A DNA stretch of 64,000 nucleotides from contig NZ_CP063398.1 in assembly GCF_021729845.1 (NCBI RefSeq), forward strand, positions 496,001-560,000. The letters are read 5' to 3'. This document shows positions 1-64,000 of this stretch, one piece after another; position 1 is the stretch's first letter; the number at the start of each line of letters is the position of its first letter. The position numbers and the translations under genes are program-made. The stretch is from Rhizobium sp. SL42. Lineage in GTDB: Bacteria > Pseudomonadota > Alphaproteobacteria > Rhizobiales > Rhizobiaceae. Under the pieces are notes generated by a model. The model had not been told where the DNA came from. It saw nothing but the letters and a program-made list of their open reading frames with translations, and ran no database searches.

Positions 1-577
1 CGCGCATGCGTTCCGGATCCGTGATCGGAATAGGCTGACGCTGTGTTTCGGTTACCTGGTCCCGCACCGTTTGATAGAGCGCCTTCAACATCGCATTGGA
101 GCAGGCTGAAACGATTGTCCCATGAAAGTCGAGATCGGCTTCGACATTGGCGAGCAGGTCCTGTTTCGCCCAGCATTCCTCCATGGTCTGCGTCGCTCGC
201 TCCATCTTCTCCAACTGCAGTTGCGTCAACCGCCCCGCGGCAAGCCTCGCGATTTCGCCTTCCATCAAAATTCGGGTCTGGAATACATCGAAGACTGAAT
301 AGCTATCGGAGTAACGCCAGGGCGCCATGTGTCCACCCAGGCTTCTTGCCCCTTCTGCGGCGGCAGTCACGAAGGTACCGCGACCGGCCTCGGTCTTCAG
401 AAGCCCCAGCGTTTCCAGCGTCAGCAGCGCCTCCCGCAGGGACGCGCGGCTGATGCCGAATTTGAGCGCGAACTCCCGCTGGGACGGAATTTTCTCGCCC
501 GGCTTCAAGGTGCCCGCCTGGATCATGGTCTGGATCTCTCGCGCAACAGATTGCGGAACAAGCGTTTTGTTGAACAT
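1..577 (-). CDS. GntR-family (FadR/FCD) transcriptional regulator, 3' end cut by window
   Basis: About 192 residues are visible and the C-terminus lies beyond base 1. The N-terminus (MFNKTLVPQSVAREI) leads into a GntR winged helix-turn-helix at about residues 8-70, with the signatures LKPGEKIPSQREFA and SRASLREALLTLE. An alpha-helical FCD effector domain begins after about residue 95. FCD regulators are usually ligand-relieved repressors of the neighbouring operon. The gene is divergent from the ABC transporter operon starting at 735, and a strong inverted repeat lies between them, so it probably controls that operon and itself. The start at 577 is the first ATG before the conserved HTH. Family assignment is firm; the effector is unknown. 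Confidence 0.9.
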   Translation of the reverse strand, partial: MFNKTLVPQSVAREIQTMIQAGTLKPGEKIPSQREFALKFGISRASLREALLTLETLGLLKTEAGRGTFVTAAAEGARSLGGHMAPWRYSDSYSVFDVFQTRILMEGEIARLAAGRLTQLQLEKMERATQTMEECWAKQDLLANVEADLDFHGTIVSACSNAMLKALYQTVRDQVTETQRQPIPITDPERMR

Positions 578-664
578 GCGACCCCTTCTCCGGCTCAGGC
601 CTTGCGGCGCTGCCAATCTATTTTTTCACAGGCCGTCTTGCCAAGCCGAAAGCGGCATGCTTTT

Positions 665-695
665 TTGGTCCTACTGGTCTGACCAGTTAGACCAA
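665..695. promoter_or_regulatory. Nested palindromic operator of the FadR-type GntR regulator
   Basis: The core ACTGGTCTGACCAGT at 673-687 is a perfect inverted repeat around the T at 680. A second pair of half-sites, TTGGTCC (665-671) and AGACCAA (689-695), is centred on the same base. TGGTC/GACCA half-sites are typical of FadR- and PdhR-type GntR regulators. The element sits about 40 bases upstream of the substrate-binding protein start and about 90 bases from the regulator start. It is therefore well placed to control both divergent promoters. Confidence 0.75.
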
Positions 696-734
696 TGTAG
701 ATTGAGTTATGTTCAAATAACAAGGGGAACCCTC

Positions 735-1532
735 ATGACACGCGTTTCAAACTTCAACGTCTCGTTTCTGTCCGGCCTGTTGGCCGTATTTGGCGTAACG
801 GGTGTTCAGGCCGCAGACCTTACCGTCGGCGCCAACATCGGCAATGTGCCGTGGGAATTCGAAGATGCCAGCGGCAAGGTCACCGGCTTCGAGGTCGATC
901 TCGTCAATGAAATTGCCAAACGTCTTGGAAAATCGGTCGAATTCGTCAACACGCCGTTCAACGGCCTCTTTCCGGCAGTCCAGTCCGGACGCATCAACAT
1001 GGCGATCTCCTCCATCACCATCACGGACAAGCGTCTCGAATCCGTCACCTTCGCACAGCCCTATTATGACAGCGACCAGTCGCTGACGGTCACGGCAGCC
1101 TCCGGTATCGAGGGTCTGAAGGGCATGGCAGACAAGGTCGTCGGCGTTGACACCGGGTCGACCGGCGACATGTGGGCGGAAGCAAACAAGGCCGAGTACA
1201 AGCTCGGAGAAATCCGCCGCTTCGAGGGCCTGCAGCCCGCCATGCTTGATCTCGTCGCAGGTCGTGTCGATGGCTACATCTCCGATATCCCGGCCCTTCT
1301 TTACTACGTCAAGGACAAGCCGGAGCTGAAAGTCGTCGAACGCATTCCGACCGGCGAGAAGTACTCGATCATGTTCAACAAGGACGATCCGTTGGCGGCC
1401 GAAGTCAATGCCGTGATCACAACGCTCAAGGGCGAGGGCTTCATCGCAAAGCTGCACGAAACCTGGTTCGGCGCCAAGGCAGAGGACACGACCTCGACGG
1501 TCACGGTTCTCGACATGCCCAAGGGCAAATAA
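735..1532 (+). CDS. Polar amino acid ABC transporter, periplasmic substrate-binding protein
   Basis: A 265-residue family 3 solute-binding protein (SBP_bac_3). The start at 735 gives a normal secretory signal (basic N-terminus, hydrophobic core FLSGLLAVFGVTG, cleavage near VQAAD). The mature part shows the family pattern: WEFEDASGKVTGFEVDL for ligand-pocket entry, then GLFPAVQSGRINMAISSI and RLESVTFAQPYY. It captures an amino acid or related polar compound in the periplasm and delivers it to the permease and ATPase encoded next. It is the first gene of an operon with 66 bases before the permease. The substrate cannot be read from sequence. Confidence 0.9.
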   Translation: MTRVSNFNVSFLSGLLAVFGVTGVQAADLTVGANIGNVPWEFEDASGKVTGFEVDLVNEIAKRLGKSVEFVNTPFNGLFPAVQSGRINMAISSITITDKRLESVTFAQPYYDSDQSLTVTAASGIEGLKGMADKVVGVDTGSTGDMWAEANKAEYKLGEIRRFEGLQPAMLDLVAGRVDGYISDIPALLYYVKDKPELKVVERIPTGEKYSIMFNKDDPLAAEVNAVITTLKGEGFIAKLHETWFGAKAEDTTSTVTVLDMPKGK

Positions 1533-1598
1533 GGCTTGAATTGCACCCGGTGGGACGGAAGAGCCGTTCCACCGGGCTGCCAAAGGAGCCGATGCGGC

Positions 1599-2270
1599 AT
1601 GACACTTATCAATACTTTCTTCAATCTGCAGGTGATGATCGACAGCCTGCCGCAGCTTCTCTGGGGGCTGGTCGTGACATTGCAGATCGGTGTGACCAGC
1701 ATTCTGTGCGGACTGGCCGGCGGCCTGTTCTTGGCCGTCACACGCCTCTACGCCCCAGCTTTCGTCACCGTGCTGATCCGCGCCTATATCGACATCTTCC
1801 GCTCGATCCCGTTGCTCGTGCTGCTGATCATCGTTTACTACGCATTGCCGTTCGTCGGGATCCGTCTGTCCCCCTTCCTTTCAGCTGTGACCGCACTCTC
1901 GCTGGTATCAGCCGCCTACACCGCAGAGATCTTCCGGGCCGGCATCGAGGCGATCCCGCATGGCCAGTTCGAGGCGTCTGCTGCGCTTGGCCTATCCAAT
2001 CGCCACACAATGATCGACGTGATCCTGCCGCAGGCGATCCGCATCGTCATCCCGCCGCTGACCAACAATTGCATCAACGTGATGAAGGATACGGCGCTCG
2101 CATCCGTAGTCGCCATGCCCGATCTGTTGAAGCAGGCGACACAAGCTCAGGCTCTCGCTGCCAATCCGACGCCGCTGATCGGTGCCGCACTCATCTACAT
2201 TGCACTTCTGTGGCCGATGGTAGCTGTCGTCGCTCGCCTTGAGAAACACTACAGCCGGGGCAGACGCTGA
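1599..2270 (+). CDS. Amino acid ABC transporter permease (HisM/GlnP family)
   Basis: A 223-residue inner-membrane permease with about five transmembrane helices. The family loop that contacts the ATPase is present: [22 protein letters not shown], followed by [17 protein letters not shown]. The start at 1599 was preferred because AAAGGAG lies at 1582-1588; an ATG at 1592 is out of frame. The stop overlaps the ATG of the ATPase gene (TGATG), so the two are translationally coupled. Only one permease gene is present, so the transporter is likely a homodimer of this subunit. Confidence 0.92.
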
Positions 2271-3019
2271 TGAACACCCCAACGACACCCCTCATCTCGA
2301 TCAAGGGCCTCACCAAGGCCTATGGCACCTTCACCGTCCTGCATGGCATAGATCTCGATATTTCAGAAGGGGAGGTCGTTTGCGTGATCGGACCCTCTGG
2401 CTCGGGAAAATCGACGCTGATCCGCTGCATCAACCATCTGGAAGCCTTTGCGCCAGAGAGCCGCATCACGGTAGACGGCATCCGCGTCGAGCCGGGCCCT
2501 GCACTCGCCAAGGTGCGCGCCGAGGTTGGCATGGTTTTCCAGTCCTTCAATCTCTTCCCGCACATGACCGTGTTGAAGAACGTCATGCTGGCACCAATGC
2601 GGGTGCGAGGCACGCCACCGGCGGAAGCCGAGCGAAAGGCGCGCGAACTGCTCGCCCGCGTCGGCATCTCCGAACAGGCAGAGAAGTTTCCCGGCCAGCT
2701 TTCCGGTGGCCAGCAACAACGCGTTGCGATCGCACGGGCGCTCGCGATGGAGCCCCGCGTGCTGCTCTTCGACGAGCCGACGTCCTCGCTCGATCCTGAA
2801 ATGGTTGGCGAAGTGCTCGACGTCATGCGCAAGCTTGCAGGCTCCGGCGTCACGATGATCGTCGTCACCCATGAAATGGGCTTTGCCCGCCAGGTTGCCG
2901 ATCGGGTGATCTTCATGGACAGCGGCCGCCTTGTCGAGGCCGGAACGCCAGAAGCGATCTTTGACAATCCCAAAGAGGAACGGACGCGCAGCTTCCTGCG
3001 CGCGGTCCTCAACCACTGA
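2270..3019 (+). CDS. Amino acid ABC transporter ATP-binding protein (GlnQ family)
   Basis: 249 residues, the usual length for GlnQ/HisP ATPases. Walker A is GPSGSGKST (about residues 42-50), the Q-loop lies in [17 protein letters not shown], the ABC signature is [15 protein letters not shown], Walker B is [12 protein letters not shown], and the switch histidine is in VVTHEM. It hydrolyses ATP on the cytoplasmic face to drive import through the preceding permease. Its start overlaps the permease stop. The next gene begins 30 bases downstream, so the operon continues into enzymes that probably act on the imported compound. Confidence 0.95.
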
Positions 3020-3049
3020 ACAAAAATACAGCATTGGAGGACAACAAGG

Positions 3050-4315
3050 ATGGCCACCACTTCGCCGCTCAATCTTGAATTCGTACGCAGCCAGTTTCCT
3101 GGCCTCGATCGCGGCTGGACCTTTTTCGACAATGCCGGCGGATCGCAAATTCTCAAGGGCGCCGTCGAACGCATCAATACCTTTCTGATCGAAAAGAATG
3201 TCCAGATCGGCGGCACCTACGAGGTGTCTCAGGCAGCCGCCGATGCCCTTTACGAGGCCCGCACCGCTGCCATGCATCTCGTCAATGCCGGCCGGCCCGA
3301 GGAGATTGTCTTTGGCAATTCGACCACCGCGCTGTTGCAGAACCTGGCCCGCGCCATGCGCAGCCAGCTGGCGCCAGGCGACGAGATCATCGTCACCGTT
3401 GCCGATCACGAATCCAATATCGGCCCCTGGGACCGGCTGCAGGAGCGCGGCGTCATTTTCAAGGTCTGGCCGCTGAACAGGGAAACGCTGACGCTCGATC
3501 TGGCAGACCTCGCACCCCTGATGAGCGAGCGCACCAAACTGGTCTGCGTTACCCATTGCTCGAACCTGCTCGGCTCGATCAATCCGATCCGTGAAATCGC
3601 GGATTTCGTTCACGCTCGCGGCGCAAGGATCTGCGTCGATGCCGTGGCCTATGCCCCGCACCGCGCTGTCGACGTTCAGGCCTTCGACGTCGACTACTAT
3701 GTCTTCAGCCTCTACAAGACTTATGGTCCGCACTATGCGCTGATGTACGGGAAATACGACCTGCTTCTGGAGCTCGATCCGCTCTACCACTACTTCTATG
3801 GAAGGGAAAAAGTTCCGGGCAAGCTGGAGCCGGGCAATCCGAATTACGAACTGGCTTACTCGACCTGCGGCATCGTCGACTATCTCGTGGCCTTAGGCGA
3901 ACAGGCGGGTGAAAAGGGAACGATCCGGCAAAAGATCGAGGCGGCATTTGTCGCGATTGCCGAGCAGGAAAATGCGTTGACGGAGCGGTTGCTCGACTAT
4001 CTGCGGTCGCGCAACGACTGCCAGATCATCGGCCAGTCGATCAACCGGGACGGCAACCGCGTACCGACAATCGCGTTCCGCTTCGACGGCCGCGAGGCCG
4101 CAGACCTCTGCAAGGCAATGGATGCCGACAGGATCGCCATGCGCTTCGGCGATTTCCATTCCCGCCGGCTGGCGGAATATCTCGGCTTGACCGACCAGGG
4201 CGGCATGCTGCGCGTATCGATGGTGCACTACAACACGATCGAGGAAGTGGATCGCTTCATTGCGGCGCTCGACCGTATCCTGGCCGGAGAGGCCGGGCTT
4301 GCCAGGGCGAGCTGA
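3050..4315 (+). CDS. PLP-dependent class V aminotransferase / cysteine desulfurase-like protein
   Basis: 421 residues of fold-type I PLP enzyme. The PLP lysine is K223 in SLYKTYGPH, the pyridine-nitrogen aspartate is D197 in ICVDAVAYAPH, and H120 in VADHESN probably stacks on the ring. The N-terminus FPGLDRGWTFFDNAGGSQ matches the TIGR01976-type branch of class V enzymes rather than bona fide IscS/SufS, and I see no SufS-type catalytic cysteine loop near the C-terminus. Gene order (ABC importer, this enzyme, hydantoinase) suggests it transaminates or lyses the imported amino compound rather than supplying Fe-S sulfur. A good ribosome site (GGAGGA) precedes the start. The reaction is not predictable. 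Confidence 0.85.
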   Translation: MATTSPLNLEFVRSQFPGLDRGWTFFDNAGGSQILKGAVERINTFLIEKNVQIGGTYEVSQAAADALYEARTAAMHLVNAGRPEEIVFGNSTTALLQNLARAMRSQLAPGDEIIVTVADHESNIGPWDRLQERGVIFKVWPLNRETLTLDLADLAPLMSERTKLVCVTHCSNLLGSINPIREIADFVHARGARICVDAVAYAPHRAVDVQAFDVDYYVFSLYKTYGPHYALMYGKYDLLLELDPLYHYFYGREKVPGKLEPGNPNYELAYSTCGIVDYLVALGEQAGEKGTIRQKIEAAFVAIAEQENALTERLLDYLRSRNDCQIIGQSINRDGNRVPTIAFRFDGREAADLCKAMDADRIAMRFGDFHSRRLAEYLGLTDQGGMLRVSMVHYNTIEEVDRFIAALDRILAGEAGLARAS

Positions 4316-4340
4316 ACAACAGCAGGAAAGGAGACGGGCG

Positions 4341-5747
4341 ATGCGCTTCGATACGGTGATCCGGCATGGAACGGTGGTAACGGCAAGCGACACATTCCTC
4401 GCCGATGTCGGCATAAAGGATGGAAGGATCGCGGCACTCGCGCTGGGCCTGACGGACGCGGACGAAGTCATCGACGCCACGGGTCTGTTCGTGATGCCGG
4501 GTGGCATTGACAGCCACGTGCATCTCGACCAGCCCTCGGGAGACGGGATCGTCATGGCCGACGATTTCGACAGCGGCACGCGCTCGGCGGCGATCGGAGG
4601 CAACAGCACGGTTCTCGCCTTCTGCATGCAGGAGAAGGGACAGTCGCTACGTGAGGCCCTGAAAGTCTATCACGCCAAGGCGGACGGCAAATGCCATGTC
4701 GACGTGTCGTTCCATCTTGTCATCACCGATCCGACAGCCGAAGTGCTCGGACAGGAACTGCCCGCTTTGGTCGAGGACGGCTACACCTCGCTGAAGATCT
4801 TCATGACCTATGAGGGGCTCCGCCTGCGTGATGACGAGATCCTCTCAACCCTCGACGCAGCAAGACGCACCGGCGCGCTGGTGATGGTCCATTGCGAGAA
4901 CGAGGATGCGATCCGCTACCTGATCGGACGTCATGAGGAGAACGGAAAGTTCGCGCCGAAATTCCATGCCACGACGCGTCCCGTTGCTGCCGAACGGGAA
5001 GCGACGCACCGGGCGCTGTCTCTCGCGGAGATCGTCGATGTGCCGATCGTCATCGTGCATGTCTCCAACCGCGAAGCGATGGAGGAAATCCGGCGCGCTC
5101 GTGAACGCGGACAGAAGATCGCCGGCGAAACGTGTCCACAATACCTGATGCTGACTGCCGACGATCTCGACCAGGATGCGCTGGAAGGCGCAAAATATGT
5201 CTGCTCGCCTCCCCCACGCGACAAGGCAAGCCAGGACGCCTGTTGGCAAGGCCTTGAACAGGGTGTCTTCGACCTGTTCTCGTCCGACCATTGCCCCTTT
5301 CGCTTCGACGATCCGCAGGGAAAGCTGAACGAGAAGGGCAAGCGCCATTTCCGCTGGATACCAAACGGCATTCCGGGTGTTGCCACCCGCCTGCCGATCC
5401 TGTTTTCCGAAGGTGTCATGAAGGGGCGTCTCGACATCAATCGGTTTGTCGCCCTGACATCGACCAATCATGCCAAACTTTACGGCCTTTATCCCAGGAA
5501 AGGCACGATTGTGATCGGGGCTGACGCCGACATTGCACTCTGGGACCCGAACATAAGCGTCACATTGACAAACGAGATGCTCAAACACGGCGCAGACTAC
5601 ACGCCCTATGAGGGTCTCGACATCCGTGGCTGGCCTGTTCGCCTCCTCTTGCGCGGGAAAACCATCGTCAATGACGGAAGAACAGTAGGGGACGCCGATC
5701 GGCGAGGATCATACCTAGCACGACAGCGCTCATCGATGGTTCAATGA
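4341..5747 (+). CDS. Hydantoinase/dihydropyrimidinase-family amidohydrolase
   Basis: 468 residues, normal for D-hydantoinases. Binuclear-metal ligands are visible: H59 and H61 (DSHVHLD), the carbamylated lysine K152 (SLKIFMTYEG), H183 (MVHCENED), H239 (IVHVSN), and the aspartate in FSSDHCPF. The family hydrolyses cyclic amides such as dihydropyrimidines, hydantoins and allantoin. The start at 4341 follows GGAAAGGAG with good spacing; frames upstream run into the previous gene. It is the last gene of the transporter operon, so the imported molecule may be, or be converted to, a cyclic ureide or hydantoin. No carbamoylase is adjacent. Confidence 0.9.
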   Translation: MRFDTVIRHGTVVTASDTFLADVGIKDGRIAALALGLTDADEVIDATGLFVMPGGIDSHVHLDQPSGDGIVMADDFDSGTRSAAIGGNSTVLAFCMQEKGQSLREALKVYHAKADGKCHVDVSFHLVITDPTAEVLGQELPALVEDGYTSLKIFMTYEGLRLRDDEILSTLDAARRTGALVMVHCENEDAIRYLIGRHEENGKFAPKFHATTRPVAAEREATHRALSLAEIVDVPIVIVHVSNREAMEEIRRARERGQKIAGETCPQYLMLTADDLDQDALEGAKYVCSPPPRDKASQDACWQGLEQGVFDLFSSDHCPFRFDDPQGKLNEKGKRHFRWIPNGIPGVATRLPILFSEGVMKGRLDINRFVALTSTNHAKLYGLYPRKGTIVIGADADIALWDPNISVTLTNEMLKHGADYTPYEGLDIRGWPVRLLLRGKTIVNDGRTVGDADRRGSYLARQRSSMVQ

Positions 5748-6077
5748 TCTTATGTCAACGCTGTGCTGCACGCCTCGGCATCGATCAGACGCCGGGACTA
5801 TCGAGACCTTGTATTTGTTGAGGAGCGTGGCCGCTATTTCGCCACGGCTCGTATGGCCGCATTCAATCAGATCGACCGCTCAGCTCACGAGGCGCTTACG
5901 TCTGCCGCGCTATCGCACCCAGAGCTTCGCCACCGCCTTGAAGCACGAGCGCTTCCGGCGCCGCCCGTTTATCAACATAGTGCATGTTGAATAGCAGTTC
6001 GAAATTCATAAGATACTTGGAGACACAGTAGAAATATAGCCAACTCATTCAGAAAAATTGTTCCTGGGGGATTTCAG
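5748..6077. other. Intergenic region with no convincing gene
   Basis: 330 bases between the hydantoinase and the MAPEG gene. A 75-codon reading frame (5763-5990) is open but has no ribosome site and no recognisable family. Its arginine-rich composition resembles non-coding frames of GC-rich DNA, or a decayed gene end. The sequence just before 6078 becomes AT-rich and probably carries the MAPEG promoter, with GGGGG as ribosome site. Confidence 0.5.
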
Positions 6078-6542
6078 ATGGACCATTTGAGCCTGAGCAA
6101 CCCTGTATTTTCAGCCTATTCTATCGCGGCTACATTGATGATCCTGAAAGGGGTTGCAATGTCTTGGCTTACGGTAATCCGCATGACGGCTGAAAATGGC
6201 GGCTTTCGAAATCCGGAGGACTTGAAAAAGACTCTGGTCAACCCGAGACCGAACGATGCGCAACTGGCTCCCAATGATCGGGTTGAACGCATCCGCCGCA
6301 TTCAGCTCAATGATCTCGAAAATTTGCCTTACTTCCTGGTGTCCGGCCTACTTTACGTAACGACAGCGCCGTCAACGTTCCTCGCACAGTTCCTTTTCTA
6401 CGCTTATGTCGTCACCCGCATGCTGCACTTCCTTGCCTACTACACCGCCCAGATTCATGACATCCGCGCGGCACTGTGGACGCCTGGCTCTCTGATTATC
6501 ATCTATATGGCGGCAAGCACGTTCTGGAGCGCCGTCTGGTAG
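6078..6542 (+). CDS. MAPEG-family membrane protein (microsomal glutathione S-transferase-like)
   Basis: 154 residues with four predicted membrane helices, the MAPEG topology. Features of the MGST1 branch are the loop with NPRPNDAQLAPNDRVERIRRIQLNDLENLPYF and the later helix with YVVTRMLHFLAYYT. The first cytosolic loop (conserved Arg/Asn/Glu) binds glutathione in characterised members. Bacterial homologues are thought to conjugate or reduce lipophilic electrophiles and peroxides. The gene stands alone, convergent with the AraC gene downstream. Family certain, substrate unknown. Confidence 0.9.
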   Translation: MDHLSLSNPVFSAYSIAATLMILKGVAMSWLTVIRMTAENGGFRNPEDLKKTLVNPRPNDAQLAPNDRVERIRRIQLNDLENLPYFLVSGLLYVTTAPSTFLAQFLFYAYVVTRMLHFLAYYTAQIHDIRAALWTPGSLIIIYMAASTFWSAVW

Positions 6543-6763
6543 GCAAGCAGTTCGGCATGGCGTGTGCGGCACAACAAAGCGGGCGAAGCATATTTCTTGC
6601 CCCTGGGCGCGACGCATATTCAGCATCAACCGCGTTCCATGTTCGAATTTCAGCCCAATGAGACGCTGCTCGTTGCTGCGCACGGTAACTGCCACAAGGT
6701 TGCGCCTCCGCTGGCTTGTGGCCGCAGCAATCGCCGGACATGGCCACCTTCGGGTGAACAGTT

Positions 6764-7801
6764 TCAACGCGTGTTTCCATCCGCCGAAGAACCGGCCGAT
6801 TGTGCCCATCCCCGCTGCGCTCGCCAGAGGACCGTAGAATCGGCATAGCCGAGCACTTCGGCGATCCGGGATTTCTGGATATGAGCCGCGAGCTGTGTGG
6901 AGGCGATGGTCTGGCGGTAGCTCCGCACGAGGTCACGCAAGGACGTGTCTTCGTCCGCAAGCCGCCGCTGCAAGGTCCGCACCGAGACGTTCAGCTCAGC
7001 AGCGATGGCCGGTAGCGTGATCGGCTTGTGGCCAAGATAAATGCCGATCAGCGAGCGCACCTTTTCCGTCACCGTATCCGGTGTAACGGCCTTGCCGGCA
7101 AGTTCGGAGACATGGCGCTGCAGCACCGATGCAAGAGCGGCATCCTCATGGCGATAGACCCGGGCAGCATCGGCACCTGAAACGATAATGCGGTTGGCTG
7201 ATTCCCCGAATTTGAGCGGCGCGCGCAAAAGGCGTTCAAGCATCGTGCGGTCGCGCGGTGCGACATGCTCGAAATGTACCTCGATCGGCCGCCACCCCTT
7301 GGCAAAGCAACTGCGCACCAGCTGACAGGATGCGGCGATGGTGAACTCGCTGTCTTGCCGGCGCGGCCACATGCCGGCGTCCTCAAGTCGGTAGCTCCAG
7401 ACAAGATTGCCGTCTTCCTCGAACACGCCCGAACTGGTCGCGCTCTGCACCGTATTGACGTATTTCGCCAGCCGCTCGAAGCCCGCGCGGATGGTCGGCG
7501 AGATCGAAAACAGGATGCCGATCGGCCCGATGTCGCTCGGCTTGAACAATGTACCCATGCGTGCGCCGAGCGTCGGCTCGTTTGCAATCAGGGCGGCATC
7601 CTCGAAGATCGCCACATAGCGCGCCATCGGCACCATCGCATACGGATCATCGAGCTGGGACCTCACAATGCCGTGCGCGGCAAGCAGGAGATCGGTTTTT
7701 CCCGAACGTTTGTCGATTTGTTGCACCAATGGCGCAAGCACTGAGGCGCGAATGGATGCAATTGCAGGCATGGTGCTGATCATTTGCGGTGCAGATGCCA
7801 T
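6764..7801 (-). CDS. AraC-family transcriptional regulator next to amine oxidase genes
   Basis: 345 residues with an Arabinose_bd-type N-terminal sensor domain (about residues 25-210) and a C-terminal AraC HTH pair (about 240-330, ITLPAIAAELNVSVRTLQRRL). It reads divergently from the APC permease and copper amine oxidase genes, so it is the likely amine-responsive activator. Direct repeats at 7827-7857 are candidate binding sites. The last 25 residues (after GYADSTVLWRAQRGW) diverge from the usual WTGxxPxxYR ending but keep the length, so I do not call a frameshift. ATGs a few codons in (MISTM, MPAIAS) are alternative starts. Confidence 0.88.
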   Translation of the reverse strand: MASAPQMISTMPAIASIRASVLAPLVQQIDKRSGKTDLLLAAHGIVRSQLDDPYAMVPMARYVAIFEDAALIANEPTLGARMGTLFKPSDIGPIGILFSISPTIRAGFERLAKYVNTVQSATSSGVFEEDGNLVWSYRLEDAGMWPRRQDSEFTIAASCQLVRSCFAKGWRPIEVHFEHVAPRDRTMLERLLRAPLKFGESANRIIVSGADAARVYRHEDAALASVLQRHVSELAGKAVTPDTVTEKVRSLIGIYLGHKPITLPAIAAELNVSVRTLQRRLADEDTSLRDLVRSYRQTIASTQLAAHIQKSRIAEVLGYADSTVLWRAQRGWAQSAGSSADGNTR

Positions 7802-7826
7802 GTTTAGCGCCCTTAACCATCGCCCT

Positions 7827-7857
7827 GGCGTGAATTATCGATTCATTGGCATGAATT
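7827..7857. promoter_or_regulatory. Direct repeats, candidate AraC-regulator operator
   Basis: GGCGTGAATT at 7827 and GGCATGAATT at 7848 are near-identical direct repeats exactly 21 bases apart, two helical turns. This is the geometry used by AraC-type activators. They lie between the divergent regulator and the permease gene, 70-95 bases upstream of the permease start. Confidence 0.55.
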
Positions 7858-7923
7858 GCAATTTCGGGGCCAAAGTGTCGCGCCTACCCTCTTGATGAAA
7901 ATCAAAACATAAGAGGGGTTCCC

Positions 7924-9366
7924 ATGACACTGGATACAAGTATGGCCGGTCCGACGGACAGGCTGGCGAAGAATTCCGTCGGCCTTGCCCATATCGTCTT
8001 TTTTGTCGTCGCCGCCGCGGCACCGCTGACTGCCGTGGTCGGCGCTTCACCTGCAGCCTTCGCCTTCGGCAATGGCGCAGGCGTTCCTGGCGCATTTGTG
8101 CTCGCGGGTCTGCTCTATCTGCTGTTTTCCGTCGGCTTTACCGCCATGAGCCGTCACGTCGGCGGTGCCGGCGCCTTTTACACCTACATCACCCACGGTA
8201 TCGGAAAGCCAGCAGGCGTGGGTGGTGCATTGATGGCGCTTGTCACCTACTCGGCCGTGCAGATCGCCGTCTACGGCCTATTCGGCGTGTTCATGGCCGG
8301 CGCAATTGCGCCACTCGGCCTTGACCTGCCATGGTGGGCCTGGGCCTTTGCCGCCCTGATCGTGGTGCTGGTTTGCGGCCAGCGCAACATCGCCTTTTCC
8401 GGCGCCATTCTCGGCATCTGCATGATTGCCGAAATCGCGATCCTTTTGTTGCTCGATCTCGGCATCCTCTTTGCCGGCGGAGGACCGGAAGGCTTCAGCT
8501 TGTCGTCATTTTCGCCTGCTGCAGTATTTGCTCCGGGTCTCGGCGTGGCGCTGGTCTTCGTCGTCGGTTCGTTCATCGGCTTCGAGGCCACGGCCATTTT
8601 CGGCGAAGAAGCGGAAAATCCGGAAAAGACCATCCCGCGTGCAACCTATGTCGCCGTGCTGCTGATCACGCTGTTTTATGCCTTCTCCACCTGGGCGATC
8701 ACCCAGTTCTATGGCCCAGGCAAAGTCCAGGAAACGGCCGCTGCGGGTCTGGAAAGCTTCTATTTCGTTGCTTCCGACGCAGTGCTGGGCGCCTGGGCGA
8801 GCCAGGTCATGAACATCCTGCTGATCACGAGCCTGTTTGCCTGCATTCTTTCCTTCCACAATACCCTGAACCGCTATTTCTTTGCATTGGGCCGCGAGGG
8901 CCTCGCCTTCAAGGCCTTGGGCAAGGTTCATCCGCTGCATGGCTCGCCCTATGTCGCCGGTCTCGTCCAGAGCGCTATTGCAACCGTTGTGCTGGTTCTT
9001 TTCATCCTCGCCGGTGCCGACCCCTATACGGTCGTCTTCTCCTGGATGTCGGCGCTCGCCGTCATTGGCATCCTCGCCGTACAGGCACTGGTCTCGGTCG
9101 CCATCATCATGTTCTTCCGCAAGACACCGACCGGCCATGGTGTCTGGACCACTACGATTGCACCCAGTCTCGGCCTTGCTGGCCTTGTCGGCTCGCTGTT
9201 CCTGGTGATTTCCAACCTGTCGCTGCTTTCCGGCAGCGAGAGCCTGATCGTCAAATCCTTTCCTTATCTGATCGCGCTCACCGGTCTCGTCGGCGCGGCT
9301 TTCGCGATGCAGATCAAGAAGGCCAGGCCCGCCCTTTATGCCTCGCTCGGAAAGGTGTTCGAATGA
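7924..9366 (+). CDS. APC-superfamily amino acid/amine permease
   Basis: 480 residues with about 12 transmembrane helices. The N-terminus carries the APC helix-1 signature (VAAAAPLTAVVGASPAAFAFGNGAG) and the GxEA-like segment FIGFEATAIFGEEAENPEKTIPRAT in helix 6. It is an inner-membrane symporter. Position between an AraC regulator and a copper amine oxidase suggests uptake of the amine substrate, for example an aromatic or aliphatic monoamine. A strong ribosome site (AGAGGGG) precedes the ATG. Confidence 0.9.
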   Translation: MTLDTSMAGPTDRLAKNSVGLAHIVFFVVAAAAPLTAVVGASPAAFAFGNGAGVPGAFVLAGLLYLLFSVGFTAMSRHVGGAGAFYTYITHGIGKPAGVGGALMALVTYSAVQIAVYGLFGVFMAGAIAPLGLDLPWWAWAFAALIVVLVCGQRNIAFSGAILGICMIAEIAILLLLDLGILFAGGGPEGFSLSSFSPAAVFAPGLGVALVFVVGSFIGFEATAIFGEEAENPEKTIPRATYVAVLLITLFYAFSTWAITQFYGPGKVQETAAAGLESFYFVASDAVLGAWASQVMNILLITSLFACILSFHNTLNRYFFALGREGLAFKALGKVHPLHGSPYVAGLVQSAIATVVLVLFILAGADPYTVVFSWMSALAVIGILAVQALVSVAIIMFFRKTPTGHGVWTTTIAPSLGLAGLVGSLFLVISNLSLLSGSESLIVKSFPYLIALTGLVGAAFAMQIKKARPALYASLGKVFE

Positions 9367-9536
9367 CCGCGTTCGTCAGCCTCAATCCGGGTGATCGCCT
9401 GCTGGTGCTCTCCCTGACCATGCTCACCGCAATGACCCTGGTGCTTGCCACAGACGCCCATGTCTTCTGCCAACTCTTCTGCATCCATGGCGAGACCATG
9501 GTGAGCGAGATCTGCATCCGCGCCACCGGCCAGTAG
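9363..9536 (+). CDS. Possible small membrane protein coupled to the permease
   Basis: 57 codons beginning at an ATG that overlaps the permease stop (ATGA). The product has one hydrophobic stretch (LLVLSLTMLTAMTLVLA) and three cysteines later. The overlap and position inside the permease-amine oxidase operon support translation. There is no recognised family and no separate ribosome site, so it may be chance. It lies 69 bases before the amine oxidase start. Confidence 0.4.
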   Translation: MTAFVSLNPGDRLLVLSLTMLTAMTLVLATDAHVFCQLFCIHGETMVSEICIRATGQ

Positions 9537-9605
9537 ACCTCTTGCCAAAACAGGCACCGCCTTCTCGGCGGTGCCACCCAACTCTCCCAGAATGAGGTCA
9601 AAACC

Positions 9606-11597
9606 ATGGACGCCGTTGTCGTCAAAACCCATCCGCTCGACCCATTGAGCCTCACGGAAATCGGCACTGCCGTTGCCATCCTCAAGCGGGATAAGGCACT
9701 TGCCGCAACAATCCGCTTTCCGATCATTCGGCTCGAGGAGCCCACCAAGGCGGACATGGCGGCCTTCCGCAAAGGCCTGCCTCTTGCCCGTCTCGCCTTC
9801 CTATTGGCGCTCGACATCAGCAATGGTGAAACCTTCGAGGCCATCGTCGATCTCACCAGCGCATCCGTGACGGCCTTCACCCGCCTGCCGCTCGACCAGA
9901 TGCCTTATGGCCAGCCGCCGGTGATGTTGTGCGAGTTCGAAACCGTCGAGGCGACCGTCAAGTCTGACCCGCGCTGGATCGCCGCCGTCAAGAAACGCGG
10001 CATCACTGACGAGGACATTCCTCTCGTCCAGATCGATCCGTTTTCGTCGGGTTACTTCGGTCTTGAGTTCGAAAAGGGGCAGCGCATCGTCCGCGCCGTG
10101 TCCTATTGGCGCGAAGACGTGCGCGACAATGCCTATGCCCATCCGATCGAGGGCGTGGTCGCGGTCGTCGATCTGGTCAAGAACGAGGTTGTCGATCTCG
10201 TCGATGACGAAAAGATCATCCCCGTGCCGAAGAAGAAGCGCAATTACGGCCAGGAGACCTTTCCACAGACGCGTGAGGGTGTGAAGCCGCTGGACATCGT
10301 CCAGCCGGAGGGTCCGAGCTTCACCGTCGACGGCTGGAAGGTCGAATGGCAGAACTGGTCGTTCCGAGTTGGCTTCACGCCGCGCGAAGGCCTGGTGCTG
10401 CATGAGTTGGGAATAAAGGACAACGGCAAGCACCGCCCTGTCATCTTCCGCGCTTCGGTCACCGAAATGGTGGTGCCCTATGCAGATCCGACCGCCAACC
10501 ACTTCTGGAAAAGCGCTTTCGACGCTGGCGAATATGGTCTCGGACGTCTGGCCAATTGCCTGGAACTCGGCTGCGACTGCCTCGGCCATATCCACTATTT
10601 CGATGTGCCTTCCGCCGACGATTTCGGTCAGCCGACTGTGATGAAGAACGCCATCTGCATGCACGAGGAGGACTACGGCATCCTCTGGAAGCACTATGAA
10701 TTCCGCAACGGTATCTTCGAGGTGCGCCGCTCGCGCCGGCTGGTCATTTCCTTCTTCGCCACCGTCGGCAACTACGACTACGGCTTCTACTGGTATCTCT
10801 ACCAGGACGGCACGATCCAGCTCGAGGCCAAGCTCACCGGCATCATCCAGACGGCCGCCGTCGCTCCGGGCGAGACCTATCCGTGGGGTGGCATGGTTGA
10901 TGACAATCTCGGCGGACCGACCCACCAGCATTTCTTCAATGCCCGCCTGCACATGGATGTCGATGGCGGCGGCAATACCGTGACCGAGCACGAATTCGTG
11001 CCGCGCCCCTGGGGTGACGACAACCCCTATGGCAATGTCTTTGACACCAGGACCAGGGTGCTGAAGCGCGAACTGGATTCACCCGCAATCGCCAGCGGCG
11101 AAACGGGCCGTTACTGGAAGGTGCAGAACACCAACGTCCAGAATTCGGTCGGCAAGGCGCCGGGTTACAAGATGGTGGTCATGCCGAGCCCGCTGATGCT
11201 GGCGCAGGATGGCTCCACCGTTGCTCAGCGTGGCGGTTTCGCCAAGAAGCATATCTGGGTCACGGCTTTTGATCCCGCGGAGAAATATGCAAGCGGAGAC
11301 TACCCGAATGTGCATGCCGGCGGTGACGGCCTGCCGAAATATGTCCAGCAGAACCGTGAGATCGAGAATGCAGACGTGGTGCTCTGGCATTCCTTTGGCC
11401 ATACCCATGTCTGCAAGCCAGAGGATTTCCCGATCATGCCGGTCGAATATGCAGGCTTTACCCTGAAGCCAAACGGCTTTTTTGCCGCCAACATCGCCAT
11501 GGATCTGCCACCGGGCAAGAATGCCGGGAGCAAGGACAATCGCGAGGCGGATTGCTTCGGCACAAAAGACGAGAAAAGAAGCAGCTGTTGCCATTGA
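9606..11597 (+). CDS. Copper-containing primary-amine oxidase
   Basis: 663 residues, matching bacterial copper amine oxidases. The tyrosine that becomes topaquinone is Y390 in ATVGNYDYGF, the family consensus NY(D/E)Y. Copper histidines are visible in HQHFFNARLHMDVDG and later in HSFGHTHVCKPEDFP. The catalytic-base aspartate should lie in the region with VVPYADPT. The reaction is RCH2NH2 + O2 + H2O to aldehyde, NH3 and H2O2. No signal peptide is evident, so it is probably cytoplasmic or exported by an unseen route. The C-terminus ends unusually in Cys-Cys-His. No aldehyde dehydrogenase is adjacent. Confidence 0.95.
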   Translation: MDAVVVKTHPLDPLSLTEIGTAVAILKRDKALAATIRFPIIRLEEPTKADMAAFRKGLPLARLAFLLALDISNGETFEAIVDLTSASVTAFTRLPLDQMPYGQPPVMLCEFETVEATVKSDPRWIAAVKKRGITDEDIPLVQIDPFSSGYFGLEFEKGQRIVRAVSYWREDVRDNAYAHPIEGVVAVVDLVKNEVVDLVDDEKIIPVPKKKRNYGQETFPQTREGVKPLDIVQPEGPSFTVDGWKVEWQNWSFRVGFTPREGLVLHELGIKDNGKHRPVIFRASVTEMVVPYADPTANHFWKSAFDAGEYGLGRLANCLELGCDCLGHIHYFDVPSADDFGQPTVMKNAICMHEEDYGILWKHYEFRNGIFEVRRSRRLVISFFATVGNYDYGFYWYLYQDGTIQLEAKLTGIIQTAAVAPGETYPWGGMVDDNLGGPTHQHFFNARLHMDVDGGGNTVTEHEFVPRPWGDDNPYGNVFDTRTRVLKRELDSPAIASGETGRYWKVQNTNVQNSVGKAPGYKMVVMPSPLMLAQDGSTVAQRGGFAKKHIWVTAFDPAEKYASGDYPNVHAGGDGLPKYVQQNREIENADVVLWHSFGHTHVCKPEDFPIMPVEYAGFTLKPNGFFAANIAMDLPPGKNAGSKDNREADCFGTKDEKRSSCCH

Positions 11598-11642
11598 AGG
11601 GGCGAAGCCGGATCAGTCAATCGGCCATATAGGGAAAATGCG

Positions 11643-11666
11643 TGCCGCGGCGATGGTGCCGCGGCA
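11643..11666. terminator. GC-rich hairpin after the amine oxidase gene
   Basis: TGCCGCGGC and GCCGCGGCA form a nine-base-pair stem around a six-base loop 45 bases after the amine oxidase stop. No U-tract follows directly; a T-rich stretch comes 15 bases later. It may act as a terminator or 3'-end stabiliser. Confidence 0.35.
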
Positions 11667-11835
11667 GCTCCCGCAGGCCGTTCTTTCTGATCGCGTTACA
11701 GACGCCTGACATCAATAAGCATCTCGCGAGGATGTGCTCCCTTGCCTTACTGCCTGCGCCACATCGAGGCCGAGCCGGGAAACCACCGACCGCCTTCCCT
11801 TTGACGAATATCCATCCCGGCTACTATTTCCAGGA

Positions 11836-14983
<3,148 letters not shown>

Positions 14984-14996
<13 letters not shown>

Positions 14997-15385
14997 AATC
15001 GTTCCAGTCCCTGTCTGACGGCGGCAACGTCTTCTTGCGTTCCGAGAAGCTCGAACCGGTAGAGGAGTGGCACGCCGCATTTGTCGGCGATGATCTTGCC
15101 GGCGCGCCCATAGGCCTCGCCGAAGTTCGTGTTGCCCGCCGCGATCACGCCGCGGAGGAGATGTCGGGTCTGTGGATTGTTGAGAAACCGGATGACGGGC
15201 TTCGGTACCGCACCCTTATCCCCACCGCCGCCATAGGTCGGCGTAATCAGCACAAAGGGCTCACTGGGCATCGGCGGCTCGTCCGTTCCATCGATCGGCA
15301 GACGCAAGGCGTCGCCCCCGATCTTCTCAACGAAGCGGCGGGTGTTTTCCGATCGGCTAGAGAAGTAGACGAGACCGCCCATCAT
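14984..15385 (-). CDS. nrdI: Ribonucleotide reductase flavodoxin NrdI
   Basis: 133 residues. [21 protein letters not shown] forms the flavodoxin FMN-phosphate loop, and [23 protein letters not shown] is the NrdI hallmark loop. NrdI supplies the oxidant for assembling the dimanganese-tyrosyl radical in NrdF. The start is the first of two adjacent ATGs, eight bases after nrdH ends. The 3' end overlaps the nrdE start. An upstream extension in the same frame lacks support. Confidence 0.93.
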
Positions 15386-15393
15386 CGTGGGCC

Positions 15394-15615
15394 TTAAGCC
15401 AACGCGCTGATCATGTCGGGGCGGAAGCCCGCCCAATGCTGCTCACCGGCGATGACAACCGGCACCTGACGATAACCAAGTTCGGACACGAGTGCGAAGG
15501 CCTGCGCATCCTCGGAGACATCGACCACAGTATAGTCGATGCCCTGACGATCAAGGGCGCGAGTGGTGGCGGTGCATTGAACGCAGGCGGGCTTGGAATA
15601 GACGGTGATCGACAT
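15394..15615 (-). CDS. nrdH: Glutaredoxin-like NrdH-redoxin
   Basis: 73 residues, the normal NrdH size. The redox motif is C11-V-Q-C14 in YSKPACVQC; the C-terminal half has the NrdH signature ([23 protein letters not shown]). It is reduced by thioredoxin reductase and passes electrons to NrdE. ATG at 15615 follows GAGGAA. It is the first gene of nrdHIEF and lies about 260 bases downstream of the cobalamin riboswitch. Confidence 0.95.
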
Positions 15616-15702
15616 GAGTTCCTCGTGGAGAATGGACGCAGAAGGGAGCGGCCGGACTGGCGTCAGCCGGAGCGAAATGGTCAATGTGGAAATGGCGGTA
15701 CG

Positions 15703-15728
15703 AAAAGCCGCAGTCGGAAGGACTACGG
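15703..15728 (-). terminator. Intrinsic terminator in the nrdH leader, after the riboswitch
   Basis: On the minus strand CCGTAGTC, loop CTTCC and GACTGCGG form an eight-pair stem (one G-T pair), followed at once by CTTTT. It lies between the riboswitch and nrdH, as expected for a riboswitch-controlled attenuator. The stop codon of an 11-residue upstream ORF falls inside the 5' arm. Confidence 0.6.
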
Positions 15729-15758
15729 GTCAGTGATGGTCTGGAATGACATGTTCAT
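15723..15758 (-). CDS. Possible leader peptide (11 residues) in the nrdHIEF 5' region
   Basis: The reading frame ATG to TAG encodes MNMSFQTITDP. GGTGAAGG lies just upstream as a plausible ribosome site. It sits between the cobalamin riboswitch and the terminator, and its TAG is in the terminator's 5' arm. A ribosome there would melt the hairpin. There is no direct evidence of translation. Confidence 0.3.
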   Translation of the reverse strand: MNMSFQTITDP

Positions 15759-15873
15759 GGCCTTCACCCCGAAGCAGACGATTTGACGGGGGAGCGAGAA
15801 CGGCGCACACCCGGTTTCATCCGGACACGATCAACCGCACCCTGCCGAGCACCCCGCCGGCGGACGTATCTTT

Positions 15874-16062
15874 CAAGGCAGGTCTCCTGGCTCACGGGTC
15901 ACAGCACTTGTTCCGCCTTCCCGGGAAAACCCAGTGGCATGATGGAGCAGGCACTCGCCGTTCACAGTTGCGGGGGCAGCCTCGGCTTATCGGACCTCAT
16001 GTCCGCTACCGAATTCCCGTCTTAGCCCTTGATCCGCTGACGAATCGATGGGAACCTCGAAC
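15874..16062 (-). ncRNA. Adenosylcobalamin (B12) riboswitch upstream of nrdHIEF
   Basis: Read on the minus strand the region carries the conserved cobalamin-element blocks in order: GGTTCCC near 16050, GGGAATTCGGTAGC, GCTGCCCCCGCAACTGTGA, CATGCCACTGG, CCCGGGAAGGCG, and the 3' B12 box GAGCCAGGAGACCTGCC ending near 15877. In this family adenosylcobalamin binding lowers expression of the downstream genes. Control of a B12-independent ribonucleotide reductase makes sense in bacteria that also have the B12-dependent class II enzyme NrdJ; nrdJ is not in this window. Boundaries are approximate. Confidence 0.93.
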
Positions 16063-16097
16063 ACTACATATAGTAGACGAGACAATACTTCCGTCAA
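16061..16097 (-). promoter_or_regulatory. nrdHIEF promoter with overlapping NrdR-like box
   Basis: ACACTACATATAGTAG at 16061-16076 matches the NrdR-box pattern (acaCtAtATaTwGtgt) in most positions. On the minus strand TTGACG (16097-16092) and TACTAT (16075-16070) with a 16-base spacer form a sigma70-type promoter whose -10 lies within the box, so NrdR binding would block RNA polymerase. Transcription would begin at or just inside the riboswitch. A second NrdR box at the usual 31-32-base spacing is not apparent. Confidence 0.65.
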
Positions 16098-16393
16098 CAG
16101 ATACGATTCACCTAGCCCGAATTTGACGGGGATAACCGGAACTCGCCTCTGCTACCCGTCGGCACTAGCCCTGATAACCGGGGCTTTCTCGGCCTTGCGC
16201 AGTGGCGAATGCATATGGTGGATGCGCAACCCATGTCATTGGAACACCGCATAACAGCGAAGGCACCGATCGGTGCCACCTTCGAGCGCACCGTGTCGAA
16301 GGTAGTCACCACGCCTTCTGGTCGATTGCACGCGGCTCACGAAGAGGCCGATCATTCGGCAGTCTGGCGCACTCTCTTCTCGCATGGATCGGC
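16098..16393. other. Intergenic region between the nrd promoter and pcaD 3' end
   Basis: About 300 bases with no credible gene. A perfect 16-base palindrome, GGCACCGATCGGTGCC, lies at 16262-16277. It has no U-tract, so it is either a protein-binding site or a weak transcript-end hairpin for the long minus-strand ben/cat/pcaD operon that ends at 16394. Confidence 0.45.
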
Positions 16394-17179
16394 TCAGCCG
16401 TTTTGCAGAAAATCGGAAAGCACGGCATTGAACGCTGCTGACGATTCGATGTTGACGATATGACGTCCTGCCAGCGCAACATGCCGCCCACGCTGCACAT
16501 TCGCGGCAATCGCCTTGAGGTCTGAAGGTGGGCAGACCGCATCGTCTTCGCCGGAAACTGTCAGCAAAGAATGGTATATCCGGTCAAGCTCGCCGCGAAG
16601 ATCAGCATCTGCTAGCGCCGAGCAGCAACCGACGTAACCCTCTGGGCTTGTTGCGGCGAAACGGTCGAGAATGCCACCCACCAGCTCCGGCTCTGCTAGG
16701 GTGAAATCAGGTGTGAACCACCGATCTGAGGTGGCTACGACCAGCCCGCCGAGACCGCTCTTCCGCACGGCTTGCATGCGGTCTTCCCAGCCGTCGCTTG
16801 TCCCGATCCGGGCGGCGGTGGCGCAGAGGACGACCTTGCCCAGGCGATCGCCGGCATGGATGGCAAGCCATTGTCCGGTCAGGCCGCCGATAGAGAGGCC
16901 GCAAAAATGCACCCGGTCGATGTTCAACGCATCGAGCAGCGCCAGAACGTCGCCGCCGAGATCGGAAAGCGCATAACGAGCCGGTGGAGCGGAAGACCGG
17001 CCGTGGCCGCGCCTGTCGTAGCGCAGCACCCGGTAAGTCTGCGTCAGTGCGGCCACCTGCCTGTCCCACATGCCGAGGTCGGTACCGAGCGAATTGCAGA
17101 ACAGCAACCACGGTCTGCCGGCGACATCGCCGTCGATTCGATAGTGAAGACGATGGCCGGCAAGATCGAGATAGGGCAT
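16394..17179 (-). CDS. pcaD: 3-oxoadipate enol-lactonase
   Basis: 261 residues of alpha/beta hydrolase. The nucleophile is S96 in CGLSIGGLTGQW, the acid is the aspartate in SGEDDAVCPP, and the histidine is in LAGRHIVNIE. The protein converts 3-oxoadipate enol-lactone to 3-oxoadipate, the step after CatC in the catechol branch. The ATG at 17179 (MPYLDLAGHRLHY) fits the family; a start eight codons upstream is possible. It is the last gene of the catBCA-benABCD-benK-pcaD run. pcaIJ and pcaF, needed to finish the pathway, are not here. Confidence 0.9.
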   Translation of the reverse strand: MPYLDLAGHRLHYRIDGDVAGRPWLLFCNSLGTDLGMWDRQVAALTQTYRVLRYDRRGHGRSSAPPARYALSDLGGDVLALLDALNIDRVHFCGLSIGGLTGQWLAIHAGDRLGKVVLCATAARIGTSDGWEDRMQAVRKSGLGGLVVATSDRWFTPDFTLAEPELVGGILDRFAATSPEGYVGCCSALADADLRGELDRIYHSLLTVSGEDDAVCPPSDLKAIAANVQRGRHVALAGRHIVNIESSAAFNAVLSDFLQNG

Positions 17180-17251
17180 GGCGGGCGGCTTTCGGCGTGA
17201 CACGGAGGGATGGGACGACCGGCGGGCAGCGCCACGCCGGTCGACGATTTT

Positions 17252-18583
17252 TCATGCCACGGCGAGTTGCGCCGCTTCGGTGCGACGGGCATTGCTGACG
17301 GCGAAGATCAGCATGGCGAGCGCCGAGACCATGGCAGGGATGGCGAAAATTAGAAAGTTCTGCTGCAACGGCAGTTCCCTGGCCAGCAGCACGCCGCCGA
17401 GCGTCGGCCCCACGATTGCACCGATGCGGCCGACACCCGAAGCCCAACCCAGCCCCGTAGAGCGAACGGAAAGGTTGTAGAGCTGCGCGACACTGGCATA
17501 AAGCAGGATCTGCGTGCCGATGGTGGTGGCGCCGGCGACGAAAACCAGCAGGAACAGGAGACCCGCCGACGGGGTGTAGCCGATCAGTGCGATCGAAGCG
17601 GCGGCAGCGAGAAAGTAGCCGACCACCACTTTCGGCAGACCAAAACGATCCCCCAGCCAGCCGCCGGCGATGGCCCCTGCCATACCGCCGAAGTTCAGCG
17701 AAAAAAGACTGAGCAAGCTTGCCTTCTCGGCATAGCCGGCCTCCTGAAGAACCTTCGGCAACCACGACGACAGAAGATAGACCAGCAGAAGGCAGCAGAA
17801 GAACGCGACCCAGAGCATGACCGTGCGTAGCGCACGCTGGTGGCGGAAGAGCTCAGCAATTGAGGCGGATGCGCCCCTCTTCTCCGTGAAGACCAGCGTA
17901 TCGCCGCTTTCGAGCCGGGCGGATGGTGCGATCCGTGCGTAAATGCGACGGGCCTTTTCCTGCTCCCCCTGGCGGATGAGAAAACCGAGCGATTCCGGGA
18001 GCTTCCAGAGGACGAATGGCAGGAGCAGCAGCGGCACCGCCGCGACGAAGAACATCGGCTTCCAGCCATAGTGCGGAATGAGGCCGATACCAAGGCCAGC
18101 CGCCACCATGCCGCCGACCGAGTATCCGGAAAACATCAGTGCGACCATGGTACCGCGAAGACGCTTGGGCGCATATTCGTTCATCAGCGCCACAGCATTC
18201 GGCATCAGGCCTCCGCAGCCGAGACCGGCAAAAAAGCGGAAGAGCTTGAACTGATCCGGCGTATTGGCAAAACCGGTCAGAAGCGTGGCGACGGTGAACA
18301 GCAGGAAGCTGATCGCAATGCCCTTCTTGCGGCCGATCCTGTCGGCCAACGGACCGAAAATCAGCGCTCCGAACATCATGCCGAACAGCGCCCATGCCTG
18401 AAGCGTACCGGCCTGCGGTTTGGTCAGGCCCCATTCGGCGATCAGCGTGGGCAAGACCGTGCCGGCGACGAACACGTCGTAGCCATCGACGACCAACAGC
18501 AGCGCGCAGAGCGCGACCACCGTCCATTGGAACCTCCCAAAGGGCCCGCTGTCTATGATCTCATTTACATCGATATTGCGCAT
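17252..18583 (-). CDS. MFS aromatic acid:H+ symporter, benzoate transporter-like
   Basis: 443 residues and 12 helices of the AAHS family (PcaK/BenK/MhbT). Helix 1 carries the aromatic-acid signature with acidic residue, LLVVDGYDVFVAGTVLP, and the MFS loops GPLADRIGRKKG and GGWLGDRFGLPK are present. The protein most likely brings benzoate into the cell by proton symport. ATG at 18583 with GGGGAGGAG upstream is preferred over an in-frame GTG two codons earlier. It lies between benD and pcaD on the same strand, supporting a BenK-like role. Confidence 0.88.
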   Translation of the reverse strand: MRNIDVNEIIDSGPFGRFQWTVVALCALLLVVDGYDVFVAGTVLPTLIAEWGLTKPQAGTLQAWALFGMMFGALIFGPLADRIGRKKGIAISFLLFTVATLLTGFANTPDQFKLFRFFAGLGCGGLMPNAVALMNEYAPKRLRGTMVALMFSGYSVGGMVAAGLGIGLIPHYGWKPMFFVAAVPLLLLPFVLWKLPESLGFLIRQGEQEKARRIYARIAPSARLESGDTLVFTEKRGASASIAELFRHQRALRTVMLWVAFFCCLLLVYLLSSWLPKVLQEAGYAEKASLLSLFSLNFGGMAGAIAGGWLGDRFGLPKVVVGYFLAAAASIALIGYTPSAGLLFLLVFVAGATTIGTQILLYASVAQLYNLSVRSTGLGWASGVGRIGAIVGPTLGGVLLARELPLQQNFLIFAIPAMVSALAMLIFAVSNARRTEAAQLAVA

Positions 18584-18625
18584 GGTCACTCCTCCCCGAG
18601 TCGTTACGCATTCAGTTGCAAGGCT

Positions 18626-19411
18626 TCAGCCGAGATCTCCCCCGGCAACCGGCAGCACGCTGCCGGTAATGTAGGATGCCTCTTCCGAGGCAAGGAAAAG
18701 GATCGGCGCTGCCTGCTCCTCGATGGTGCCGTAGCGACGCATGAAGCTCGATTGCTTCACCTGGCTCACGACCTCGCCCATCCAGGCCTTCTCCTTCTCC
18801 GTATCACCGGCCGCATTGCGCGGAATACGACGCGGCGGTGCTTCCGTTCCGCCGGGCGCAGTTGCGACCACGCGAATGTTTTGGTCCGCCAGTTCCATGG
18901 CCAACGATTGGGTAATTGCGTTCACGCCGCCTTTTGCCGCCGAATAGGGGCCGCGATATATGCCGCGTGTCGCATTGGACGAAACATTGATGATTGTGCC
19001 GCGACCGCGCGCAAGAAAATGCGACAATACGGCATGACAGCAATAGAGCGTGGGCATGAGCGAGCGACGGATTTCCGCATCGATCTGTTGTGGCTCGAAC
19101 TCGGCGAAGGGCCGCATTCGGATCGCCCCACCGACATTGTTGATCAGGATATCGACGCCGCCGAATGTTTCGGAGGCAAAGCCCATGGCTGCGGCGGCTC
19201 CCTCATAGGTCTCGAGGTCAGCGCTGAAGGCGGCCGCTTCGCCCTCCGCTTCCGCTGCCACCGCGGCAACAAAATCGGCGCGGTCAACGAACAGAATCCG
19301 GCCACCCTCTTTTGCCGCGCGAAGCGCAACCGCGCGACCAATGCCCTGTGCCGCGCCGGTCACCACCAGCACCTTGCCGGCAAACCGGCCCGGAAAATAC
19401 CTCGGGCTCAT
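18626..19411 (-). CDS. benD: Benzoate cis-diol dehydrogenase (BenD), SDR family
   Basis: 261 residues of classical short-chain dehydrogenase: TGAAQGIGRAV nucleotide loop (about residues 18-28), NNVGG, catalytic Ser in INVSSNATRG, and YSAAKGG for Tyr and Lys. It oxidises 1,6-dihydroxycyclohexa-2,4-diene-1-carboxylate to catechol with release of CO2. The RGIYRGPYSAAKGGVNAITQ block is characteristic of BenD/XylL. Its ATG overlaps the benC stop by four bases. Confidence 0.93.
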   Translation of the reverse strand: MSPRYFPGRFAGKVLVVTGAAQGIGRAVALRAAKEGGRILFVDRADFVAAVAAEAEGEAAAFSADLETYEGAAAAMGFASETFGGVDILINNVGGAIRMRPFAEFEPQQIDAEIRRSLMPTLYCCHAVLSHFLARGRGTIINVSSNATRGIYRGPYSAAKGGVNAITQSLAMELADQNIRVVATAPGGTEAPPRRIPRNAAGDTEKEKAWMGEVVSQVKQSSFMRRYGTIEEQAAPILFLASEEASYITGSVLPVAGGDLG

Positions 19412-20433
19412 GCCGCTTCCCTCGCAGGAGCATTTGGCGTGAACTTTTCGTAGTGGAAGTTTGCAGGTAACACGCCGGTCACGTCAAAATGCCGGCGGAC
19501 CGCATCGACCATCGGCGGCGGACCACAGAGGTAAACATCGACGTCACCCCCGTGCAGGACTTCGGCCGGCATATGCTGCGTCACCCAGCCCTTGTGCGGG
19601 TGGTTTGAAACCTCATCTGCCACAACAGTTATGAAGGAAAAGTTCAGCAGGCGGGCGGCATAGGCCGCGATCTCTTCGACAAGCACCAGGTCAAGGTCAC
19701 GGGTCACCCCGTAGATCATGTGGATCACTTGCTCTGAGCCTGCACGCGCCAGAACCTCCAGCATGGAGAGAAACGGCGCGAGCCCCGTGCCACCGGCAAG
19801 AAAAAGCAGCGGGCGTTTCACCTCGCGCAGATAGAAGCTCCCAAGCGGCCCGGTAATGTCGAGCCGATCGCCGGGTTTCGCGTCGGCAAGCCAGTTGCTC
19901 ATCACGCCGCCTGGGATCTTTTTGATCAGGAATCCCAGGCGCTTGTCGCCGGGAGCCGAGGAGAAGGAATAGGACCGGCTCTGTCCGCTACCGGGCACAT
20001 CGATATTGACATACTGACCAGGCAGGAAGGCGGGTGCGGCAGTTGCGTCCACATCCAGTTCCAGAACAATCGCCGCATCGTGGTGCGGCGTCACGGCCGC
20101 AACGGTCGCAGAGAATTTCTGGTGTCCGGTCTTGCAGGCGAGCGAGGTCGTCGGGATCGTCAGAACGCAGTCGGACGTCGGCCTCATCTGGCAGGTCAGC
20201 ACCATCCCGCTTCCGGCTTCGTCGGCGGTCAAGGCATCCTCGATGTAGTCGTCGCCAAGGTCGTAGCTGCCGCTTTCGGCGCGACATTTGCAGGTGCCGC
20301 ATACGCCATCGGAACAATCCATCGGCAGGTTGATCTTGGCGCGATAGGCGGCGTCTAGAAGCTTCTCGCCGCTGTTGCATCCGATGAAACGCGTTACGCC
20401 ATCCTCAAAATTCAATGCGATCTGGTAGCACAT
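19408..20433 (-). CDS. benC: Benzoate 1,2-dioxygenase electron transfer component (BenC)
   Basis: 341 residues. An N-terminal plant-type [2Fe-2S] ferredoxin domain carries C40, C45 and C48 (CSDGVCGTCKC) plus a later cysteine in LTCQM. An FAD domain (SYSFSSAPG) and NADH domain (FLAGGTGLAPFLSML, CGPPPMVDAV) follow. It passes electrons from NADH to the BenAB dioxygenase. The ATG at 20433 (MCYQIALNFEDG) was chosen over an upstream extension. Confidence 0.94.
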   Translation of the reverse strand: MCYQIALNFEDGVTRFIGCNSGEKLLDAAYRAKINLPMDCSDGVCGTCKCRAESGSYDLGDDYIEDALTADEAGSGMVLTCQMRPTSDCVLTIPTTSLACKTGHQKFSATVAAVTPHHDAAIVLELDVDATAAPAFLPGQYVNIDVPGSGQSRSYSFSSAPGDKRLGFLIKKIPGGVMSNWLADAKPGDRLDITGPLGSFYLREVKRPLLFLAGGTGLAPFLSMLEVLARAGSEQVIHMIYGVTRDLDLVLVEEIAAYAARLLNFSFITVVADEVSNHPHKGWVTQHMPAEVLHGGDVDVYLCGPPPMVDAVRRHFDVTGVLPANFHYEKFTPNAPAREAA

Positions 20434-20470
20434 GGTTTCTCCTCCCAGTCGTGACTGCACAAAGCCGGTA

Positions 20471-20959
20471 TCAGATGTGATAAACGTCGATTACCTGGCG
20501 GATGTAATCGTTCTTCAGAACGATTTTCTTGTTCGATATCAGCAGCTTGTCGCCATCTTTCCGCAACGTGACGAACATCGTGCCAAAGAATTGGTCGGTG
20601 ACCTTGTAGCGATGATTGAGCGTGTGGAAGTTGTAGCGCACGTCCACCTCCCCGCCCCTTTCAGCCATCACCTCGACATTGGTCACGTTGTGGCTGGTGC
20701 GCGGCTCCGGCGTCGAGGCGCCGGAGCGCTCGGTCTTGATGCGGAAGACCCGGTCTTCCAGCCCATCACGGTTGGGATAGAAGATCAGCGAAATCTGCGA
20801 GTGAGGATCCTCGGTGATCGCATCGTCATCGTCCCAGGCTGGCATCCAGTAGGTAACGTCGGGCGCATAACAGGTGAGCCATTCGTCCCATTGCCGATCG
20901 TCGAGGAAGCGCGCTTCGCGGAAGAGGAAAGCACAGATGCTGTCATAGGGAATGCTCAT
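20471..20959 (-). CDS. benB: Benzoate 1,2-dioxygenase small (beta) subunit
   Basis: 162 residues of the ring-hydroxylating dioxygenase beta family (cystatin/NTF2-like fold), with [23 protein letters not shown] near the N-terminus and [10 protein letters not shown] in the middle. It is structural in the alpha3beta3 oxygenase. It overlaps the benA stop by four bases, ensuring balanced synthesis. Confidence 0.94.
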
Positions 20960-22314
20960 GCGACCACTCCCTGTCTTTCCGCCGCCAGTGCCTCACGCAT
21001 GACGGTCACCCAGTATTCGTGCTGTCGCACGAACAGTCCCTCGTCCTCGCTGCGCTCGCCCGAGAGCAGCGGCTTAAGTCCCATCCGCTTGGCATTGTCA
21101 TCGGGACCATCAATCCATAGTGGCGCGCCACGCGACAGGTCGTTCCACAAGGCCGCCGTGCCGGCATAGCCGGACTGGCAGGCACGGAATTCCTCCAGAT
21201 CGTCTGCCGTGCCCATGCCGGAGACGTTGAAGAAATCCTCGTACTGCCGGATCCGCACGGCTCGGTCCTCGGCGCTTTCACCCTTCGGCGCGAAACAGAA
21301 GATGCTGATCTCCGTCTTGTCGACGCTGATCGGGCGCGTCACGCGAATCTGCGTCGAGAACTGGTCCATCAGGAAGACGTTCGGATAGATGCAGAGGTTG
21401 CGCGTCTGGTTGATGATAAAGTCGGCCTTTTCCTCACCGACACGCGCCTTGATTTCCTCGCGCTGACCGTAGACCGGGCGCACCTCCGGGTTCATCGTAT
21501 TTGTCCAGAGCAGGATATGGCCGTTCTCGAAACCATAAACGCCGGCGACCGACTTGCTCCACGAATTGGCGTCGACCGCCTTGGTACCCTCTTCCTTGCG
21601 GCGTCCCATAGTGGCCGCATAGTTCCAGTGCACGGACGAGACGTGATAACCATCGCAGCCGTTTTCCATCTGGAGCTTCCAGTTGCCGTCATAGATGTAG
21701 GAAGAATTTCCGCGCAGCACTTCCAGACCCTGGGGCGCCTGATCGACGATCTGGTCGATGATGACCCGTGCCTCGCCGAGATAGTCGACGAGCGGTGCGA
21801 CATCTTCCTTGAGGCTGCCGAACAGGAAACCGCGATAGTTCTCGAAGCGCGCGACACGCGTCAGATCGTGCGAACCGTTCTTGGCGAATTGCTCCGGATA
21901 CTGGGTCGACTTCTCGTCCTTCACCTTCAGGAGTTTGCCCGTGTTGGAAAAAGTCCAACCGTGGAACGGGCAGGTGAAGCTGCCCTTGTTGCCATGCTTG
22001 CGCCTACAGAGCATTGCACCACGGTGGGCGCAGGCGTTGATGACGGCATTCAACGCACCGGTCTTGTCGCGCGTGATGACGACAGGCTGCCGGCCGATAT
22101 AGGTGGTATAATAATCGTTGTTCTCCGGGACCTGGCTTTCATGCGCCAGATAGACCCAGTTGCTTTCGAAGATGTGTTTCATTTCAAGTGCGAACAGGTC
22201 TTCGTCGGTGAAGATGTCGCGGCGGCAACGGAATGTGCCGGCTTCATGATCGTCCTCAACGGCAGTGGCAAGCAGATGATCGAGGTCACGTGCCTTATCG
22301 ATAATCGCGGACAT
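20956..22314 (-). CDS. benA: Benzoate 1,2-dioxygenase large (alpha) subunit
   Basis: 452 residues. The Rieske cluster ligands are C95 and H97 (CAHRGAML) and C115 and H118 (CPFHGW). The catalytic domain carries the mononuclear iron site, beginning around [15 protein letters not shown] with the bridging aspartate and two histidines. With BenB and BenC it dihydroxylates benzoate to the cis-diol. A longer frame upstream is open, but ATG at 22314 ([15 protein letters not shown]) follows GGGAGAGAAGCC and is the likely start. Confidence 0.95.
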
Positions 22315-22411
22315 GGCTTCTCTCCCGCAAGAGGCGGCTTTCCGGGCGCGCGCTTGCAACGATGTCAATGATCGGGGTGGTATGGGCGGCCCTGGCAAAG
22401 CCGCCGTATGA

Positions 22412-23350
22412 TCAGGCCGCGGCGCGCTTGCGCTGCTCGTTGATCTGGTTGTCGACACCATCGACCAGCGCCGTCAGGTGGATATCGAACACGATCTCGG
22501 CAAAAGGCCCCTGGAGGCTATTGGCCGCGATGCTCGCCGCGTCGGTGCGTTCGATCACCGGCGGAACCAGGCCGTCGCGCGTCGCATAGGCAAAATCGTC
22601 ATGAACCAGCGGGTCGCCTTCGATGTTGATCTGCGTTGTCAGTTTGCGGTGGCCTTCGGCGCTGATGAAGAAATGGATATGCGCGGGGCGCTGGCCGTGG
22701 CGACCGAGAGCAGAGAGAAGCCGCTCCGTCGGGCTGCCCGGTGGCACACCGTAACCGTTCGGCACGATGCTGCGAAATTTGTAACAGCCCTTGTCGTCGG
22801 CAACGATGGTGCGGCGCATGTTGAATGGCGCCTGCTTACCCGTCGGGTCGAAATGCGAATAGAAACCGCGAGTATCACAGTGCCAGACCTCCACGGTCGC
22901 ACCCGGCAACGGCTTGCCGCCGGCATCATAGACAGTCCCATGCATGACCAGCGTATGGCCATTCGTGTCCGCGCCGTCGTCGAGACGGGCAAACCCCTTC
23001 GAGACCGGCGCACCGGCCACATAGAGCGGCCCTTCGATGGTCCGCGGGGTCGGGTTGTCAATGCCGAGTTCCGCGTCGATTGCATCGAGGCGCTCGTCAA
23101 GGAAGTGGTCGAGACCAAGGCCGGGCGAGATCAGGCCCGCTTGTCCCGTCGCGCCGATCTCGTTGAGCCAGGCGATGGCTGTCCAGTATTCGTCCGGGGT
23201 AATATCGAGATCATCGATTGTTCTGAATAGGTCCGACATGATCCTGTGCACGACCTGTTTGACGCGCGGATTGCCGCCGTCTTTATCGAGCCCGCTCAGG
23301 ACCTTCAGGAAATCCTGGACATCGGGTCTGCCAAAAATCTTCACACTCAT
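22412..23350 (-). CDS. catA: Catechol 1,2-dioxygenase (intradiol)
   Basis: 312 residues with an N-terminal catechol-dioxygenase helical domain and the intradiol catalytic domain. Non-heme Fe(III) ligands fall in [20 protein letters not shown] and [14 protein letters not shown] (two tyrosines and two histidines). It cleaves catechol to cis,cis-muconate. ATG at 23350 ([15 protein letters not shown]) has GGAGGATGA upstream. It sits between catC and benA, so catechol made by BenABCD is used at once. Confidence 0.95.
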
Positions 23351-23421
23351 TTCATCCTCCACTCGGGTTTGCTTCAAAAAAGGTGGCGGATCCATCCTCC
23401 AGGACCCCGCCTACGAAACTG

Positions 23422-23712
23422 TCAGGTGTCATCGTCCCGGACCGACGAAGGATGGCGCACGAGGGGCGCCACCTGGATCTGCATGAACTTGAACAGCGGC
23501 AGGCCGGACAGGATCTCGTGCAACTCGGCATTGTCCTTCACGTCGAAGACGCTGTAGTTCGCGTAGGCCCCGGCGATGCGCCAGATATGCCGCCATTTGC
23601 CGCTCGCCTGCAGCGCCTGCGAATAGGCCTTTTCCCGCGCAATGATCTCGGCGGCCTCCGCCTGCGGCAAATCGCCGGGAATATTCACATCCATCCGTAC
23701 GTGAAAAAGCAT
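23422..23712 (-). CDS. catC: Muconolactone delta-isomerase
   Basis: 96 residues, the normal size of this decameric enzyme. MLFHVRMDVNIPGDLP and the SGKWRHIWRIAGAYANYSVFDV block are family signatures. It converts muconolactone to 3-oxoadipate enol-lactone, the substrate of PcaD. It begins ten bases after catB ends, with GAGAGGAC as ribosome site. Confidence 0.95.
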   Translation of the reverse strand: MLFHVRMDVNIPGDLPQAEAAEIIAREKAYSQALQASGKWRHIWRIAGAYANYSVFDVKDNAELHEILSGLPLFKFMQIQVAPLVRHPSSVRDDDT

Positions 23713-23722
23713 TGTCCTCTCC

Positions 23723-24901
23723 TCACCCTGCGCTGATCGTCTTGCGCAGACCATCGCGGGCGAAGAACGCGACCCGCTCCTCATCCAGTTCGATGCCGAG
23801 CCCCGGTCCGTCCGGCACGGCAAGCTCGAAGTCGCTGTAGTCCAGCGGTCTCGCGAGAATTTCTTCCGTCAGAAGCAGCGGACCAAACAGTTCCGTGCCC
23901 CATTGCAGGTTGGCAAACGTCGAGAAGACCTGCGCCGAGGCGATCGTGCCAACCGCACCCTCAAGCATGGTCCCGCCGTAGAGCCCGATCCCGGCCGCGT
24001 CCGCGATAGCCGCAACGCGCTGTGCGCCGTAGAGGCCACCACTCTGCGCGATCTTGACGGCGAAGACGTCTGCGCCGGCAATTATTGCAATTTCGAAGGC
24101 GGATTCCGGCCCCGTCAGCGCCTCGTCGGCCATCAGTGCCACGGGGAAACGGCGCACCAACCGGGCAAGGGTCGCAGTTGAGGCGACGGGTTGCTCGACC
24201 AAGTCGCAACCGGCATCGGCCAGCGCCGCCATGCCATAAGCCGCTTCGGTCTCGCTCCATGCCATGTTGACATCGACCCGGACCGCGCCTCGTTCCCCAA
24301 GCGCCTGCTTGATCGCGGAGACATGGGCGATGTCCTCCTTCAACCCCTTCGCTCCGATCTTCAGCTTGAAGATGCGGTGACGGCGCAGTCCGAGCATTCG
24401 CTCCGCCTCTGCGATATCCTTGGCCGTGTCGCCGGAGGCAAGGGTCCAGGCAACCGGCAGACGGTCGCGACGGCGACCGCCCAAAAGCTCGCTGACCGGC
24501 AGGCCGAGCCGCTTGCCATGCGCATCGAGCAGCGCCGTTTCCACTGCACTCTTGGCGAAGCGATTCTCCTTCACCATCTTGCCAATGCGCGCCATCAGTA
24601 CCTGCACGCGGGCGGCATCCTGTCCGACCAAAACCGGCGCGAAATAGGTATCGATTGCGAGCTTCATGCCCTCGGGACTCTCCCCGCCATAGGCGAGCCC
24701 GCCGATGGTCGTACCTTCGCCAATGCCGACGATCCCGTCGCTGCAATGGATCTTCACGAGCATCAAGGTCTGCCCGTCCATCGTGGCGACCGATAATTTA
24801 TGCGGTCGGATGGTTGGCAGGTCGACGAGCAGAGTCTCGATCCGCTCGACGGTGGGAGCGGTGCTTGCAGTCGGTGCAATGGGTGAAAATAGCTTGTTCA
24901 T
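23723..24901 (-). CDS. catB: Muconate cycloisomerase
   Basis: 392 residues of the enolase superfamily. The KxK catalytic lysines are in FKLKIGAKG; metal ligands are in RVDVNMAW, DLVEQPV and MADEALTG; the second base lysine is in FAVKIAQSGG. It cyclises cis,cis-muconate to (+)-muconolactone. It is the first gene of the minus-strand operon, divergent from catR with 138 bases between, where the CatR operator lies. Confidence 0.95.
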   Translation of the reverse strand: MNKLFSPIAPTASTAPTVERIETLLVDLPTIRPHKLSVATMDGQTLMLVKIHCSDGIVGIGEGTTIGGLAYGGESPEGMKLAIDTYFAPVLVGQDAARVQVLMARIGKMVKENRFAKSAVETALLDAHGKRLGLPVSELLGGRRRDRLPVAWTLASGDTAKDIAEAERMLGLRRHRIFKLKIGAKGLKEDIAHVSAIKQALGERGAVRVDVNMAWSETEAAYGMAALADAGCDLVEQPVASTATLARLVRRFPVALMADEALTGPESAFEIAIIAGADVFAVKIAQSGGLYGAQRVAAIADAAGIGLYGGTMLEGAVGTIASAQVFSTFANLQWGTELFGPLLLTEEILARPLDYSDFELAVPDGPGLGIELDEERVAFFARDGLRKTISAG

Positions 24902-24955
24902 GCCGCGATCCTGCGGCAGCGGGGACCAGTTCGTCCAACACCATTTGCGTTGGAC

Positions 24956-24976
24956 ACTATACCTCTTGGGTATAGT
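24956..24976. promoter_or_regulatory. CatR/BenM-type LysR operator between catR and catB
   Basis: ATAC at 24959-24962, a seven-base spacer, and GTAT at 24970-24973 form the ATAC-N7-GTAT motif bound by CatM/BenM/CatR. The symmetry extends to eight-base arms (ACTATACC and GGTATAGT). It lies 55 bases upstream of catB and 64 bases upstream of catR. A second inverted repeat, TCCAAC to GTTGGA, occupies 24934-24954 on the catB side. Together they fit recognition and activation sites of a muconate-responsive regulator. Confidence 0.8.
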
Positions 24977-25039
24977 ATTGGGAAAATCGCCGCAGGGCGA
25001 GACTTACCGCAGCGCAACATACCCAAACAAGGAGAGAAA

Positions 25040-25963
25040 ATGGATCTTCGTCAGCTCCGTTATTTCGTTGCGGTCGCGCGCGAACGCAATTTCACCCGCG
25101 CAGCGGAAATCCTGCATATCGCGCAGCCTCCACTTAGCCGGCAGATCCAGTTGCTGGAGGAAGAACTGGGCGTCCCGCTGATCATCCGAAAAAGCCGGCC
25201 GGTGCGACTGACGGAGGCGGGACGGCTCTTCTATGAGCAATCCCTGCAGGTTCTCGGCCGGGTCGAACAGATGCGCACGGCGACACGCCGGGTGGGGCTG
25301 AACCAGAACAGCATCTTTTCCATCGGCTTTGTCGCCTCCACCCTCTATGGCGGCTTGCCATCGCTGGTCCGCAAGCTCCGTCAGCACGCGCCGGAACTCG
25401 ATATCCAGCTTCTCGAAATGGTCTCGGTACAACAGATCCCGGCCTTGAAGGAAGGGCGCATCGACATCGGCTTCGGCCGCCTGCGCCACAGCGATCCCAA
25501 CGTCACCGGCATCGTACTGCGCGAGGAACGATTGGTGGTTGCCATTCCGAAGGGCACGCCGCTCGCCGAAAGCAACAGCCCCCTTCCCGTCGCCGCGCTC
25601 GCCGACCGGAAGATCATCGTCTACCCGAAGGAGCCACGACCGAGCTATGCCGATCAGGTGCTCAGTCTGCTGCAGGGCCACGACGCCCGCCCTTCCGAGG
25701 TCCACGAGGTCCGAGAGATCCAGACTGCGCTCGGTCTCGTTGCCGCAGATGCAGGCCTGTGCATCATTCCCGCCTCAGCCCGCCAGATGCGCTCAGACGT
25801 GCACTACCGGCTGATTGAGGAGAAAGACTTTACCTCTCCAGTCATCCTCAACCAGCGAGCCGGCGACACTTCTCCCTCCATCGGCCTGGTCAAGATGCTC
25901 ATCCAGGAAATGTATGCCGAAAAGCCGCCTTGGCTGGACACCGACAACAATTACATCCCCTGA
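25040..25963 (+). CDS. catR: LysR-family activator of catechol/benzoate genes
   Basis: 307 residues. The N-terminal winged HTH is MDLRQLRYFVAVARERNFTRAAEILHIAQPPLSRQIQLLEEELG, followed by the periplasmic-binding-protein-like effector domain. The CatR/BenM branch is supported by IGFVASTLYGGLPSLVRKLR and the context. It likely activates catBCA-benABCD-benK-pcaD with cis,cis-muconate as inducer. ATG at 25040 follows AAGGAGAG; an earlier frame extension crosses the operator and is unlikely. Confidence 0.9.
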   Translation: MDLRQLRYFVAVARERNFTRAAEILHIAQPPLSRQIQLLEEELGVPLIIRKSRPVRLTEAGRLFYEQSLQVLGRVEQMRTATRRVGLNQNSIFSIGFVASTLYGGLPSLVRKLRQHAPELDIQLLEMVSVQQIPALKEGRIDIGFGRLRHSDPNVTGIVLREERLVVAIPKGTPLAESNSPLPVAALADRKIIVYPKEPRPSYADQVLSLLQGHDARPSEVHEVREIQTALGLVAADAGLCIIPASARQMRSDVHYRLIEEKDFTSPVILNQRAGDTSPSIGLVKMLIQEMYAEKPPWLDTDNNYIP

Positions 25964-26011
25964 GCGCGCTAAGCTTGTCGGGTTTGCGCTCGATGGTATG
26001 TGGACCAGCGG

Positions 26012-27145
26012 TTACGCGCCTGGAGCAACCGGCTCGATATTCGGCGAGAACTCCAGCGGGAAGATGACCGCCTGCCCTGTCTCGGCGGATTTCTGCGCCG
26101 CAAGCCCCATGGCCACGGCCCACCAGCCGTCATCGATCGCAACCTCAACCTCCTGTTCGCCCTGCGCCGCCTTCTGGAAACGCCGATGCTGGTAGAAGGT
26201 CGAGCCATTGTGGTCTCCCGCCTCCAGCAATTGCGGATCAACTGGGATTTCCACCATGCGCGGCCCCTTGGGGTCACGCGGCGAGACGATCACCTGGGCA
26301 ATCGGCGGCTCGCCCAGATGTTCCGGCCAGAACCGGCCCGGACCCGGCACCAGGCATTCGATCTTGCCCTTCGGCCCGACGGCGGAGATTTCCTCCTGAT
26401 AGCGGGCGCCTTCGGCGAACATGCAGAGTTCCAGCATGGCGCGGGCACCGGAGGCGAAATCGACGATCACATAGGCATTGTCCCATATGTCGGATTTCTC
26501 GCCGCCATAGACCTCGTCGAGATGGTTCACCGCCTGACCGCCCGAAGCCATGACGCGCACCGGATCCGACTTCAGGATATGGCGCATCAGGTCGAAGAAG
26601 TGGCAGCACTTCTCCACCAGCGTGCCGCCGGTATTGCGGTTGAAGCGGTTCCAGTCGCCGACCTTTTCGAGGAAGGGAAACCGATGCTCGCGGATGGTCA
26701 GCATGCGGATGCCGCCGGTCGCCTCTGCAGCCTCCTCGATCATGCGCGCCACCGGCGGCATGTAGCGATATTCCATCGCCACCCAGATCGGGGCGGGATA
26801 GGCGGCGCGCAAGGCTGCAAGGCGGGGGGCATCGGCGGGATCGGTGAAGAGCGGCTTTTCAACGAGTACGGGCAGCGGCCGGATCGCGGCGATCTTTTCC
26901 AGCTGCTCCAGATGCAGATAGTTGGGGCTGGCGATCAAAAGGCAATTCACCGCCTCGACGGCCAGCACATCCTCGATCGAATCCACCAGTCTGGCGGTCG
27001 GCACGGCCTCGGCAGACAGTGCGCGCATGCCGGCATCCGGCTCGAAGATGGCGACCACCGCCGCATCGGGGAGAAGGGCGATATTGCGCAGGTGCTCCTG
27101 CCCCATCATGCCGCAACCGATGATCCCGTAATTCAGTCGTGCCAC
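26012..27145 (-). CDS. Gfo/Idh/MocA-family oxidoreductase
   Basis: 377 residues. N-terminal Rossmann fold: LNYGIIGCGMMGQEHLRNIALL with GxGxxG; the EKP motif is VLVEKPLFTD. The catalytic region holds NTGGTLVEKCCHFFDLMRH. Family members oxidise or reduce sugars, inositols and related polyols with NAD(P). GTG at 27145 is the start because AGGAGGAAAGA sits exactly upstream; the ATG six codons earlier lacks this. It follows the GntR/UTRA gene by 43 bases and belongs to the same regulatory unit as the divergent monooxygenase operon. Confidence 0.88.
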   Translation of the reverse strand: MARLNYGIIGCGMMGQEHLRNIALLPDAAVVAIFEPDAGMRALSAEAVPTARLVDSIEDVLAVEAVNCLLIASPNYLHLEQLEKIAAIRPLPVLVEKPLFTDPADAPRLAALRAAYPAPIWVAMEYRYMPPVARMIEEAAEATGGIRMLTIREHRFPFLEKVGDWNRFNRNTGGTLVEKCCHFFDLMRHILKSDPVRVMASGGQAVNHLDEVYGGEKSDIWDNAYVIVDFASGARAMLELCMFAEGARYQEEISAVGPKGKIECLVPGPGRFWPEHLGEPPIAQVIVSPRDPKGPRMVEIPVDPQLLEAGDHNGSTFYQHRRFQKAAQGEQEVEVAIDDGWWAVAMGLAAQKSAETGQAVIFPLEFSPNIEPVAPGA

Positions 27146-27188
27146 TCTTTCCTCCTCGGGCATGGATATCCGGGCATTGTCTGCCCGC

Positions 27189-27893
27189 TCATTTCAGGCG
27201 CGACACGTAGCGCGCCACCTCATGGTCGAGCCAGGTGCGGGAGACTTCGGCGCGGGCGCCCTCCTGGTCCTGGCTGATACGCTGGATATGGACGATCGGC
27301 GCACCGGCTGGTTGGCCGAAGACAGCAGGCGTCCACTCAGGCACGCGGTCGAGGCCGATCTGGTCCTCGGCGCGGGTGATCCAGAGCGACAGCCGGGTGC
27401 GATAGAAAAGATAGAGCGATTCAGACACGGCCTCCGGATCGATGCGCTCGACATAGGCGCCGTCGAGCCAGATCTCCTCCAGCGCGGCCGGGCGGCCAGA
27501 CAGCCGGCGCAGGCGGCGGATCCGGTGGCCTTCATCGCTCACGCCAAATGCCGGCAGTTCCGCCGGCTTGGGCAGGCGCTCGATCGACAGGATCTCGGCT
27601 GTCGGCAGCCCGCCGCCGCCCAGAAGCTCCAGCCGGAACATCGAATAGACGCTCTTCGGATCGGCCAGCGCCCGGATGTAGTTGCCGGACCCCTGAACCC
27701 GCTCCAGAAGCCCGCGGCTCTGCAGTTCGGCCAGCGCCTTGCGCAAGGTGCCGACCGCAATGCCAAGCTCCTCCGCCAGGTCCCTTTCCGGCTTCAGTTT
27801 TTCCCCGTCGATCAGCCGGCCGGCAGCGATGTCGCGCACCAGAAGTTCGGCAATCTGCACATAGATGGGAAGGCTTCCGGGGGCGGCCGTCAT
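27189..27893 (-). CDS. GntR-family regulator with UTRA effector domain (HutC type)
   Basis: 234 residues. Winged HTH at about residues 8-75 (PIYVQIAELLVRDIAAGRLIDGEKLKPERDLAEELGIAVGTLRKALAELQ) and a UTRA ligand domain from about 95. HutC-type regulators are commonly repressors released by a pathway metabolite, often a sugar phosphate or acid. It faces the monooxygenase-TRAP operon across 120 bases containing TTGAT repeats, so it is the probable controller of both sides. Confidence 0.9.
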   Translation of the reverse strand: MTAAPGSLPIYVQIAELLVRDIAAGRLIDGEKLKPERDLAEELGIAVGTLRKALAELQSRGLLERVQGSGNYIRALADPKSVYSMFRLELLGGGGLPTAEILSIERLPKPAELPAFGVSDEGHRIRRLRRLSGRPAALEEIWLDGAYVERIDPEAVSESLYLFYRTRLSLWITRAEDQIGLDRVPEWTPAVFGQPAGAPIVHIQRISQDQEGARAEVSRTWLDHEVARYVSRLK

Positions 27894-27941
27894 GGGCGTG
27901 AAAGAGGGTCCAAGTTACGTTTTCGTCACGGCGAGAAAAAA

Positions 27942-27966
27942 TTGATACACTATTGATCTACATCAA
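27942..27966. promoter_or_regulatory. TTGAT repeats, candidate GntR/UTRA operator
   Basis: TTGATCTACATCAA at 27953-27966 is an inverted repeat (TTGAT, four bases, ATCAA), and a further TTGAT lies at 27942-27946, 11 bases upstream. The element is AT-rich, midway between the divergent genes and next to a possible -10 (TACACT). Assignment to the GntR protein is by position only. Confidence 0.45.
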
Positions 27967-28013
27967 ATCGGGTGTTAGGCAAGAGGAAAGTTTTCCGCGT
28001 GGAGGAGCCTCGC

Positions 28014-29171
28014 ATGACCGTCGTACCCGTCACATCGGCCGATCTGGATGGCGCGGAAGTGTCGTGGTTTGCCGCGCTCTGCTCTGACGATTATCAATTC
28101 CTCGGCGTGCCGGATGGTGCCCTTCGGTCGAGCTTCGAGCACTGCTCCGACATCGTGCAGAAGGCCGAGCAGCTGGGCTTTCGCAACATCCTGTGCCCCT
28201 CGTCCTATCAGGTTGGCCAGGACACGCTGAGCTTCGTTGCCGGCTGTGCGCCGATCACGTCCAAGATCAACATGCTGGCCGCCATCCGTTGCGGCGAGAT
28301 GCAGCCGATCATGCTGGCCCGCACGGTCGCGACACTCGACCACATGCTGAAGGGCCGTCTGACGCTCAACGTCATCAGCTCGGATTTCCCCGGCGAAGTC
28401 GCCGACAGCGCCTTTCGCTACAAGCGCAGCCACGAGGTGGTCGAGATCCTGCGGCAGGCCTGGACGCGCGAGACGATCGATCACGACGGCGAGGTCTACC
28501 AGTTCAAGGGCGTCTCCACCGAGCCTGCCCGCCCCTATCAGCAGAATGGCGGCCCACTCCTCTATTTCGGCGGCTATTCACCGGATGCCCTCGAACTCTG
28601 CGGCGCGCAATGCGACGTCTATCTGATGTGGCCGGAAAAGAAGGACCAGCTGGCCGAGCGCATGAAGGCCGTTCATGCCCGCGCCGAAGCCCATGGCCGC
28701 ACGCTGGACTATGGCCTGCGTGTACACATGATCGTGCGCGATACCGAGAAGGAAGCCCGTGAATATGCCGATTACATCGTCTCGAAGCTCGATGACGAAT
28801 ACGGCAAGCTGATCCGCGAGCGGGCGCATGATTCCATTTCGCTCGGCGTTGCCCACCAGGCCCGCGCCCGCGAACTGGCCGATCAGTTTGGATATATCGA
28901 ACCGCATCTGTGGACCGGCATAGGCCGGGCCCGTTCCGGCTGTGGTGCTGCCCTTGTCGGTTCGACGGACCAGATCCTGTCGGAACTCGAATCCTATCGG
29001 AAAATGGGCATTCGCGCCTTTATCCTATCCGGTTATCCGCATATCGACGAGGCGGTTCATTTCGGCACCAAGGTGTTGCCGCAGCTGACCACCGCCTCCC
29101 TCCCCCATGTCTATGGCCGCGTGCCCTCGGACACGCCTGATACCCCTCTCGGAAATGGAGTTCGCCGCTGA
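28014..29171 (+). CDS. LLM-class FMNH2-dependent monooxygenase, SsuD-like
   Basis: 385 residues of bacterial-luciferase-like TIM barrel. Motifs close to alkanesulfonate monooxygenase SsuD: VSWFAALCSDDYQFLGVP, NILCPSSYQVGQDTLSFVAG, LNVISSDFPGE, a flexible loop with GIGRARSGCGAALVGS, and FILSGYPHIDEAVHFG near the end. Family members use reduced FMN and O2, often to cleave a C-S bond and release sulfite. ATG at 28014 has GGAGGAG upstream. Overlapping genes for an aldo/keto reductase and a flavin reductase follow, the latter the natural source of FMNH2. The exact substrate is unknown. Confidence 0.87.
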   Translation: MTVVPVTSADLDGAEVSWFAALCSDDYQFLGVPDGALRSSFEHCSDIVQKAEQLGFRNILCPSSYQVGQDTLSFVAGCAPITSKINMLAAIRCGEMQPIMLARTVATLDHMLKGRLTLNVISSDFPGEVADSAFRYKRSHEVVEILRQAWTRETIDHDGEVYQFKGVSTEPARPYQQNGGPLLYFGGYSPDALELCGAQCDVYLMWPEKKDQLAERMKAVHARAEAHGRTLDYGLRVHMIVRDTEKEAREYADYIVSKLDDEYGKLIRERAHDSISLGVAHQARARELADQFGYIEPHLWTGIGRARSGCGAALVGSTDQILSELESYRKMGIRAFILSGYPHIDEAVHFGTKVLPQLTTASLPHVYGRVPSDTPDTPLGNGVRR

Positions 29172-30064
29172 TGCAGCGCGTCAATCTCACCCCAGACCTG
29201 ACCTTCAGCCGCCTTGTCTATGGCATGTGGCGCATCGGCGACGATGCCGACACCTCGCCGAAACACGTGCAGGCGAAGATCGAGGCCTGCCTTGCCCAGG
29301 GCATCACCACGATGGACCAGGCCGATATCTATGGCGGCTACACGGCCGAAGCGGTGCTCGGCGGCGCGTTGAAGGCCGCGCCCGGCCTGCGCGACAAGCT
29401 CGAAATCGTCACCAAATGCGATATCGTGGCACCCGTCGGCCGCCACGCGGCTGCCCGCGTCAAGTATTACGACACGTCGGCTGCCCACATCACCGCGTCC
29501 GTCGAAGCCTCGCTCACCGACATGGGCACGGATCATATCGACCTTCTTCTGATCCACCGCCCCGATCCGCTGATCGATCCCGATGAGACCGGCCCGGCGC
29601 TGGATGCGCTCGTCGCTTCGGGCAAAGTGCGCGCCGTCGGTGTGTCCAACTTCCGCCCCTGGGATTTCTCGCTGCTGCAGTCGTCGATGGAAAACAATCT
29701 GGTCACCAACCAGATCGAACTCAGCCTTCTGGCCACGGACGCCTTCGTCAATGGCGACCTCGCCTATCTGCAGGAACGCATGGTGCCGCCAATGGCCTGG
29801 TCGCCGCTGGGTGGCGGGCGCCTGTTCGACGGGTCGAAGCCTGAACTTCTCGCGGCGCTGAAGCGCATCGCCTCGGAGCAGGGCGTGGATGAAACCGCCG
29901 TCGCCGTTGCCTGGTTGCTGCGCCATCCCTCCGCCATCCTGCCGGTCATGGGCACCAATTCGCTCGACCGCATCGCCAGGATCGCCGAGGCCGAAACGGT
30001 CGAGATCGACCGGCAGACCTGGTTCGAACTCTATACGCTGGCGATCGGGCGGGAGGTCGCCTGA
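29171..30064 (+). CDS. Aldo/keto reductase (YdhF-like)
   Basis: 297 residues, TIM-barrel AKR. The catalytic tetrad is visible: Asp in TTMDQADIYGG with the following Tyr, Lys in IVTKCDIVAP, and the His-containing strand DLLLIHRPDPLI. The NADP-binding part near the C-terminus includes ILPVMGTNSLDRI. It overlaps both neighbours by the TGATG device, so monooxygenase, AKR and flavin reductase are made together. A likely job is to reduce the aldehyde or ketone left after oxidative desulfonation. Confidence 0.88.
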   Translation: MQRVNLTPDLTFSRLVYGMWRIGDDADTSPKHVQAKIEACLAQGITTMDQADIYGGYTAEAVLGGALKAAPGLRDKLEIVTKCDIVAPVGRHAAARVKYYDTSAAHITASVEASLTDMGTDHIDLLLIHRPDPLIDPDETGPALDALVASGKVRAVGVSNFRPWDFSLLQSSMENNLVTNQIELSLLATDAFVNGDLAYLQERMVPPMAWSPLGGGRLFDGSKPELLAALKRIASEQGVDETAVAVAWLLRHPSAILPVMGTNSLDRIARIAEAETVEIDRQTWFELYTLAIGREVA

Positions 30065-30585
30065 TGATGGCCGCCAATGACAGTCAGCGATCCGGCGAAG
30101 CCGTCTTTCTGCCCGAGGCGGAGAACCATCGCGCCTATCGCAATGCGCTCGGCAGCTTCACCACCGGGGTCACGGTGGTGACCGCGATGAGCCCGTCGGG
30201 CCCGATCGGCATGACGGTGAACAGCTTTGCCTCGGTGTCGCTCGATCCGCCACTGGTGCTCTGGTCGCCGGCCAAGAACTCGTCGAAGCACGATGCCTTT
30301 GCCAATGCCAGCCATTTCGCCATTCACGTGCTCGGTGCCGGACAGGACCATCTGAGCGCCGCCTTCACGCGGGGCGGGGCCGCCTTTGACGGGCTCGAGG
30401 TGGAGATCAATCCGCAGGGCGTCCCGGTTCTGCCGGGCACGCTGGCGCGGTTCGAATGCCTGCAGCAGGCGCTGCATGATGCCGGTGATCACACGATCAT
30501 CATCGGCAGGGTGACACGGGTTGCACATCGGCAGGGAGATCCGCTGTGCTTCTCGCAAGGACGGTTCGGCCGCTTCGCGGTCTGA
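30064..30585 (+). CDS. Flavin reductase (FMN reductase, HpaC/DIM6-NTAB family)
   Basis: 173 residues. The split-barrel flavin-reductase pattern is clear: YRNALGSFTTGVTVVTAMSPSGPIGMTVNSFASVSLDPPLVLWSP, FAIHVLGAGQ, and TIIIGRVTRVAHRQGDPLCFSQGRFG. It reduces free FMN with NAD(P)H for the monooxygenase two genes upstream. The start overlaps the AKR stop; ATG 30067 is an equal alternative. Nearly 200 bases separate it from the TRAP genes. Confidence 0.92.
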   Translation: MMAANDSQRSGEAVFLPEAENHRAYRNALGSFTTGVTVVTAMSPSGPIGMTVNSFASVSLDPPLVLWSPAKNSSKHDAFANASHFAIHVLGAGQDHLSAAFTRGGAAFDGLEVEINPQGVPVLPGTLARFECLQQALHDAGDHTIIIGRVTRVAHRQGDPLCFSQGRFGRFAV

Positions 30586-30781
30586 TCGAAATGTTGGGAG
30601 GAGGTCGTCGGGGCGTTTTCACAATGCACCGGGAGGACGATCGAAGCATTTCCGCAAAAAGGGTCGCGGTGGAGAGATTTGCTCCATCGAGGCCCGAAAC
30701 GGGAACAGTCGTCTTTGCGCCGCAAGGACTTGTCTTCGATAGTCGCCCGGAATTGACCGATGACAAGTGACGGGTGGAGAC

Positions 30782-31366
30782 ATGAATTCAATCGCATCCC
30801 TGACCAGGCAGCTTGGCCGGCTCAACGCCGCCGTGCTCGCGGTCGGACTCTGGCTTGGCGCCGGCGCGCTCGGCATCATGCTCTTCTTCATGCTGATGCA
30901 GGTCTTCTTCCGCTATTTCCTCGGCAATGCCCTGCCCTGGAGCGAGGAAGCCTCGCGCTTTCTGATGCTCTGGATGACCGGCCTCATGGTTCCCACCGCC
31001 TTTCGCCAGGGCGGCTTCGTCGCCATCAGCATGATCACCGACCACCTGCCGCGCCTGCTTGCGGACGTGATCGCGCTTGCCTTCCTGCTGCTCAGCATCA
31101 CCGTGCTCTATGTCGGCATGCGGATCGGCTGGAACGAGGTCACCGGCATTGGCGGCAAATTCGCCATGTCGGCCATCGCCGTTCCCACATCCTTCGACCT
31201 CTCCACCTGGATGAAGGTGCCGCGCGGCTGGATGATGGCCTCGCTCGCCACCGGCATCACGCTGATGTTCGTCGTCAATATCGAACTCATCCTGCGCGCC
31301 CTTCTCAACCTTTTCGGAGAGCGGCTCGCGCCGATCCCGATCGCCGGACAGTTGGGAGCCGAATGA
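30782..31366 (+). CDS. TRAP transporter small membrane subunit (DctQ family)
   Basis: 194 residues with four helices. The DctQ signatures are MQVFFRYFLGNALPWSEEASRFLMLWMTGLMVPTAFRQGGFV. It bridges the binding protein and large permease of a sodium-driven TRAP importer. ATG at 30782 with GGTGGAG upstream is preferred to the GTG five codons earlier. Its stop overlaps the next gene. Confidence 0.92.
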   Translation: MNSIASLTRQLGRLNAAVLAVGLWLGAGALGIMLFFMLMQVFFRYFLGNALPWSEEASRFLMLWMTGLMVPTAFRQGGFVAISMITDHLPRLLADVIALAFLLLSITVLYVGMRIGWNEVTGIGGKFAMSAIAVPTSFDLSTWMKVPRGWMMASLATGITLMFVVNIELILRALLNLFGERLAPIPIAGQLGAE

Positions 31367-32655
31367 TGCTGAGCCTTTTCCTGCCCCTCTTCATCGCCTT
31401 CCTGCTGTTCGGCCTGCCGATCGTCTTCGGCCTGATCGCGGCCCCCGCCATCCTGCTGTGGATGAACGGCCAGGAGCGCGACATCGTGCTGCTCTACCGC
31501 AACATCTATGCCGGCATGGACAGCTTTCCGCTGATGGCCATCCCGTTCTTCATGCTGACGGGCGAATTGATGAACCGCGCCGGCATTACCGTGCGCATCA
31601 TCCACTTCGCCCAGGCCATGGTCGGCCACATGCGCGGCGGCCTTGCCCAGGTGAATGTCGTGGATTCCATGATGTTTGCCGGCATATCCGGCTCGGCCGT
31701 CGCCGACGTCTCCGCGCTGGGCGCCATGCTGATCCCGGCCATGGAGAAGGAAGGCTATACCCGCCGCTTCGCCGCCGGCATCACGGCGGCGTCGGCCATT
31801 ATCGGGCCGATCATCCCGCCGTCCGGCATCATGATCATCTATGCCTATGTCATGGGTGAAAGCGTCGCTGCCCTCTTCCTCGCCGGCATCGTGCCGGGCA
31901 TCCTGATCGGCATCAGCCTGATGGTGATGATCCGGCTGATGGCCAATCACTATGACCTGCCGGCAGCCACCCAGCGTGCCTCCTGGCGCCAGCGCGGCGA
32001 AGCGATGGTCGGTGCCTTCTGGCCGCTACTCACCCCCGTCATCATCATGGGCGGCATTCTCGGCGGCGTCTTTACGCCCACGGAAGCCGCTGCAATCGCC
32101 GCAGGCTATGCCTTCTTCCTCGGTCTCTTCGTCATCCGCACGCTCGAATACCGCGACATTCCCGGCATCCTGATGCGGGCTGCCATGACGTCTGCAGTCG
32201 TGCTGCTTCTGATTGGTGCTGCAATGGCCTTCAAGACCGTCGCCTCGCTTGCCCATACGCCGGAGCTCCTGGCCGATATCTTCCTCAGCCTCAGCGACAA
32301 TCCGCTGGTTCTGCTCTTCCTCGTCAACATCCTGTTGTTTGTCGTCGGCATGTTCCTCGATGCGGGGCCGGCGATCATCGTGCTCGGACCGATCCTCGGG
32401 CCGATCTTCACCCAACTCGGCGTCGATCCGGTGCATTTTGCCATCATCATGGTGGTGAACCTGACGGTCGGCCTTCTGACGCCGCCAATGGGCCTCGTGC
32501 TTTTCGTCACGTCCACGGTCTCCGGGCTGAAGGTCGAGACGGTAGCCAAGGCCGTCATGCCTTTCCTTCTGGCGGAAATCGCCGTGATCTTCCTGATCAC
32601 CTATTTCCCTGCCTTGACCCTGACAGTCCCGCGTCTTGCGGGCTTCGTCGACTAA
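31363..32655 (+). CDS. TRAP transporter large permease (DctM family)
   Basis: 430 residues, about 12 helices. The family blocks are FPLMAIPFFMLTGELMNRAGIT, GGLAQVNVVDSMMFAGISGSAVADVSALGAMLIPAM, ITAASAIIGPIIPPSGIMIIYAY and LTVGLLTPPMGLVLFV. It is the translocating subunit. Two adjacent ATGs overlap the DctQ stop. An apparent upstream extension is only open sequence within dctQ. Confidence 0.95.
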   Translation: MMLSLFLPLFIAFLLFGLPIVFGLIAAPAILLWMNGQERDIVLLYRNIYAGMDSFPLMAIPFFMLTGELMNRAGITVRIIHFAQAMVGHMRGGLAQVNVVDSMMFAGISGSAVADVSALGAMLIPAMEKEGYTRRFAAGITAASAIIGPIIPPSGIMIIYAYVMGESVAALFLAGIVPGILIGISLMVMIRLMANHYDLPAATQRASWRQRGEAMVGAFWPLLTPVIIMGGILGGVFTPTEAAAIAAGYAFFLGLFVIRTLEYRDIPGILMRAAMTSAVVLLLIGAAMAFKTVASLAHTPELLADIFLSLSDNPLVLLFLVNILLFVVGMFLDAGPAIIVLGPILGPIFTQLGVDPVHFAIIMVVNLTVGLLTPPMGLVLFVTSTVSGLKVETVAKAVMPFLLAEIAVIFLITYFPALTLTVPRLAGFVD

Positions 32656-32679
32656 CTTGAAAAAACGGGAGGTACCGAA

Positions 32680-33735
32680 ATGCTCAAGTCCATGCTGAAG
32701 ACCCTGTTGCTTGCCAGCGCGCTCACCGTCACCGGTGTCGCCCAGGCAGCCGATATCACACTGCGGGCCACGGCCAATTCCAACGAGAATGACGAGGATT
32801 ATGATGGCCTCGTCGTGTTCAAGAACTATGTCGAAAATGCCTCGAACGGTGCGATTGCCGTCGAGATCTTCATGGGCACCCAGCTTTGCGCCACCGGCGA
32901 GGAATGCCTGCAGGGCATCGCCGACGGCTCGCTCGACGTCTATATCTCGACCTCGGGCGGTGCTGCGGGCCTCTTCCCCTATATCCAGGTTCTCGACCTG
33001 CCCTACCTGATGAATGACGACCGCGTCGCGGAAGCGGTTCTCACCGGCGACTTTCCGCGCAAGCTGCGTGACCGCGCGCTTACCGACAGCGACAACAAGA
33101 TCCGCCTGATGACGATCGGCAATACCGGTGGCTGGCGCAACTATGCCAATACCAAGCAGACCGTGAAATCGCCTGCGGACCTCAAGGGCCTGAAGATGCG
33201 TACCGTGCCGGCCGACCTGCCGCAGCAGGCCGCGACCGCCGTGGGTGCGGCCCCGACGCCGATCCCGTGGCCGGAACTCTTCACCTCACTGCAGACAGGC
33301 GTTGTCGAAGGCACCGCCAACGGCATTACCGACATCATGTCGATGAAGTTCCCGGATGCCGGCCTGAAATACCTGACGCTCGACGGCCACAGCTATATGG
33401 GCGCCTTCTGGTGGATGTCGAATGACCGCTTCACCGGCCTGACACCGGAGCAGAAGCAGATCGTCGTCGACGGCTTCGCAGCGCTCCAGCAGGCAACCTT
33501 CGCCTCGCCGAAGCGCAAGGAAATCGCCGCCTATCAGGACTTCGCCAAGGCCGGCGGCGAGATCTACGTGCCGACGGCTGCCGAAAAAGAAGCCTTCAAG
33601 GCCGCCGTCTCGCCGGTCTTCGACTGGTTCAAGGGCAATGTGACCGGTGGTGCTGAAGTCTTCGACCAGTTCACCGCCGCTGTCGCCGAGGCACAGAAGA
33701 AGGTCGACGCAGAGCGCGCCGCCGAACTGAACTGA
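32680..33735 (+). CDS. TRAP transporter substrate-binding protein (DctP family)
   Basis: 351 residues: Sec signal peptide (MLKSMLKTLLLASALTVTGVAQA), then the DctP fold. The conserved arginine that grips carboxylates should be in LKGLKMRTVPADL; the following PTPIPWPELFTSLQTGVVEGTANGITDIMSMKF block is diagnostic. TRAP ligands usually carry a carboxylate, sometimes a sulfonate. The binding protein comes last (Q-M-P), a less common gene order. A stable GCAA-loop hairpin follows. Confidence 0.93.
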   Translation: MLKSMLKTLLLASALTVTGVAQAADITLRATANSNENDEDYDGLVVFKNYVENASNGAIAVEIFMGTQLCATGEECLQGIADGSLDVYISTSGGAAGLFPYIQVLDLPYLMNDDRVAEAVLTGDFPRKLRDRALTDSDNKIRLMTIGNTGGWRNYANTKQTVKSPADLKGLKMRTVPADLPQQAATAVGAAPTPIPWPELFTSLQTGVVEGTANGITDIMSMKFPDAGLKYLTLDGHSYMGAFWWMSNDRFTGLTPEQKQIVVDGFAALQQATFASPKRKEIAAYQDFAKAGGEIYVPTAAEKEAFKAAVSPVFDWFKGNVTGGAEVFDQFTAAVAEAQKKVDAERAAELN

Positions 33736-33749
33736 ACTGAACCCATGAT

Positions 33750-33777
33750 AGGGATGCGCGGGCAACCGCGCATCCCT
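33750..33777 (+). terminator. Twelve-pair hairpin with GCAA tetraloop after the TRAP operon
   Basis: AGGGATGCGCGG and CCGCGCATCCCT pair perfectly around GCAA, a stable GNRA loop. It begins 15 bases after the dctP stop. No U-tract follows, so it may protect the 3' end of the binding-protein mRNA rather than terminate fully. Confidence 0.55.
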
Positions 33778-33842
33778 AACCAACCGCCCGAGACCGGCGC
33801 GTGACAATGCACGACGCCGGGCGGCTCTTTCACAGGTGCTAA

Positions 33843-34898
33843 ATGTCCGTGCCGTCCCCCACTCCGCCCGACCACCGGCGGGAACAATCCCTCTCGTCGT
33901 TCGCGGATGACTGCCGTCGGCGTTTCCCCGGCCTCTCAGTGACGATCCTGATCGCACTCGCTTCGGCTTTCCTGTCGGAGCACTACGGTGCGCCGGCGAT
34001 GCTGCTGGCGATCCTGATCGGGCTAGCGCTGCATTTCCTCGCGGAAGACCCTAAGACTGAGCATGGACTGGACTTTGCCTCCCGCACGGTGCTCAGGCTC
34101 GGCATTGCCCTTCTTGGTCTCAGGGTCAGCGTCGGCATGTTCGCCGAACTGGGGACCACCGTGATTGTCATGATTGTTGCCTCCGTGGTCATGACCATCC
34201 TCTTCGGCCTGTTGGCATCGCGACTTTCAGGACAAGGCAGCCGCTTTGGTTTCCTCACTGGCGGCGCGGTGGCGATCTGCGGCGCATCCGCAGCGATGGC
34301 GATTTCGGCCGCCCTGGGCGGCGCACGCGACAAGGAAGCAGACCAACAGATGGTTTTCACCGTGATCGGCGTGACGATGCTCTCGACGCTCGCGATGATC
34401 TTCTATCCGATCCTCGCCAGCCAGGCGGGGCTCGACGAGCATGCCACCGGCATCTTTCTCGGCGCCACCATCCATGACGTCGCCCAGGTCGCCGGTGCAG
34501 GCTTTTCCGTTTCCGTGCCGGCCGGCGAAACCGCCGTGTTCGTAAAGCTGATCCGCGTGACCATGCTGGCCCCTGTCGTGCTCGTCGCAGCCTTGGTTTT
34601 CCGCCGCAACCTCCGCGACACAGAAGCTGTCCGTCGGCCACCATTGCTCCCGGCTTTCGTTATCGTATTCCTGGCGCTGGCGAGCCTCAATTCCCTTGTC
34701 GCAATACCGCCGGCAATCGCAGACTGGGCTGGCACGGTTTCACGCTGGTCTCTGCTCGTCGCCATAGCGGCTGTTGGCGTAAAGACATCATTGCCGGAAG
34801 TTTTCCGCATTGGCGGTCGCGCAATCGGATTGCTGATAGGAGAAACCGTATTCCTGGCACTCTTCGTGCTTGTGGCACTGACGATTGCCGCGACCTAG
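33843..34898 (+). CDS. YeiH/UPF0324-family putative sulfate/sulfite exporter
   Basis: 351 residues with about ten membrane helices. Family signatures: RTVLRLGIALLGLRVS, FLTGGAVAICGASAAMAISA, GATIHDVAQVAGAGFSVS, VKLIRVTMLAPVVL and SLLVAIAAVGVKTSLPEV. COG2855 members are annotated as sulfate exporters and recur in sulfonate-degradation gene sets. Here it directly follows a TRAP and flavin-monooxygenase cluster that may release sulfite. A signal-like hydrophilic N-terminus of about 30 residues precedes helix 1. Substrate not proven. Confidence 0.85.
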   Translation: MSVPSPTPPDHRREQSLSSFADDCRRRFPGLSVTILIALASAFLSEHYGAPAMLLAILIGLALHFLAEDPKTEHGLDFASRTVLRLGIALLGLRVSVGMFAELGTTVIVMIVASVVMTILFGLLASRLSGQGSRFGFLTGGAVAICGASAAMAISAALGGARDKEADQQMVFTVIGVTMLSTLAMIFYPILASQAGLDEHATGIFLGATIHDVAQVAGAGFSVSVPAGETAVFVKLIRVTMLAPVVLVAALVFRRNLRDTEAVRRPPLLPAFVIVFLALASLNSLVAIPPAIADWAGTVSRWSLLVAIAAVGVKTSLPEVFRIGGRAIGLLIGETVFLALFVLVALTIAAT

Positions 34899-35247
34899 AA
34901 GGGCCAGGGGCTGGACTTACTCGTCGAATGGAAATGGGTCACTGCGTCCAGCATTGGTGCTGCACTCGTGGTCATCACTACCCATTTGGCCGCTCAATGA
35001 CACCGCAGGTTTCATGAGCCGCAGGTTGGTACATAGTGAAGACAGCGCCCTTGCCGTACACGACAGTTTATTCCTTCAACCGGCTTCAGAACGGCCGGAC
35101 CTGAGCTGCCCTCTGTCAAGGCAGGTTAAATCGTGCCATCTTTCCTACGCGTGATATAACTTTGGATTGAAAATTCGCTGGAGCATTTTGCGGCCGGTAT
35201 GCGTGCCGACAGATCAAATTGCCTTTCCCGATAACAAGGAGCCAGTC
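34899..35247. other. Intergenic region, possible gene remnant
   Basis: 349 bases without a complete gene. On the plus strand about 27 codons up to a TGA near 35000 read WKWVTASSIGAALVVITTHL, a membrane-helix-like segment with no in-frame ATG, so it may be the tail of a lost gene. The remainder becomes AT-richer and should hold the promoter of the gene at 35248. Confidence 0.35.
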
Positions 35248-36453
35248 ATGTCGGAGAACCCCAAAGAAGGCCTGGATCGTCGCGACTTCATGATTGCATC
35301 CATTGTCACACTCGGCGCGGCGGCGGCTGTCACCGGCGATGCCGGGCCGGCGAAAGCCCAGGACACGCAGGCACCCTCGGGCGATACGACATCGGATGGG
35401 GCGCTGGGAACTGTCTATACGGGCGAAGTGATTCAGGGGAAGAAGGTTGTCAGCGCACTCGACGTCAACGACCTGGAGCCTGGAAAAAGGCACCTCTTGT
35501 ATTTCCAGGGTGTGCAGATGCCGACCGGACAGCACTGGTATGTATCGGTCACGGTCGCCAAAGGCATAAAGCCGGGCAAGCGCGTCGTCTTGACCAGTGG
35601 CGTGCATGGCGACGAAATGAGTTCCATCCATACGATCCTGACGGTGATGAACCAGCTCGATCCCGCAGCGATGTCAGGTACCGTGATGGCCGTGACGGAC
35701 ATATCTCGGCCGGCCATCGAAGGCATGCAGCGGCGATGGCCCGACTTTGGCAGGGGCAGCGACCTGATTGACATGAATCGGGAATGGCCTGGCAACGAGA
35801 ATGGTGCCACCGCGCCCAGCCGTCATGCGGGGCTCCTGTTCAACCGCCTGCTGCGGCCGAACGCCGACGCTGCCATCGACTTCCACACCGGAACTACCGG
35901 TTTCGACGTTACCGCATTCAATATCGGCGCCATGGATGTGCCAGAGGTCAAGGCGATGCTGGAACTCTATCCCGTCGGCCAGATTTTCGACAGTCATGTG
36001 TATCCGGGTGTGCTTCACAACGCATTTGTCGACGCAGGCATTCCCGCCTTCTGCCCTGAGATCGGCGCCGCAAGGGTTCTGGACATCGAGATGATCTCGC
36101 TATTCGTCGAAGGCACGATGAACGTTCTCAAGCATCACGGCATCATTGCCGGACCCATGGGACGCACCGGCAAGGACGTCAGCGTCTTTCTCGGCAACAG
36201 CGCGTTTCCGATACTGGCAACAGAGGGCGGCATCGTCGAGCATCTGGTCAAGCTCGATGACAAGGTCAAGGCGGGCCAAAAGGTGGCAATCCAACGAAAC
36301 AGCTTCGGGGAATTGGTTGCCGAATACACGAGTGGCGTAGACGGCGTGATTACCGGACTGCGCAGCGACGCAATGTCCGAACCTGGAAATCCCCTGGCCT
36401 TTATTCTCTTCAACCAGGCCGCGCCGGAAGATGCCGTGACTTATCCAGAGTAG
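35248..36453 (+). CDS. Tat-exported succinylglutamate desuccinylase/aspartoacylase-family protein
   Basis: 401 residues. The N-terminus DRRDFMIASIVTLGAAAAVTG with alanine-rich end (AKAQD) is a twin-arginine signal. The M14-like AstE/AspA domain shows zinc ligands in SGVHGDEMSSI (His and Glu) and later DFHTGTTG (His), plus the substrate arginine region DMNREWPG. A C-terminal beta-barrel-like tail (VKLDDKVKAGQKVAIQRNSFGEL) resembles the lipoyl-like end of such enzymes. It likely hydrolyses an N-acyl or amide bond in the periplasm. AAGGAG lies upstream of ATG 35248. It is a single-gene unit, convergent with the lipid cluster. Confidence 0.83.
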   Translation: MSENPKEGLDRRDFMIASIVTLGAAAAVTGDAGPAKAQDTQAPSGDTTSDGALGTVYTGEVIQGKKVVSALDVNDLEPGKRHLLYFQGVQMPTGQHWYVSVTVAKGIKPGKRVVLTSGVHGDEMSSIHTILTVMNQLDPAAMSGTVMAVTDISRPAIEGMQRRWPDFGRGSDLIDMNREWPGNENGATAPSRHAGLLFNRLLRPNADAAIDFHTGTTGFDVTAFNIGAMDVPEVKAMLELYPVGQIFDSHVYPGVLHNAFVDAGIPAFCPEIGAARVLDIEMISLFVEGTMNVLKHHGIIAGPMGRTGKDVSVFLGNSAFPILATEGGIVEHLVKLDDKVKAGQKVAIQRNSFGELVAEYTSGVDGVITGLRSDAMSEPGNPLAFILFNQAAPEDAVTYPE

Positions 36454-36630
36454 ATCAAGGAAGGCAATGCCATCGACTTCGCCATCTTCGCCGCCAAACT
36501 ACACGTCCATAGCAACGTCGGTCGCGCCCACCTCACCGCCGCCTGCTCTTGGTCACACGAACGCGAGCTTGACCCTGCTTCGCGATGGTATGGCATTGCT
36601 CAATTTTGTCCGGCTGGCTTCAGGCGCGTT

Positions 36631-37272
36631 TCAGGCGCGTTTCAGGCGCTTGATCAGCGTACCTGCGCGGCGAAGAGCCGTGAATGCAGCCCCAACAGCA
36701 ACCACGGACAACCCGATCACCAGCAATTGATTGTGTCCACCCCAAAGCGGCTCGACAATAGTCGCCAATGTCGCTGCCGTCACCGTTGCCATTCGATGCT
36801 GCTTGGCCATCGGGCCGGAGAAGTCGCTGGGGTGGCCATTGGCCCGGCCCAGTTCACGAACATAAGCAGTCAACACGGCGAAGGCACCAGCTGCCCATCC
36901 GAGATCCGGCATGCCGATGCCATAGCCGAGGCCCACAAAGATCAACAGATCGGCAACGCGGTCGGGAAACTCATTCCAGAATGGACCGTCAGGCTCTCCC
37001 TTTCCGCCCTCGATGGCGACCATGCCGTCGAAGAGGTTGCAAAGCAGCCGGGCCTGACAACCAAGCGCCGCGAGCAGAAGCAGGCTCACACGCGGCCAAC
37101 CGCTTGCAGCACCGGCCCAATAGAAAGCCGCGCCGGCAATTGCGGCCGCCAACATGCTCGCCCGAGATATCTGGTTAGGCGTGATAGCGCGCACTGCCAG
37201 CCAGCGGGCAATTGCGCCGGCCCAGCGCGTATTGCGACTGTCCAGCGGTCGTCGGTCGCCTGTATCGGTCAT
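36631..37272 (-). CDS. CDP-alcohol phosphatidyltransferase-family protein (YnbA-like)
   Basis: 213 residues with about six helices. The CDP-alcohol motif is present but altered: CNLFDGMVAIEGGKGEPDG then NEFPDRVAD. Relative to D-x2-DG-x2-AR-x8-G-x3-D-x3-D, the first Asp is Asn, the Arg is Ile and the Gly is Asn, while DG and the final D-x3-D remain. It would transfer a phosphatidyl group to an alcohol in the inner membrane, if active. It overlaps the upstream gene by ATGA. Tandem TTCAGGCGCGT repeats run across its 3' end. Confidence 0.78.
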   Translation of the reverse strand: MTDTGDRRPLDSRNTRWAGAIARWLAVRAITPNQISRASMLAAAIAGAAFYWAGAASGWPRVSLLLLAALGCQARLLCNLFDGMVAIEGGKGEPDGPFWNEFPDRVADLLIFVGLGYGIGMPDLGWAAGAFAVLTAYVRELGRANGHPSDFSGPMAKQHRMATVTAATLATIVEPLWGGHNQLLVIGLSVVAVGAAFTALRRAGTLIKRLKRA

Positions 37273-37673
37273 GGTCCTGTCCTTGAAGAGATCGAATAGT
37301 TGTAGAGCGCGGCGTAGCTGCTCGATACCAGAAGCGGAACAGCAATCGTCCTCCATATCTCAGGCGTGCCGCTTGCCGCATGGATAGCAAGGAGAAGACA
37401 AGCCGACCCGACGCAGGCAATAACCGGAGGAGCCCACAGTTGCGTCGGGTAGGCAATTCGCCGCGAAAGCCAGTCAATGACCGATTTTAGAAAGAGGGTC
37501 AGGCAAGCCGACATCGCACCCTGTACAAGACCGGCATAAGCCGGTCGCGGCATGTCATGGGCCCGATTGACGAAGACCGCCCAGCCACCCATGGCAATGA
37601 AGGCGAACAGCACATGCACCCGTCCATCGCGGGCAAACCGTCGCAAGAGGCCCAAAGTCAAAGCGACCACCAA
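37269..37673 (-). CDS. Small four-helix membrane protein of lipid cluster
   Basis: 134 residues, starting at TTG 37673 or GTG 37670 inside the end of the CDP-diglyceride synthase-like gene and ending in ATGA overlap with the phosphatidyltransferase-like gene. Four hydrophobic stretches are visible (LFAFIAMGGWAVFV, GLVQGAMSACLTLFL, APPVIACVGSACLLLAIHA, AVPLLVSSSYAALY). No family recognised. Overlaps on both sides argue that it is a real coupled gene acting in the same pathway. Confidence 0.7.
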   Translation of the reverse strand: MVVALTLGLLRRFARDGRVHVLFAFIAMGGWAVFVNRAHDMPRPAYAGLVQGAMSACLTLFLKSVIDWLSRRIAYPTQLWAPPVIACVGSACLLLAIHAASGTPEIWRTIAVPLLVSSSYAALYNYSISSRTGP

Positions 37674-38605
37674 TAGCGAACGATATGAAAGAAGATCGGC
37701 GCGGAGAAGACAACGGAATCGAGCCGGTCAATCAGGCCACCGTGACCTTCGATCAAATGGCCCCAGTCCTTCACCCCGCGGTCGCGTTTGATCGCCGACA
37801 TGACCAGACCACCGAAGAAGCCCATCAGTGTTATGATGAAGGCCAGGAGGCCCGCCTGGAATGGCGTGAATGGCGTGATCCACCACAGGGCAGAGCCAAT
37901 CAGCGTGGCACTGATGACGCCGCCGACAAAGCCCTCCACAGTTTTGGAGGGCGACAGTTTTGGAGCGATCCTGGTCCGGCCGAACATCTTGCCCCAGACA
38001 TATTGCAGGACGTCACTGAGTTGCACAACGATAACCAGAAAGGCGATCAGAAGGACATTCCGGCCCTCGTAGCCGGGAATGTGCAGGGTCAGCAATGCCG
38101 GCACATGTGAAGCGCAAAAGACGCAGATCATCAACGCCCACTGCACTTCAGCGATGCGAACCAGAAAGCGTTCCGTGTCGCCTCTGAGCACGGAAACGAT
38201 CGGCATCAGCAGGAAGGCGTAAACCGGGATGAAGATCGAGAAGATGCCGTATTCTTCCGCCCAGAGCAGATAGTATTGGATCGGCACGACAAGGAAAAAT
38301 GCCGCGGCAAGGGCCCAATGATCGGCCCGGCGCGTGTTGATCAGCGTTACGAATTCGCGCAATGCGGCGAAAGAGCAGAATGCGAACAAGACCAGCACAC
38401 CGATGCGGCCCGCGACGAAGGCAAGGCCGATCAGCACCACCATCACCCACCAGGCCTTGATGCGCGCATTGAGGTTTTCGATCGAGGCGTTCGAACCGGT
38501 CGGTGAAAAGCGCTGCTCGAGCGCGTAGCCGACGATCGATGCAAAGATCAGCACACCGAAGATACCGGTCACGAGCATCAGGAGATCAGAATTCGCGGGA
38601 CTCAT
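37658..38605 (-). CDS. Phosphatidate cytidylyltransferase-like protein (CdsA/YnbB family)
   Basis: 315 residues with eight or nine helices. The CdsA signature is intact near the C-terminus: SAIKRDRGVKDWGHLIEGHGGLIDRLDS. It makes CDP-activated lipid from CTP and phosphatidate-like acceptor. Because it is clustered with a YnbA-like transferase and an acyltransferase, it is probably a second, specialised enzyme rather than the housekeeping CdsA, which normally lies with uppS and dxr. It overlaps plsC-like and the small membrane gene. Confidence 0.88.
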   Translation of the reverse strand: MSPANSDLLMLVTGIFGVLIFASIVGYALEQRFSPTGSNASIENLNARIKAWWVMVVLIGLAFVAGRIGVLVLFAFCSFAALREFVTLINTRRADHWALAAAFFLVVPIQYYLLWAEEYGIFSIFIPVYAFLLMPIVSVLRGDTERFLVRIAEVQWALMICVFCASHVPALLTLHIPGYEGRNVLLIAFLVIVVQLSDVLQYVWGKMFGRTRIAPKLSPSKTVEGFVGGVISATLIGSALWWITPFTPFQAGLLAFIITLMGFFGGLVMSAIKRDRGVKDWGHLIEGHGGLIDRLDSVVFSAPIFFHIVRYWWSL

Positions 38606-39246
38606 TCGCCACTCCCTGCCGGTCGAGGAGACAGGGCCAAAAGGGCGGTCTGCATCCGTTCGAGAAACACGTCCTTGCCTTCGTCAGGCTCGACGCGCAA
38701 TGGGTTTCCGAAGGTCACGGTACATATCAGCGGGATCGGCACAATCTCTCCCTTCGGCATCACCCGGTTCAAATTATTGATCCAGACCGGAACGAGGTCT
38801 GTGTCAGGGCGAGTTGCGACCAGATGGAAGATGCCGCTTTTGAACGGCAGGAGCGGCGCATCGGTCTGGTTTCGCGTGCCTTCGGGGAAAAGAATGAGAG
38901 ACGATCCGGCGTCAATGGCTTCGGCCATCTGCTGGATCGGATCATGGACGCGGTTCTCACGCTCCCTTGCAATCAGGACCGCGTTGAACACGTCACTGCC
39001 AATGAACCGCGTGAGCCTGGATTTCAGCCAGTATTCGGCCCCCGCGACAGGGCGGGTTCGCTGCCGCAGGCGTGGAGGCAGAACTGCCCAAACGAGCACG
39101 AAATCGCCGTGGCTGGAGTGGTTGGCGAAATATATGCACGGACGGGCTGGCAGCCCCCCTTCCGGCCAGATTGTGCGAACCGCCGTGACTGCGCGGGCAA
39201 ACAGCACGATCACTGCCGCTGCAGCCTGTGCCAGCAAAGCCTTCAT
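38602..39246 (-). CDS. Lysophospholipid (1-acylglycerol-3-phosphate) acyltransferase, PlsC family
   Basis: 214 residues. The HX4D catalytic motif is NHSSHGD, and the substrate motif FPEGTRN follows about 65 residues later. A membrane anchor occupies residues 3-23. It acylates a lysophospholipid to phosphatidate, which feeds the adjacent CdsA-like enzyme. It is first of four overlapping minus-strand genes. Confidence 0.9.
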   Translation of the reverse strand: MKALLAQAAAAVIVLFARAVTAVRTIWPEGGLPARPCIYFANHSSHGDFVLVWAVLPPRLRQRTRPVAGAEYWLKSRLTRFIGSDVFNAVLIARERENRVHDPIQQMAEAIDAGSSLILFPEGTRNQTDAPLLPFKSGIFHLVATRPDTDLVPVWINNLNRVMPKGEIVPIPLICTVTFGNPLRVEPDEGKDVFLERMQTALLALSPRPAGSGE

Positions 39247-39665
39247 CCATCCCCCCCTACGACCTGACCGTGCAATATCGCCAAGCGAACTCTATCATCT
39301 GCACGGGTGGAAGAAAGATCCGTTGCCAAATCTCGAACGACGCAAACAAGCGCAAGATTCTGCTAGGTGTGGCTGCCGGTGTGAAGGGAATCGTTCCCGA
39401 CGGGTTTCGGCACACCTGGATGCACTTATTGCCCAGAACTTCCGAAAGGGCAGTCTTGATGCATGCCTGTGCGGATCTAGTAGCCCATTTCGTCGAAAGT
39501 GCATGCACCACGCAAGACTACTTAACCGCAGAATGAAAACGGGGGCGACGAGAAAGGCTGTCCAAGCCTCTCGGTTCACACGGTTATGTTCCGACGTTCA
39601 GCGGCCGCATTCGACGAACTCAGATGTTCGCCGGGCGCAGCGACCTATTGGAGGAAGCTAATGTT
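39247..39665. other. Intergenic region, no convincing gene
   Basis: 419 bases between the 5' end of the acyltransferase gene and the 3' end of the AKR-RidA gene. Short frames on both strands (for example 39228-39536 plus) show no family and no ribosome site. The half near 39250-39350 is moderately AT-rich and should contain the lipid-cluster promoter on the minus strand. Confidence 0.5.
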
Positions 39666-41138
39666 TCATTCAGAATCCAGCATTGCCTCGGCTTCGATCT
39701 CCACCTCATAGTCACCGACCAAGGCACCTGCTTCGATCAGCGTGTTAGCGGGGAGAACGTTTAAAAAGAACCGGCCATGCGCGCGCGATACAGGCTCCCA
39801 TTGCGAGGCATCCTTGAGATAGACCCGTGTGCGCACGACGTCCTCCATGCGCCCGCCCAGGGCCGTAATGGACGCTGCAATCTTGTCGAGGATGTAAGTT
39901 GCCTGCGCGCCGGCATTGCCAGGTGCCACGCAGCGGTCGGCGCCGTGGGTCGCCGTTGTACCCGACACAAGAATGCGATCGCCTATTCTGACTGCCCGGC
40001 TGTAGCCTGCCAGCGGCTCCCAGATACTGCCGGACGAAACACGAAACCGGTTCTTGCGGCCCGGCACCGGCACAGATTTGTAAACGGATGGAATTGCCTC
40101 GAGGTGATGACTGAGATCGCCCGAGGCCGTGAGGAAGGGAGGCTTGCGGTACTCGTCGCCGCAATCTCCCGGAATGGGGGTGCTGGCCGCAAAGGCGGCA
40201 TCGAGCCGGCTCCGGTCTTCTTCGTCGAGCGTGAAGGTGAAGACCTTCAGGTTGTCGTCGCGGTGCTGGCTTTCACCAAGCCGCGCACCGATGATGGTCG
40301 CTGCAACGGCCGGATGTTCAAGAACCCAGCGACTGGCGACATTGGACACCGAGACACCATGCTTGCTTGCGATCTCGGATGCCGCGTTGAGGATGCCCTG
40401 GTAGACGCTCCAGCCGCCAGCGGCATCGATGAAACGCTTGTATTTCGACCGGCTCCAATCGGGAATCGATGTCGGCTCCGGCTGCCCCAGCCACTTCTCC
40501 GATAGAAAGCCACCGCAAAGGGTGCCATAGGCGAGAAGCTTTACGCCCGTCTTCCGGCACAGGGCTGACAGATCACCGGCCGCGCGCCGGTCGATCAATG
40601 AGAAGGACACCTGGTTGCTGGCGATCTCGATGCCGTCGGCCAGCGCCAGGTCGAGATGAGCTGCATCGAAGTTGGTCAGGCCGAGCGCGCCGATCAGCCC
40701 TTCTGCCTTCATCGCCTGCATCTCGTGGAGGGCATCGAGCCATGCAGGATGTTCGAAGGTCCACCAATGGAATTGCAGCAGGTCCACCTTGTCGACACCA
40801 AGCCGCGCCAACCGCTCCTCCACACCGCGCCGCACCACATGGCGGCTCATCGGACCTGGTTCCGGGCACCATTTGGTGAAGGCAACCGGCCGTCCGGTTC
40901 GGTCCGGATAGCGCTTCAGCAAGTTGCCTGTAATAAGCTCCGCCGACCCGTAGTGGTCGGCCATGTCGAAGGTGTCGAAACCGGCCTTTGCATAGGCCTG
41001 CAGTGCGTCGCCCCCCTGCTGCGGGTCGATGGTTGCGCCCCCCTTCTCGATGTCGGCGACCTGCCAAAGGCCGCAGACGAGGCGGCTGATCGACAGTCCC
41101 GGCGCAAGGCTTGTACGTTCTGGATTCATGGTAGTCAT
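39666..41138 (-). CDS. Aldo/keto reductase-RidA fusion protein
   Basis: 490 residues with two domains. Residues about 10-335 form an aldo/keto reductase (FDTFDMADHYGSAE, FTKWCPEPGPM, LLQFHWWTFEHPAWLD, LAYGTLCGGFLSEKWLG). After a linker, about 360-490 form a Rid/YjgF domain (ILVSGTTATHGADR, AGAQATYILDKIAASITALGG, RTRVYLKDASQW). In RidA the imine-hydrolysing arginine lies in PARS; here that position reads LPANTLIEAG, with Asn instead. The start MTTMNPERT overlaps the livM stop (ATGA). It is last in the livGFHM-type operon, so it probably works on the imported compound. Confidence 0.9.
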   Translation of the reverse strand: MTTMNPERTSLAPGLSISRLVCGLWQVADIEKGGATIDPQQGGDALQAYAKAGFDTFDMADHYGSAELITGNLLKRYPDRTGRPVAFTKWCPEPGPMSRHVVRRGVEERLARLGVDKVDLLQFHWWTFEHPAWLDALHEMQAMKAEGLIGALGLTNFDAAHLDLALADGIEIASNQVSFSLIDRRAAGDLSALCRKTGVKLLAYGTLCGGFLSEKWLGQPEPTSIPDWSRSKYKRFIDAAGGWSVYQGILNAASEIASKHGVSVSNVASRWVLEHPAVAATIIGARLGESQHRDDNLKVFTFTLDEEDRSRLDAAFAASTPIPGDCGDEYRKPPFLTASGDLSHHLEAIPSVYKSVPVPGRKNRFRVSSGSIWEPLAGYSRAVRIGDRILVSGTTATHGADRCVAPGNAGAQATYILDKIAASITALGGRMEDVVRTRVYLKDASQWEPVSRAHGRFFLNVLPANTLIEAGALVGDYEVEIEAEAMLDSE

Positions 41139-42106
41139 TCCTTGGCGGATAAGGGTGGCTTGGTGCTGGACCGGGCAAGCGGGCTCACCTCGCCGAAAAG
41201 GCCGCGCGGACGCAGCAGGAGCATGAGGCAGAGGCCAACGCCAATGGCAACAATCTGCAAGGCGGCCGCGCGGGCCTGATCTTCCGGCGGCACGAAGGCG
41301 GAGACGGCAGCTGCCGTGACCGCCCAGAGTCCCCAGACCAGAACAGCACCGGCAATGGCACCGCGATTGTTGCCAGAACCACCGACGATTAGCATGGCCC
41401 AGACCTGGAAGGTAAGGACCGGCATATAGTTGTCTGGCGCGATGAAGCCGATGAAATGCGCCTGGGCCGCGCCCGCCAGCCCCATGATCGCTCCCCCGAC
41501 GGTAAACGCCTGCAGGCGGAAACGGACGGGCTGCTTGCCCAGCGCCTGTGCCGCTGCCTCGTCCTCCCGGATAGCGCGCAACACGCGGCCCCAGGGACTG
41601 CGCGACAGATGCTGCAGGGCGAGATAAAGCGAAAGCACGACGACTGCCATCAGGCCGCAATTGGCCAGGCTGAACAACAACGCGTCACCCTGCAGACCGG
41701 CGAAAGGCCGCGGAATAAAGCCGATGCCGAAGGCGCCGCCGGTCAGGGGTTGCAGGTTGAGCATGCAAAGCTGGACAGTGACGGCGACACCGAAAGTGGC
41801 GATCGCGAGATAATCGGCCCTGAGCCTTATGGTGAGGGCGCCGACACCCCAGGACAATGCGCCAGCGACGAGCGCCGCGCCCAACCAGCCAACCACGATC
41901 GGCATGTCAAAGCCGCCGAAGCGGTCCGCGGTTTCCGGCGTTGTGAGGATGGCCGATGTATAGGCACCGACCGCCACAAAGGCGGCAATTCCGACATTGA
42001 ACAGCCCCGTCATTCCCCACTGCACGTTAAGACCCAGGGAGATGATCGCATAGGTCAGCGCTATGGTCAGAAAGAAGGCGCCATAAGCGACGAGATCGAG
42101 CATCAT
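41135..42106 (-). CDS. Branched-chain amino acid-type ABC transporter permease (LivM)
   Basis: 323 residues, about nine helices. The family pattern is YAIISLGLNVQWGMTGLFNVGIAAFVAVGAY, GLQGDALLFS, SRSPWGRVLRAIREDEAAAQALG and LIVGGSGNNRGAIAGAVLVWGLW. The start is the first of two ATGs overlapping livH. It pairs with LivH in the membrane. The imported substrate may not be a branched-chain amino acid, since this family is used for many amino acids, ureides and amides. Confidence 0.93.
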   Translation of the reverse strand: MMLDLVAYGAFFLTIALTYAIISLGLNVQWGMTGLFNVGIAAFVAVGAYTSAILTTPETADRFGGFDMPIVVGWLGAALVAGALSWGVGALTIRLRADYLAIATFGVAVTVQLCMLNLQPLTGGAFGIGFIPRPFAGLQGDALLFSLANCGLMAVVVLSLYLALQHLSRSPWGRVLRAIREDEAAAQALGKQPVRFRLQAFTVGGAIMGLAGAAQAHFIGFIAPDNYMPVLTFQVWAMLIVGGSGNNRGAIAGAVLVWGLWAVTAAAVSAFVPPEDQARAAALQIVAIGVGLCLMLLLRPRGLFGEVSPLARSSTKPPLSAKE

Positions 42107-43014
42107 GAGGCTTTTCCAAACAGGCCCCGCGGGCGCACGACGAGAACCGCAATGAGAATGGCGAAGGACACCGCTGCCCGCCATTCCGCTCCGATGATTT
42201 GCACCGTGAAAGCCTCACATAGACCAATGACAAGCCCGGCAATCATGGCACCCGGCACCGAGCCTATGCCGCCAAGAATGGCGGCTGCGAACAGCGGCAA
42301 CAGCAGGTCGTGACCGAGATAGGGGCGGATCTGGATGATAAGGCCACTCATCATGCCGGCGATGCAGGCAAGCGCGGCGCCGAGGAACCAGACGGTACGG
42401 ATCACGCGGCGCACATCAATCCCGGCGATGCCGGCAAGACCCGGGTTTTCGCTGACGGCGCGCATGGCCCGGCCGATATCTGTCCGCGTCATGACAAGGT
42501 GGACCGCGATGACCGAGAGCAAGGCGACGACCAGCATGGCCAACTGGTCCGGCGTGGCCCGCAGGCCACCGCCCAGTTTCATGGCGATCTGCAGCGCCTG
42601 GCTGAAATAGGCCGGCTTCGACGTGAACAGGAATTCCAGCAGGCTGCGCAACGCAAGCGATGCGCCAAAGCTTGCCATGACCATGATGATGATCGCGCTG
42701 CCGCGTCGGCGGAAGCTGGAAAACAGCAGGGCATCGACTGCCAGCGCAAGAAGTCCGGTCAGAATGATTGCCAGCACCGCAGCAACAGGCAACGACCAGC
42801 CGAAGGAAAAGGGCCCAAGCGGCTTGGTAGACCCCGCCCCCAATACACCAAGCGCGCTGCTGATGCCGAGCGCCAGATAGGCGCCCCAGGACAAAAGTTC
42901 GCCATGGGCGAAGTTAGAAAAACGCAGGATCGAATAAGTGAGCGTGACACCGATGGCGCCGAGCCCGATGATCGCGCCGGCGATCAGACCGTCCATGAGA
43001 AACTGCGGGTTCAT
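42103..43014 (-). CDS. Branched-chain amino acid-type ABC transporter permease (LivH)
   Basis: 303 residues, about eight helices. GAIIGLGAIGVTLTYSILRFSNFAHGELLSWGAYLAL is the LivH start; DIGRAMRAVSENPGLAGIAGIDVRRVI and AAILGGIGSVPGAMIAGLVIGL follow. It forms the pore with LivM. It overlaps livF and livM by four bases each. Confidence 0.94.
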   Translation of the reverse strand: MNPQFLMDGLIAGAIIGLGAIGVTLTYSILRFSNFAHGELLSWGAYLALGISSALGVLGAGSTKPLGPFSFGWSLPVAAVLAIILTGLLALAVDALLFSSFRRRGSAIIIMVMASFGASLALRSLLEFLFTSKPAYFSQALQIAMKLGGGLRATPDQLAMLVVALLSVIAVHLVMTRTDIGRAMRAVSENPGLAGIAGIDVRRVIRTVWFLGAALACIAGMMSGLIIQIRPYLGHDLLLPLFAAAILGGIGSVPGAMIAGLVIGLCEAFTVQIIGAEWRAAVSFAILIAVLVVRPRGLFGKAS

Positions 43015-43757
43015 CTGGCAACCTCGCCAAAGGCATGCCGCGCGGTGCCGAGATAAATCTGGCCGATCAGCGGATCGTCCGCCAGGTCGGCGGGTCTTCC
43101 TTCGTGCCGGATGCGCCCCTCTGCAAGGATAACGGCGCGATCGGCAATCGCCATCGCCGCCTTCACATTCTGCTCGACCAGCACGATCGTCACGCCCTCG
43201 CCATTGATGCGTTTCAGCAGGGCAAACACTTCGCCGACGATCTTTGGGGACAGACCGGCCGAGGGTTCATCGAGGATCAGGACCGGTGGATCGAGCGCCA
43301 GTGCGCGCGCCACCGCCAACATCTGCCGCTGGCCGCCCGAGAGCGCTCCGGCCAACCGCTTCGGCTTGACCGCGAGATCAGGAAAACGGGCAAGGAGCGT
43401 TTCGATCCTGGCGGACCGCTCCGCCTTGGGCAAGAGCGCAACGGCTATCTGCAGGTTCTCCAGAATGCTCATGCTGGCAAAGACATTGTCCGTCTGGGGC
43501 ACGAAGGCGAGCCCCTCGGCCAGCTTGCGATGCGGCGCAACCCTGGTGATGTCACGGCCGCCCAGATGGATCGCGCCGGAATGAACTGGCACCATACCCG
43601 CAATCGCCTTGACGAAGGTGGATTTTCCCGCGCCGTTTGGTCCCAGAAGAATGACGAGTTCGCCCGTCGCCACGGCAAAATCGACGCCCCGGACGATCGG
43701 CAGGTCGGGTTCATAGCCCGCCACGAGTTCAGAGGTCGAGAGTACGGCGCCGGTCAC
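43011..43757 (-). CDS. Branched-chain amino acid-type ABC transporter ATPase (LivF)
   Basis: 248 residues. Walker A GPNGAGKST, Q-loop VPQTDNVFASMSILEN, signature ALSGGQRQMLAVARAL, Walker B VLILDEPSAGLSP, H-loop replaced in the LivF manner (VLVEQNV). Four-base overlaps with livG and livH show tight coupling. Confidence 0.94.
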   Translation of the reverse strand: MTGAVLSTSELVAGYEPDLPIVRGVDFAVATGELVILLGPNGAGKSTFVKAIAGMVPVHSGAIHLGGRDITRVAPHRKLAEGLAFVPQTDNVFASMSILENLQIAVALLPKAERSARIETLLARFPDLAVKPKRLAGALSGGQRQMLAVARALALDPPVLILDEPSAGLSPKIVGEVFALLKRINGEGVTIVLVEQNVKAAMAIADRAVILAEGRIRHEGRPADLADDPLIGQIYLGTARHAFGEVAR

Positions 43758-44566
43758 GCGCCACCTCCAAGATAGGCCTCTATCACGGCGGGATTGGCGG
43801 CAACGTCTGCCGGCGAGCCTTCGGCCAGAGACTTGCCGAGCGCCATTGCTACGACACGCGAGCAGAGCCTGGAAACCATGTCCATGTTGTGCTCGATCAG
43901 AAGGATTGACTTGCCCTTTGCATTCAGCGCGACGACGCGTTCGATGATCACCTCCAGCAGGGCCGGGTTCACACCGGCCGCCGGTTCGTCGAGCAGGATC
44001 ACCTGCGGATCGGCCATCAGCACGCGCGCCAGTTCCAGAAGCTTACGCTGGCCGCCGGACAGCACGCGTGCCGGCTCGTCCGCGAGCCGCGAGAGGGTGA
44101 CGAATTCGAGAAGATCCCGGGCTTTTTCCAGCGCGACCTTTTCCTCGCGCCGGACGAGACCGGGGGCGAGGAAATTGGCGAAGAACCGCTCGCCGTGCTG
44201 CTTCTGGGCTCCGACGAGCAGGTTCTCCAGCACGCTCATTTCGGCAAAGGGCCGCGGAATCTGGAAAGTGCGGCCGACACCATGGGCAATGCGCCGCTCC
44301 GGCGGCTCGCCAGAGACTTCTCTCCCGCCGATCCAGATTTCGCCGGCACTGGGCTTCAGGCTACCCGCGAGCAGGTTGAACATCGTCGTCTTGCCCGCGC
44401 CGTTCGGGCCGATCAGCCCGACCATCTCGCCCGCCCCCACAGCAAGCGACATATCGGAGACGACGGTCAGGCCATCGAAACGCTTGGTCAGATGCCGCGC
44501 CTCGATCGATGGCGGCGCGGCGGCTTGCGAAGCCGGCGCGGGTCGTTGGAGAGTTTCGGCAGTCAT
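43754..44566 (-). CDS. Branched-chain amino acid-type ABC transporter ATPase (LivG)
   Basis: 270 residues. Walker A GPNGAGKTT, GVGRTFQIPRPFAEMSVLENLLVGA (LivG-specific Q-loop region), signature VLSGGQRKLLELARVL, Walker B VILLDEPAAGVNP, and LLIEHNMDMV. ATG at 44566 is the likely start; the frame is open further upstream but would overlap the operator palindrome. It is first in the minus-strand operon, divergent from the GntR regulator. Confidence 0.93.
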   Translation of the reverse strand: MTAETLQRPAPASQAAAPPSIEARHLTKRFDGLTVVSDMSLAVGAGEMVGLIGPNGAGKTTMFNLLAGSLKPSAGEIWIGGREVSGEPPERRIAHGVGRTFQIPRPFAEMSVLENLLVGAQKQHGERFFANFLAPGLVRREEKVALEKARDLLEFVTLSRLADEPARVLSGGQRKLLELARVLMADPQVILLDEPAAGVNPALLEVIIERVVALNAKGKSILLIEHNMDMVSRLCSRVVAMALGKSLAEGSPADVAANPAVIEAYLGGGA

Positions 44567-44598
44567 ATGCAAAAAGAGGCCTTGATCTGGTCGTTGAT

Positions 44599-44610
44599 GT
44601 TTGATCAAAC
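44599..44610. promoter_or_regulatory. Palindrome between livG and the GntR gene, candidate operator
   Basis: GTTTGATCAAAC is a perfect 12-base palindrome 33 bases upstream of livG and about 50 bases upstream of the GntR start. Its AT-rich centre and position suit an FCD-type GntR operator for both divergent operons. Confidence 0.5.
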
Positions 44611-44657
44611 TTTACGACAGCTCCAAAATCAACCAATATTTCCTGAAAGGCGCATTG

Positions 44658-45392
44658 GTGGCGGGAATTGCGGAACAGTTCGACCAGACGGAAGACCGTC
44701 TCACCCCAAGCCTGACCCCGGTCGAGCGCGAAACGGTGCAGGACCGCGTCTATGGGCAGTTGCGTCGCACCCTGATCAATGGCGGCTTTGCCGCAGGCGA
44801 CATGCTGCGCATCGTCGATCTGGCCGACCGGCTGAAGACGAGCACGATGCCGGTACGCGAAGTGCTTGGACGGCTGGTTGCCGAACAGGCGCTCGAAGCC
44901 CTGCCCAACCGCTCCGTCCGGGTGCCGTTGATCACGCGGGACAGGCTCGACGACCTGGAGCGTGCCCGCATCCTCATCGAAGGCAGGCTTGTCGCCATGG
45001 CCTGCCCGCGCCTGACGGCAAAGGACCTCGAGAGTCTGAAGCAGATCAACCGGGATTGCGAGGCAGCCTTTGCCAATCACGGCAAGGATATCGGGCCGGT
45101 CACATCAGAGCTCAACCAGCGTTTTCATTTCGAGATCTACAGGGCCGCGGGTTCCCAGGTATTGATCCCGATGGTGGAAAGCCTGTGGCTGCAATCCGGG
45201 CCGGTTGTCCGGGAAGCCGCTCACATCCATGACGAACAGGGCGGGCTGGCCGCGACCAACCATCACTGGACATTGATTGCCGCGCTGGAAGCAGGCGACG
45301 TGGATAAAGCCGTGGAGGCGCTTGCCAATGACATCGGCCGGTCCTTCGATCTGGTGCGCGGACGCCTCAAGGCGGGCGAAGAGACGACATGA
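44658..45392 (+). CDS. GntR-family (FCD) transcriptional regulator of the Liv-type system
   Basis: About 244 residues. Winged HTH: VQDRVYGQLRRTLINGGFAAGDMLRIVDLADRLKTSTMPVREVLGRL; FCD domain from about residue 95 with metal- or ligand-binding histidines in NQRFHFEIYRAAG and NHHWTLIAALEAGD. No ATG suits the start; GTG at 44658 (or TTG 44655) follows GAAAGG, while a TTG at 44601 lies inside the palindrome. It is divergent from livGFHM and begins the operon with the AKR and binding-protein genes. Confidence 0.85.
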   Translation: MAGIAEQFDQTEDRLTPSLTPVERETVQDRVYGQLRRTLINGGFAAGDMLRIVDLADRLKTSTMPVREVLGRLVAEQALEALPNRSVRVPLITRDRLDDLERARILIEGRLVAMACPRLTAKDLESLKQINRDCEAAFANHGKDIGPVTSELNQRFHFEIYRAAGSQVLIPMVESLWLQSGPVVREAAHIHDEQGGLAATNHHWTLIAALEAGDVDKAVEALANDIGRSFDLVRGRLKAGEETT

Positions 45393-45402
45393 GGAAAGTG
45401 GG

Positions 45403-45753
45403 ATGAGCAGACCCGACGACACATTCGAGCTTTTCGATCTGAGGGTCGACGTGGTGATACCGGAAGGTGGCGCTGTGTATTGCGGCGCAAAGCCCGGGGA
45501 CTATTTCGAGCTGCGGGGCGAGATGTTGCATCTGCCATCGGACCAGGGGATATCGATCTACTCACTCGCTTCGGTCCTGCCGCTGCTCGCAGCCAAGCAA
45601 CGGGCAACCCACGCCCATGACTGGATGACGACCGACACCGACATAGCCTGTCCCGACCCCAATTGCTCGACCCGGCTCAGGATCAAACGCACCGGCCTTC
45701 GCCGCTTCAGCCATGCCGACACAACGGCTGTCCCCCTCGAAGAAAAGCAGTAA
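45403..45753 (+). CDS. TIGR04076-like small protein
   Basis: 116 residues. The central part YCGAKPGDYFELRGEMLHLPSDQGISIYSLASVLPLLAAKQ matches my memory of the TIGR04076 family (a Cys, GD-x-F, a polar loop, and a PLLxAKQ helix). Two later cysteines (DIACPDPNCSTR) could bind metal. Function is unknown; such proteins often sit beside aldo/keto reductases and Liv-type transporters. GGAAAGTGGG precedes the ATG, and the next gene starts three bases after its stop. Confidence 0.7.
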   Translation: MSRPDDTFELFDLRVDVVIPEGGAVYCGAKPGDYFELRGEMLHLPSDQGISIYSLASVLPLLAAKQRATHAHDWMTTDTDIACPDPNCSTRLRIKRTGLRRFSHADTTAVPLEEKQ

Positions 45754-45755
45754 GC

Positions 45756-46802
45756 ATGCAGCGCATCACCATCTCCCCCGGTTATGAAATCTCCCGCGTC
45801 ATCCGCGGCGGCTGGCAATTGGCTGGCGGCCACGGCGTGGTCGATCACGAGATGGCGATCGAAGACATGGTGGCCTTTGCCGATGCCGGTATTACCACCT
45901 TCGACTGCGCCGATATCTATACCGGTGTCGAAGATCTGATCGGTCGCTTTCGGCTGCGTTACCGCGATACGCGCGGACAGGCTGCGCTGGGCCGCATCCG
46001 TGTCCACACGAAGTTCGTTCCTGACCTCGGCGTTCTGCCAACCATCACCAAGGCCTATGTGGAAAGCGTGATCGACACATCGCGCCAGCGTCTCAATCTG
46101 GAGTGCCTCGATCTCGTGCAGTTCCATTGGTGGGACTACGAAATGCCATTGTGGCTGGATACGCTCGGCTGGCTGAAGGAATTGCAGGACGACGGCCGGA
46201 TCAACAAGATCAGCGGTACCAACTTCGACAGTGATCACGTTCGTTCCATCCTCGATGCCGGGATCCCCTTCACCTCACTGCAGCTGCAATATTCCCTGCT
46301 CGACCGGCGCCCAGAAAAGCGCATGGTGGCTCTCGCAAAACGCCATGACATAGCGCTGTTTTGCTACGGCACTGTCGCTGGCGGCTTTCTCTCCGATCGC
46401 TGGCTCGGCAAGACCGAGCCCGAGCATCCGTTGGAGAACCGCTCGCTCACCAAGTACAAGCTGATCATCGACGATCTCGGCGGATGGGATCTCTTCCAGG
46501 CGCTGTTGCAATCCCTGCGCAAGATCGCCGACCGACATGCCACCGATATTGCCACGATTGCAAGTGCCGCCATGCTGCGCCGGCCTGGAGTGTCTGCGGT
46601 CATCGTCGGCGCGCGCAACCGTGACCATCTCTCATCCAATCTCGCCATCGCAGGCGTCACCCTGTCGGATGTCGATCTTGCAGAGATCGAGGCCGCCCTG
46701 ATCGGGGCTCGCGAGCTCGACGGTGACGTCTACACGCTCGAGCGCGACCGAACGGGGCGCCACGGCAGCATCATGAAATACAATCTCAACAAAGGGGAAT
46801 GA
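45756..46802 (+). CDS. Aldo/keto reductase
   Basis: 348 residues. AKR features: TTFDCADIYTGVEDLIG (Asp and Tyr), HTKFVPDLG (Lys), LVQFHWWDYEMPLWLD (His position), and SAVIVGARNRDHL near the C-terminus. It closely resembles the AKR half of the fusion protein at 39666-41138, sharing FHWW, the GGFLS block with WLG, and SLTKYK/RSKYK. The two flank the same transporter and likely act on related carbonyl intermediates. The start follows the TIGR04076 stop by two bases. Confidence 0.88.
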   Translation: MQRITISPGYEISRVIRGGWQLAGGHGVVDHEMAIEDMVAFADAGITTFDCADIYTGVEDLIGRFRLRYRDTRGQAALGRIRVHTKFVPDLGVLPTITKAYVESVIDTSRQRLNLECLDLVQFHWWDYEMPLWLDTLGWLKELQDDGRINKISGTNFDSDHVRSILDAGIPFTSLQLQYSLLDRRPEKRMVALAKRHDIALFCYGTVAGGFLSDRWLGKTEPEHPLENRSLTKYKLIIDDLGGWDLFQALLQSLRKIADRHATDIATIASAAMLRRPGVSAVIVGARNRDHLSSNLAIAGVTLSDVDLAEIEAALIGARELDGDVYTLERDRTGRHGSIMKYNLNKGE

Positions 46803-46803
46803 C

Positions 46804-48087
46804 ATGAACAAGGGGAACAGAATGAACCGGTTGATACGCGCCTCCACCATGCTCGCGGGCCTCACGCTCAGCGCCGCGCCGGCACTGTCGCAGGACTGCG
46901 ACATCACCGTCGGCGTCGTGATGGAATTGACCGGTCCAGCGGGCGAATATGGCAAGGCAGGCGCTAAGTCAGTCGAAATGGCATTCCGCGACTTCAACGA
47001 TGCGGGCGGCGTTGGCGGCTGCAAGCTGGTGATGGACACGCGTGACAGCCAGAGCCAAGGCAATGTCGCCGTCGATCAGGCAACCCAGCTGGTCAACATC
47101 AAAAAGGTTCCGGTGATCATCGGCGGTATCATTTCATCGGTCTCGATCCCGATCCTTACCTCCGTCACGGCGCCTGCCGGCGTCGTGCAGGTTTCGCCCG
47201 CATCGTCTTCGCCGACGCTGACGGCACTTGGTCGCGATGGCAAGACAAAGGGCGTGTTCTTCCGCACCATCACCTCGGATGCCCTGCAAGGTACGGCGGC
47301 TGCGAAATACGCGCTTGACCAGGGCATGAAGAAAATTGCCATCATTCACGTCAACAATGACTTCGGCAACAATCTGATGAACGAGTTCACCGCAGCTTAT
47401 ACCAAGCTCGGCGGCACGATCACCTCGACCACGCCCTACAATGAGAAGCAGGCCAGCTATTCGTCAGAAGCCTCCGTTGCCATGGATGGCGAACCGGATG
47501 CGCTCTATCTCGTGTCAACGCCGGTCGACGGCGCCACAATCGCCCGAGCATGGATATCCGGCGGCGGGGCGCAGAAATTCCTGTTTAACGACGGCATGAA
47601 CTCCAAGGACTTCATTGCGAGCGTGGGGGCCCAGTATCTCAATGATGCCTACGGCACGTCGTCCGGCACGACACCGACGGCCTCGACCGAGTATTTCAAC
47701 GCCAACTACGAACAGTTCTCCGGCGGCATTGCTCCGTCCGCTCCGGCTGCCGACCGCTCCTATGATGCCGGCGCCATCGTGGCCCTTGCAATCGCCAAGT
47801 CTGGCAAGCCGGACAAGGATGCCATCAAGGCCGCAATTTCCGAGGTCACCGCGCCAGGTGGCACGCCGATCCATGCCGGCAAGGCGGAATTCGAAAAGGC
47901 GCTGGCTCTCCTGAAGGAAGGCAAGCCGATCAAATATGAAGGTGTCATCGGCCCCGTCAGCTTCGACCAGTATGGCGACATCACGGGTCCTTTCCGCCTT
48001 TGGAAGATGACTGATGGCGAAGTGACGACCGTCGGCGAGATGCCGTCCGATGAAGTCGCCAACATCAAGGCTTCGCTCGGCAAGTAA
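46804..48087 (+). CDS. Branched-chain amino acid-type ABC transporter substrate-binding protein
   Basis: 427 residues; signal peptide (RLIRASTMLAGLTLSAAPALSQ), then a type I periplasmic binding fold (Peripla_BP_6): VGVVMELTGPAGEYGKAGAKSVEMAFRDFNDAGGVGG, IIGGIISSVSIPILTSVTAPAGVVQVSPASSSP, and the hinge strand IAIIHVNNDFGNNL. It supplies ligand to LivHMGF encoded divergently. The start at 46804 overlaps the AKR stop region; MNRLIRAS at 46822 is an alternative. A strong terminator follows. Confidence 0.9.
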   Translation: MNKGNRMNRLIRASTMLAGLTLSAAPALSQDCDITVGVVMELTGPAGEYGKAGAKSVEMAFRDFNDAGGVGGCKLVMDTRDSQSQGNVAVDQATQLVNIKKVPVIIGGIISSVSIPILTSVTAPAGVVQVSPASSSPTLTALGRDGKTKGVFFRTITSDALQGTAAAKYALDQGMKKIAIIHVNNDFGNNLMNEFTAAYTKLGGTITSTTPYNEKQASYSSEASVAMDGEPDALYLVSTPVDGATIARAWISGGGAQKFLFNDGMNSKDFIASVGAQYLNDAYGTSSGTTPTASTEYFNANYEQFSGGIAPSAPAADRSYDAGAIVALAIAKSGKPDKDAIKAAISEVTAPGGTPIHAGKAEFEKALALLKEGKPIKYEGVIGPVSFDQYGDITGPFRLWKMTDGEVTTVGEMPSDEVANIKASLGK

Positions 48088-48107
48088 TCGGCCCAGCCAA
48101 ACGGTCC

Positions 48108-48137
48108 AACGGGCAGCCCAGCATGGCTGCCCGTTTT
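48108..48137 (+). terminator. Rho-independent terminator after the substrate-binding protein gene
   Basis: AACGGGCAGCC and GGCTGCCCGTT form an 11-pair stem with loop CAGCAT, followed by TTC. It lies 20 bases after the stop codon. Confidence 0.85.
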
Positions 48138-48206
48138 CGTTCGGTTCGGAATCCCGGCTGACGACCGGGGCCGCTTGAAAAGCCAATTCAACGCCCCCGA
48201 GCCAGA

Positions 48207-49601
48207 TCAGCTCCAGTTGCTGTCGTGGTCCGCATGGGTCTGCAGATAAGCCTCAGGCCCGAAATGTGTGTCGTAGAACCCGGTGTCGAGCCGATGCGCC
48301 TGCAGGTAGGTGTTGATGAAAACCGCAGGGGCAGTCGCCGGAAACCGCCCGAACGTGGAGAAAACGTATTCTGCCATGATCACGGCGATCTCAATCGCCT
48401 CGGCGTCGATCCTTGCGCCGGAACCGCGGACCGCCGCATTTTCGCGGTATGGCCCGCCCTGATCCGTATCAAACGGCCCACCCTTGCCGAACTTGCGCTC
48501 AACAACCGCCTCCACCGCCGCGCGCATGCTGGCATGGTGCGGCGGCACATGTGCCTCGAACACGCCCGGCAAGCCTGTAAAATAGGGCAACGGATTGCCA
48601 TCAAGCATGCGATACTGGAATCCCAGCCCCGGAACTGCAGGATTGTCGCTTGCACCCAGAACGACGAAGGGATTGATGCCGGTATACATCCAGCCGCCCA
48701 GGCCCAGGGCCTGCAGCATCAGGGCCCCTGCATAACACGCCGTCCCCGTCTCTGTCGCCACATCGGTCATCGCCACCTGTTCGAGGAAGGTCATCGGATA
48801 GGCAACCTCCATGTTCAGCCGTTGGGCGAACCGTTCCAGTCCCGGAATCTGACGGCCGTTCACGTCATCGTAGATGCCGGTACCGTTTTGCACGAGGTAC
48901 AAGAGCAGCAGGATCACATGCTGTGCAACATCGGCGACCGGCCAGATCAGCGTCGAGCCCGGCACGTTGGCGCACCACGTGTTGTGGCCCTCCATATACG
49001 GCATGGCGGCTGGAATATTCATCCGCCCGTCAGCCAGCTTGACGATCCGCGACCGGTGCGCCTCGGCCCATCCCTTGAGGTCGACGGAGCCATCGGTTGA
49101 AGCCGGCGTCATGTCACGGGTCGGCAGGAAATAGACGCCCGTGTCATCGGTGAAGAAGAACTCCGTCGTATTGAACCCCGCCGACGACGGAAAGCTTCGT
49201 CCGCCAGCAGCTGTGGTGTAGTTCGGCAGCTTGCCCTTGTAGCCGGGATGATGGGCAAACAGGTTTGCCCAGCCGGTATTGCCGGCGACGGTCGAAATCA
49301 GCAGCATCTGCTCGGTCTCATCCAGCGCCTGCGGCGCCTCGCTGGAGACATAGGCCAGTGGCCCGTCTGGGATGCTTGCCCCCTTGGCAAAGCGGCGCGA
49401 CCGGCGACCGTGAATGGCCTCGATCAGAGGAAATGCTGCCGCTTCGACAAGGCCGCGGGAAATGGGCGAATAGGAATTGAGCATGATCTTGCCTTTCGTT
49501 GAAAGTGTCTGGCCGCGGGCAAAGCCAAGACCAGTCAGAATGGCGCCTGTGGCGACGAAGGTGCTGCCAAGCAGCAGGCGCCTGGTGAACCGGAATGTCA
49601 T
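48207..49601 (-). CDS. Tat-exported protein of unknown family
   Basis: 464 residues. The N-terminus MTFRFTRRLLLGSTFVATGAILTGLGFARG is a twin-arginine signal, so the protein is probably folded with a cofactor or metal before export. I do not recognise the mature domain. Visible features are YMEGHNTWCANVPGS (about the middle), HPGYKGKLPNY, YTGINPFVVLGASDNP and a C-terminal YDTHFGPEAYLQTHADHDSNWS rich in histidine and aspartate, suggestive of metal binding. The start overlaps the stop of the DUF1127-like gene (ATGA), so the pair is coupled. Confidence 0.75.
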   Translation of the reverse strand: MTFRFTRRLLLGSTFVATGAILTGLGFARGQTLSTKGKIMLNSYSPISRGLVEAAAFPLIEAIHGRRSRRFAKGASIPDGPLAYVSSEAPQALDETEQMLLISTVAGNTGWANLFAHHPGYKGKLPNYTTAAGGRSFPSSAGFNTTEFFFTDDTGVYFLPTRDMTPASTDGSVDLKGWAEAHRSRIVKLADGRMNIPAAMPYMEGHNTWCANVPGSTLIWPVADVAQHVILLLLYLVQNGTGIYDDVNGRQIPGLERFAQRLNMEVAYPMTFLEQVAMTDVATETGTACYAGALMLQALGLGGWMYTGINPFVVLGASDNPAVPGLGFQYRMLDGNPLPYFTGLPGVFEAHVPPHHASMRAAVEAVVERKFGKGGPFDTDQGGPYRENAAVRGSGARIDAEAIEIAVIMAEYVFSTFGRFPATAPAVFINTYLQAHRLDTGFYDTHFGPEAYLQTHADHDSNWS

Positions 49602-49822
49602 TGTTTCCGCCCCCGAGCAGCCCGAACCGCGCTTGCATCCTGCAAGAACCGGATTGCCATCCGGTCGATCGGGTCGCGCGTCATGGCGATGTCGCGCAGC
49701 AAATGGTCGGAGAAGGTATCGAGGTCGACCAATGGCTTGCGTCGGCGGGCGAACGGCAGCGTGAGCCAGATGCGCCACAGAATTCGGCGTTGTGGACGTG
49801 CGGTCATTGTGATGTCAGTCAT
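49598..49822 (-). CDS. DUF1127-like small basic protein
   Basis: 74 residues. The segment RRKPLVDLDTFSDHLLRDIAMTRDPI matches the DUF1127 pattern (L-x2-L-x-D-x2-L-x-DIGLTR) after a basic, tryptophan-containing helix. DUF1127 proteins in rhizobia bind RNA or modulate nutrient uptake. ATG 49822 follows AAGGA with eight-base spacing; a start three codons upstream is possible. Its stop overlaps the Tat-protein start. Confidence 0.7.
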   Translation of the reverse strand: MTDITMTARPQRRILWRIWLTLPFARRRKPLVDLDTFSDHLLRDIAMTRDPIDRMAIRFLQDASAVRAARGRKQ

Positions 49823-49942
49823 GAGGGCCATCCTTGCAAACGGTCGCCCTATGCGGCCGCTGGGTGACCTGATCGCATGGGGCATGCCGTCGGCGTGAGA
49901 CATGGATTCGACAAAAACGGTCCAAATGTGCCAAATAGAGGC

Positions 49943-50974
49943 ATGACCGTTCCCGTCGTGCCCAAGAAGATTTCCGTTTGCCTCGTCGCGGTGCCTGAAA
50001 CGGCGACCGGTGTGCTCCATGGTCTCTACGAAGTTTTCTCCTATGTAGGCTCCGGCTGGGAAATGTTGACCGGCTGGCCACCGGGGCCTCGCCGGTTCTC
50101 GCCCCGCATCGTCGCCAGCGGCCCGGAGCCGTTTCACAACAGTGTCGGCTTGCCGATTGCACCCCACATGTCCTTGGAGGAGGCGAAACGCGCCGATATC
50201 GTCATTGTGGCGGACCTGGCAATCGGCCGCGAGGATGAGACACGCGGCCGTTGGCCTGAAGTGGCGCGCTGGCTGCGCCACCAGCATGCGCAAGGCGCTC
50301 TGGTCTGTTCGGTATGCACGGGGTCGCTGATGTTGGCCGAGGCAGGCCTTCTGGACGGCGTGGAAGCGACCTGCCATTGGGCCGCGACCGATCAGATCCG
50401 CTTCCGCTATCCGGCGGTTCAACTGCGGCCTGAACGGGTTCTGGTGTCCTCCGGCGTCGAGCATCGGATTGTCACATCCGGCGGCAACGCGTCTTGGACA
50501 GATTTGGCGCTCTATATCGTTGCGCGCTTTTGCGGCGAGGACGAGGCGCGGCGTACGGCGAAGCTGTTCCTGTTTGGTGATCGCAGCAACGGGCAGGCTC
50601 CGTTTGCCGCGCGCGTCCGCCCGCCCCAACATGACGACGCGGCCGTGACTGCAGCTCAGGTCTGGATCGCGGAGAACTATGGTTCGCCAAATCCGGTGGC
50701 CGGAATGACCGCAGTTTCCGGTCTGGCGCCTCGGACCTTCAAGCGACGCTTCGAGGCGGCCGCGGGCTATTCACCGCTTGAATATGTGCAATCCCTGCGC
50801 GTGGAAGAGGCAAAACAGATGCTGGAGGCGTCCGACTCCGGGATTGACGCCATTGCCGAAGAGGTCGGCTATGGCGAACCCGCCGCATTCAGACGGCTGT
50901 TCAAGCGAACGACGGGGATTTCGCCGCTCCAGTACCGGCAGCGGTTCCGGCAAGTGGTGACCTTGAACGAATAG
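49943..50974 (+). CDS. DJ-1/PfpI-like domain AraC-family regulator (FtrA/GlxA type)
   Basis: 343 residues. N-terminal class I glutamine amidotransferase-like domain (about 10-200) with the nucleophile-elbow cysteine in VCSVCTGSLMLAEAGLLDG and VEATCHWAATDQI; C-terminal AraC HTH pair (about 235-335: FKRRFEAAAGYSPLEYVQSLRVEEAKQMLEAS, EVGYGEPAAFRRLFKRTTGISPLQYRQRF). Diverges from the DUF1127/Tat-protein pair and probably controls it. ATG 49943 is the likely start. Confidence 0.88.
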   Translation: MTVPVVPKKISVCLVAVPETATGVLHGLYEVFSYVGSGWEMLTGWPPGPRRFSPRIVASGPEPFHNSVGLPIAPHMSLEEAKRADIVIVADLAIGREDETRGRWPEVARWLRHQHAQGALVCSVCTGSLMLAEAGLLDGVEATCHWAATDQIRFRYPAVQLRPERVLVSSGVEHRIVTSGGNASWTDLALYIVARFCGEDEARRTAKLFLFGDRSNGQAPFAARVRPPQHDDAAVTAAQVWIAENYGSPNPVAGMTAVSGLAPRTFKRRFEAAAGYSPLEYVQSLRVEEAKQMLEASDSGIDAIAEEVGYGEPAAFRRLFKRTTGISPLQYRQRFRQVVTLNE

Positions 50975-51071
50975 ACCTGCCAATCCCTCGCTCTCGGACA
51001 GATGATAGACCAGCGCACGCTTGTGCCTGTCTCAGTTCGTCGAGCCCGACATCTCCCTTTCCATTGGCAGA

Positions 51072-52385
51072 TCAGACCATCCTTGGCTGGTTGATGGCTG
51101 TGGTTTTTCGAATTGCAAACACCGCGATGGCGGCAGCCAGGCAAATCACGCCCGCAATGTAGAAAGCGGGGAGATAGGTGGCGTAGACGCTGCGGGTCAG
51201 CCCTGCACCCCAAGCAGCCACCGCCGCTCCGATCTGATGGCCGAGAAACACCCACCCAAAGACGATGGTGGCATCGGCACCGAATTTTTCGGAAGTGAGC
51301 TTGACGGTCGGCGGAACGGTCGCCAGCCAATCAAGGCCGTAAAACAAGGTGAAAATGCTCAGCTCATAGAATCCGAAATCCGTGTAAGGCAGATACAGAA
51401 GCGAGAGACCGCGCAGGCCATAGTACCAGAACAGCAACCAGCGGCTATCAAAGCGATCGGACAGCCAACCGGAAGCGATGGTACCGATGAAATTGAAGGC
51501 TCCGATCGCGGCGAGCATTCCGGCCGCCATGACCGGAGCGATGCCGAAATCCCCGCAGATTGCCACCAGATGGGTCTGGACAAGCCCGGTCGTGGTTGCG
51601 CCGCAAATGAAGAAAGTGCCGAACAATATCCAGAACGCAGCGGATCGGATGGCGACAACGAGCACACGGATGGGTGCCAGGAGCGTGTTGAGGAGCGATA
51701 CCTGCTGTGGTTCCGGCCTGGGAGCATCGGATGCGCCAAAGGGCAACAAACCGACATCAGCGGGCCGCTCGCGCATCAGGAACAGCACAACCATGGCGCT
51801 GAAGCCCAGCATAGCAAGCAGAAGGCTGAGCGCGATCCGCCAACCCCAGGTTTCAGAGAGAGCGGCGAATGCAGGCAGAAAGAGCACTTGTCCGGTGGCG
51901 ACGCTGGCGCTGAGCAGACCGATGACCAGGCCACGCTTTGCAACAAACCAGCGCGTAGCGACAGTCGCGCCCAGCACCATCGCAGTGAAGCCCGTGCCGA
52001 CCCCCACAATGACGCCCCAGAGGAGGAAGAGCTCGATCAGAGATGTCATCGTGAACGATCCGACAACACCTGCCGCGATCAGACCGAGAGCAAAAACCGA
52101 TACGCGCTTCACGCCGAAGCGGGTGAGGAATGCGGCCGCGAAGGGACCGACTGCACCGAAGAGCAGGAAACGAATGGCAAAGGCCGCAGAGATGTCGGCG
52201 ATGTTCCAGCCAAACTCCTTCTGCAAGGGGCCGATCAGAACACCCGGTGCACCGACCGCACTCGCCCCGACCATCATCGTCAGGAAGGTGACCGCAACGA
52301 CGACCCAGCCATAGTGAATACCCCTCTTCAAGGAGAATTGTGCTGGCGCAGAGGCATCGCCGGAAACGAGAGGTTCAGTCGTCAT
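51072..52385 (-). CDS. MFS transporter, monocarboxylate/oxalate-formate type
   Basis: 437 residues, 12 helices. IHYGWVVVAVTFLTMMVGASAVGAPGVLIGPLQKEFGW is typical of the OFA/MCT branch; the loops RFGVKRVSVF and GWLSDRFDSRWLLF are MFS loop 2-3 and 8-9 equivalents. Substrate is likely a small organic acid. It lies downstream of the MarR gene on the same strand with a GGGTATATACCC palindrome in its leader. Confidence 0.87.
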   Translation of the reverse strand: MTTEPLVSGDASAPAQFSLKRGIHYGWVVVAVTFLTMMVGASAVGAPGVLIGPLQKEFGWNIADISAAFAIRFLLFGAVGPFAAAFLTRFGVKRVSVFALGLIAAGVVGSFTMTSLIELFLLWGVIVGVGTGFTAMVLGATVATRWFVAKRGLVIGLLSASVATGQVLFLPAFAALSETWGWRIALSLLLAMLGFSAMVVLFLMRERPADVGLLPFGASDAPRPEPQQVSLLNTLLAPIRVLVVAIRSAAFWILFGTFFICGATTTGLVQTHLVAICGDFGIAPVMAAGMLAAIGAFNFIGTIASGWLSDRFDSRWLLFWYYGLRGLSLLYLPYTDFGFYELSIFTLFYGLDWLATVPPTVKLTSEKFGADATIVFGWVFLGHQIGAAVAAWGAGLTRSVYATYLPAFYIAGVICLAAAIAVFAIRKTTAINQPRMV

Positions 52386-52401
52386 ACTACGTCCCTATTG
52401 C

Positions 52402-52413
52402 GGGTATATACCC
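52402..52413. promoter_or_regulatory. GGGTATATACCC palindrome upstream of the MFS gene
   Basis: A perfect 12-base palindrome 17 bases before the MFS start codon. Its half GTATATACCC recurs at 52837 just upstream of the MarR start, which suggests the MarR protein binds both. Confidence 0.6.
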
Positions 52414-52430
52414 CAGCTTGAACAAACAAA

Positions 52431-52829
52431 TCATATCGATCGAAGGATATCCTGCAGCGCCGTGATCTTCACGGGTCCGAGCCGATCCTCCATTTCTCGT
52501 TGGCATCCGTCCCAGACCGGACCTGCCACGCGAAGCAATTCCACACCCGCCCCGGTCAACCGGATCATCGCCTCGCGCTGATCGAGATCACCACGCCGCG
52601 TTTCCAAGAGCCCCATACGCTCGATCACCCGGACGTTTCGGCCAATTGTCGAACGATCAAGCTGCACACTGCGCGCCAAGTCGCTCAGGCTGACCGGTTG
52701 CAGCCGCTCGATACGCCTCAGAAGCGAAAACTGTGCGACATTTACGCCGAGCGGAGACAGCGCGTCGTCGTAAATCGTCGAAACCTTGCGGGTCGCCTCA
52801 CGCAACAATGTGGAATAGCATCGGGTCAT
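52431..52829 (-). CDS. MarR-family transcriptional regulator
   Basis: 132 residues from ATG 52829: MTRCYSTLLREATRKVSTIYDDALSPLGVNVAQFSLLRRIERLQPVS matches the MarR core start, the recognition helix is LARSVQLDRSTIGRNVRVIERMGLL, and the wing is RRGDLDQREAMIRLTGAG. The frame opens further, with an ATG pair at 52955, but that would leave only 36 bases to the divergent TetR gene and would put the GTATATACCC site inside the coding region. The shorter start leaves a real intergenic region. Likely represses the MFS gene and itself. Confidence 0.8.
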   Translation of the reverse strand: MTRCYSTLLREATRKVSTIYDDALSPLGVNVAQFSLLRRIERLQPVSLSDLARSVQLDRSTIGRNVRVIERMGLLETRRGDLDQREAMIRLTGAGVELLRVAGPVWDGCQREMEDRLGPVKITALQDILRSI

Positions 52830-52834
52830 ATTTG

Positions 52835-52847
52835 ATGTATATACCCG
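52835..52847. promoter_or_regulatory. Second GTATATACCC site near the MarR start
   Basis: ATGTATATACCCG shares ten bases with the palindrome at 52402. It overlaps the expected ribosome-binding or -10 region of the MarR gene, consistent with autoregulation. Confidence 0.5.
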
Positions 52848-52991
52848 TAATGTCGATTTGTCGACATCTACAGAACCACCGGCTTCGGCTTCCAAGGCCA
52901 CTTCGGCCGGAATCGTTTCCGAAGTACTGGCCTTGAGTAAGATGCTATTCATCATATATATGTGAGCAACACATCCACCAAGGCAAGAGCC

Positions 52992-53561
52992 ATGAAAGTC
53001 ACGAGAGAAAAAGCCGAAGAAAACCGGCAGCAGGTCATTGAGACCTCCAGTCGGTTGTTTCGAGAAAAAGGCTTCGACGGTGTCGGGGTCAGCACCCTGA
53101 TGCAAGCTGCCGGTTTGACGCATGGCGGCTTTTACAAGCAGTTTGAATCCAAGGACGACCTGATCGCCAAAGCGACCCAGGCCGCGCTGAACCAGTCAAG
53201 AGAGCAGCTCTCCTCGTTGGTCGGCAAGGACAAAGGTGCATCATTCGAGACGGCCGTGCGCCACTATCTGTCTGATGGACATCGCAATGCCATCGCAAAC
53301 GGCTGCGCTTTGGCATCGCTCGGCCCAGATGCGGCCCGTCATGGTCCGCAGGTGCGCCGAGTGATGCAACGCGGCGTGGAGGACCATATTGGAATGCTCG
53401 AATCCATCGTCGAGCCACAAGGAGACACCTCCCGGCGAGATGCGGCCATCGCGACCCTGGCGACCATGGTCGGCGCATTGATGCTGGCGCGCACGGTGGA
53501 GGATTCGAGCCTATCGAGCGAAATTCTCGAGGCCGCAACGAAGGCAATCCTATCGGAATAA
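52992..53561 (+). CDS. TetR-family regulator
   Basis: 189 residues from MKVTREKAEENRQ. TetR HTH: ETSSRLFREKGFDGVGVSTLMQAAGLTHGGFYKQFESKDDLI. The C-terminal domain includes NGCALASLGPDAARHGPQVRRVM, seen in TetR members beside quinone or electrophile reductases. It is about 40-45 percent alike by eye to the TetR gene at 53652-54200, with which it converges, so they are paralogues. An ATG ten codons upstream (MSNTSTKA) is less likely. Confidence 0.88.
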   Translation: MKVTREKAEENRQQVIETSSRLFREKGFDGVGVSTLMQAAGLTHGGFYKQFESKDDLIAKATQAALNQSREQLSSLVGKDKGASFETAVRHYLSDGHRNAIANGCALASLGPDAARHGPQVRRVMQRGVEDHIGMLESIVEPQGDTSRRDAAIATLATMVGALMLARTVEDSSLSSEILEAATKAILSE

Positions 53562-53651
53562 GTGCGCACCAACAGCGGCGTGGTGACGGCGGCTGTGGTG
53601 TCGGAAATGCGGCTGGCCTGTCGAGGGCTCGGTGGACAGTCGCGAGCAGAC

Positions 53652-54200
53652 TTACGTCATCGCGGATAAGATGAAGCGACGCGTCTCCTCCAGTATCTCG
53701 TCAGAGAGTTTGCGATCGTCGACAGCCCGGGCGATAATGATCGCACCGACCATAGCTGCCCAGCTTCCGATTGCTGCCTGACGTCCTTCCGCTGCAACGG
53801 GAGCCGATACCGCATCTGCAATCGTGTCTAAGACCAGATGGGCACCTGACGACATCACCGCTCGTGCCTGGGGGTTCTGGCGACGCATCTCCGAAGCAAG
53901 CGCTGCCGTTGGGCATCCCAGCCCGGGATTGTCCCGATGATGCGAGGACAAGTAGCTATCTATATAGCCAGGCAAATCGAACGGTCGGTCGATGTCAGCC
54001 TTCATGCTATGGCCCAATGCCTGCGCAACCAGATCGTTCTTGGACGCGAAATGCCGATAGAAGCCACCATGGGTCAAGCCGGCGCATTGCATCACCTCAG
54101 CCACGGTGACGGAATCGATACCTCTGCTCCGGAAAAGCTGGCTGGCTGAATCGAGTATGCGCCGCCTGTTCTCAACAACCTGTTCGCGCGTGACTTTCAT
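53652..54200 (-). CDS. TetR-family regulator, paralogue of the neighbouring one
   Basis: 182 residues. MKVTREQVVENRRRILDSASQLFRSRGIDSVTVAEVMQCAGLTHGGFYRHFASKNDLVAQAL is the HTH, very like that of the convergent TetR gene. The C-terminal part has GLGCPTAALASEMRRQNPQARAVM. Candidate target is the SDR gene or the MDR/hydrolase operon on its upstream side, both of which have palindromes in their promoters. CGGGAGACGAC precedes the ATG. Confidence 0.88.
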   Translation of the reverse strand: MKVTREQVVENRRRILDSASQLFRSRGIDSVTVAEVMQCAGLTHGGFYRHFASKNDLVAQALGHSMKADIDRPFDLPGYIDSYLSSHHRDNPGLGCPTAALASEMRRQNPQARAVMSSGAHLVLDTIADAVSAPVAAEGRQAAIGSWAAMVGAIIIARAVDDRKLSDEILEETRRFILSAMT

Positions 54201-54521
54201 GTCGTCTCCCGTTCTGCTTCAGCTTTTTCGTGACCGATGGTCCCGCTCTGCACCTCATCTCTCAGAATTTTCTTAGCAAGCCCGCGTATGCAATTGTCGG
54301 CAAGCTCTGCGTGATCGACAAAGCACCTGTCAGTGCCATGCTCTATCCTTGAAGCTGACCGTGGAATGCTCCACGGTCGCTGGTACTTCACCCGGCATAA
54401 GGTCCTTGTCGTCAAAATCCGTAACGCTCTCGAAAAGAGCGTTCCCGGCGTTTGTGGCAACAAAGTTCCGAAGGTCATTTCATTGATCCTTCAACCAGGA
54501 AAATGACGACTGCCGGCTGCT
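54201..54521. other. Intergenic region with a hairpin
   Basis: 321 bases between the SDR 3' end and the TetR start. AACGCTCT and AGAGCGTT (54423-54443) form an eight-pair hairpin with a CGAAA loop, a possible transcript end for the SDR. A minus-strand frame (54197-54478) is open but has no family resemblance. The part next to 54200 must hold the TetR promoter. Confidence 0.45.
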
Positions 54522-55304
54522 TTAATTCGCGGCGAGATAACGGCTTGCGGCGCTGGTATGGCCAGTATCCTGCATGAGCGCCTTGCGAGCGGCTTCCATG
54601 GCAACCCAATGAGCCTCTTCATGCAGATGCGGAATGGTGACGCCTTCGCGTCGATCGAAACCGACAAGTGCAGCATCGACCATTTCGGCAACTTCCATCA
54701 TCGGAGGACGCTTATCTTCCGCGACGAAGTTCCATATGTCGGTGCGTGTTGCTGCGGGAAGCACAGCCTGAACATAGACGCCGCTCTGCCCCAGTTCGGC
54801 CTGCAGCGCCTGCGAGATCGACAAGACAAATGCCTTGGTTGCGGAATAGACGCTTGTGCCCCATTCCGGAGCAAGGCCCAGCACGGAACTGATATTGATG
54901 ATGGAGCCTTCGCCCTTTTCTGCGAAACGGGGGGCAACGGCATGGCTGAGACGCAGGATGCTCGTGGCGTTGAGCGTCACCAGTTTCGTCAGGTCGCCAA
55001 CACTCTGCGTGACAAACGTCCCACCGACATTGCCGCCAGCATTGTTGACTAGAATGCCGATCGACGCGTCATCGCGCAATCGCGTTTCGACGGCCTGTAG
55101 TTGGGTTTCATCCGTCAGATCGGCGGGCAGAAGATCGACGTTAATGCCTGCCTGCTGTCTCAGCTTCGCAGCATTTGCCTCAAGCTTCTCGATATTGCGC
55201 GCAACGAGCACGAGGTCGTGTCCACGCTCTGCAAACCGTTGAGCATAGGTCGCTCCGATACCGGTTGAAGCGCCAGTGATCAGGACTGTGGATTTGGAAG
55301 ACAT
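54522..55304 (-). CDS. Short-chain dehydrogenase/reductase
   Basis: 260 residues. TGASTGIGATYAQRFAERG is the nucleotide loop, NNAGG follows, then catalytic Ser in IINISSVLGLAPEWG and Tyr/Lys in YSATKAF. It belongs to the DltE/YqjQ-like SDRs common beside TetR regulators. MSSKSTVLITGAS at 55304 is the likely start with AAAGAAAGAG upstream. Substrate unknown. Confidence 0.87.
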   Translation of the reverse strand: MSSKSTVLITGASTGIGATYAQRFAERGHDLVLVARNIEKLEANAAKLRQQAGINVDLLPADLTDETQLQAVETRLRDDASIGILVNNAGGNVGGTFVTQSVGDLTKLVTLNATSILRLSHAVAPRFAEKGEGSIINISSVLGLAPEWGTSVYSATKAFVLSISQALQAELGQSGVYVQAVLPAATRTDIWNFVAEDKRPPMMEVAEMVDAALVGFDRREGVTIPHLHEEAHWVAMEAARKALMQDTGHTSAASRYLAAN

Positions 55305-55350
55305 TTTGAAACTCTTTCTTTCTGGTTTTGCCACAATGATGATGTTCGTA

Positions 55351-55366
55351 ATCTATATTTATAGAT
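55351..55366. promoter_or_regulatory. Palindrome in the SDR promoter
   Basis: ATCTATATTTATAGAT has seven-base arms and a two-base centre. On the minus strand it contains a -10-like TATAAA, with TTGACA about 21 bases upstream, so a bound repressor would cover the promoter. A TetR protein is the natural candidate. Confidence 0.55.
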
Positions 55367-55728
55367 GACGATCAACATGTAAATTGTCAAGGGTGCGTCC
55401 CGGATTTTTCGTGCCTGAGGCTTCCCCTTTCCGGGACCCAGTGGGTTTGTGCACTCAGGCAATCTCGCGCCAGCAGGTCGCGGATTGCTCACGATCGAGC
55501 AATCCTGCCGCGCGCTCATTGGAGATGATCGAGGTTTCTGAAGATCACCAGGCCAGTTGCCGCAGCAGCACCAGCACGGTCGTTGTTCCTTGCAGACGAT
55601 AGGCACATCGGTCCGGAGCATGCCAGCATCTGCCTTGAAAGAAGCTCGTCATCACCCTCCTCGACCATCCGCAACGACATGCTTCTGGCAATGTCGACTA
55701 CGGGGCCCGCAGGAGCGCCTATCGGCCT
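55367..55728. other. Intergenic region with a hairpin
   Basis: No supported gene. GGATTGCTC and GAGCAATCC (55482-55505) form a nine-pair stem around ACGATC, a possible transcript end for the MDR reductase operon. The remainder has no recognisable content. Confidence 0.45.
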
Positions 55729-56730
55729 TTATCGCACCTCGATGACGACTTTGCCCTTGGCCCGTCCCGTCTCGACATAGGCCAATGCTTCACCGGTCTT
55801 TTCGAACGGGAAGACCTTGTCAACGACGGGCTTGATCACACCGTTTTCGACGAGGGCAGTGATATTTGCCAATTGCCGTCCGTCAGCCCGCATGAACAGA
55901 AAGTCGTAACGGAGCCCGTGTTTTTTGGCCGTTCTGCGCACGCGCATGCTGAGCAAGCCGAACACCAGCTTCAGGACAAAATTGAGCCCGAGCGATTTTG
56001 CAAATGCCGGATCCGGCGGCCCCGAAATTGACACGAGGTGACCACCGCGCTTGAGCACTCGAAGCGACTTTTCCAACGTCTTCTGGTCCTGGCTATGCAG
56101 GACGAAGTCATAGTCGGACAGCACAGTCTCGAAATCCTGTGCCCTGTAGTCGATGATGACATCGGCACCCAGGCTCCTGACGAGCTCGGCGTTTTTAGAA
56201 CTCGTGGTCGTGGCAACGAATGCTCCCAGATGTTTGGCGAGCTGAATGGCGAAGGTCCCGACACCGCCTGAACCGGCCTGAATGAAGACCTTCTGCCCTT
56301 TGCGAAGCTTGCCAAGTTCGACCAGCGCCTGCCAGGCCGTCAGACCGACCAGAGGTATGGACGCCGCGTCCGTCCACCCAAGGTTTTTGGGCTTCAGCGC
56401 GACGTCGCCTGCGTGGATCGCGATGCGCTCTGCAAATGTTCCGACACGATGATCGCGGGGACGAGCATATACCTCGTCGCCGACTCTGAAGTGGCGGACA
56501 TTCGCCCCAACGGCGAGGACCGTACCCGCAACATCATGCCCAAGAATGAAAGGTGGCTTGTAGGGCAGGAGCAGCTTGAATTCGCCGTCGCGCACCTTGG
56601 AATCGAGCAGGTTGACCCCGGTCGCCTTGATCTCGACCAGGACATCATCGGCCTGCATCACCGGTTCCGCGGTATCGACCATGCGCAACTCGCCGTTCTT
56701 CTTGTATTTCTCAACGATGAAAGCCTTCAT
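55729..56730 (-). CDS. NADP-dependent MDR (zinc-independent) oxidoreductase, quinone-reductase-like
   Basis: 333 residues. GroES-like domain with ILGHDVAGTVLAVG and DEVYARPRDHR; Rossmann motif VFIQAGSGGVGTFAIQLAKHLGA. No zinc-binding cysteines are present, so it belongs to the quinone oxidoreductase/enone reductase branch. The start MKAFIVEKYKK at 56730 follows AGAAAAGCCC; the frame is open upstream. It lies 31 bases after the hydrolase gene and is probably co-transcribed. Confidence 0.88.
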   Translation of the reverse strand: MKAFIVEKYKKNGELRMVDTAEPVMQADDVLVEIKATGVNLLDSKVRDGEFKLLLPYKPPFILGHDVAGTVLAVGANVRHFRVGDEVYARPRDHRVGTFAERIAIHAGDVALKPKNLGWTDAASIPLVGLTAWQALVELGKLRKGQKVFIQAGSGGVGTFAIQLAKHLGAFVATTTSSKNAELVRSLGADVIIDYRAQDFETVLSDYDFVLHSQDQKTLEKSLRVLKRGGHLVSISGPPDPAFAKSLGLNFVLKLVFGLLSMRVRRTAKKHGLRYDFLFMRADGRQLANITALVENGVIKPVVDKVFPFEKTGEALAYVETGRAKGKVVIEVR

Positions 56731-56761
56731 GGGCTTTTCTCCAATCTTGATTGTCTGGCAT

Positions 56762-57625
56762 TCAGGCCGCCAGGAAGGTAAGCGCTTTGGTGGTGAACTC
56801 GGCGTGATACTGGAAGATTCCGCCATGCCCTGCGTCCGGGTAGATCACCAGTTCCGACCCCTTGATGCGCCGCGCCATGTCGAGGCTGTTTGCGGTTGGG
56901 ACCATGATGTCATTGTCGCCATTGGCGATCAGTACAGGCAAATCAAGTGTACTGAGGCCCTGCGGTGCCTGCCGTCCCCAGGCCTTGATCGCCTTGAGCT
57001 GCCTGAGGAAGGCCTTCGGCGTCGGCGCCTTGTCCCGATCCGTCTTGCGCTCCTTCAAGCGGTCGAGAAAAGCTTTTGCGGCTTGGCGGCCGTTCGCAGT
57101 CGACGTGAAGAAGAGATAGAACTTTGGATCGCGCATCGTCAGCAGGCCTTTGATCATCAGCGGCCACGAGACGGCCCCTACCCGGTCGATACCCTGCCCG
57201 CCGGCCGGCCCGGTCCCGGTGAGGATCAACTTGCGCGCCAGCCCCGGTTGCTTGAGCGCCACATCCTGCGCAACGAAACCGCCCAGTGAGAAGCCAAGCA
57301 GATCGACCTTCTCCAAGCCCAGAGCACGGATAAGGTCGACCACATCTTGCGCCATCTCGCCGACGGTGAGCGGTGCTGTCCCACCTGAGCCGCCAATGCC
57401 GCGATAGTCCGTCGCTATCACCCAATGGGTGGCCGACAGCGCATCGACAATGCGCGGATCGAAATTGTCGAGCACCGCGCCCCAATGATTGAGGAGGATG
57501 ATCGGCACACCAGTTCGCGGACCAAGCTCCCGATAGGCAAAATGCACCCCGCCGATTGTGATCGAACTGTTCGGGGCATCTTGATACCGCTTGTTGAAAT
57601 CTGAGTTTTTGACGAAATTGACCAT
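56762..57625 (-). CDS. Alpha/beta hydrolase
   Basis: 287 residues. Oxyanion region LNHWGAVLDNFDP, nucleophile elbow GFSLGGFVAQDVA, acid in IANGDNDIMVP, and His in DAGHGGIFQYH. It resembles non-heme chloroperoxidase/epoxide-hydrolase-like enzymes of unknown substrate. ATG 57625 (MVNFVKNSDFNKR) is likely; an open frame before it lacks a ribosome site. First gene of a two-gene unit with the MDR reductase. Confidence 0.85.
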   Translation of the reverse strand: MVNFVKNSDFNKRYQDAPNSSITIGGVHFAYRELGPRTGVPIILLNHWGAVLDNFDPRIVDALSATHWVIATDYRGIGGSGGTAPLTVGEMAQDVVDLIRALGLEKVDLLGFSLGGFVAQDVALKQPGLARKLILTGTGPAGGQGIDRVGAVSWPLMIKGLLTMRDPKFYLFFTSTANGRQAAKAFLDRLKERKTDRDKAPTPKAFLRQLKAIKAWGRQAPQGLSTLDLPVLIANGDNDIMVPTANSLDMARRIKGSELVIYPDAGHGGIFQYHAEFTTKALTFLAA

Positions 57626-57826
57626 CTTTGCGTTCCTGATCTGCCCGGATTCGCAGGCAGGCAATTGTTTGTGACCAATGAACGGCGAACCGCCACACCC
57701 CGGCCCGGCTAGTTGACGCCCAACGGTTTGTGCCACGCCATGGCAATCCCGGTGGAAGCACCCGTGAGGAATGCCATCATCTGTTCTTCCCTCACGTTGG
57801 ACACATCGTCGCTTGCAAAACCGTCA

Positions 57827-57856
57827 CACAGCGCGCGTCCGTTACGGACGCACTGT
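57827..57856. repeat. Hairpin between AraC remnant and hydrolase
   Basis: GCGTCCG, TTA, CGGACGC (57835-57851) form a perfect stem, with outer CACAG (57827) and CTGTG extending the symmetry. It lies in the hydrolase leader, so it may be a regulatory RNA structure or a protein site. Confidence 0.4.
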
Positions 57857-57884
57857 GGACTTTTCGATGACGACCATCATTTAT

Positions 57885-57915
57885 TTTATATGATGTCCAT
57901 CATCATTAATGTCAA
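57885..57915 (-). promoter_or_regulatory. Promoter with palindromic operator for the hydrolase operon
   Basis: On the minus strand a perfect -35 TTGACA (57915-57910) is followed by a -10-like TATAAA (57890-57885, 19-base spacer). ATGATGTCCATCAT (57890-57903) is a perfect palindrome between them. The layout repeats the SDR promoter, where a palindrome overlaps the promoter core. Confidence 0.55.
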
Positions 57916-57956
57916 GCTGATTATCCGCGAGAGTGGCTCAATTGCCCGGTGGTAAA

Positions 57957-58109
57957 TCATGCACCGTTCCATGGCTTCGTTTTGCTATAGATCGGCGCAG
58001 CGCTGAACTTGCGATGATGAGCACGGGAAAATGCGGCGGCGCTGCCGAAGCCGACCTTGGCGGAGACCGCCTCGACACTCAGTCCGGCACGTCCGAACGC
58101 AAGACGTCT
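57957..58109 (-). pseudogene. Remnant of an AraC-family regulator (C-terminal HTH)
   Basis: About 50 codons read RRLAFGRAGLSVEAVSAKVG then FGSAAAFSRAHHRKFSAAP, the second helix-turn-helix of AraC regulators. The expected F in RAF is H and the first HTH and sensor domain are missing; the sequence upstream does not continue the family in any frame. I take it as a decayed gene. Confidence 0.65.
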
Positions 58110-58542
58110 TGCGGCGACCGTATGATTGCCAGTGTTGGCATTGCCGCGTGGCTCACCATACACATCGAGAACGACCGACATGGGATCACGCACTCGACAT
58201 GATACTCCAAGGCCCGCGAACGGCGCGAGAAGATCGAAGCGTCTGTTGCCAATTCAATCGGCAAACGTCATGGGTCGCAAAGGGCCTCGTCATCAATCCA
58301 TCGCACCCTGACTTGGATTGCAAGCAACAGCACCACCAAACAGCATGACGTCCGACGGGATTGCGACGTCCTGATCGACTGATCCGCAAGATGCAATCAA
58401 GCCACCAACCGACGGCAGGCCAGCCGGCCCCATACTCCATGGCTGCCTTGCCGACATACCGGCTTCTATGCCCGCCGCTCGGGAATATGGTACAGGCCTG
58501 CAAGAGCAAACTGACAACGAGTTTGCCCACAGCGCAAGGTCA
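58110..58542. other. Region downstream of the YcaO/TfuA operon
   Basis: About 430 bases with no established gene. It contains the uncertain 46-codon frame at 58293-58433 and an alternative frame beginning MEYGAGWPAVGWWLDC. No terminator was found. Together with the AraC remnant it looks like partly decayed sequence. Confidence 0.4.
58293..58433 (-). CDS. Small ORF, possible RiPP precursor (uncertain)
   Basis: 46 codons beginning MGPAGLPSVGGLIASCGSV, with a second cysteine near the end (GGAVACNPSQ). It lies just downstream of the YcaO/TfuA operon on the same strand. The composition (Gly, Ser, Ala, Val, two Cys) is peptide-like and there is a GGAG close to the ATG, but a competing frame is also open and codon use is not decisive. 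ATG at 58457 would add eight residues. Confidence 0.25.
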   Translation of the reverse strand: MGPAGLPSVGGLIASCGSVDQDVAIPSDVMLFGGAVACNPSQGAMD

Positions 58543-59238
58543 TCAGTCACGGTGTCGTTGCGGGGCCAGCGCCATCGTCTGTGCATAAGCGAGTGGCGAC
58601 CGGTTTCCGGGCATATTTTCGTCCAAAACCAACGTCTTCAGATCATCGGATCGGACATCGAGCGCGACGACGCGTTCAAGCTTGTCGATTTGCCACACGA
58701 CATAGCCAAGTTCGGGCACATAGCCGCAGTCACAACCGCAATCGCCCCCTTTGATCGCATGTGCCTCTTCGGGCAGATACATGATCTGGGGTTTCGGCAA
58801 CGTGTAGCAATGCCCCTCATAGGCATAGCCGTAAATCACACCAATGCTCTTTATATAGCGCCCGTCATCACCCTTAAAATTTTTCGACGGAACACCGATA
58901 TCGACGGGAAGCTGCTGGAGCTTGAGATTGTGATCGACAATGGCCAACACGATCTGCTGATTGACTATGCCGAATATTTCGTCGCTGGTAATCTTTAGGA
59001 CAGCGACTTCCTTGACGGCTTCAACAATTTTCCGCATCTCCGCGGAATCGACCGTAAGCCCTTGCAGTTTTTCAGAGATTTGCCTGGTTATAGTCTCGTC
59101 CGAAAGCTTGAAAATTGGCCGATGGATGGCGGGCCTGCCGTAGAGGCGCACTTCGCTCGGATTGTAAGATCGATAATCCGGCTCGGACAAACCTTCCAGA
59201 AACGGCCCCACACCGGGATGACTGCTGCAGTCGCTCAT
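58543..59238 (-). CDS. 231-residue protein with Cys-Gly motif in the YcaO/TfuA operon
   Basis: No family recognised. ATG 59238 follows AAGGAGA. The N-terminal half is helical and acidic/basic (DETITRQISEKLQGLTVDSA, MRKIVEAVKEVAVLKIT). Residues 164-173 read GGDCGCDCGY, with Cys167, Cys169 and Cys171 each followed by Gly or Asp. Such short Cys-Gly runs are typical YcaO substrates (azoline or thioamide sites) but could also bind a metal. The C-terminus is Pro/Arg-rich. It is the last gene of the operon, 18 bases after the metallopeptidase gene. It may be the modified substrate, a partner or an immunity protein. Confidence 0.75.
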   Translation of the reverse strand: MSDCSSHPGVGPFLEGLSEPDYRSYNPSEVRLYGRPAIHRPIFKLSDETITRQISEKLQGLTVDSAEMRKIVEAVKEVAVLKITSDEIFGIVNQQIVLAIVDHNLKLQQLPVDIGVPSKNFKGDDGRYIKSIGVIYGYAYEGHCYTLPKPQIMYLPEEAHAIKGGDCGCDCGYVPELGYVVWQIDKLERVVALDVRSDDLKTLVLDENMPGNRSPLAYAQTMALAPQRHRD

Positions 59239-59256
59239 CGCACTCTCCTTTGATAT

Positions 59257-60441
59257 TTACCTCGATCCAATGATTTCACGCCACACAAAATTCTCTTCCA
59301 GCAGCTCGGCCGCCCGCCCGTCCGAGGCGGCAATGACGGCGCCTGCCGCTTGATCCAGTCGCAGCGTGCCCGGATCAAGCGCTTTCAGTGAAGCCGCCAA
59401 AGCCGAGCCAACCGCGTCCCGTGCGCCGATCAACGCCTGTTTGAAAAACAACGGCCTGGCACTGAATGCCTGCGCCGTCGCTTGACGAAACATGTCGAAC
59501 TCGTCCCATGCCAGATCCCGCAGATCGACGTCCAGAAGCCGCTTGTCGGCGCAGCCTTTGGCGACAAGATCGCGATGATAAAGCGCAACGATGCTGTCGA
59601 AGATCGCGCCGACAAACGGCAATGCCCGGTCGTGGACCTCGCGCGTCACCGCAGACATTTTCCGGAAATTGGTTGCCAGACGGATCTGCGTTTCGGGGCT
59701 TGTTTCCGCAAAGCGGTTCAGTTCGTTGTACAGCAGCAGATTGCCTTTCGTTCTCCGCAAGAGCCGGTCAATCGCGGAATCGAAATGCAGGAGCGAGATC
59801 AGCGAAACGCAGTCCGAAAACGCTTCTGAATACGAAAAGAAGTCGCTGTCGGGCGATGCTGCGGTTGGCACGCCAGTCTCCGACAGCATGATCAGATGTC
59901 CGACCTCGTGGGCGATCGTGTCGAAATTCAACGCGTAAGGTCTGAGTATGCCATCGACGTCGGAACACCCCAGCTCCAGAAAGCCGTATCCCGCCTGGGC
60001 ATTATCCCAATCGACAAATGGAATGATTTCAAGCCGCGGAAAGGTCTGATCGAAAAACCAGTGGACCCGCCGTCCCAGATAGCTCTGCCAGATGTCGAGT
60101 ACAAACCGTACGCAGGCATAGGCGTGAACCGCGAGGAACGGACGCGAGGTTGGATCGATATTGTCGAAGTGTCTGTCCGGTCCAGGTCTGACCGGCGCGC
60201 GTTTTGCCCCACCGAACGGCGGCAGGTTCGCAAAGCCATAGGGCTGTTTGTGATCGACCGGATCAGCGACATACATGGAGAGGTCGCTTGGCCCCTCGCC
60301 GATTTCATCCCGCTGTATCGACAGCCACACACGGTCGGGCTGTTCGTATCCGGGAATGAAGGGGGGTTGGGGATAGATCCAGAAGCGCGTGCCTAGACGC
60401 GCATTTCCAGAATCGAGGGAATCGTCCCGAAGCAGGCGCAT
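59257..60441 (-). CDS. Gluzincin metallopeptidase (thermolysin-like M4 fold)
   Basis: 394 residues. The zinc motif is H178-E-V-G-H182 (IAHEVGHLIMLSE), and E206 in YSEAFSDCVSL corresponds to the third ligand in the E-A-x-S-D motif of thermolysin-like enzymes. No signal peptide is seen, so it is probably cytoplasmic, unlike secreted M4 enzymes. The N-terminal 165 residues are unfamiliar. In this operon it may trim the product of the YcaO/TfuA pair or cleave a leader. The start lies 32 bases after tfuA. Confidence 0.82.
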   Translation of the reverse strand: MRLLRDDSLDSGNARLGTRFWIYPQPPFIPGYEQPDRVWLSIQRDEIGEGPSDLSMYVADPVDHKQPYGFANLPPFGGAKRAPVRPGPDRHFDNIDPTSRPFLAVHAYACVRFVLDIWQSYLGRRVHWFFDQTFPRLEIIPFVDWDNAQAGYGFLELGCSDVDGILRPYALNFDTIAHEVGHLIMLSETGVPTAASPDSDFFSYSEAFSDCVSLISLLHFDSAIDRLLRRTKGNLLLYNELNRFAETSPETQIRLATNFRKMSAVTREVHDRALPFVGAIFDSIVALYHRDLVAKGCADKRLLDVDLRDLAWDEFDMFRQATAQAFSARPLFFKQALIGARDAVGSALAASLKALDPGTLRLDQAAGAVIAASDGRAAELLEENFVWREIIGSR

Positions 60442-60473
60442 CGCACATTTGCCCCCTCGATTGAAACTCGCAT

Positions 60474-61253
60474 CTAAGGGTTCAATTTATAAGTGTTGAC
60501 TAATTTTGAGTCAATGCCGCCAGCCTCAAGATCGCGGACAAAGGTATTCGTTGCAATCCACGTGCTGCTCGCCGGCCCCGCCGCGTGCCCCCTCGCGAGG
60601 GCAGGCACGCTTTGCAGCGCCAGCAGCGCATCCAGTCTCTTTTGGCCCACTACCTCTTTGCACAATTCCTTCAGCCGCTCTTCCGGCCATCCCGCATCCC
60701 GCATGACCAACTCGAACCGGCGCTCCCGAAAATTCATGTTACGTGCAATCGTTGTCAACGCGGCGCGCTGTGCGGGGGTTGCCAAATTCTGGCGCTCCAG
60801 ATTGGCGAATGTCCGCTGAAGATCGATCAGTGCGTGCGTCAAGGGTAGGAAGCCGAGTTCCGCCGGACCTGAAAGAACCGCGACAGCATCGTCGGGAGCC
60901 AGTTGCCAGCGCCGATACCACCTGTAGATCAGGCCTACTCCAATCATACCGAATGGATTGAGTTCAGCGGCCCTGAGCGCGCCCATGCTCGCGGCCCCAA
61001 TTACCAGGATCCCCTGTGCCATCGCCCAGAGGATTTCCTTGTGCCGCACGGCCGGCCTGTCCTCGAATTGCCCGTCGATCAGGACCATGATCCGCGGACG
61101 GTATGCGTGGGCGGCCAGCAAAATGTCGCCTTGCGCGGCCGGCTGCACGTATATGGCATCGAGAACCCGCTCGGCCTCGACCAGTCGAAGCGTTGGACCA
61201 AGGAACACCACCACCGGACCTTCCGCGCTCCCATCGACCATATCAACACTCAC
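60474..61253 (-). CDS. TfuA-like protein
   Basis: 259 residues. VVVFLGPTL, MVLIDGQFEDRPAVRHKEILWAMAQGILVIGAASMGALRAAELNPFGMIGVG is the TfuA domain. TfuA acts with YcaO in trifolitoxin-type biosynthesis and in thioamidation of methyl-coenzyme M reductase, where it is thought to deliver sulfur. GTG at 61253 overlaps the ycaO stop (GTGA); an ATG five codons in is possible. An upstream extension inside ycaO is unlikely. Confidence 0.93.
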   Translation of the reverse strand: MSVDMVDGSAEGPVVVFLGPTLRLVEAERVLDAIYVQPAAQGDILLAAHAYRPRIMVLIDGQFEDRPAVRHKEILWAMAQGILVIGAASMGALRAAELNPFGMIGVGLIYRWYRRWQLAPDDAVAVLSGPAELGFLPLTHALIDLQRTFANLERQNLATPAQRAALTTIARNMNFRERRFELVMRDAGWPEERLKELCKEVVGQKRLDALLALQSVPALARGHAAGPASSTWIATNTFVRDLEAGGIDSKLVNTYKLNP

Positions 61254-62488
61254 CGCTGGATTGAAAAAGGTCGGGCTCCGGCAAGAATGGTTCTCACGCA
61301 TTGGACACCCGTCTCGATGTCCGATCCCAACGGAACAGCCAGTATCGGTCCGAAGCCGGCAGAAAGAACCCTGTCGATGAGCGAGCCGAGATCCGGCACG
61401 GCGCAGGCTTCCATCGCCGGGTGCGGTAACCTGGTCGGGTCTACAACAATAAGCTGGCGTGCCTTGGCGACGACCATGTCGGTGCTGCGCCTGTAGTGCT
61501 CGCGGGTTTGATCATCGCGCGCACCCGAAATGGCGCCGGCTCGTGCCGACAAGGCTTCGAGCATCGCACTCGCCGCCGCCGTAGCGATGCTTGGTGCCGC
61601 CGCATATCCCTCGGTCGGAAGAGCAAGGATAGGTTCGCCTGGACCTGTCTCGATCGTCTGGCACCAGACCACCGGAACCTTTGCCGGCGACGGAACGAGC
61701 CACAAGCCAAAGGACACAGGATGCTCGCCGACAATGGACAGGATGTGATCAACCCCGTCCCCCAACCCGAGCGGAGAAATACGCATGCGATCAAAGAAGC
61801 CGTGGGTAGCAAAGGCGCGAGCGATGGCGTCGCGCTCGATACATTCGAACAATCCATGCACAAACGCATCGAGCAATGTCATGTGACAGGCAAGACCCGT
61901 GGTCGTGCGCATAAACACACCATCATGAGCGAGTGGCGGATCCGTATAGCAGGCGTGAACCAGTTCGAGCGGCACCGGTTGCGGCAAACCGGTCTTGATA
62001 TCGATACCGGTGATCCACGATAGGCTCCTTGCACGCCAGTTTCCCCGGCGATCCGGTGTCAGGAGATTTTCAAACAGGCCGTCAGCGATTTTGAGTTCAT
62101 CCGCCGTCGCTTGAAATATAAACTCGGAGGGAATGGCTTCAGCGTAGAACCGCTCAAGCGATTCCATGATCGCCCCCACCGCCGCGCCCGCCATCCAAAG
62201 GCCCCGCCCGAGTGAAGTGACTTCAGAGAGGGCCGCGGGTCGCACGGTTTGAACGACCGGCAGGCCGATCCGGTCCAGTCCGGTCAGATCCCCCAGCCGG
62301 GTTATGCGCGCGCGACGACAGAGCGGCAGTATCTTGCGCAAGCATTGATTGGTCTCTTCGCGATCTGGGCGTGGCGTTAGGGATTTGTGCAGGTTTGACA
62401 CCACGGCACAGTGAAGACGCGCAAGCATCTCGTCACGGTCTGACGGACCGTTCGCTTCCGGGTGCGTGAGATCAAGATTGACCTGCAA
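61250..62488 (-). CDS. YcaO-domain cyclodehydratase/thioamide synthetase
   Basis: 412 residues. YcaO ATP/Mg motifs are seen in GAIMESLERFYAEA and HGLFECIERDAIARAF, with further conserved residues in PTEGYAAAPSIATAAASAMLEAL. YcaO proteins activate a peptide amide oxygen with ATP, giving azolines, thioamides or amidines. Its neighbour TfuA suggests thioamide or related sulfur chemistry. Start is TTG 62488, with CAGGAG upstream, inside the 3' end of the regulator gene (17-base overlap). Confidence 0.93.
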   Translation of the reverse strand: MQVNLDLTHPEANGPSDRDEMLARLHCAVVSNLHKSLTPRPDREETNQCLRKILPLCRRARITRLGDLTGLDRIGLPVVQTVRPAALSEVTSLGRGLWMAGAAVGAIMESLERFYAEAIPSEFIFQATADELKIADGLFENLLTPDRRGNWRARSLSWITGIDIKTGLPQPVPLELVHACYTDPPLAHDGVFMRTTTGLACHMTLLDAFVHGLFECIERDAIARAFATHGFFDRMRISPLGLGDGVDHILSIVGEHPVSFGLWLVPSPAKVPVVWCQTIETGPGEPILALPTEGYAAAPSIATAAASAMLEALSARAGAISGARDDQTREHYRRSTDMVVAKARQLIVVDPTRLPHPAMEACAVPDLGSLIDRVLSAGFGPILAVPLGSDIETGVQCVRTILAGARPFSIQR

Positions 62489-64000
62489 AGCCTAGCTCCT
62501 GAATGGAACGTCTCGCCCGCCTTAGAAGCGCCTTGGCGCCTTGGCGCTCGGCAATTTCCATGGCGGAGCGAAGGTCAGCCGCAACGGGCTCCTTGGTGGT
62601 ATTGAGCCGCGCATGAAGAACGGCGCGGCGGCGGTAAAGCTCGGCCAGCCAATAGGCATGCCCGGTCTCCCTGGCCTTTTCGATTGCGTCGTTCGTGACC
62701 TCGACCGCCCGCTCGAATTTGCCCGCAAGACCGAACAGGGTGGCCTGCATGTAGAGATAGATGGGAAGATCTGCGACGGCACCTAGGCTTCTCAGGTGCG
62801 ACAGCCCTTCGCTGAACATCGCATGCCCACTGTCGAGGTCTTCGCTATGGGCATGAGCCCATCCGGCAAAGAGCAGCGCCAGACCGGACAACGACTGCAT
62901 ATCGTGAAACTTCGCGAAATCGGCCATTCTCCCGGCAATTTCGGCAAGACGCCCATAGTCATCTCGATAAAACGCCGACACCGCTTCCGTATCCAGCGAG
63001 TGCGCCTTGCTTGGCGCGTGTGATATCCGGTCTGCGAAAGCGACCATCTTCGAAAGAGATGTGTCCGAGGCTTTCGATTGCCCCGTCAGCCAAAGCGAAA
63101 GAGTAAGTTGGCCGAGGCCGCACACTTTTGCGTCATGGCCACCAAACAACGTGCGGCTGGTCCTTGCAGATTGCTCTTCGTAAAGCGCCAGCCCCGCCTT
63201 GATCGCTGACTGGGTCTCCTGATGGTTGCCGAGGTTGAAATCGATGGCCCAGATGCAATGGTTGACCTGCAGCTTGATCTCCGGATCGTCCACCCCGGCC
63301 AACATTGCCTGCACCTGCAGTGCACGATCATGCATGACGCGAAAATCAGATCCTGTCAGCCACCATCCCCAATAGATGGGAAACCATCTGGATTGGTCCT
63401 CCAACGGCTGCCGACGGGCTATGTTTACGCCATTTTCATAGAGCGTACGTGCCGGCAGCGAGTTCTGTCCGACAAGGCCGGTGAGGATGGGACCGAGTAA
63501 AGTCAACGCAGCCAGTTGATAAGGCTCGATTGCTTGTTTCTCCCCCATGCGATCGCACAACGCCAGGGCGTGCTCCAGATAGTTGCGCGCCTCTATCATC
63601 GCCGATCGGCTGGAACTCTCCCTGCCTGCCGCGGTATAAAGATCGATTGCATTTTCAAGCAGCCCCCCACGTTCCGCATGCTCTGCCAGCGTTCCGGTAT
63701 CCATCCACGAGGCCATCGGGCGGTCTTGACTGACTGCCGCGAACAGGCGCCGATGCAATGCCTGCTGTTGCTTGCGCAAGAGCGTTTTATATATGGTCTC
63801 CTGGATCAGAGCGTGTCGGAAACCGTAGGCGACATGCCCACGTGTCCTGACCCGCATCAGGAACCCCGCATCGCTCAGGGTATCGGCGGCCTTGGCCAGG
63901 GAGGCCTTGCTCAGCCCTGGCAACAGGGCGCGAAGTAGTTGCAGCGTGAACCGGTTGCCCGCAACAGCTCCCGCCCGGGCCACGTCTCTAGACGTGCCCA
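62472..64000 (-). CDS. AAA ATPase/TPR-repeat regulator, N-terminus beyond window
   Basis: At least 509 residues, open to the window edge. The first visible part (SRDVARAGAVAGNRFTLQLLRALLP, then GFRHALIQETIYKTLLRKQQQALHRRL) is the winged-helix end of an AAA_16/STAND ATPase as in adenylate-cyclase-ATPase or LuxR (MalT-like) proteins. The rest is TPR helices (GHDAKVCGLGQLTLSLWLTGQ, AHSEDLDSGHAMFSEGLSHL, RRRAVLHARLNTTKEPVAADLRSAMEIA). It probably senses a signal and controls the operon it heads. The N-terminal output domain is not visible. Confidence 0.85.
   Translation of the reverse strand, partial: GTSRDVARAGAVAGNRFTLQLLRALLPGLSKASLAKAADTLSDAGFLMRVRTRGHVAYGFRHALIQETIYKTLLRKQQQALHRRLFAAVSQDRPMASWMDTGTLAEHAERGGLLENAIDLYTAAGRESSSRSAMIEARNYLEHALALCDRMGEKQAIEPYQLAALTLLGPILTGLVGQNSLPARTLYENGVNIARRQPLEDQSRWFPIYWGWWLTGSDFRVMHDRALQVQAMLAGVDDPEIKLQVNHCIWAIDFNLGNHQETQSAIKAGLALYEEQSARTSRTLFGGHDAKVCGLGQLTLSLWLTGQSKASDTSLSKMVAFADRISHAPSKAHSLDTEAVSAFYRDDYGRLAEIAGRMADFAKFHDMQSLSGLALLFAGWAHAHSEDLDSGHAMFSEGLSHLRSLGAVADLPIYLYMQATLFGLAGKFERAVEVTNDAIEKARETGHAYWLAELYRRRAVLHARLNTTKEPVAADLRSAMEIAERQGAKALLRRARRSIQELGFAGQS

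What the first reader, a model, noticed from the sequence alone, without database searches (positions are those of the whole stretch)
57957..64000. YcaO-TfuA operon with a gluzincin peptidase and a Cys-Gly motif protein: candidate new RiPP-like or protein-modification system
Five minus-strand genes are packed with overlaps or gaps below 35 bases: AAA/TPR regulator, YcaO (ATP motifs in ESLERF and ECIERDA), TfuA (GAASMGALRAAEL), HEVGH metallopeptidase and a 231-residue unknown carrying GGDCGCDCGY. YcaO plus TfuA is known from trifolitoxin and from MCR thioamidation. A cytoplasmic thermolysin-like peptidase and this unknown partner are not a combination I know. The unknown may be the substrate, with thioamides or azoles on its Cys-Gly run, and the peptidase the maturation protease.
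Basis: partly seen in the sequence, partly recalled or inferred. Interest (0 to 1): 0.88.

Follow-up and report, generated by a model that had tools for sequence, protein, structure and literature searches.

The report
YcaO-TfuA peptide cassette, repeat-tailed precursor
Soil bacteria that live with plants carry a compact five-gene cassette that probably makes small modified peptides: its last gene looks like the raw protein, and in distant relatives that protein ends in a row of repeated short peptides, which suggests that the tail, not the cysteine-rich stretch, is the product.

Summary
In detail: regulator, YcaO, TfuA, HEVGH peptidase and a 231-residue unknown (gene 5) form one tight operon. 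All five genes, in this order, occur in 78 of the 80 related loci returned, and their sequence distances correlate (YcaO/TfuA/peptidase r 0.96-0.97; gene 5/peptidase 0.88). The Cys-Gly run is not the conserved feature: 17 of 80 gene-5 proteins have Ser for its last Cys, 16 of them with all five genes present. The C-terminal motif PGxRxPxxY is present in 79 of 79. In distant alphaproteobacteria the same peptidase is followed by a divergent gene 5 whose C-terminus is a tandem array: RAVMAS, SRAMMQ, VSGAR, GAGQMV, DLVGRS, GMNV, GQNV and others (12 of 102 proteins). Array units differ mostly silently (149 synonymous, 20 nonsynonymous). Tail type follows the peptidase tree. Best reading: gene 5 is an unusually long RiPP-type precursor whose C-terminal core YcaO-TfuA thioamidates and the M4-like peptidase releases. 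No chemistry was shown and no structure prediction could be run. Six literature searches showed no description of the cassette.

The parts
58543..59238 (-). gene 5: 231-aa proposed precursor (conserved N-terminal part plus C-terminal core)
   Evidence: ORF; AAGGAG site before ATG; last gene of the cassette in 78 of 80 loci; no Pfam or NCBIfam family above cut-off
58546..58623 (-). proposed core: C-terminal tail DENMPGNRSPLAYAQTMALAPQRHRD (residues 206-231)
   Evidence: PGxRxPxxY in 79 of 79 close homologues; tandem arrays stand in its place in distant homologues
58720..58749 (-). Cys-Gly run GGDCGCDCGY (residues 164-173), a variable stretch
   Evidence: last Cys is Ser in 17 of 80; CGCDCG in 35 of 79
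59137..59145 (-). LYG motif of gene 5 (residues 32-34), proposed recognition element
   Evidence: LYG in 80 of 81 rows, missing only in the remnant L096
59257..60441 (-). M4-like gluzincin peptidase, 394 aa, no Pfam family
   Evidence: H178, E179, H182, E206, D210, H270, D271 at least 98% conserved in 80 sequences
59896..59910 (-). HEVGH zinc motif (residues 178-182)
60474..61301 (-). TfuA, 275 aa
   Evidence: PF07812 1.5e-41; NF033432 175.7 bits, cut-off 235.2
61250..62488 (-). YcaO, 412 aa
   Evidence: PF02624 1.8e-42; E109, E112, E215, E218, R219, R316, R324, D326 at least 98% conserved in 79 sequences
62472..64000 (-). regulator: cyclase-like N-terminus, AAA/STAND-type ATPase, weak TPR matches, 1019 aa; continues beyond the window
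   Evidence: complete ORF L003:6472-9531; AAA_16 4.9e-19; Walker A and B residues conserved

Best explanation
A self-contained RiPP-like cassette. The cyclase-like/STAND/TPR protein senses a signal and controls the operon. Gene 5 is a long precursor: an N-terminal LYG element and a conserved domain present a C-terminal core to YcaO, which with TfuA installs backbone thioamides. The cytoplasmic M4-like peptidase then cuts the modified core from its carrier: a single PGxRSPxxY peptide in rhizobia, and 3 to 12 short peptides from tandem arrays in other alphaproteobacteria. Shown: gene content and order, correlated distances, conserved catalytic residues, array tails, silent divergence of the arrays, and the match of tail type with peptidase clade. 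Inferred: thioamidation, its position, cleavage by this peptidase, that the conserved domain is a folded carrier, control by the regulator, and the biological role.
For: All five genes in order in 78 of 80 loci. Distance correlations YcaO/TfuA/peptidase 0.957-0.970 and gene 5/peptidase 0.880 over 79 loci (no control gene could be compared, and shared descent alone raises such values). YcaO-TfuA-peptidase order in 21 of 22 divergent genome loci with strong peptidase matches, three of which are contigs already in the first set. Gene-5 families of both kinds are related (hhalign probability 97.6, E 4.1e-12 over 76 columns) and the match ends at PG, a few residues before the arrays. C-terminal arrays in 12 of 102 proteins at 0 of 300 shuffles. 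Synonymous/nonsynonymous differences between units 149/20 over 11 arrays. On the peptidase tree the PG-tail rows are one side of a branch (SH-aLRT 100), and in genus g269 both tail types occur, each with its own peptidase clade. Precedents: thiovarsolins, thioamidated tripeptides from a repeated precursor, for which varA, YcaO and TfuA suffice (PMC6511847, passages); E. coli YcaO needs full-length uL16 (PMC13063428, passages).
Against: No chemistry, expression or structure was seen. In 3 plasmid loci (L142, L143, L145) peptidase and repeat-tailed gene 5 stand without YcaO-TfuA in the 13 kb read, and in G527 YcaO is unlinked, so the pair may work without thioamidation. L137 and L182 have Arg-rich tails without repeats. 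The window's own tail is not repeated and, unlike most cores, is conserved rather than variable. The conserved unit has no exporter or immunity gene. Gene 5 of L133 matches the gene-5 profile only at E 0.048 and that of L169 not at all; they rest on position and on likeness to each other. Weaker peptidase relatives (L139-L141) have no YcaO or TfuA beside them.
Confidence: 0.55

Rival explanations
1. Gene 5 is a partner or adaptor, not the substrate. YcaO-TfuA modify an unlinked cellular protein, as in MCR or uL16, and the array tails are binding or tethering modules for the peptidase.
For: YcaO thioamidation of single cellular proteins is established (PMC5589413, listing and start of abstract only; PMC13063428, passages). 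Gene 5 has a conserved domain. Pentapeptide-repeat models match 3 of 13 members of A5 weakly (best 0.0038). The peptidase-gene 5 pair exists without nearby YcaO.
Against: YcaO-TfuA stand with gene 5 in 78 of 80 loci, and gene 5 is patchy: 14 of 199 family genomes, the window's own and one remnant included, odd for modification of a core protein. The arrays differ wholly between lineages.
Confidence: 0.2
2. A switch or conflict system: the modified tail of gene 5 is a non-cleavable pseudosubstrate that holds the peptidase inactive until the STAND protein releases it.
For: Regulator with intact Walker motifs, a peptidase that shows no leader on reading, no exporter in the conserved unit, patchy and often plasmid-borne distribution. 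That thioamides resist zinc proteases is recalled.
Against: No PADLOC system match; only weak hits of the regulator (PycC 1.4e-4 and 0.054, Avs2 0.062) and none for the other four proteins. Nothing shows inhibition. Arrays of up to 12 units are not needed for an inhibitor.
Confidence: 0.12
3. One reading: gene 5 carries azoles or thioamides on its Cys-Gly run.
For: GGDCGCDCGY is present in the window and CGCDCG in 35 of 79 homologues.
Against: Ser replaces the last Cys in 17 of 80, 16 of them with all five genes present; no match to an E1-like partner among the five proteins; PxPxP in 0 of 79 YcaOs.
Confidence: 0.05

Closest known systems
Thiovarsolin pathway (varA, varY, varT), Streptomyces; PMC6511847, passages seen
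   Same: YcaO plus TfuA; repeated short cores in one precursor; a small residue stands before or near Arg in many of the repeats, compare APR
   Different: The thiovarsolin cluster has no specific protease; here there is an M4-like peptidase, a gene 5 of about 150-300 aa with a conserved domain, and a STAND-type regulator. No APR motif. The window's own tail is a single copy.
MCR thioamidation pair (TIGR03266, NF033432)
   Same: Best-scoring NCBIfam models for the YcaO and TfuA of the window
   Different: Scores below their cut-offs (118.3 of 365 bits; 175.7 of 235.2); peptidase and gene 5 added
TOMM kinase/cyclase fusion TIGR03903
   Same: C-terminal half of the regulator matches (9.3e-29)
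   Different: 99.9 of 705.75 bits, scored on the in-window half only; in the complete 1019-aa protein Pfam reports no kinase domain
M4 (thermolysin) peptidases
   Same: HExxH, Glu 24 residues further on in an EAxSD-like context, His-Asp beyond, all conserved
   Different: No Pfam match for the window protein; among 14 members best M4 E 0.058 in 1 and Reprolysin_4 0.01 in 3; best solved-structure sequence match is ACE at 0.038. The RiPP protease review PMC10885120 (passages) has no mention of thermolysin.

Membership tests
TfuA-associated, thioamide-forming YcaO | YcaO domain with conserved ATP-binding residues (which residues: recalled) | tested here: met
   PF02624 1.8e-42; E109/E112/E215/E218/R219/R316/R324/D326 at least 98% in 79 sequences
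TfuA-associated, thioamide-forming YcaO | adjacent TfuA | tested here: met
   78 of 80 loci; the other two are a remnant and a 3-kb contig
TfuA-associated, thioamide-forming YcaO | thioamide in the product | not testable with these tools
   needs mass spectrometry
Azole/azoline (LAP) YcaO cyclodehydratase | E1-like or ocin-ThiF partner in the operon; C-terminal PxPxP (both recalled) | tested here: not met
   no match among the five proteins, two of which match no family; PxPxP in 0 of 79
Multi-core thioamidated RiPP (thiovarsolin-like) | repeated cores in the precursor | tested here: inconclusive
   C-terminal arrays in 12 of 102 gene-5 proteins, all divergent; none in the window's own protein
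Multi-core thioamidated RiPP (thiovarsolin-like) | precursor within the 20-120 aa window used in that study | tested here: not met
   231 aa in the window; RiPPER window in PMC6511847
Peptidase family M4 | family profile match | tested here: not met
   no Pfam family for the window protein; 1 of 14 members at 0.058
Peptidase family M4 | HExxH plus distal Glu and catalytic His | tested here: met
   H178, E179, H182, E206, H270 at least 98% of 80; that H270 is the catalytic His is inference
TOMM kinase/cyclase fusion (TIGR03903) | curated score cut-off | tested here: not met
   99.9 of 705.75 bits for the in-window half; the complete protein was not scanned against NCBIfam

The most novel reading that the evidence does not exclude
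A new class of ribosomal peptide pathway in alphaproteobacteria: a folded carrier protein delivers one or many short tail peptides, most with an Arg, to YcaO-TfuA, and a new cytoplasmic M4-like protease family dedicated to this carrier dices the thioamidated array into identical small signals. The rhizobial branch would have frozen a single PGxRSPxxY peptide as a conserved signal.
Probability: 0.42. Interest if true: 0.85.

Novelty: new variant of a known kind. Interest (0 to 1): 0.72.

Why it matters
YcaO-TfuA clusters are abundant in Rhizobium (over 500 in PMC8120280, passages). That survey sought precursors with RiPPER; the study that introduced RiPPER used a 20-120 residue window, and which window the survey used was not seen. 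A 150-300 residue carrier falls outside such a window. This cassette offers an assignable substrate, a candidate protease and a predicted product sequence, so the question of what these pairs modify in plant-associated bacteria becomes testable with one co-expression and mass-spectrometry experiment.

Tried and rejected
Cys-Gly run as modification site: rejected by comparison. Known families of gene 5 and the peptidase in Pfam, NCBIfam, PADLOC and PDB sequences: nothing convincing (the weak hits that bear on the reading are named in the fields above). A known defence system: only weak PADLOC hits of the regulator. Structure prediction of gene 5 (alignment A3): never started, the machine was busy at all 21 attempts, so no fold search was made. 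Promoter and terminator scan of L003:1900-10900: no excess over shuffles. Literature: six searches listed no paper that describes the cassette by title or opening abstract; the library holds only open-licence papers, and searches listed 30 of 65 and 20 of 107.

Rows left out and limits of counts: of 106 relatives found only the best 80 were returned; L096 (remnant) was left out of the 79. The 80 and 81 rows include the window's own protein. The 102 proteins include three contigs twice (L132/L101, L174/L081, L180/L080) and near-copies such as L175/L176. L134, L171 and L172 were left out because their contigs end in or before gene 5. The tree used 19 of the 80 close peptidases. In one search the parser misread L074 (a W inside the stretch), so the Ser count is taken. 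In one search L145 was not found by its start motif, so 11 of 12 listed arrays were counted; L175 and L176 are near-copies, and units share descent, so the p values are rough. Weak peptidase relatives and 73 other than L139-L141 were not examined.
Full report
Observation. The window holds five minus-strand genes packed with gaps of 18 and 32 bases and overlaps of 52 and 17 bases. From upstream they are a 1019-aa regulator, YcaO, TfuA, a 394-aa HEVGH peptidase and the 231-aa gene 5. The regulator runs past the window end; it has an AAA_16 ATPase domain (4.9e-19), an N-terminus that looks like a class III cyclase domain (PADLOC PycC 1.4e-4; no Pfam cyclase at E 0.1), and a C-terminal half related to TOMM kinase/cyclase fusions (9.3e-29, far below cut-off). 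The genome carries a second YcaO-TfuA pair with other neighbours on another contig.

Conservation of the unit. Gene 5 is found on 73 plasmid records, in 8 of 297 genomes of the order and in 14 of 199 of the family, the window's own genome included in both genome counts and one remnant in each, so it is accessory. A scan of named genomes gave 106 relatives, of which the best 80 were returned. In 78 of these 80 the five genes stand together in the same order; the exceptions are a gene-5 remnant (L096) and a 3-kb contig (L097). A few loci have a gene in two frames (cyc in L031, L048, L074 and L080; the peptidase in L049). Flanking genes differ between the plasmid records read, apart from L015 and L016, which share theirs. 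Pairwise distance matrices over 79 loci correlate at 0.957-0.970 among YcaO, TfuA and peptidase, 0.838-0.880 between gene 5 and these, and 0.695-0.848 with the regulator. No control gene shared by the loci was at hand, and common descent alone raises such values. YcaO residues E109, E112, E215, E218, R219, R316, R324 and D326 and peptidase residues H178, E179, H182, E206, D210, H270 and D271 are at least 98% conserved in 79 and 80 sequences. The cyclase-like domain keeps its two Asp positions in most rows (73 and 76 of 79), but the Asn position recalled for catalysis is Ala in 68 of 79, so it may not be an active cyclase; Walker A and B residues are conserved.

The Cys-Gly run. In the alignment, which includes the window's own protein, 17 of 80 proteins have Ser where the run has its last Cys; 16 of these have all five genes present, the seventeenth lies on the short contig L097. 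CGCDCG is present in 35 of 79. The neighbouring Cys of EGHCY is Thr in 16 of 80 and Ala in 1. By contrast LYG near the N-terminus is present in 80 of 81 rows, missing only in the remnant, and PGxRxPxxY at the C-terminus in 79 of 79, PGxRSPxxY in 77. Mean entropy per ten residues is 0.40-0.64 bits in residues 131-150 (the EGH block), 0.79-0.80 in 201-220 (the block with PGNRSP), 1.44 and 1.36 in the two blocks with the Cys-Gly run, and 2.46-3.27 in 41-130.

Distant cassettes. Profile searches with the peptidase gave matches in 12 of 385 class genomes and 12 of 398 phylum genomes, the window's own genome and several weak matches included, and at E 1e-30 in 2 of 91, 8 of 88, 3 of 89, 7 of 88 and 6 of 87 relatives of five distant carriers, with some genomes recurring. 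In the 22 genome loci with strong matches that I read (L132-L138, L168-L182), 21 have YcaO-TfuA-peptidase in order and one (L138) has TfuA-peptidase with YcaO on another contig. L132, L174 and L180 are the same contigs as L101, L081 and L080. The regulator was not found beside some of them (for example L135, L137, L138, L173, L182). Three loci with weak peptidase matches (L139-L141) have no YcaO or TfuA; other weak matches were not examined.

Tandem tails. The gene after the peptidase in these cassettes ends in arrays: RAVMAS x12 (L133), SRAMMQ x10 (L169), VSGAR x7-8 (L135, L175, L176), GAGQMV (L168), DLVGRS (L136), DMxxRG (L170), GMNV (L138), GQNV/GQNI (L173), and in plasmid loci LSRSGG (L142, L145; L143 at 1 of 300); counts include near-identical units. 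Against 300 shuffles per protein, 13 of 102 proteins have a repeat that no shuffle reaches; 12 of these are C-terminal, starting at 71-85% of the length, and one (L054) is an N-terminal GPNPT repeat. Between units, 149 of 169 nucleotide differences are synonymous, where 15-36% were expected per array. Units share descent and L175 and L176 are near-copies, so the p values are rough, but the peptide is clearly what is kept. L137 and L182 have Arg-rich tails without repeats; the PG-tail rows have none.

Link between the two kinds. Profile-profile comparison of the two gene-5 families gives probability 97.6 and E 4.1e-12 over 76 columns, ending at the PG position, a few residues before the arrays. 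Single-sequence profile matches are weak for L133 (E 0.048) and absent for L169; L169 resembles L133 on reading, and both rest mainly on position. In a peptidase tree of 43 rows (19 of the 80 close ones, 23 divergent or plasmid ones and Nostoc as outgroup) the 27 PG-tail rows fall on one side of a branch with SH-aLRT 100 and the 13 repeat and 2 Arg-rich rows on the other. In genus g269 both tail types occur and each goes with its own peptidase clade. This is what one expects if the peptidase reads the tail.

Mechanism. The economical reading is a RiPP-type pathway with a long precursor: gene 5. YcaO and TfuA point to thioamidation; the lack of a match to an E1-like partner among the five proteins and of a C-terminal PxPxP in 79 of 79 YcaOs speaks against azoles. 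Thiovarsolins are the nearest precedent: APR tripeptides with a thioamide, cut from a repeated precursor for which varA, varY and varT suffice, with no specific protease in the cluster (PMC6511847, passages). E. coli YcaO needs full-length uL16 and thioamidates Met82 beside Arg81 (PMC13063428, passages), a precedent for a protein-sized substrate. Many arrays place a small residue before Arg, but GMNV, GQNV and GAGQMV hold no Arg, so the modified position is open. The peptidase has thermolysin-like residues but no family match above cut-off, and a review of RiPP proteases has no mention of thermolysin (PMC10885120, passages).

Against. Nothing chemical is shown. The peptidase and a repeat-tailed gene 5 occur without YcaO-TfuA in the stretches read of three plasmids, R. 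etli CFN 42 p42c among them; whether those genomes have YcaO elsewhere was not searched. A Nostoc plasmid has a peptidase relative beside a radical SAM and two ferritin-like genes, which fits a peptide-maturation protease but not this substrate. There is no exporter in the conserved unit. Structure prediction could not be run at any of 21 attempts, so that gene 5 is folded is inference from conservation.

Literature. Six searches listed no paper describing this cassette; two of the lists were capped. PMC8120280 (passages and sections 11, 12 and 15) reports over 500 TfuA-related clusters in Rhizobium and took precursors from RiPPER, which was run with a 20-120 residue window in the study that introduced it. 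PMC4603692 (passages) left TfuA-associated YcaOs aside as of unknown substrate. PMC8939145 (passages) links YcaO-TfuA with ATP-grasp enzymes, not with this peptidase.

Noticed in passing
   Followed up: no
L004:10531-13588: Second YcaO-TfuA pair of the same genome, with a BTAD-TPR regulator upstream and a 403-aa protein without Pfam family downstream.
   Followed up: partly
L183:8986-15175: Nostoc sp. UHCC 0302 plasmid: peptidase relative beside a radical SAM gene and two ferritin-like genes, another possible peptide pathway.
   Followed up: no
L142:5998-8312: R. etli CFN 42 p42c and relatives: peptidase, repeat-tailed gene 5 and a further 112-aa gene without YcaO-TfuA nearby.
   Followed up: partly
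L021:3374-6754: tfuA in two pieces about 2.6 kb apart in Rhizobium sp. T1473; cyc and tfuA each in two frames in S. meliloti Ak57 (L019).
   Followed up: no
L054:9001-9100: N-terminal GPNPT tandem repeat in one gene-5 protein.
   Followed up: no
L190:6492-8234: In genome G527 the only YcaO found stands on another contig than the TfuA-peptidase-gene 5 set.
   Followed up: partly
L014:21-374: Predicted aminoglycoside phosphotransferase gene in the flank of the Phyllobacterium cassette; not part of it.
   Followed up: no
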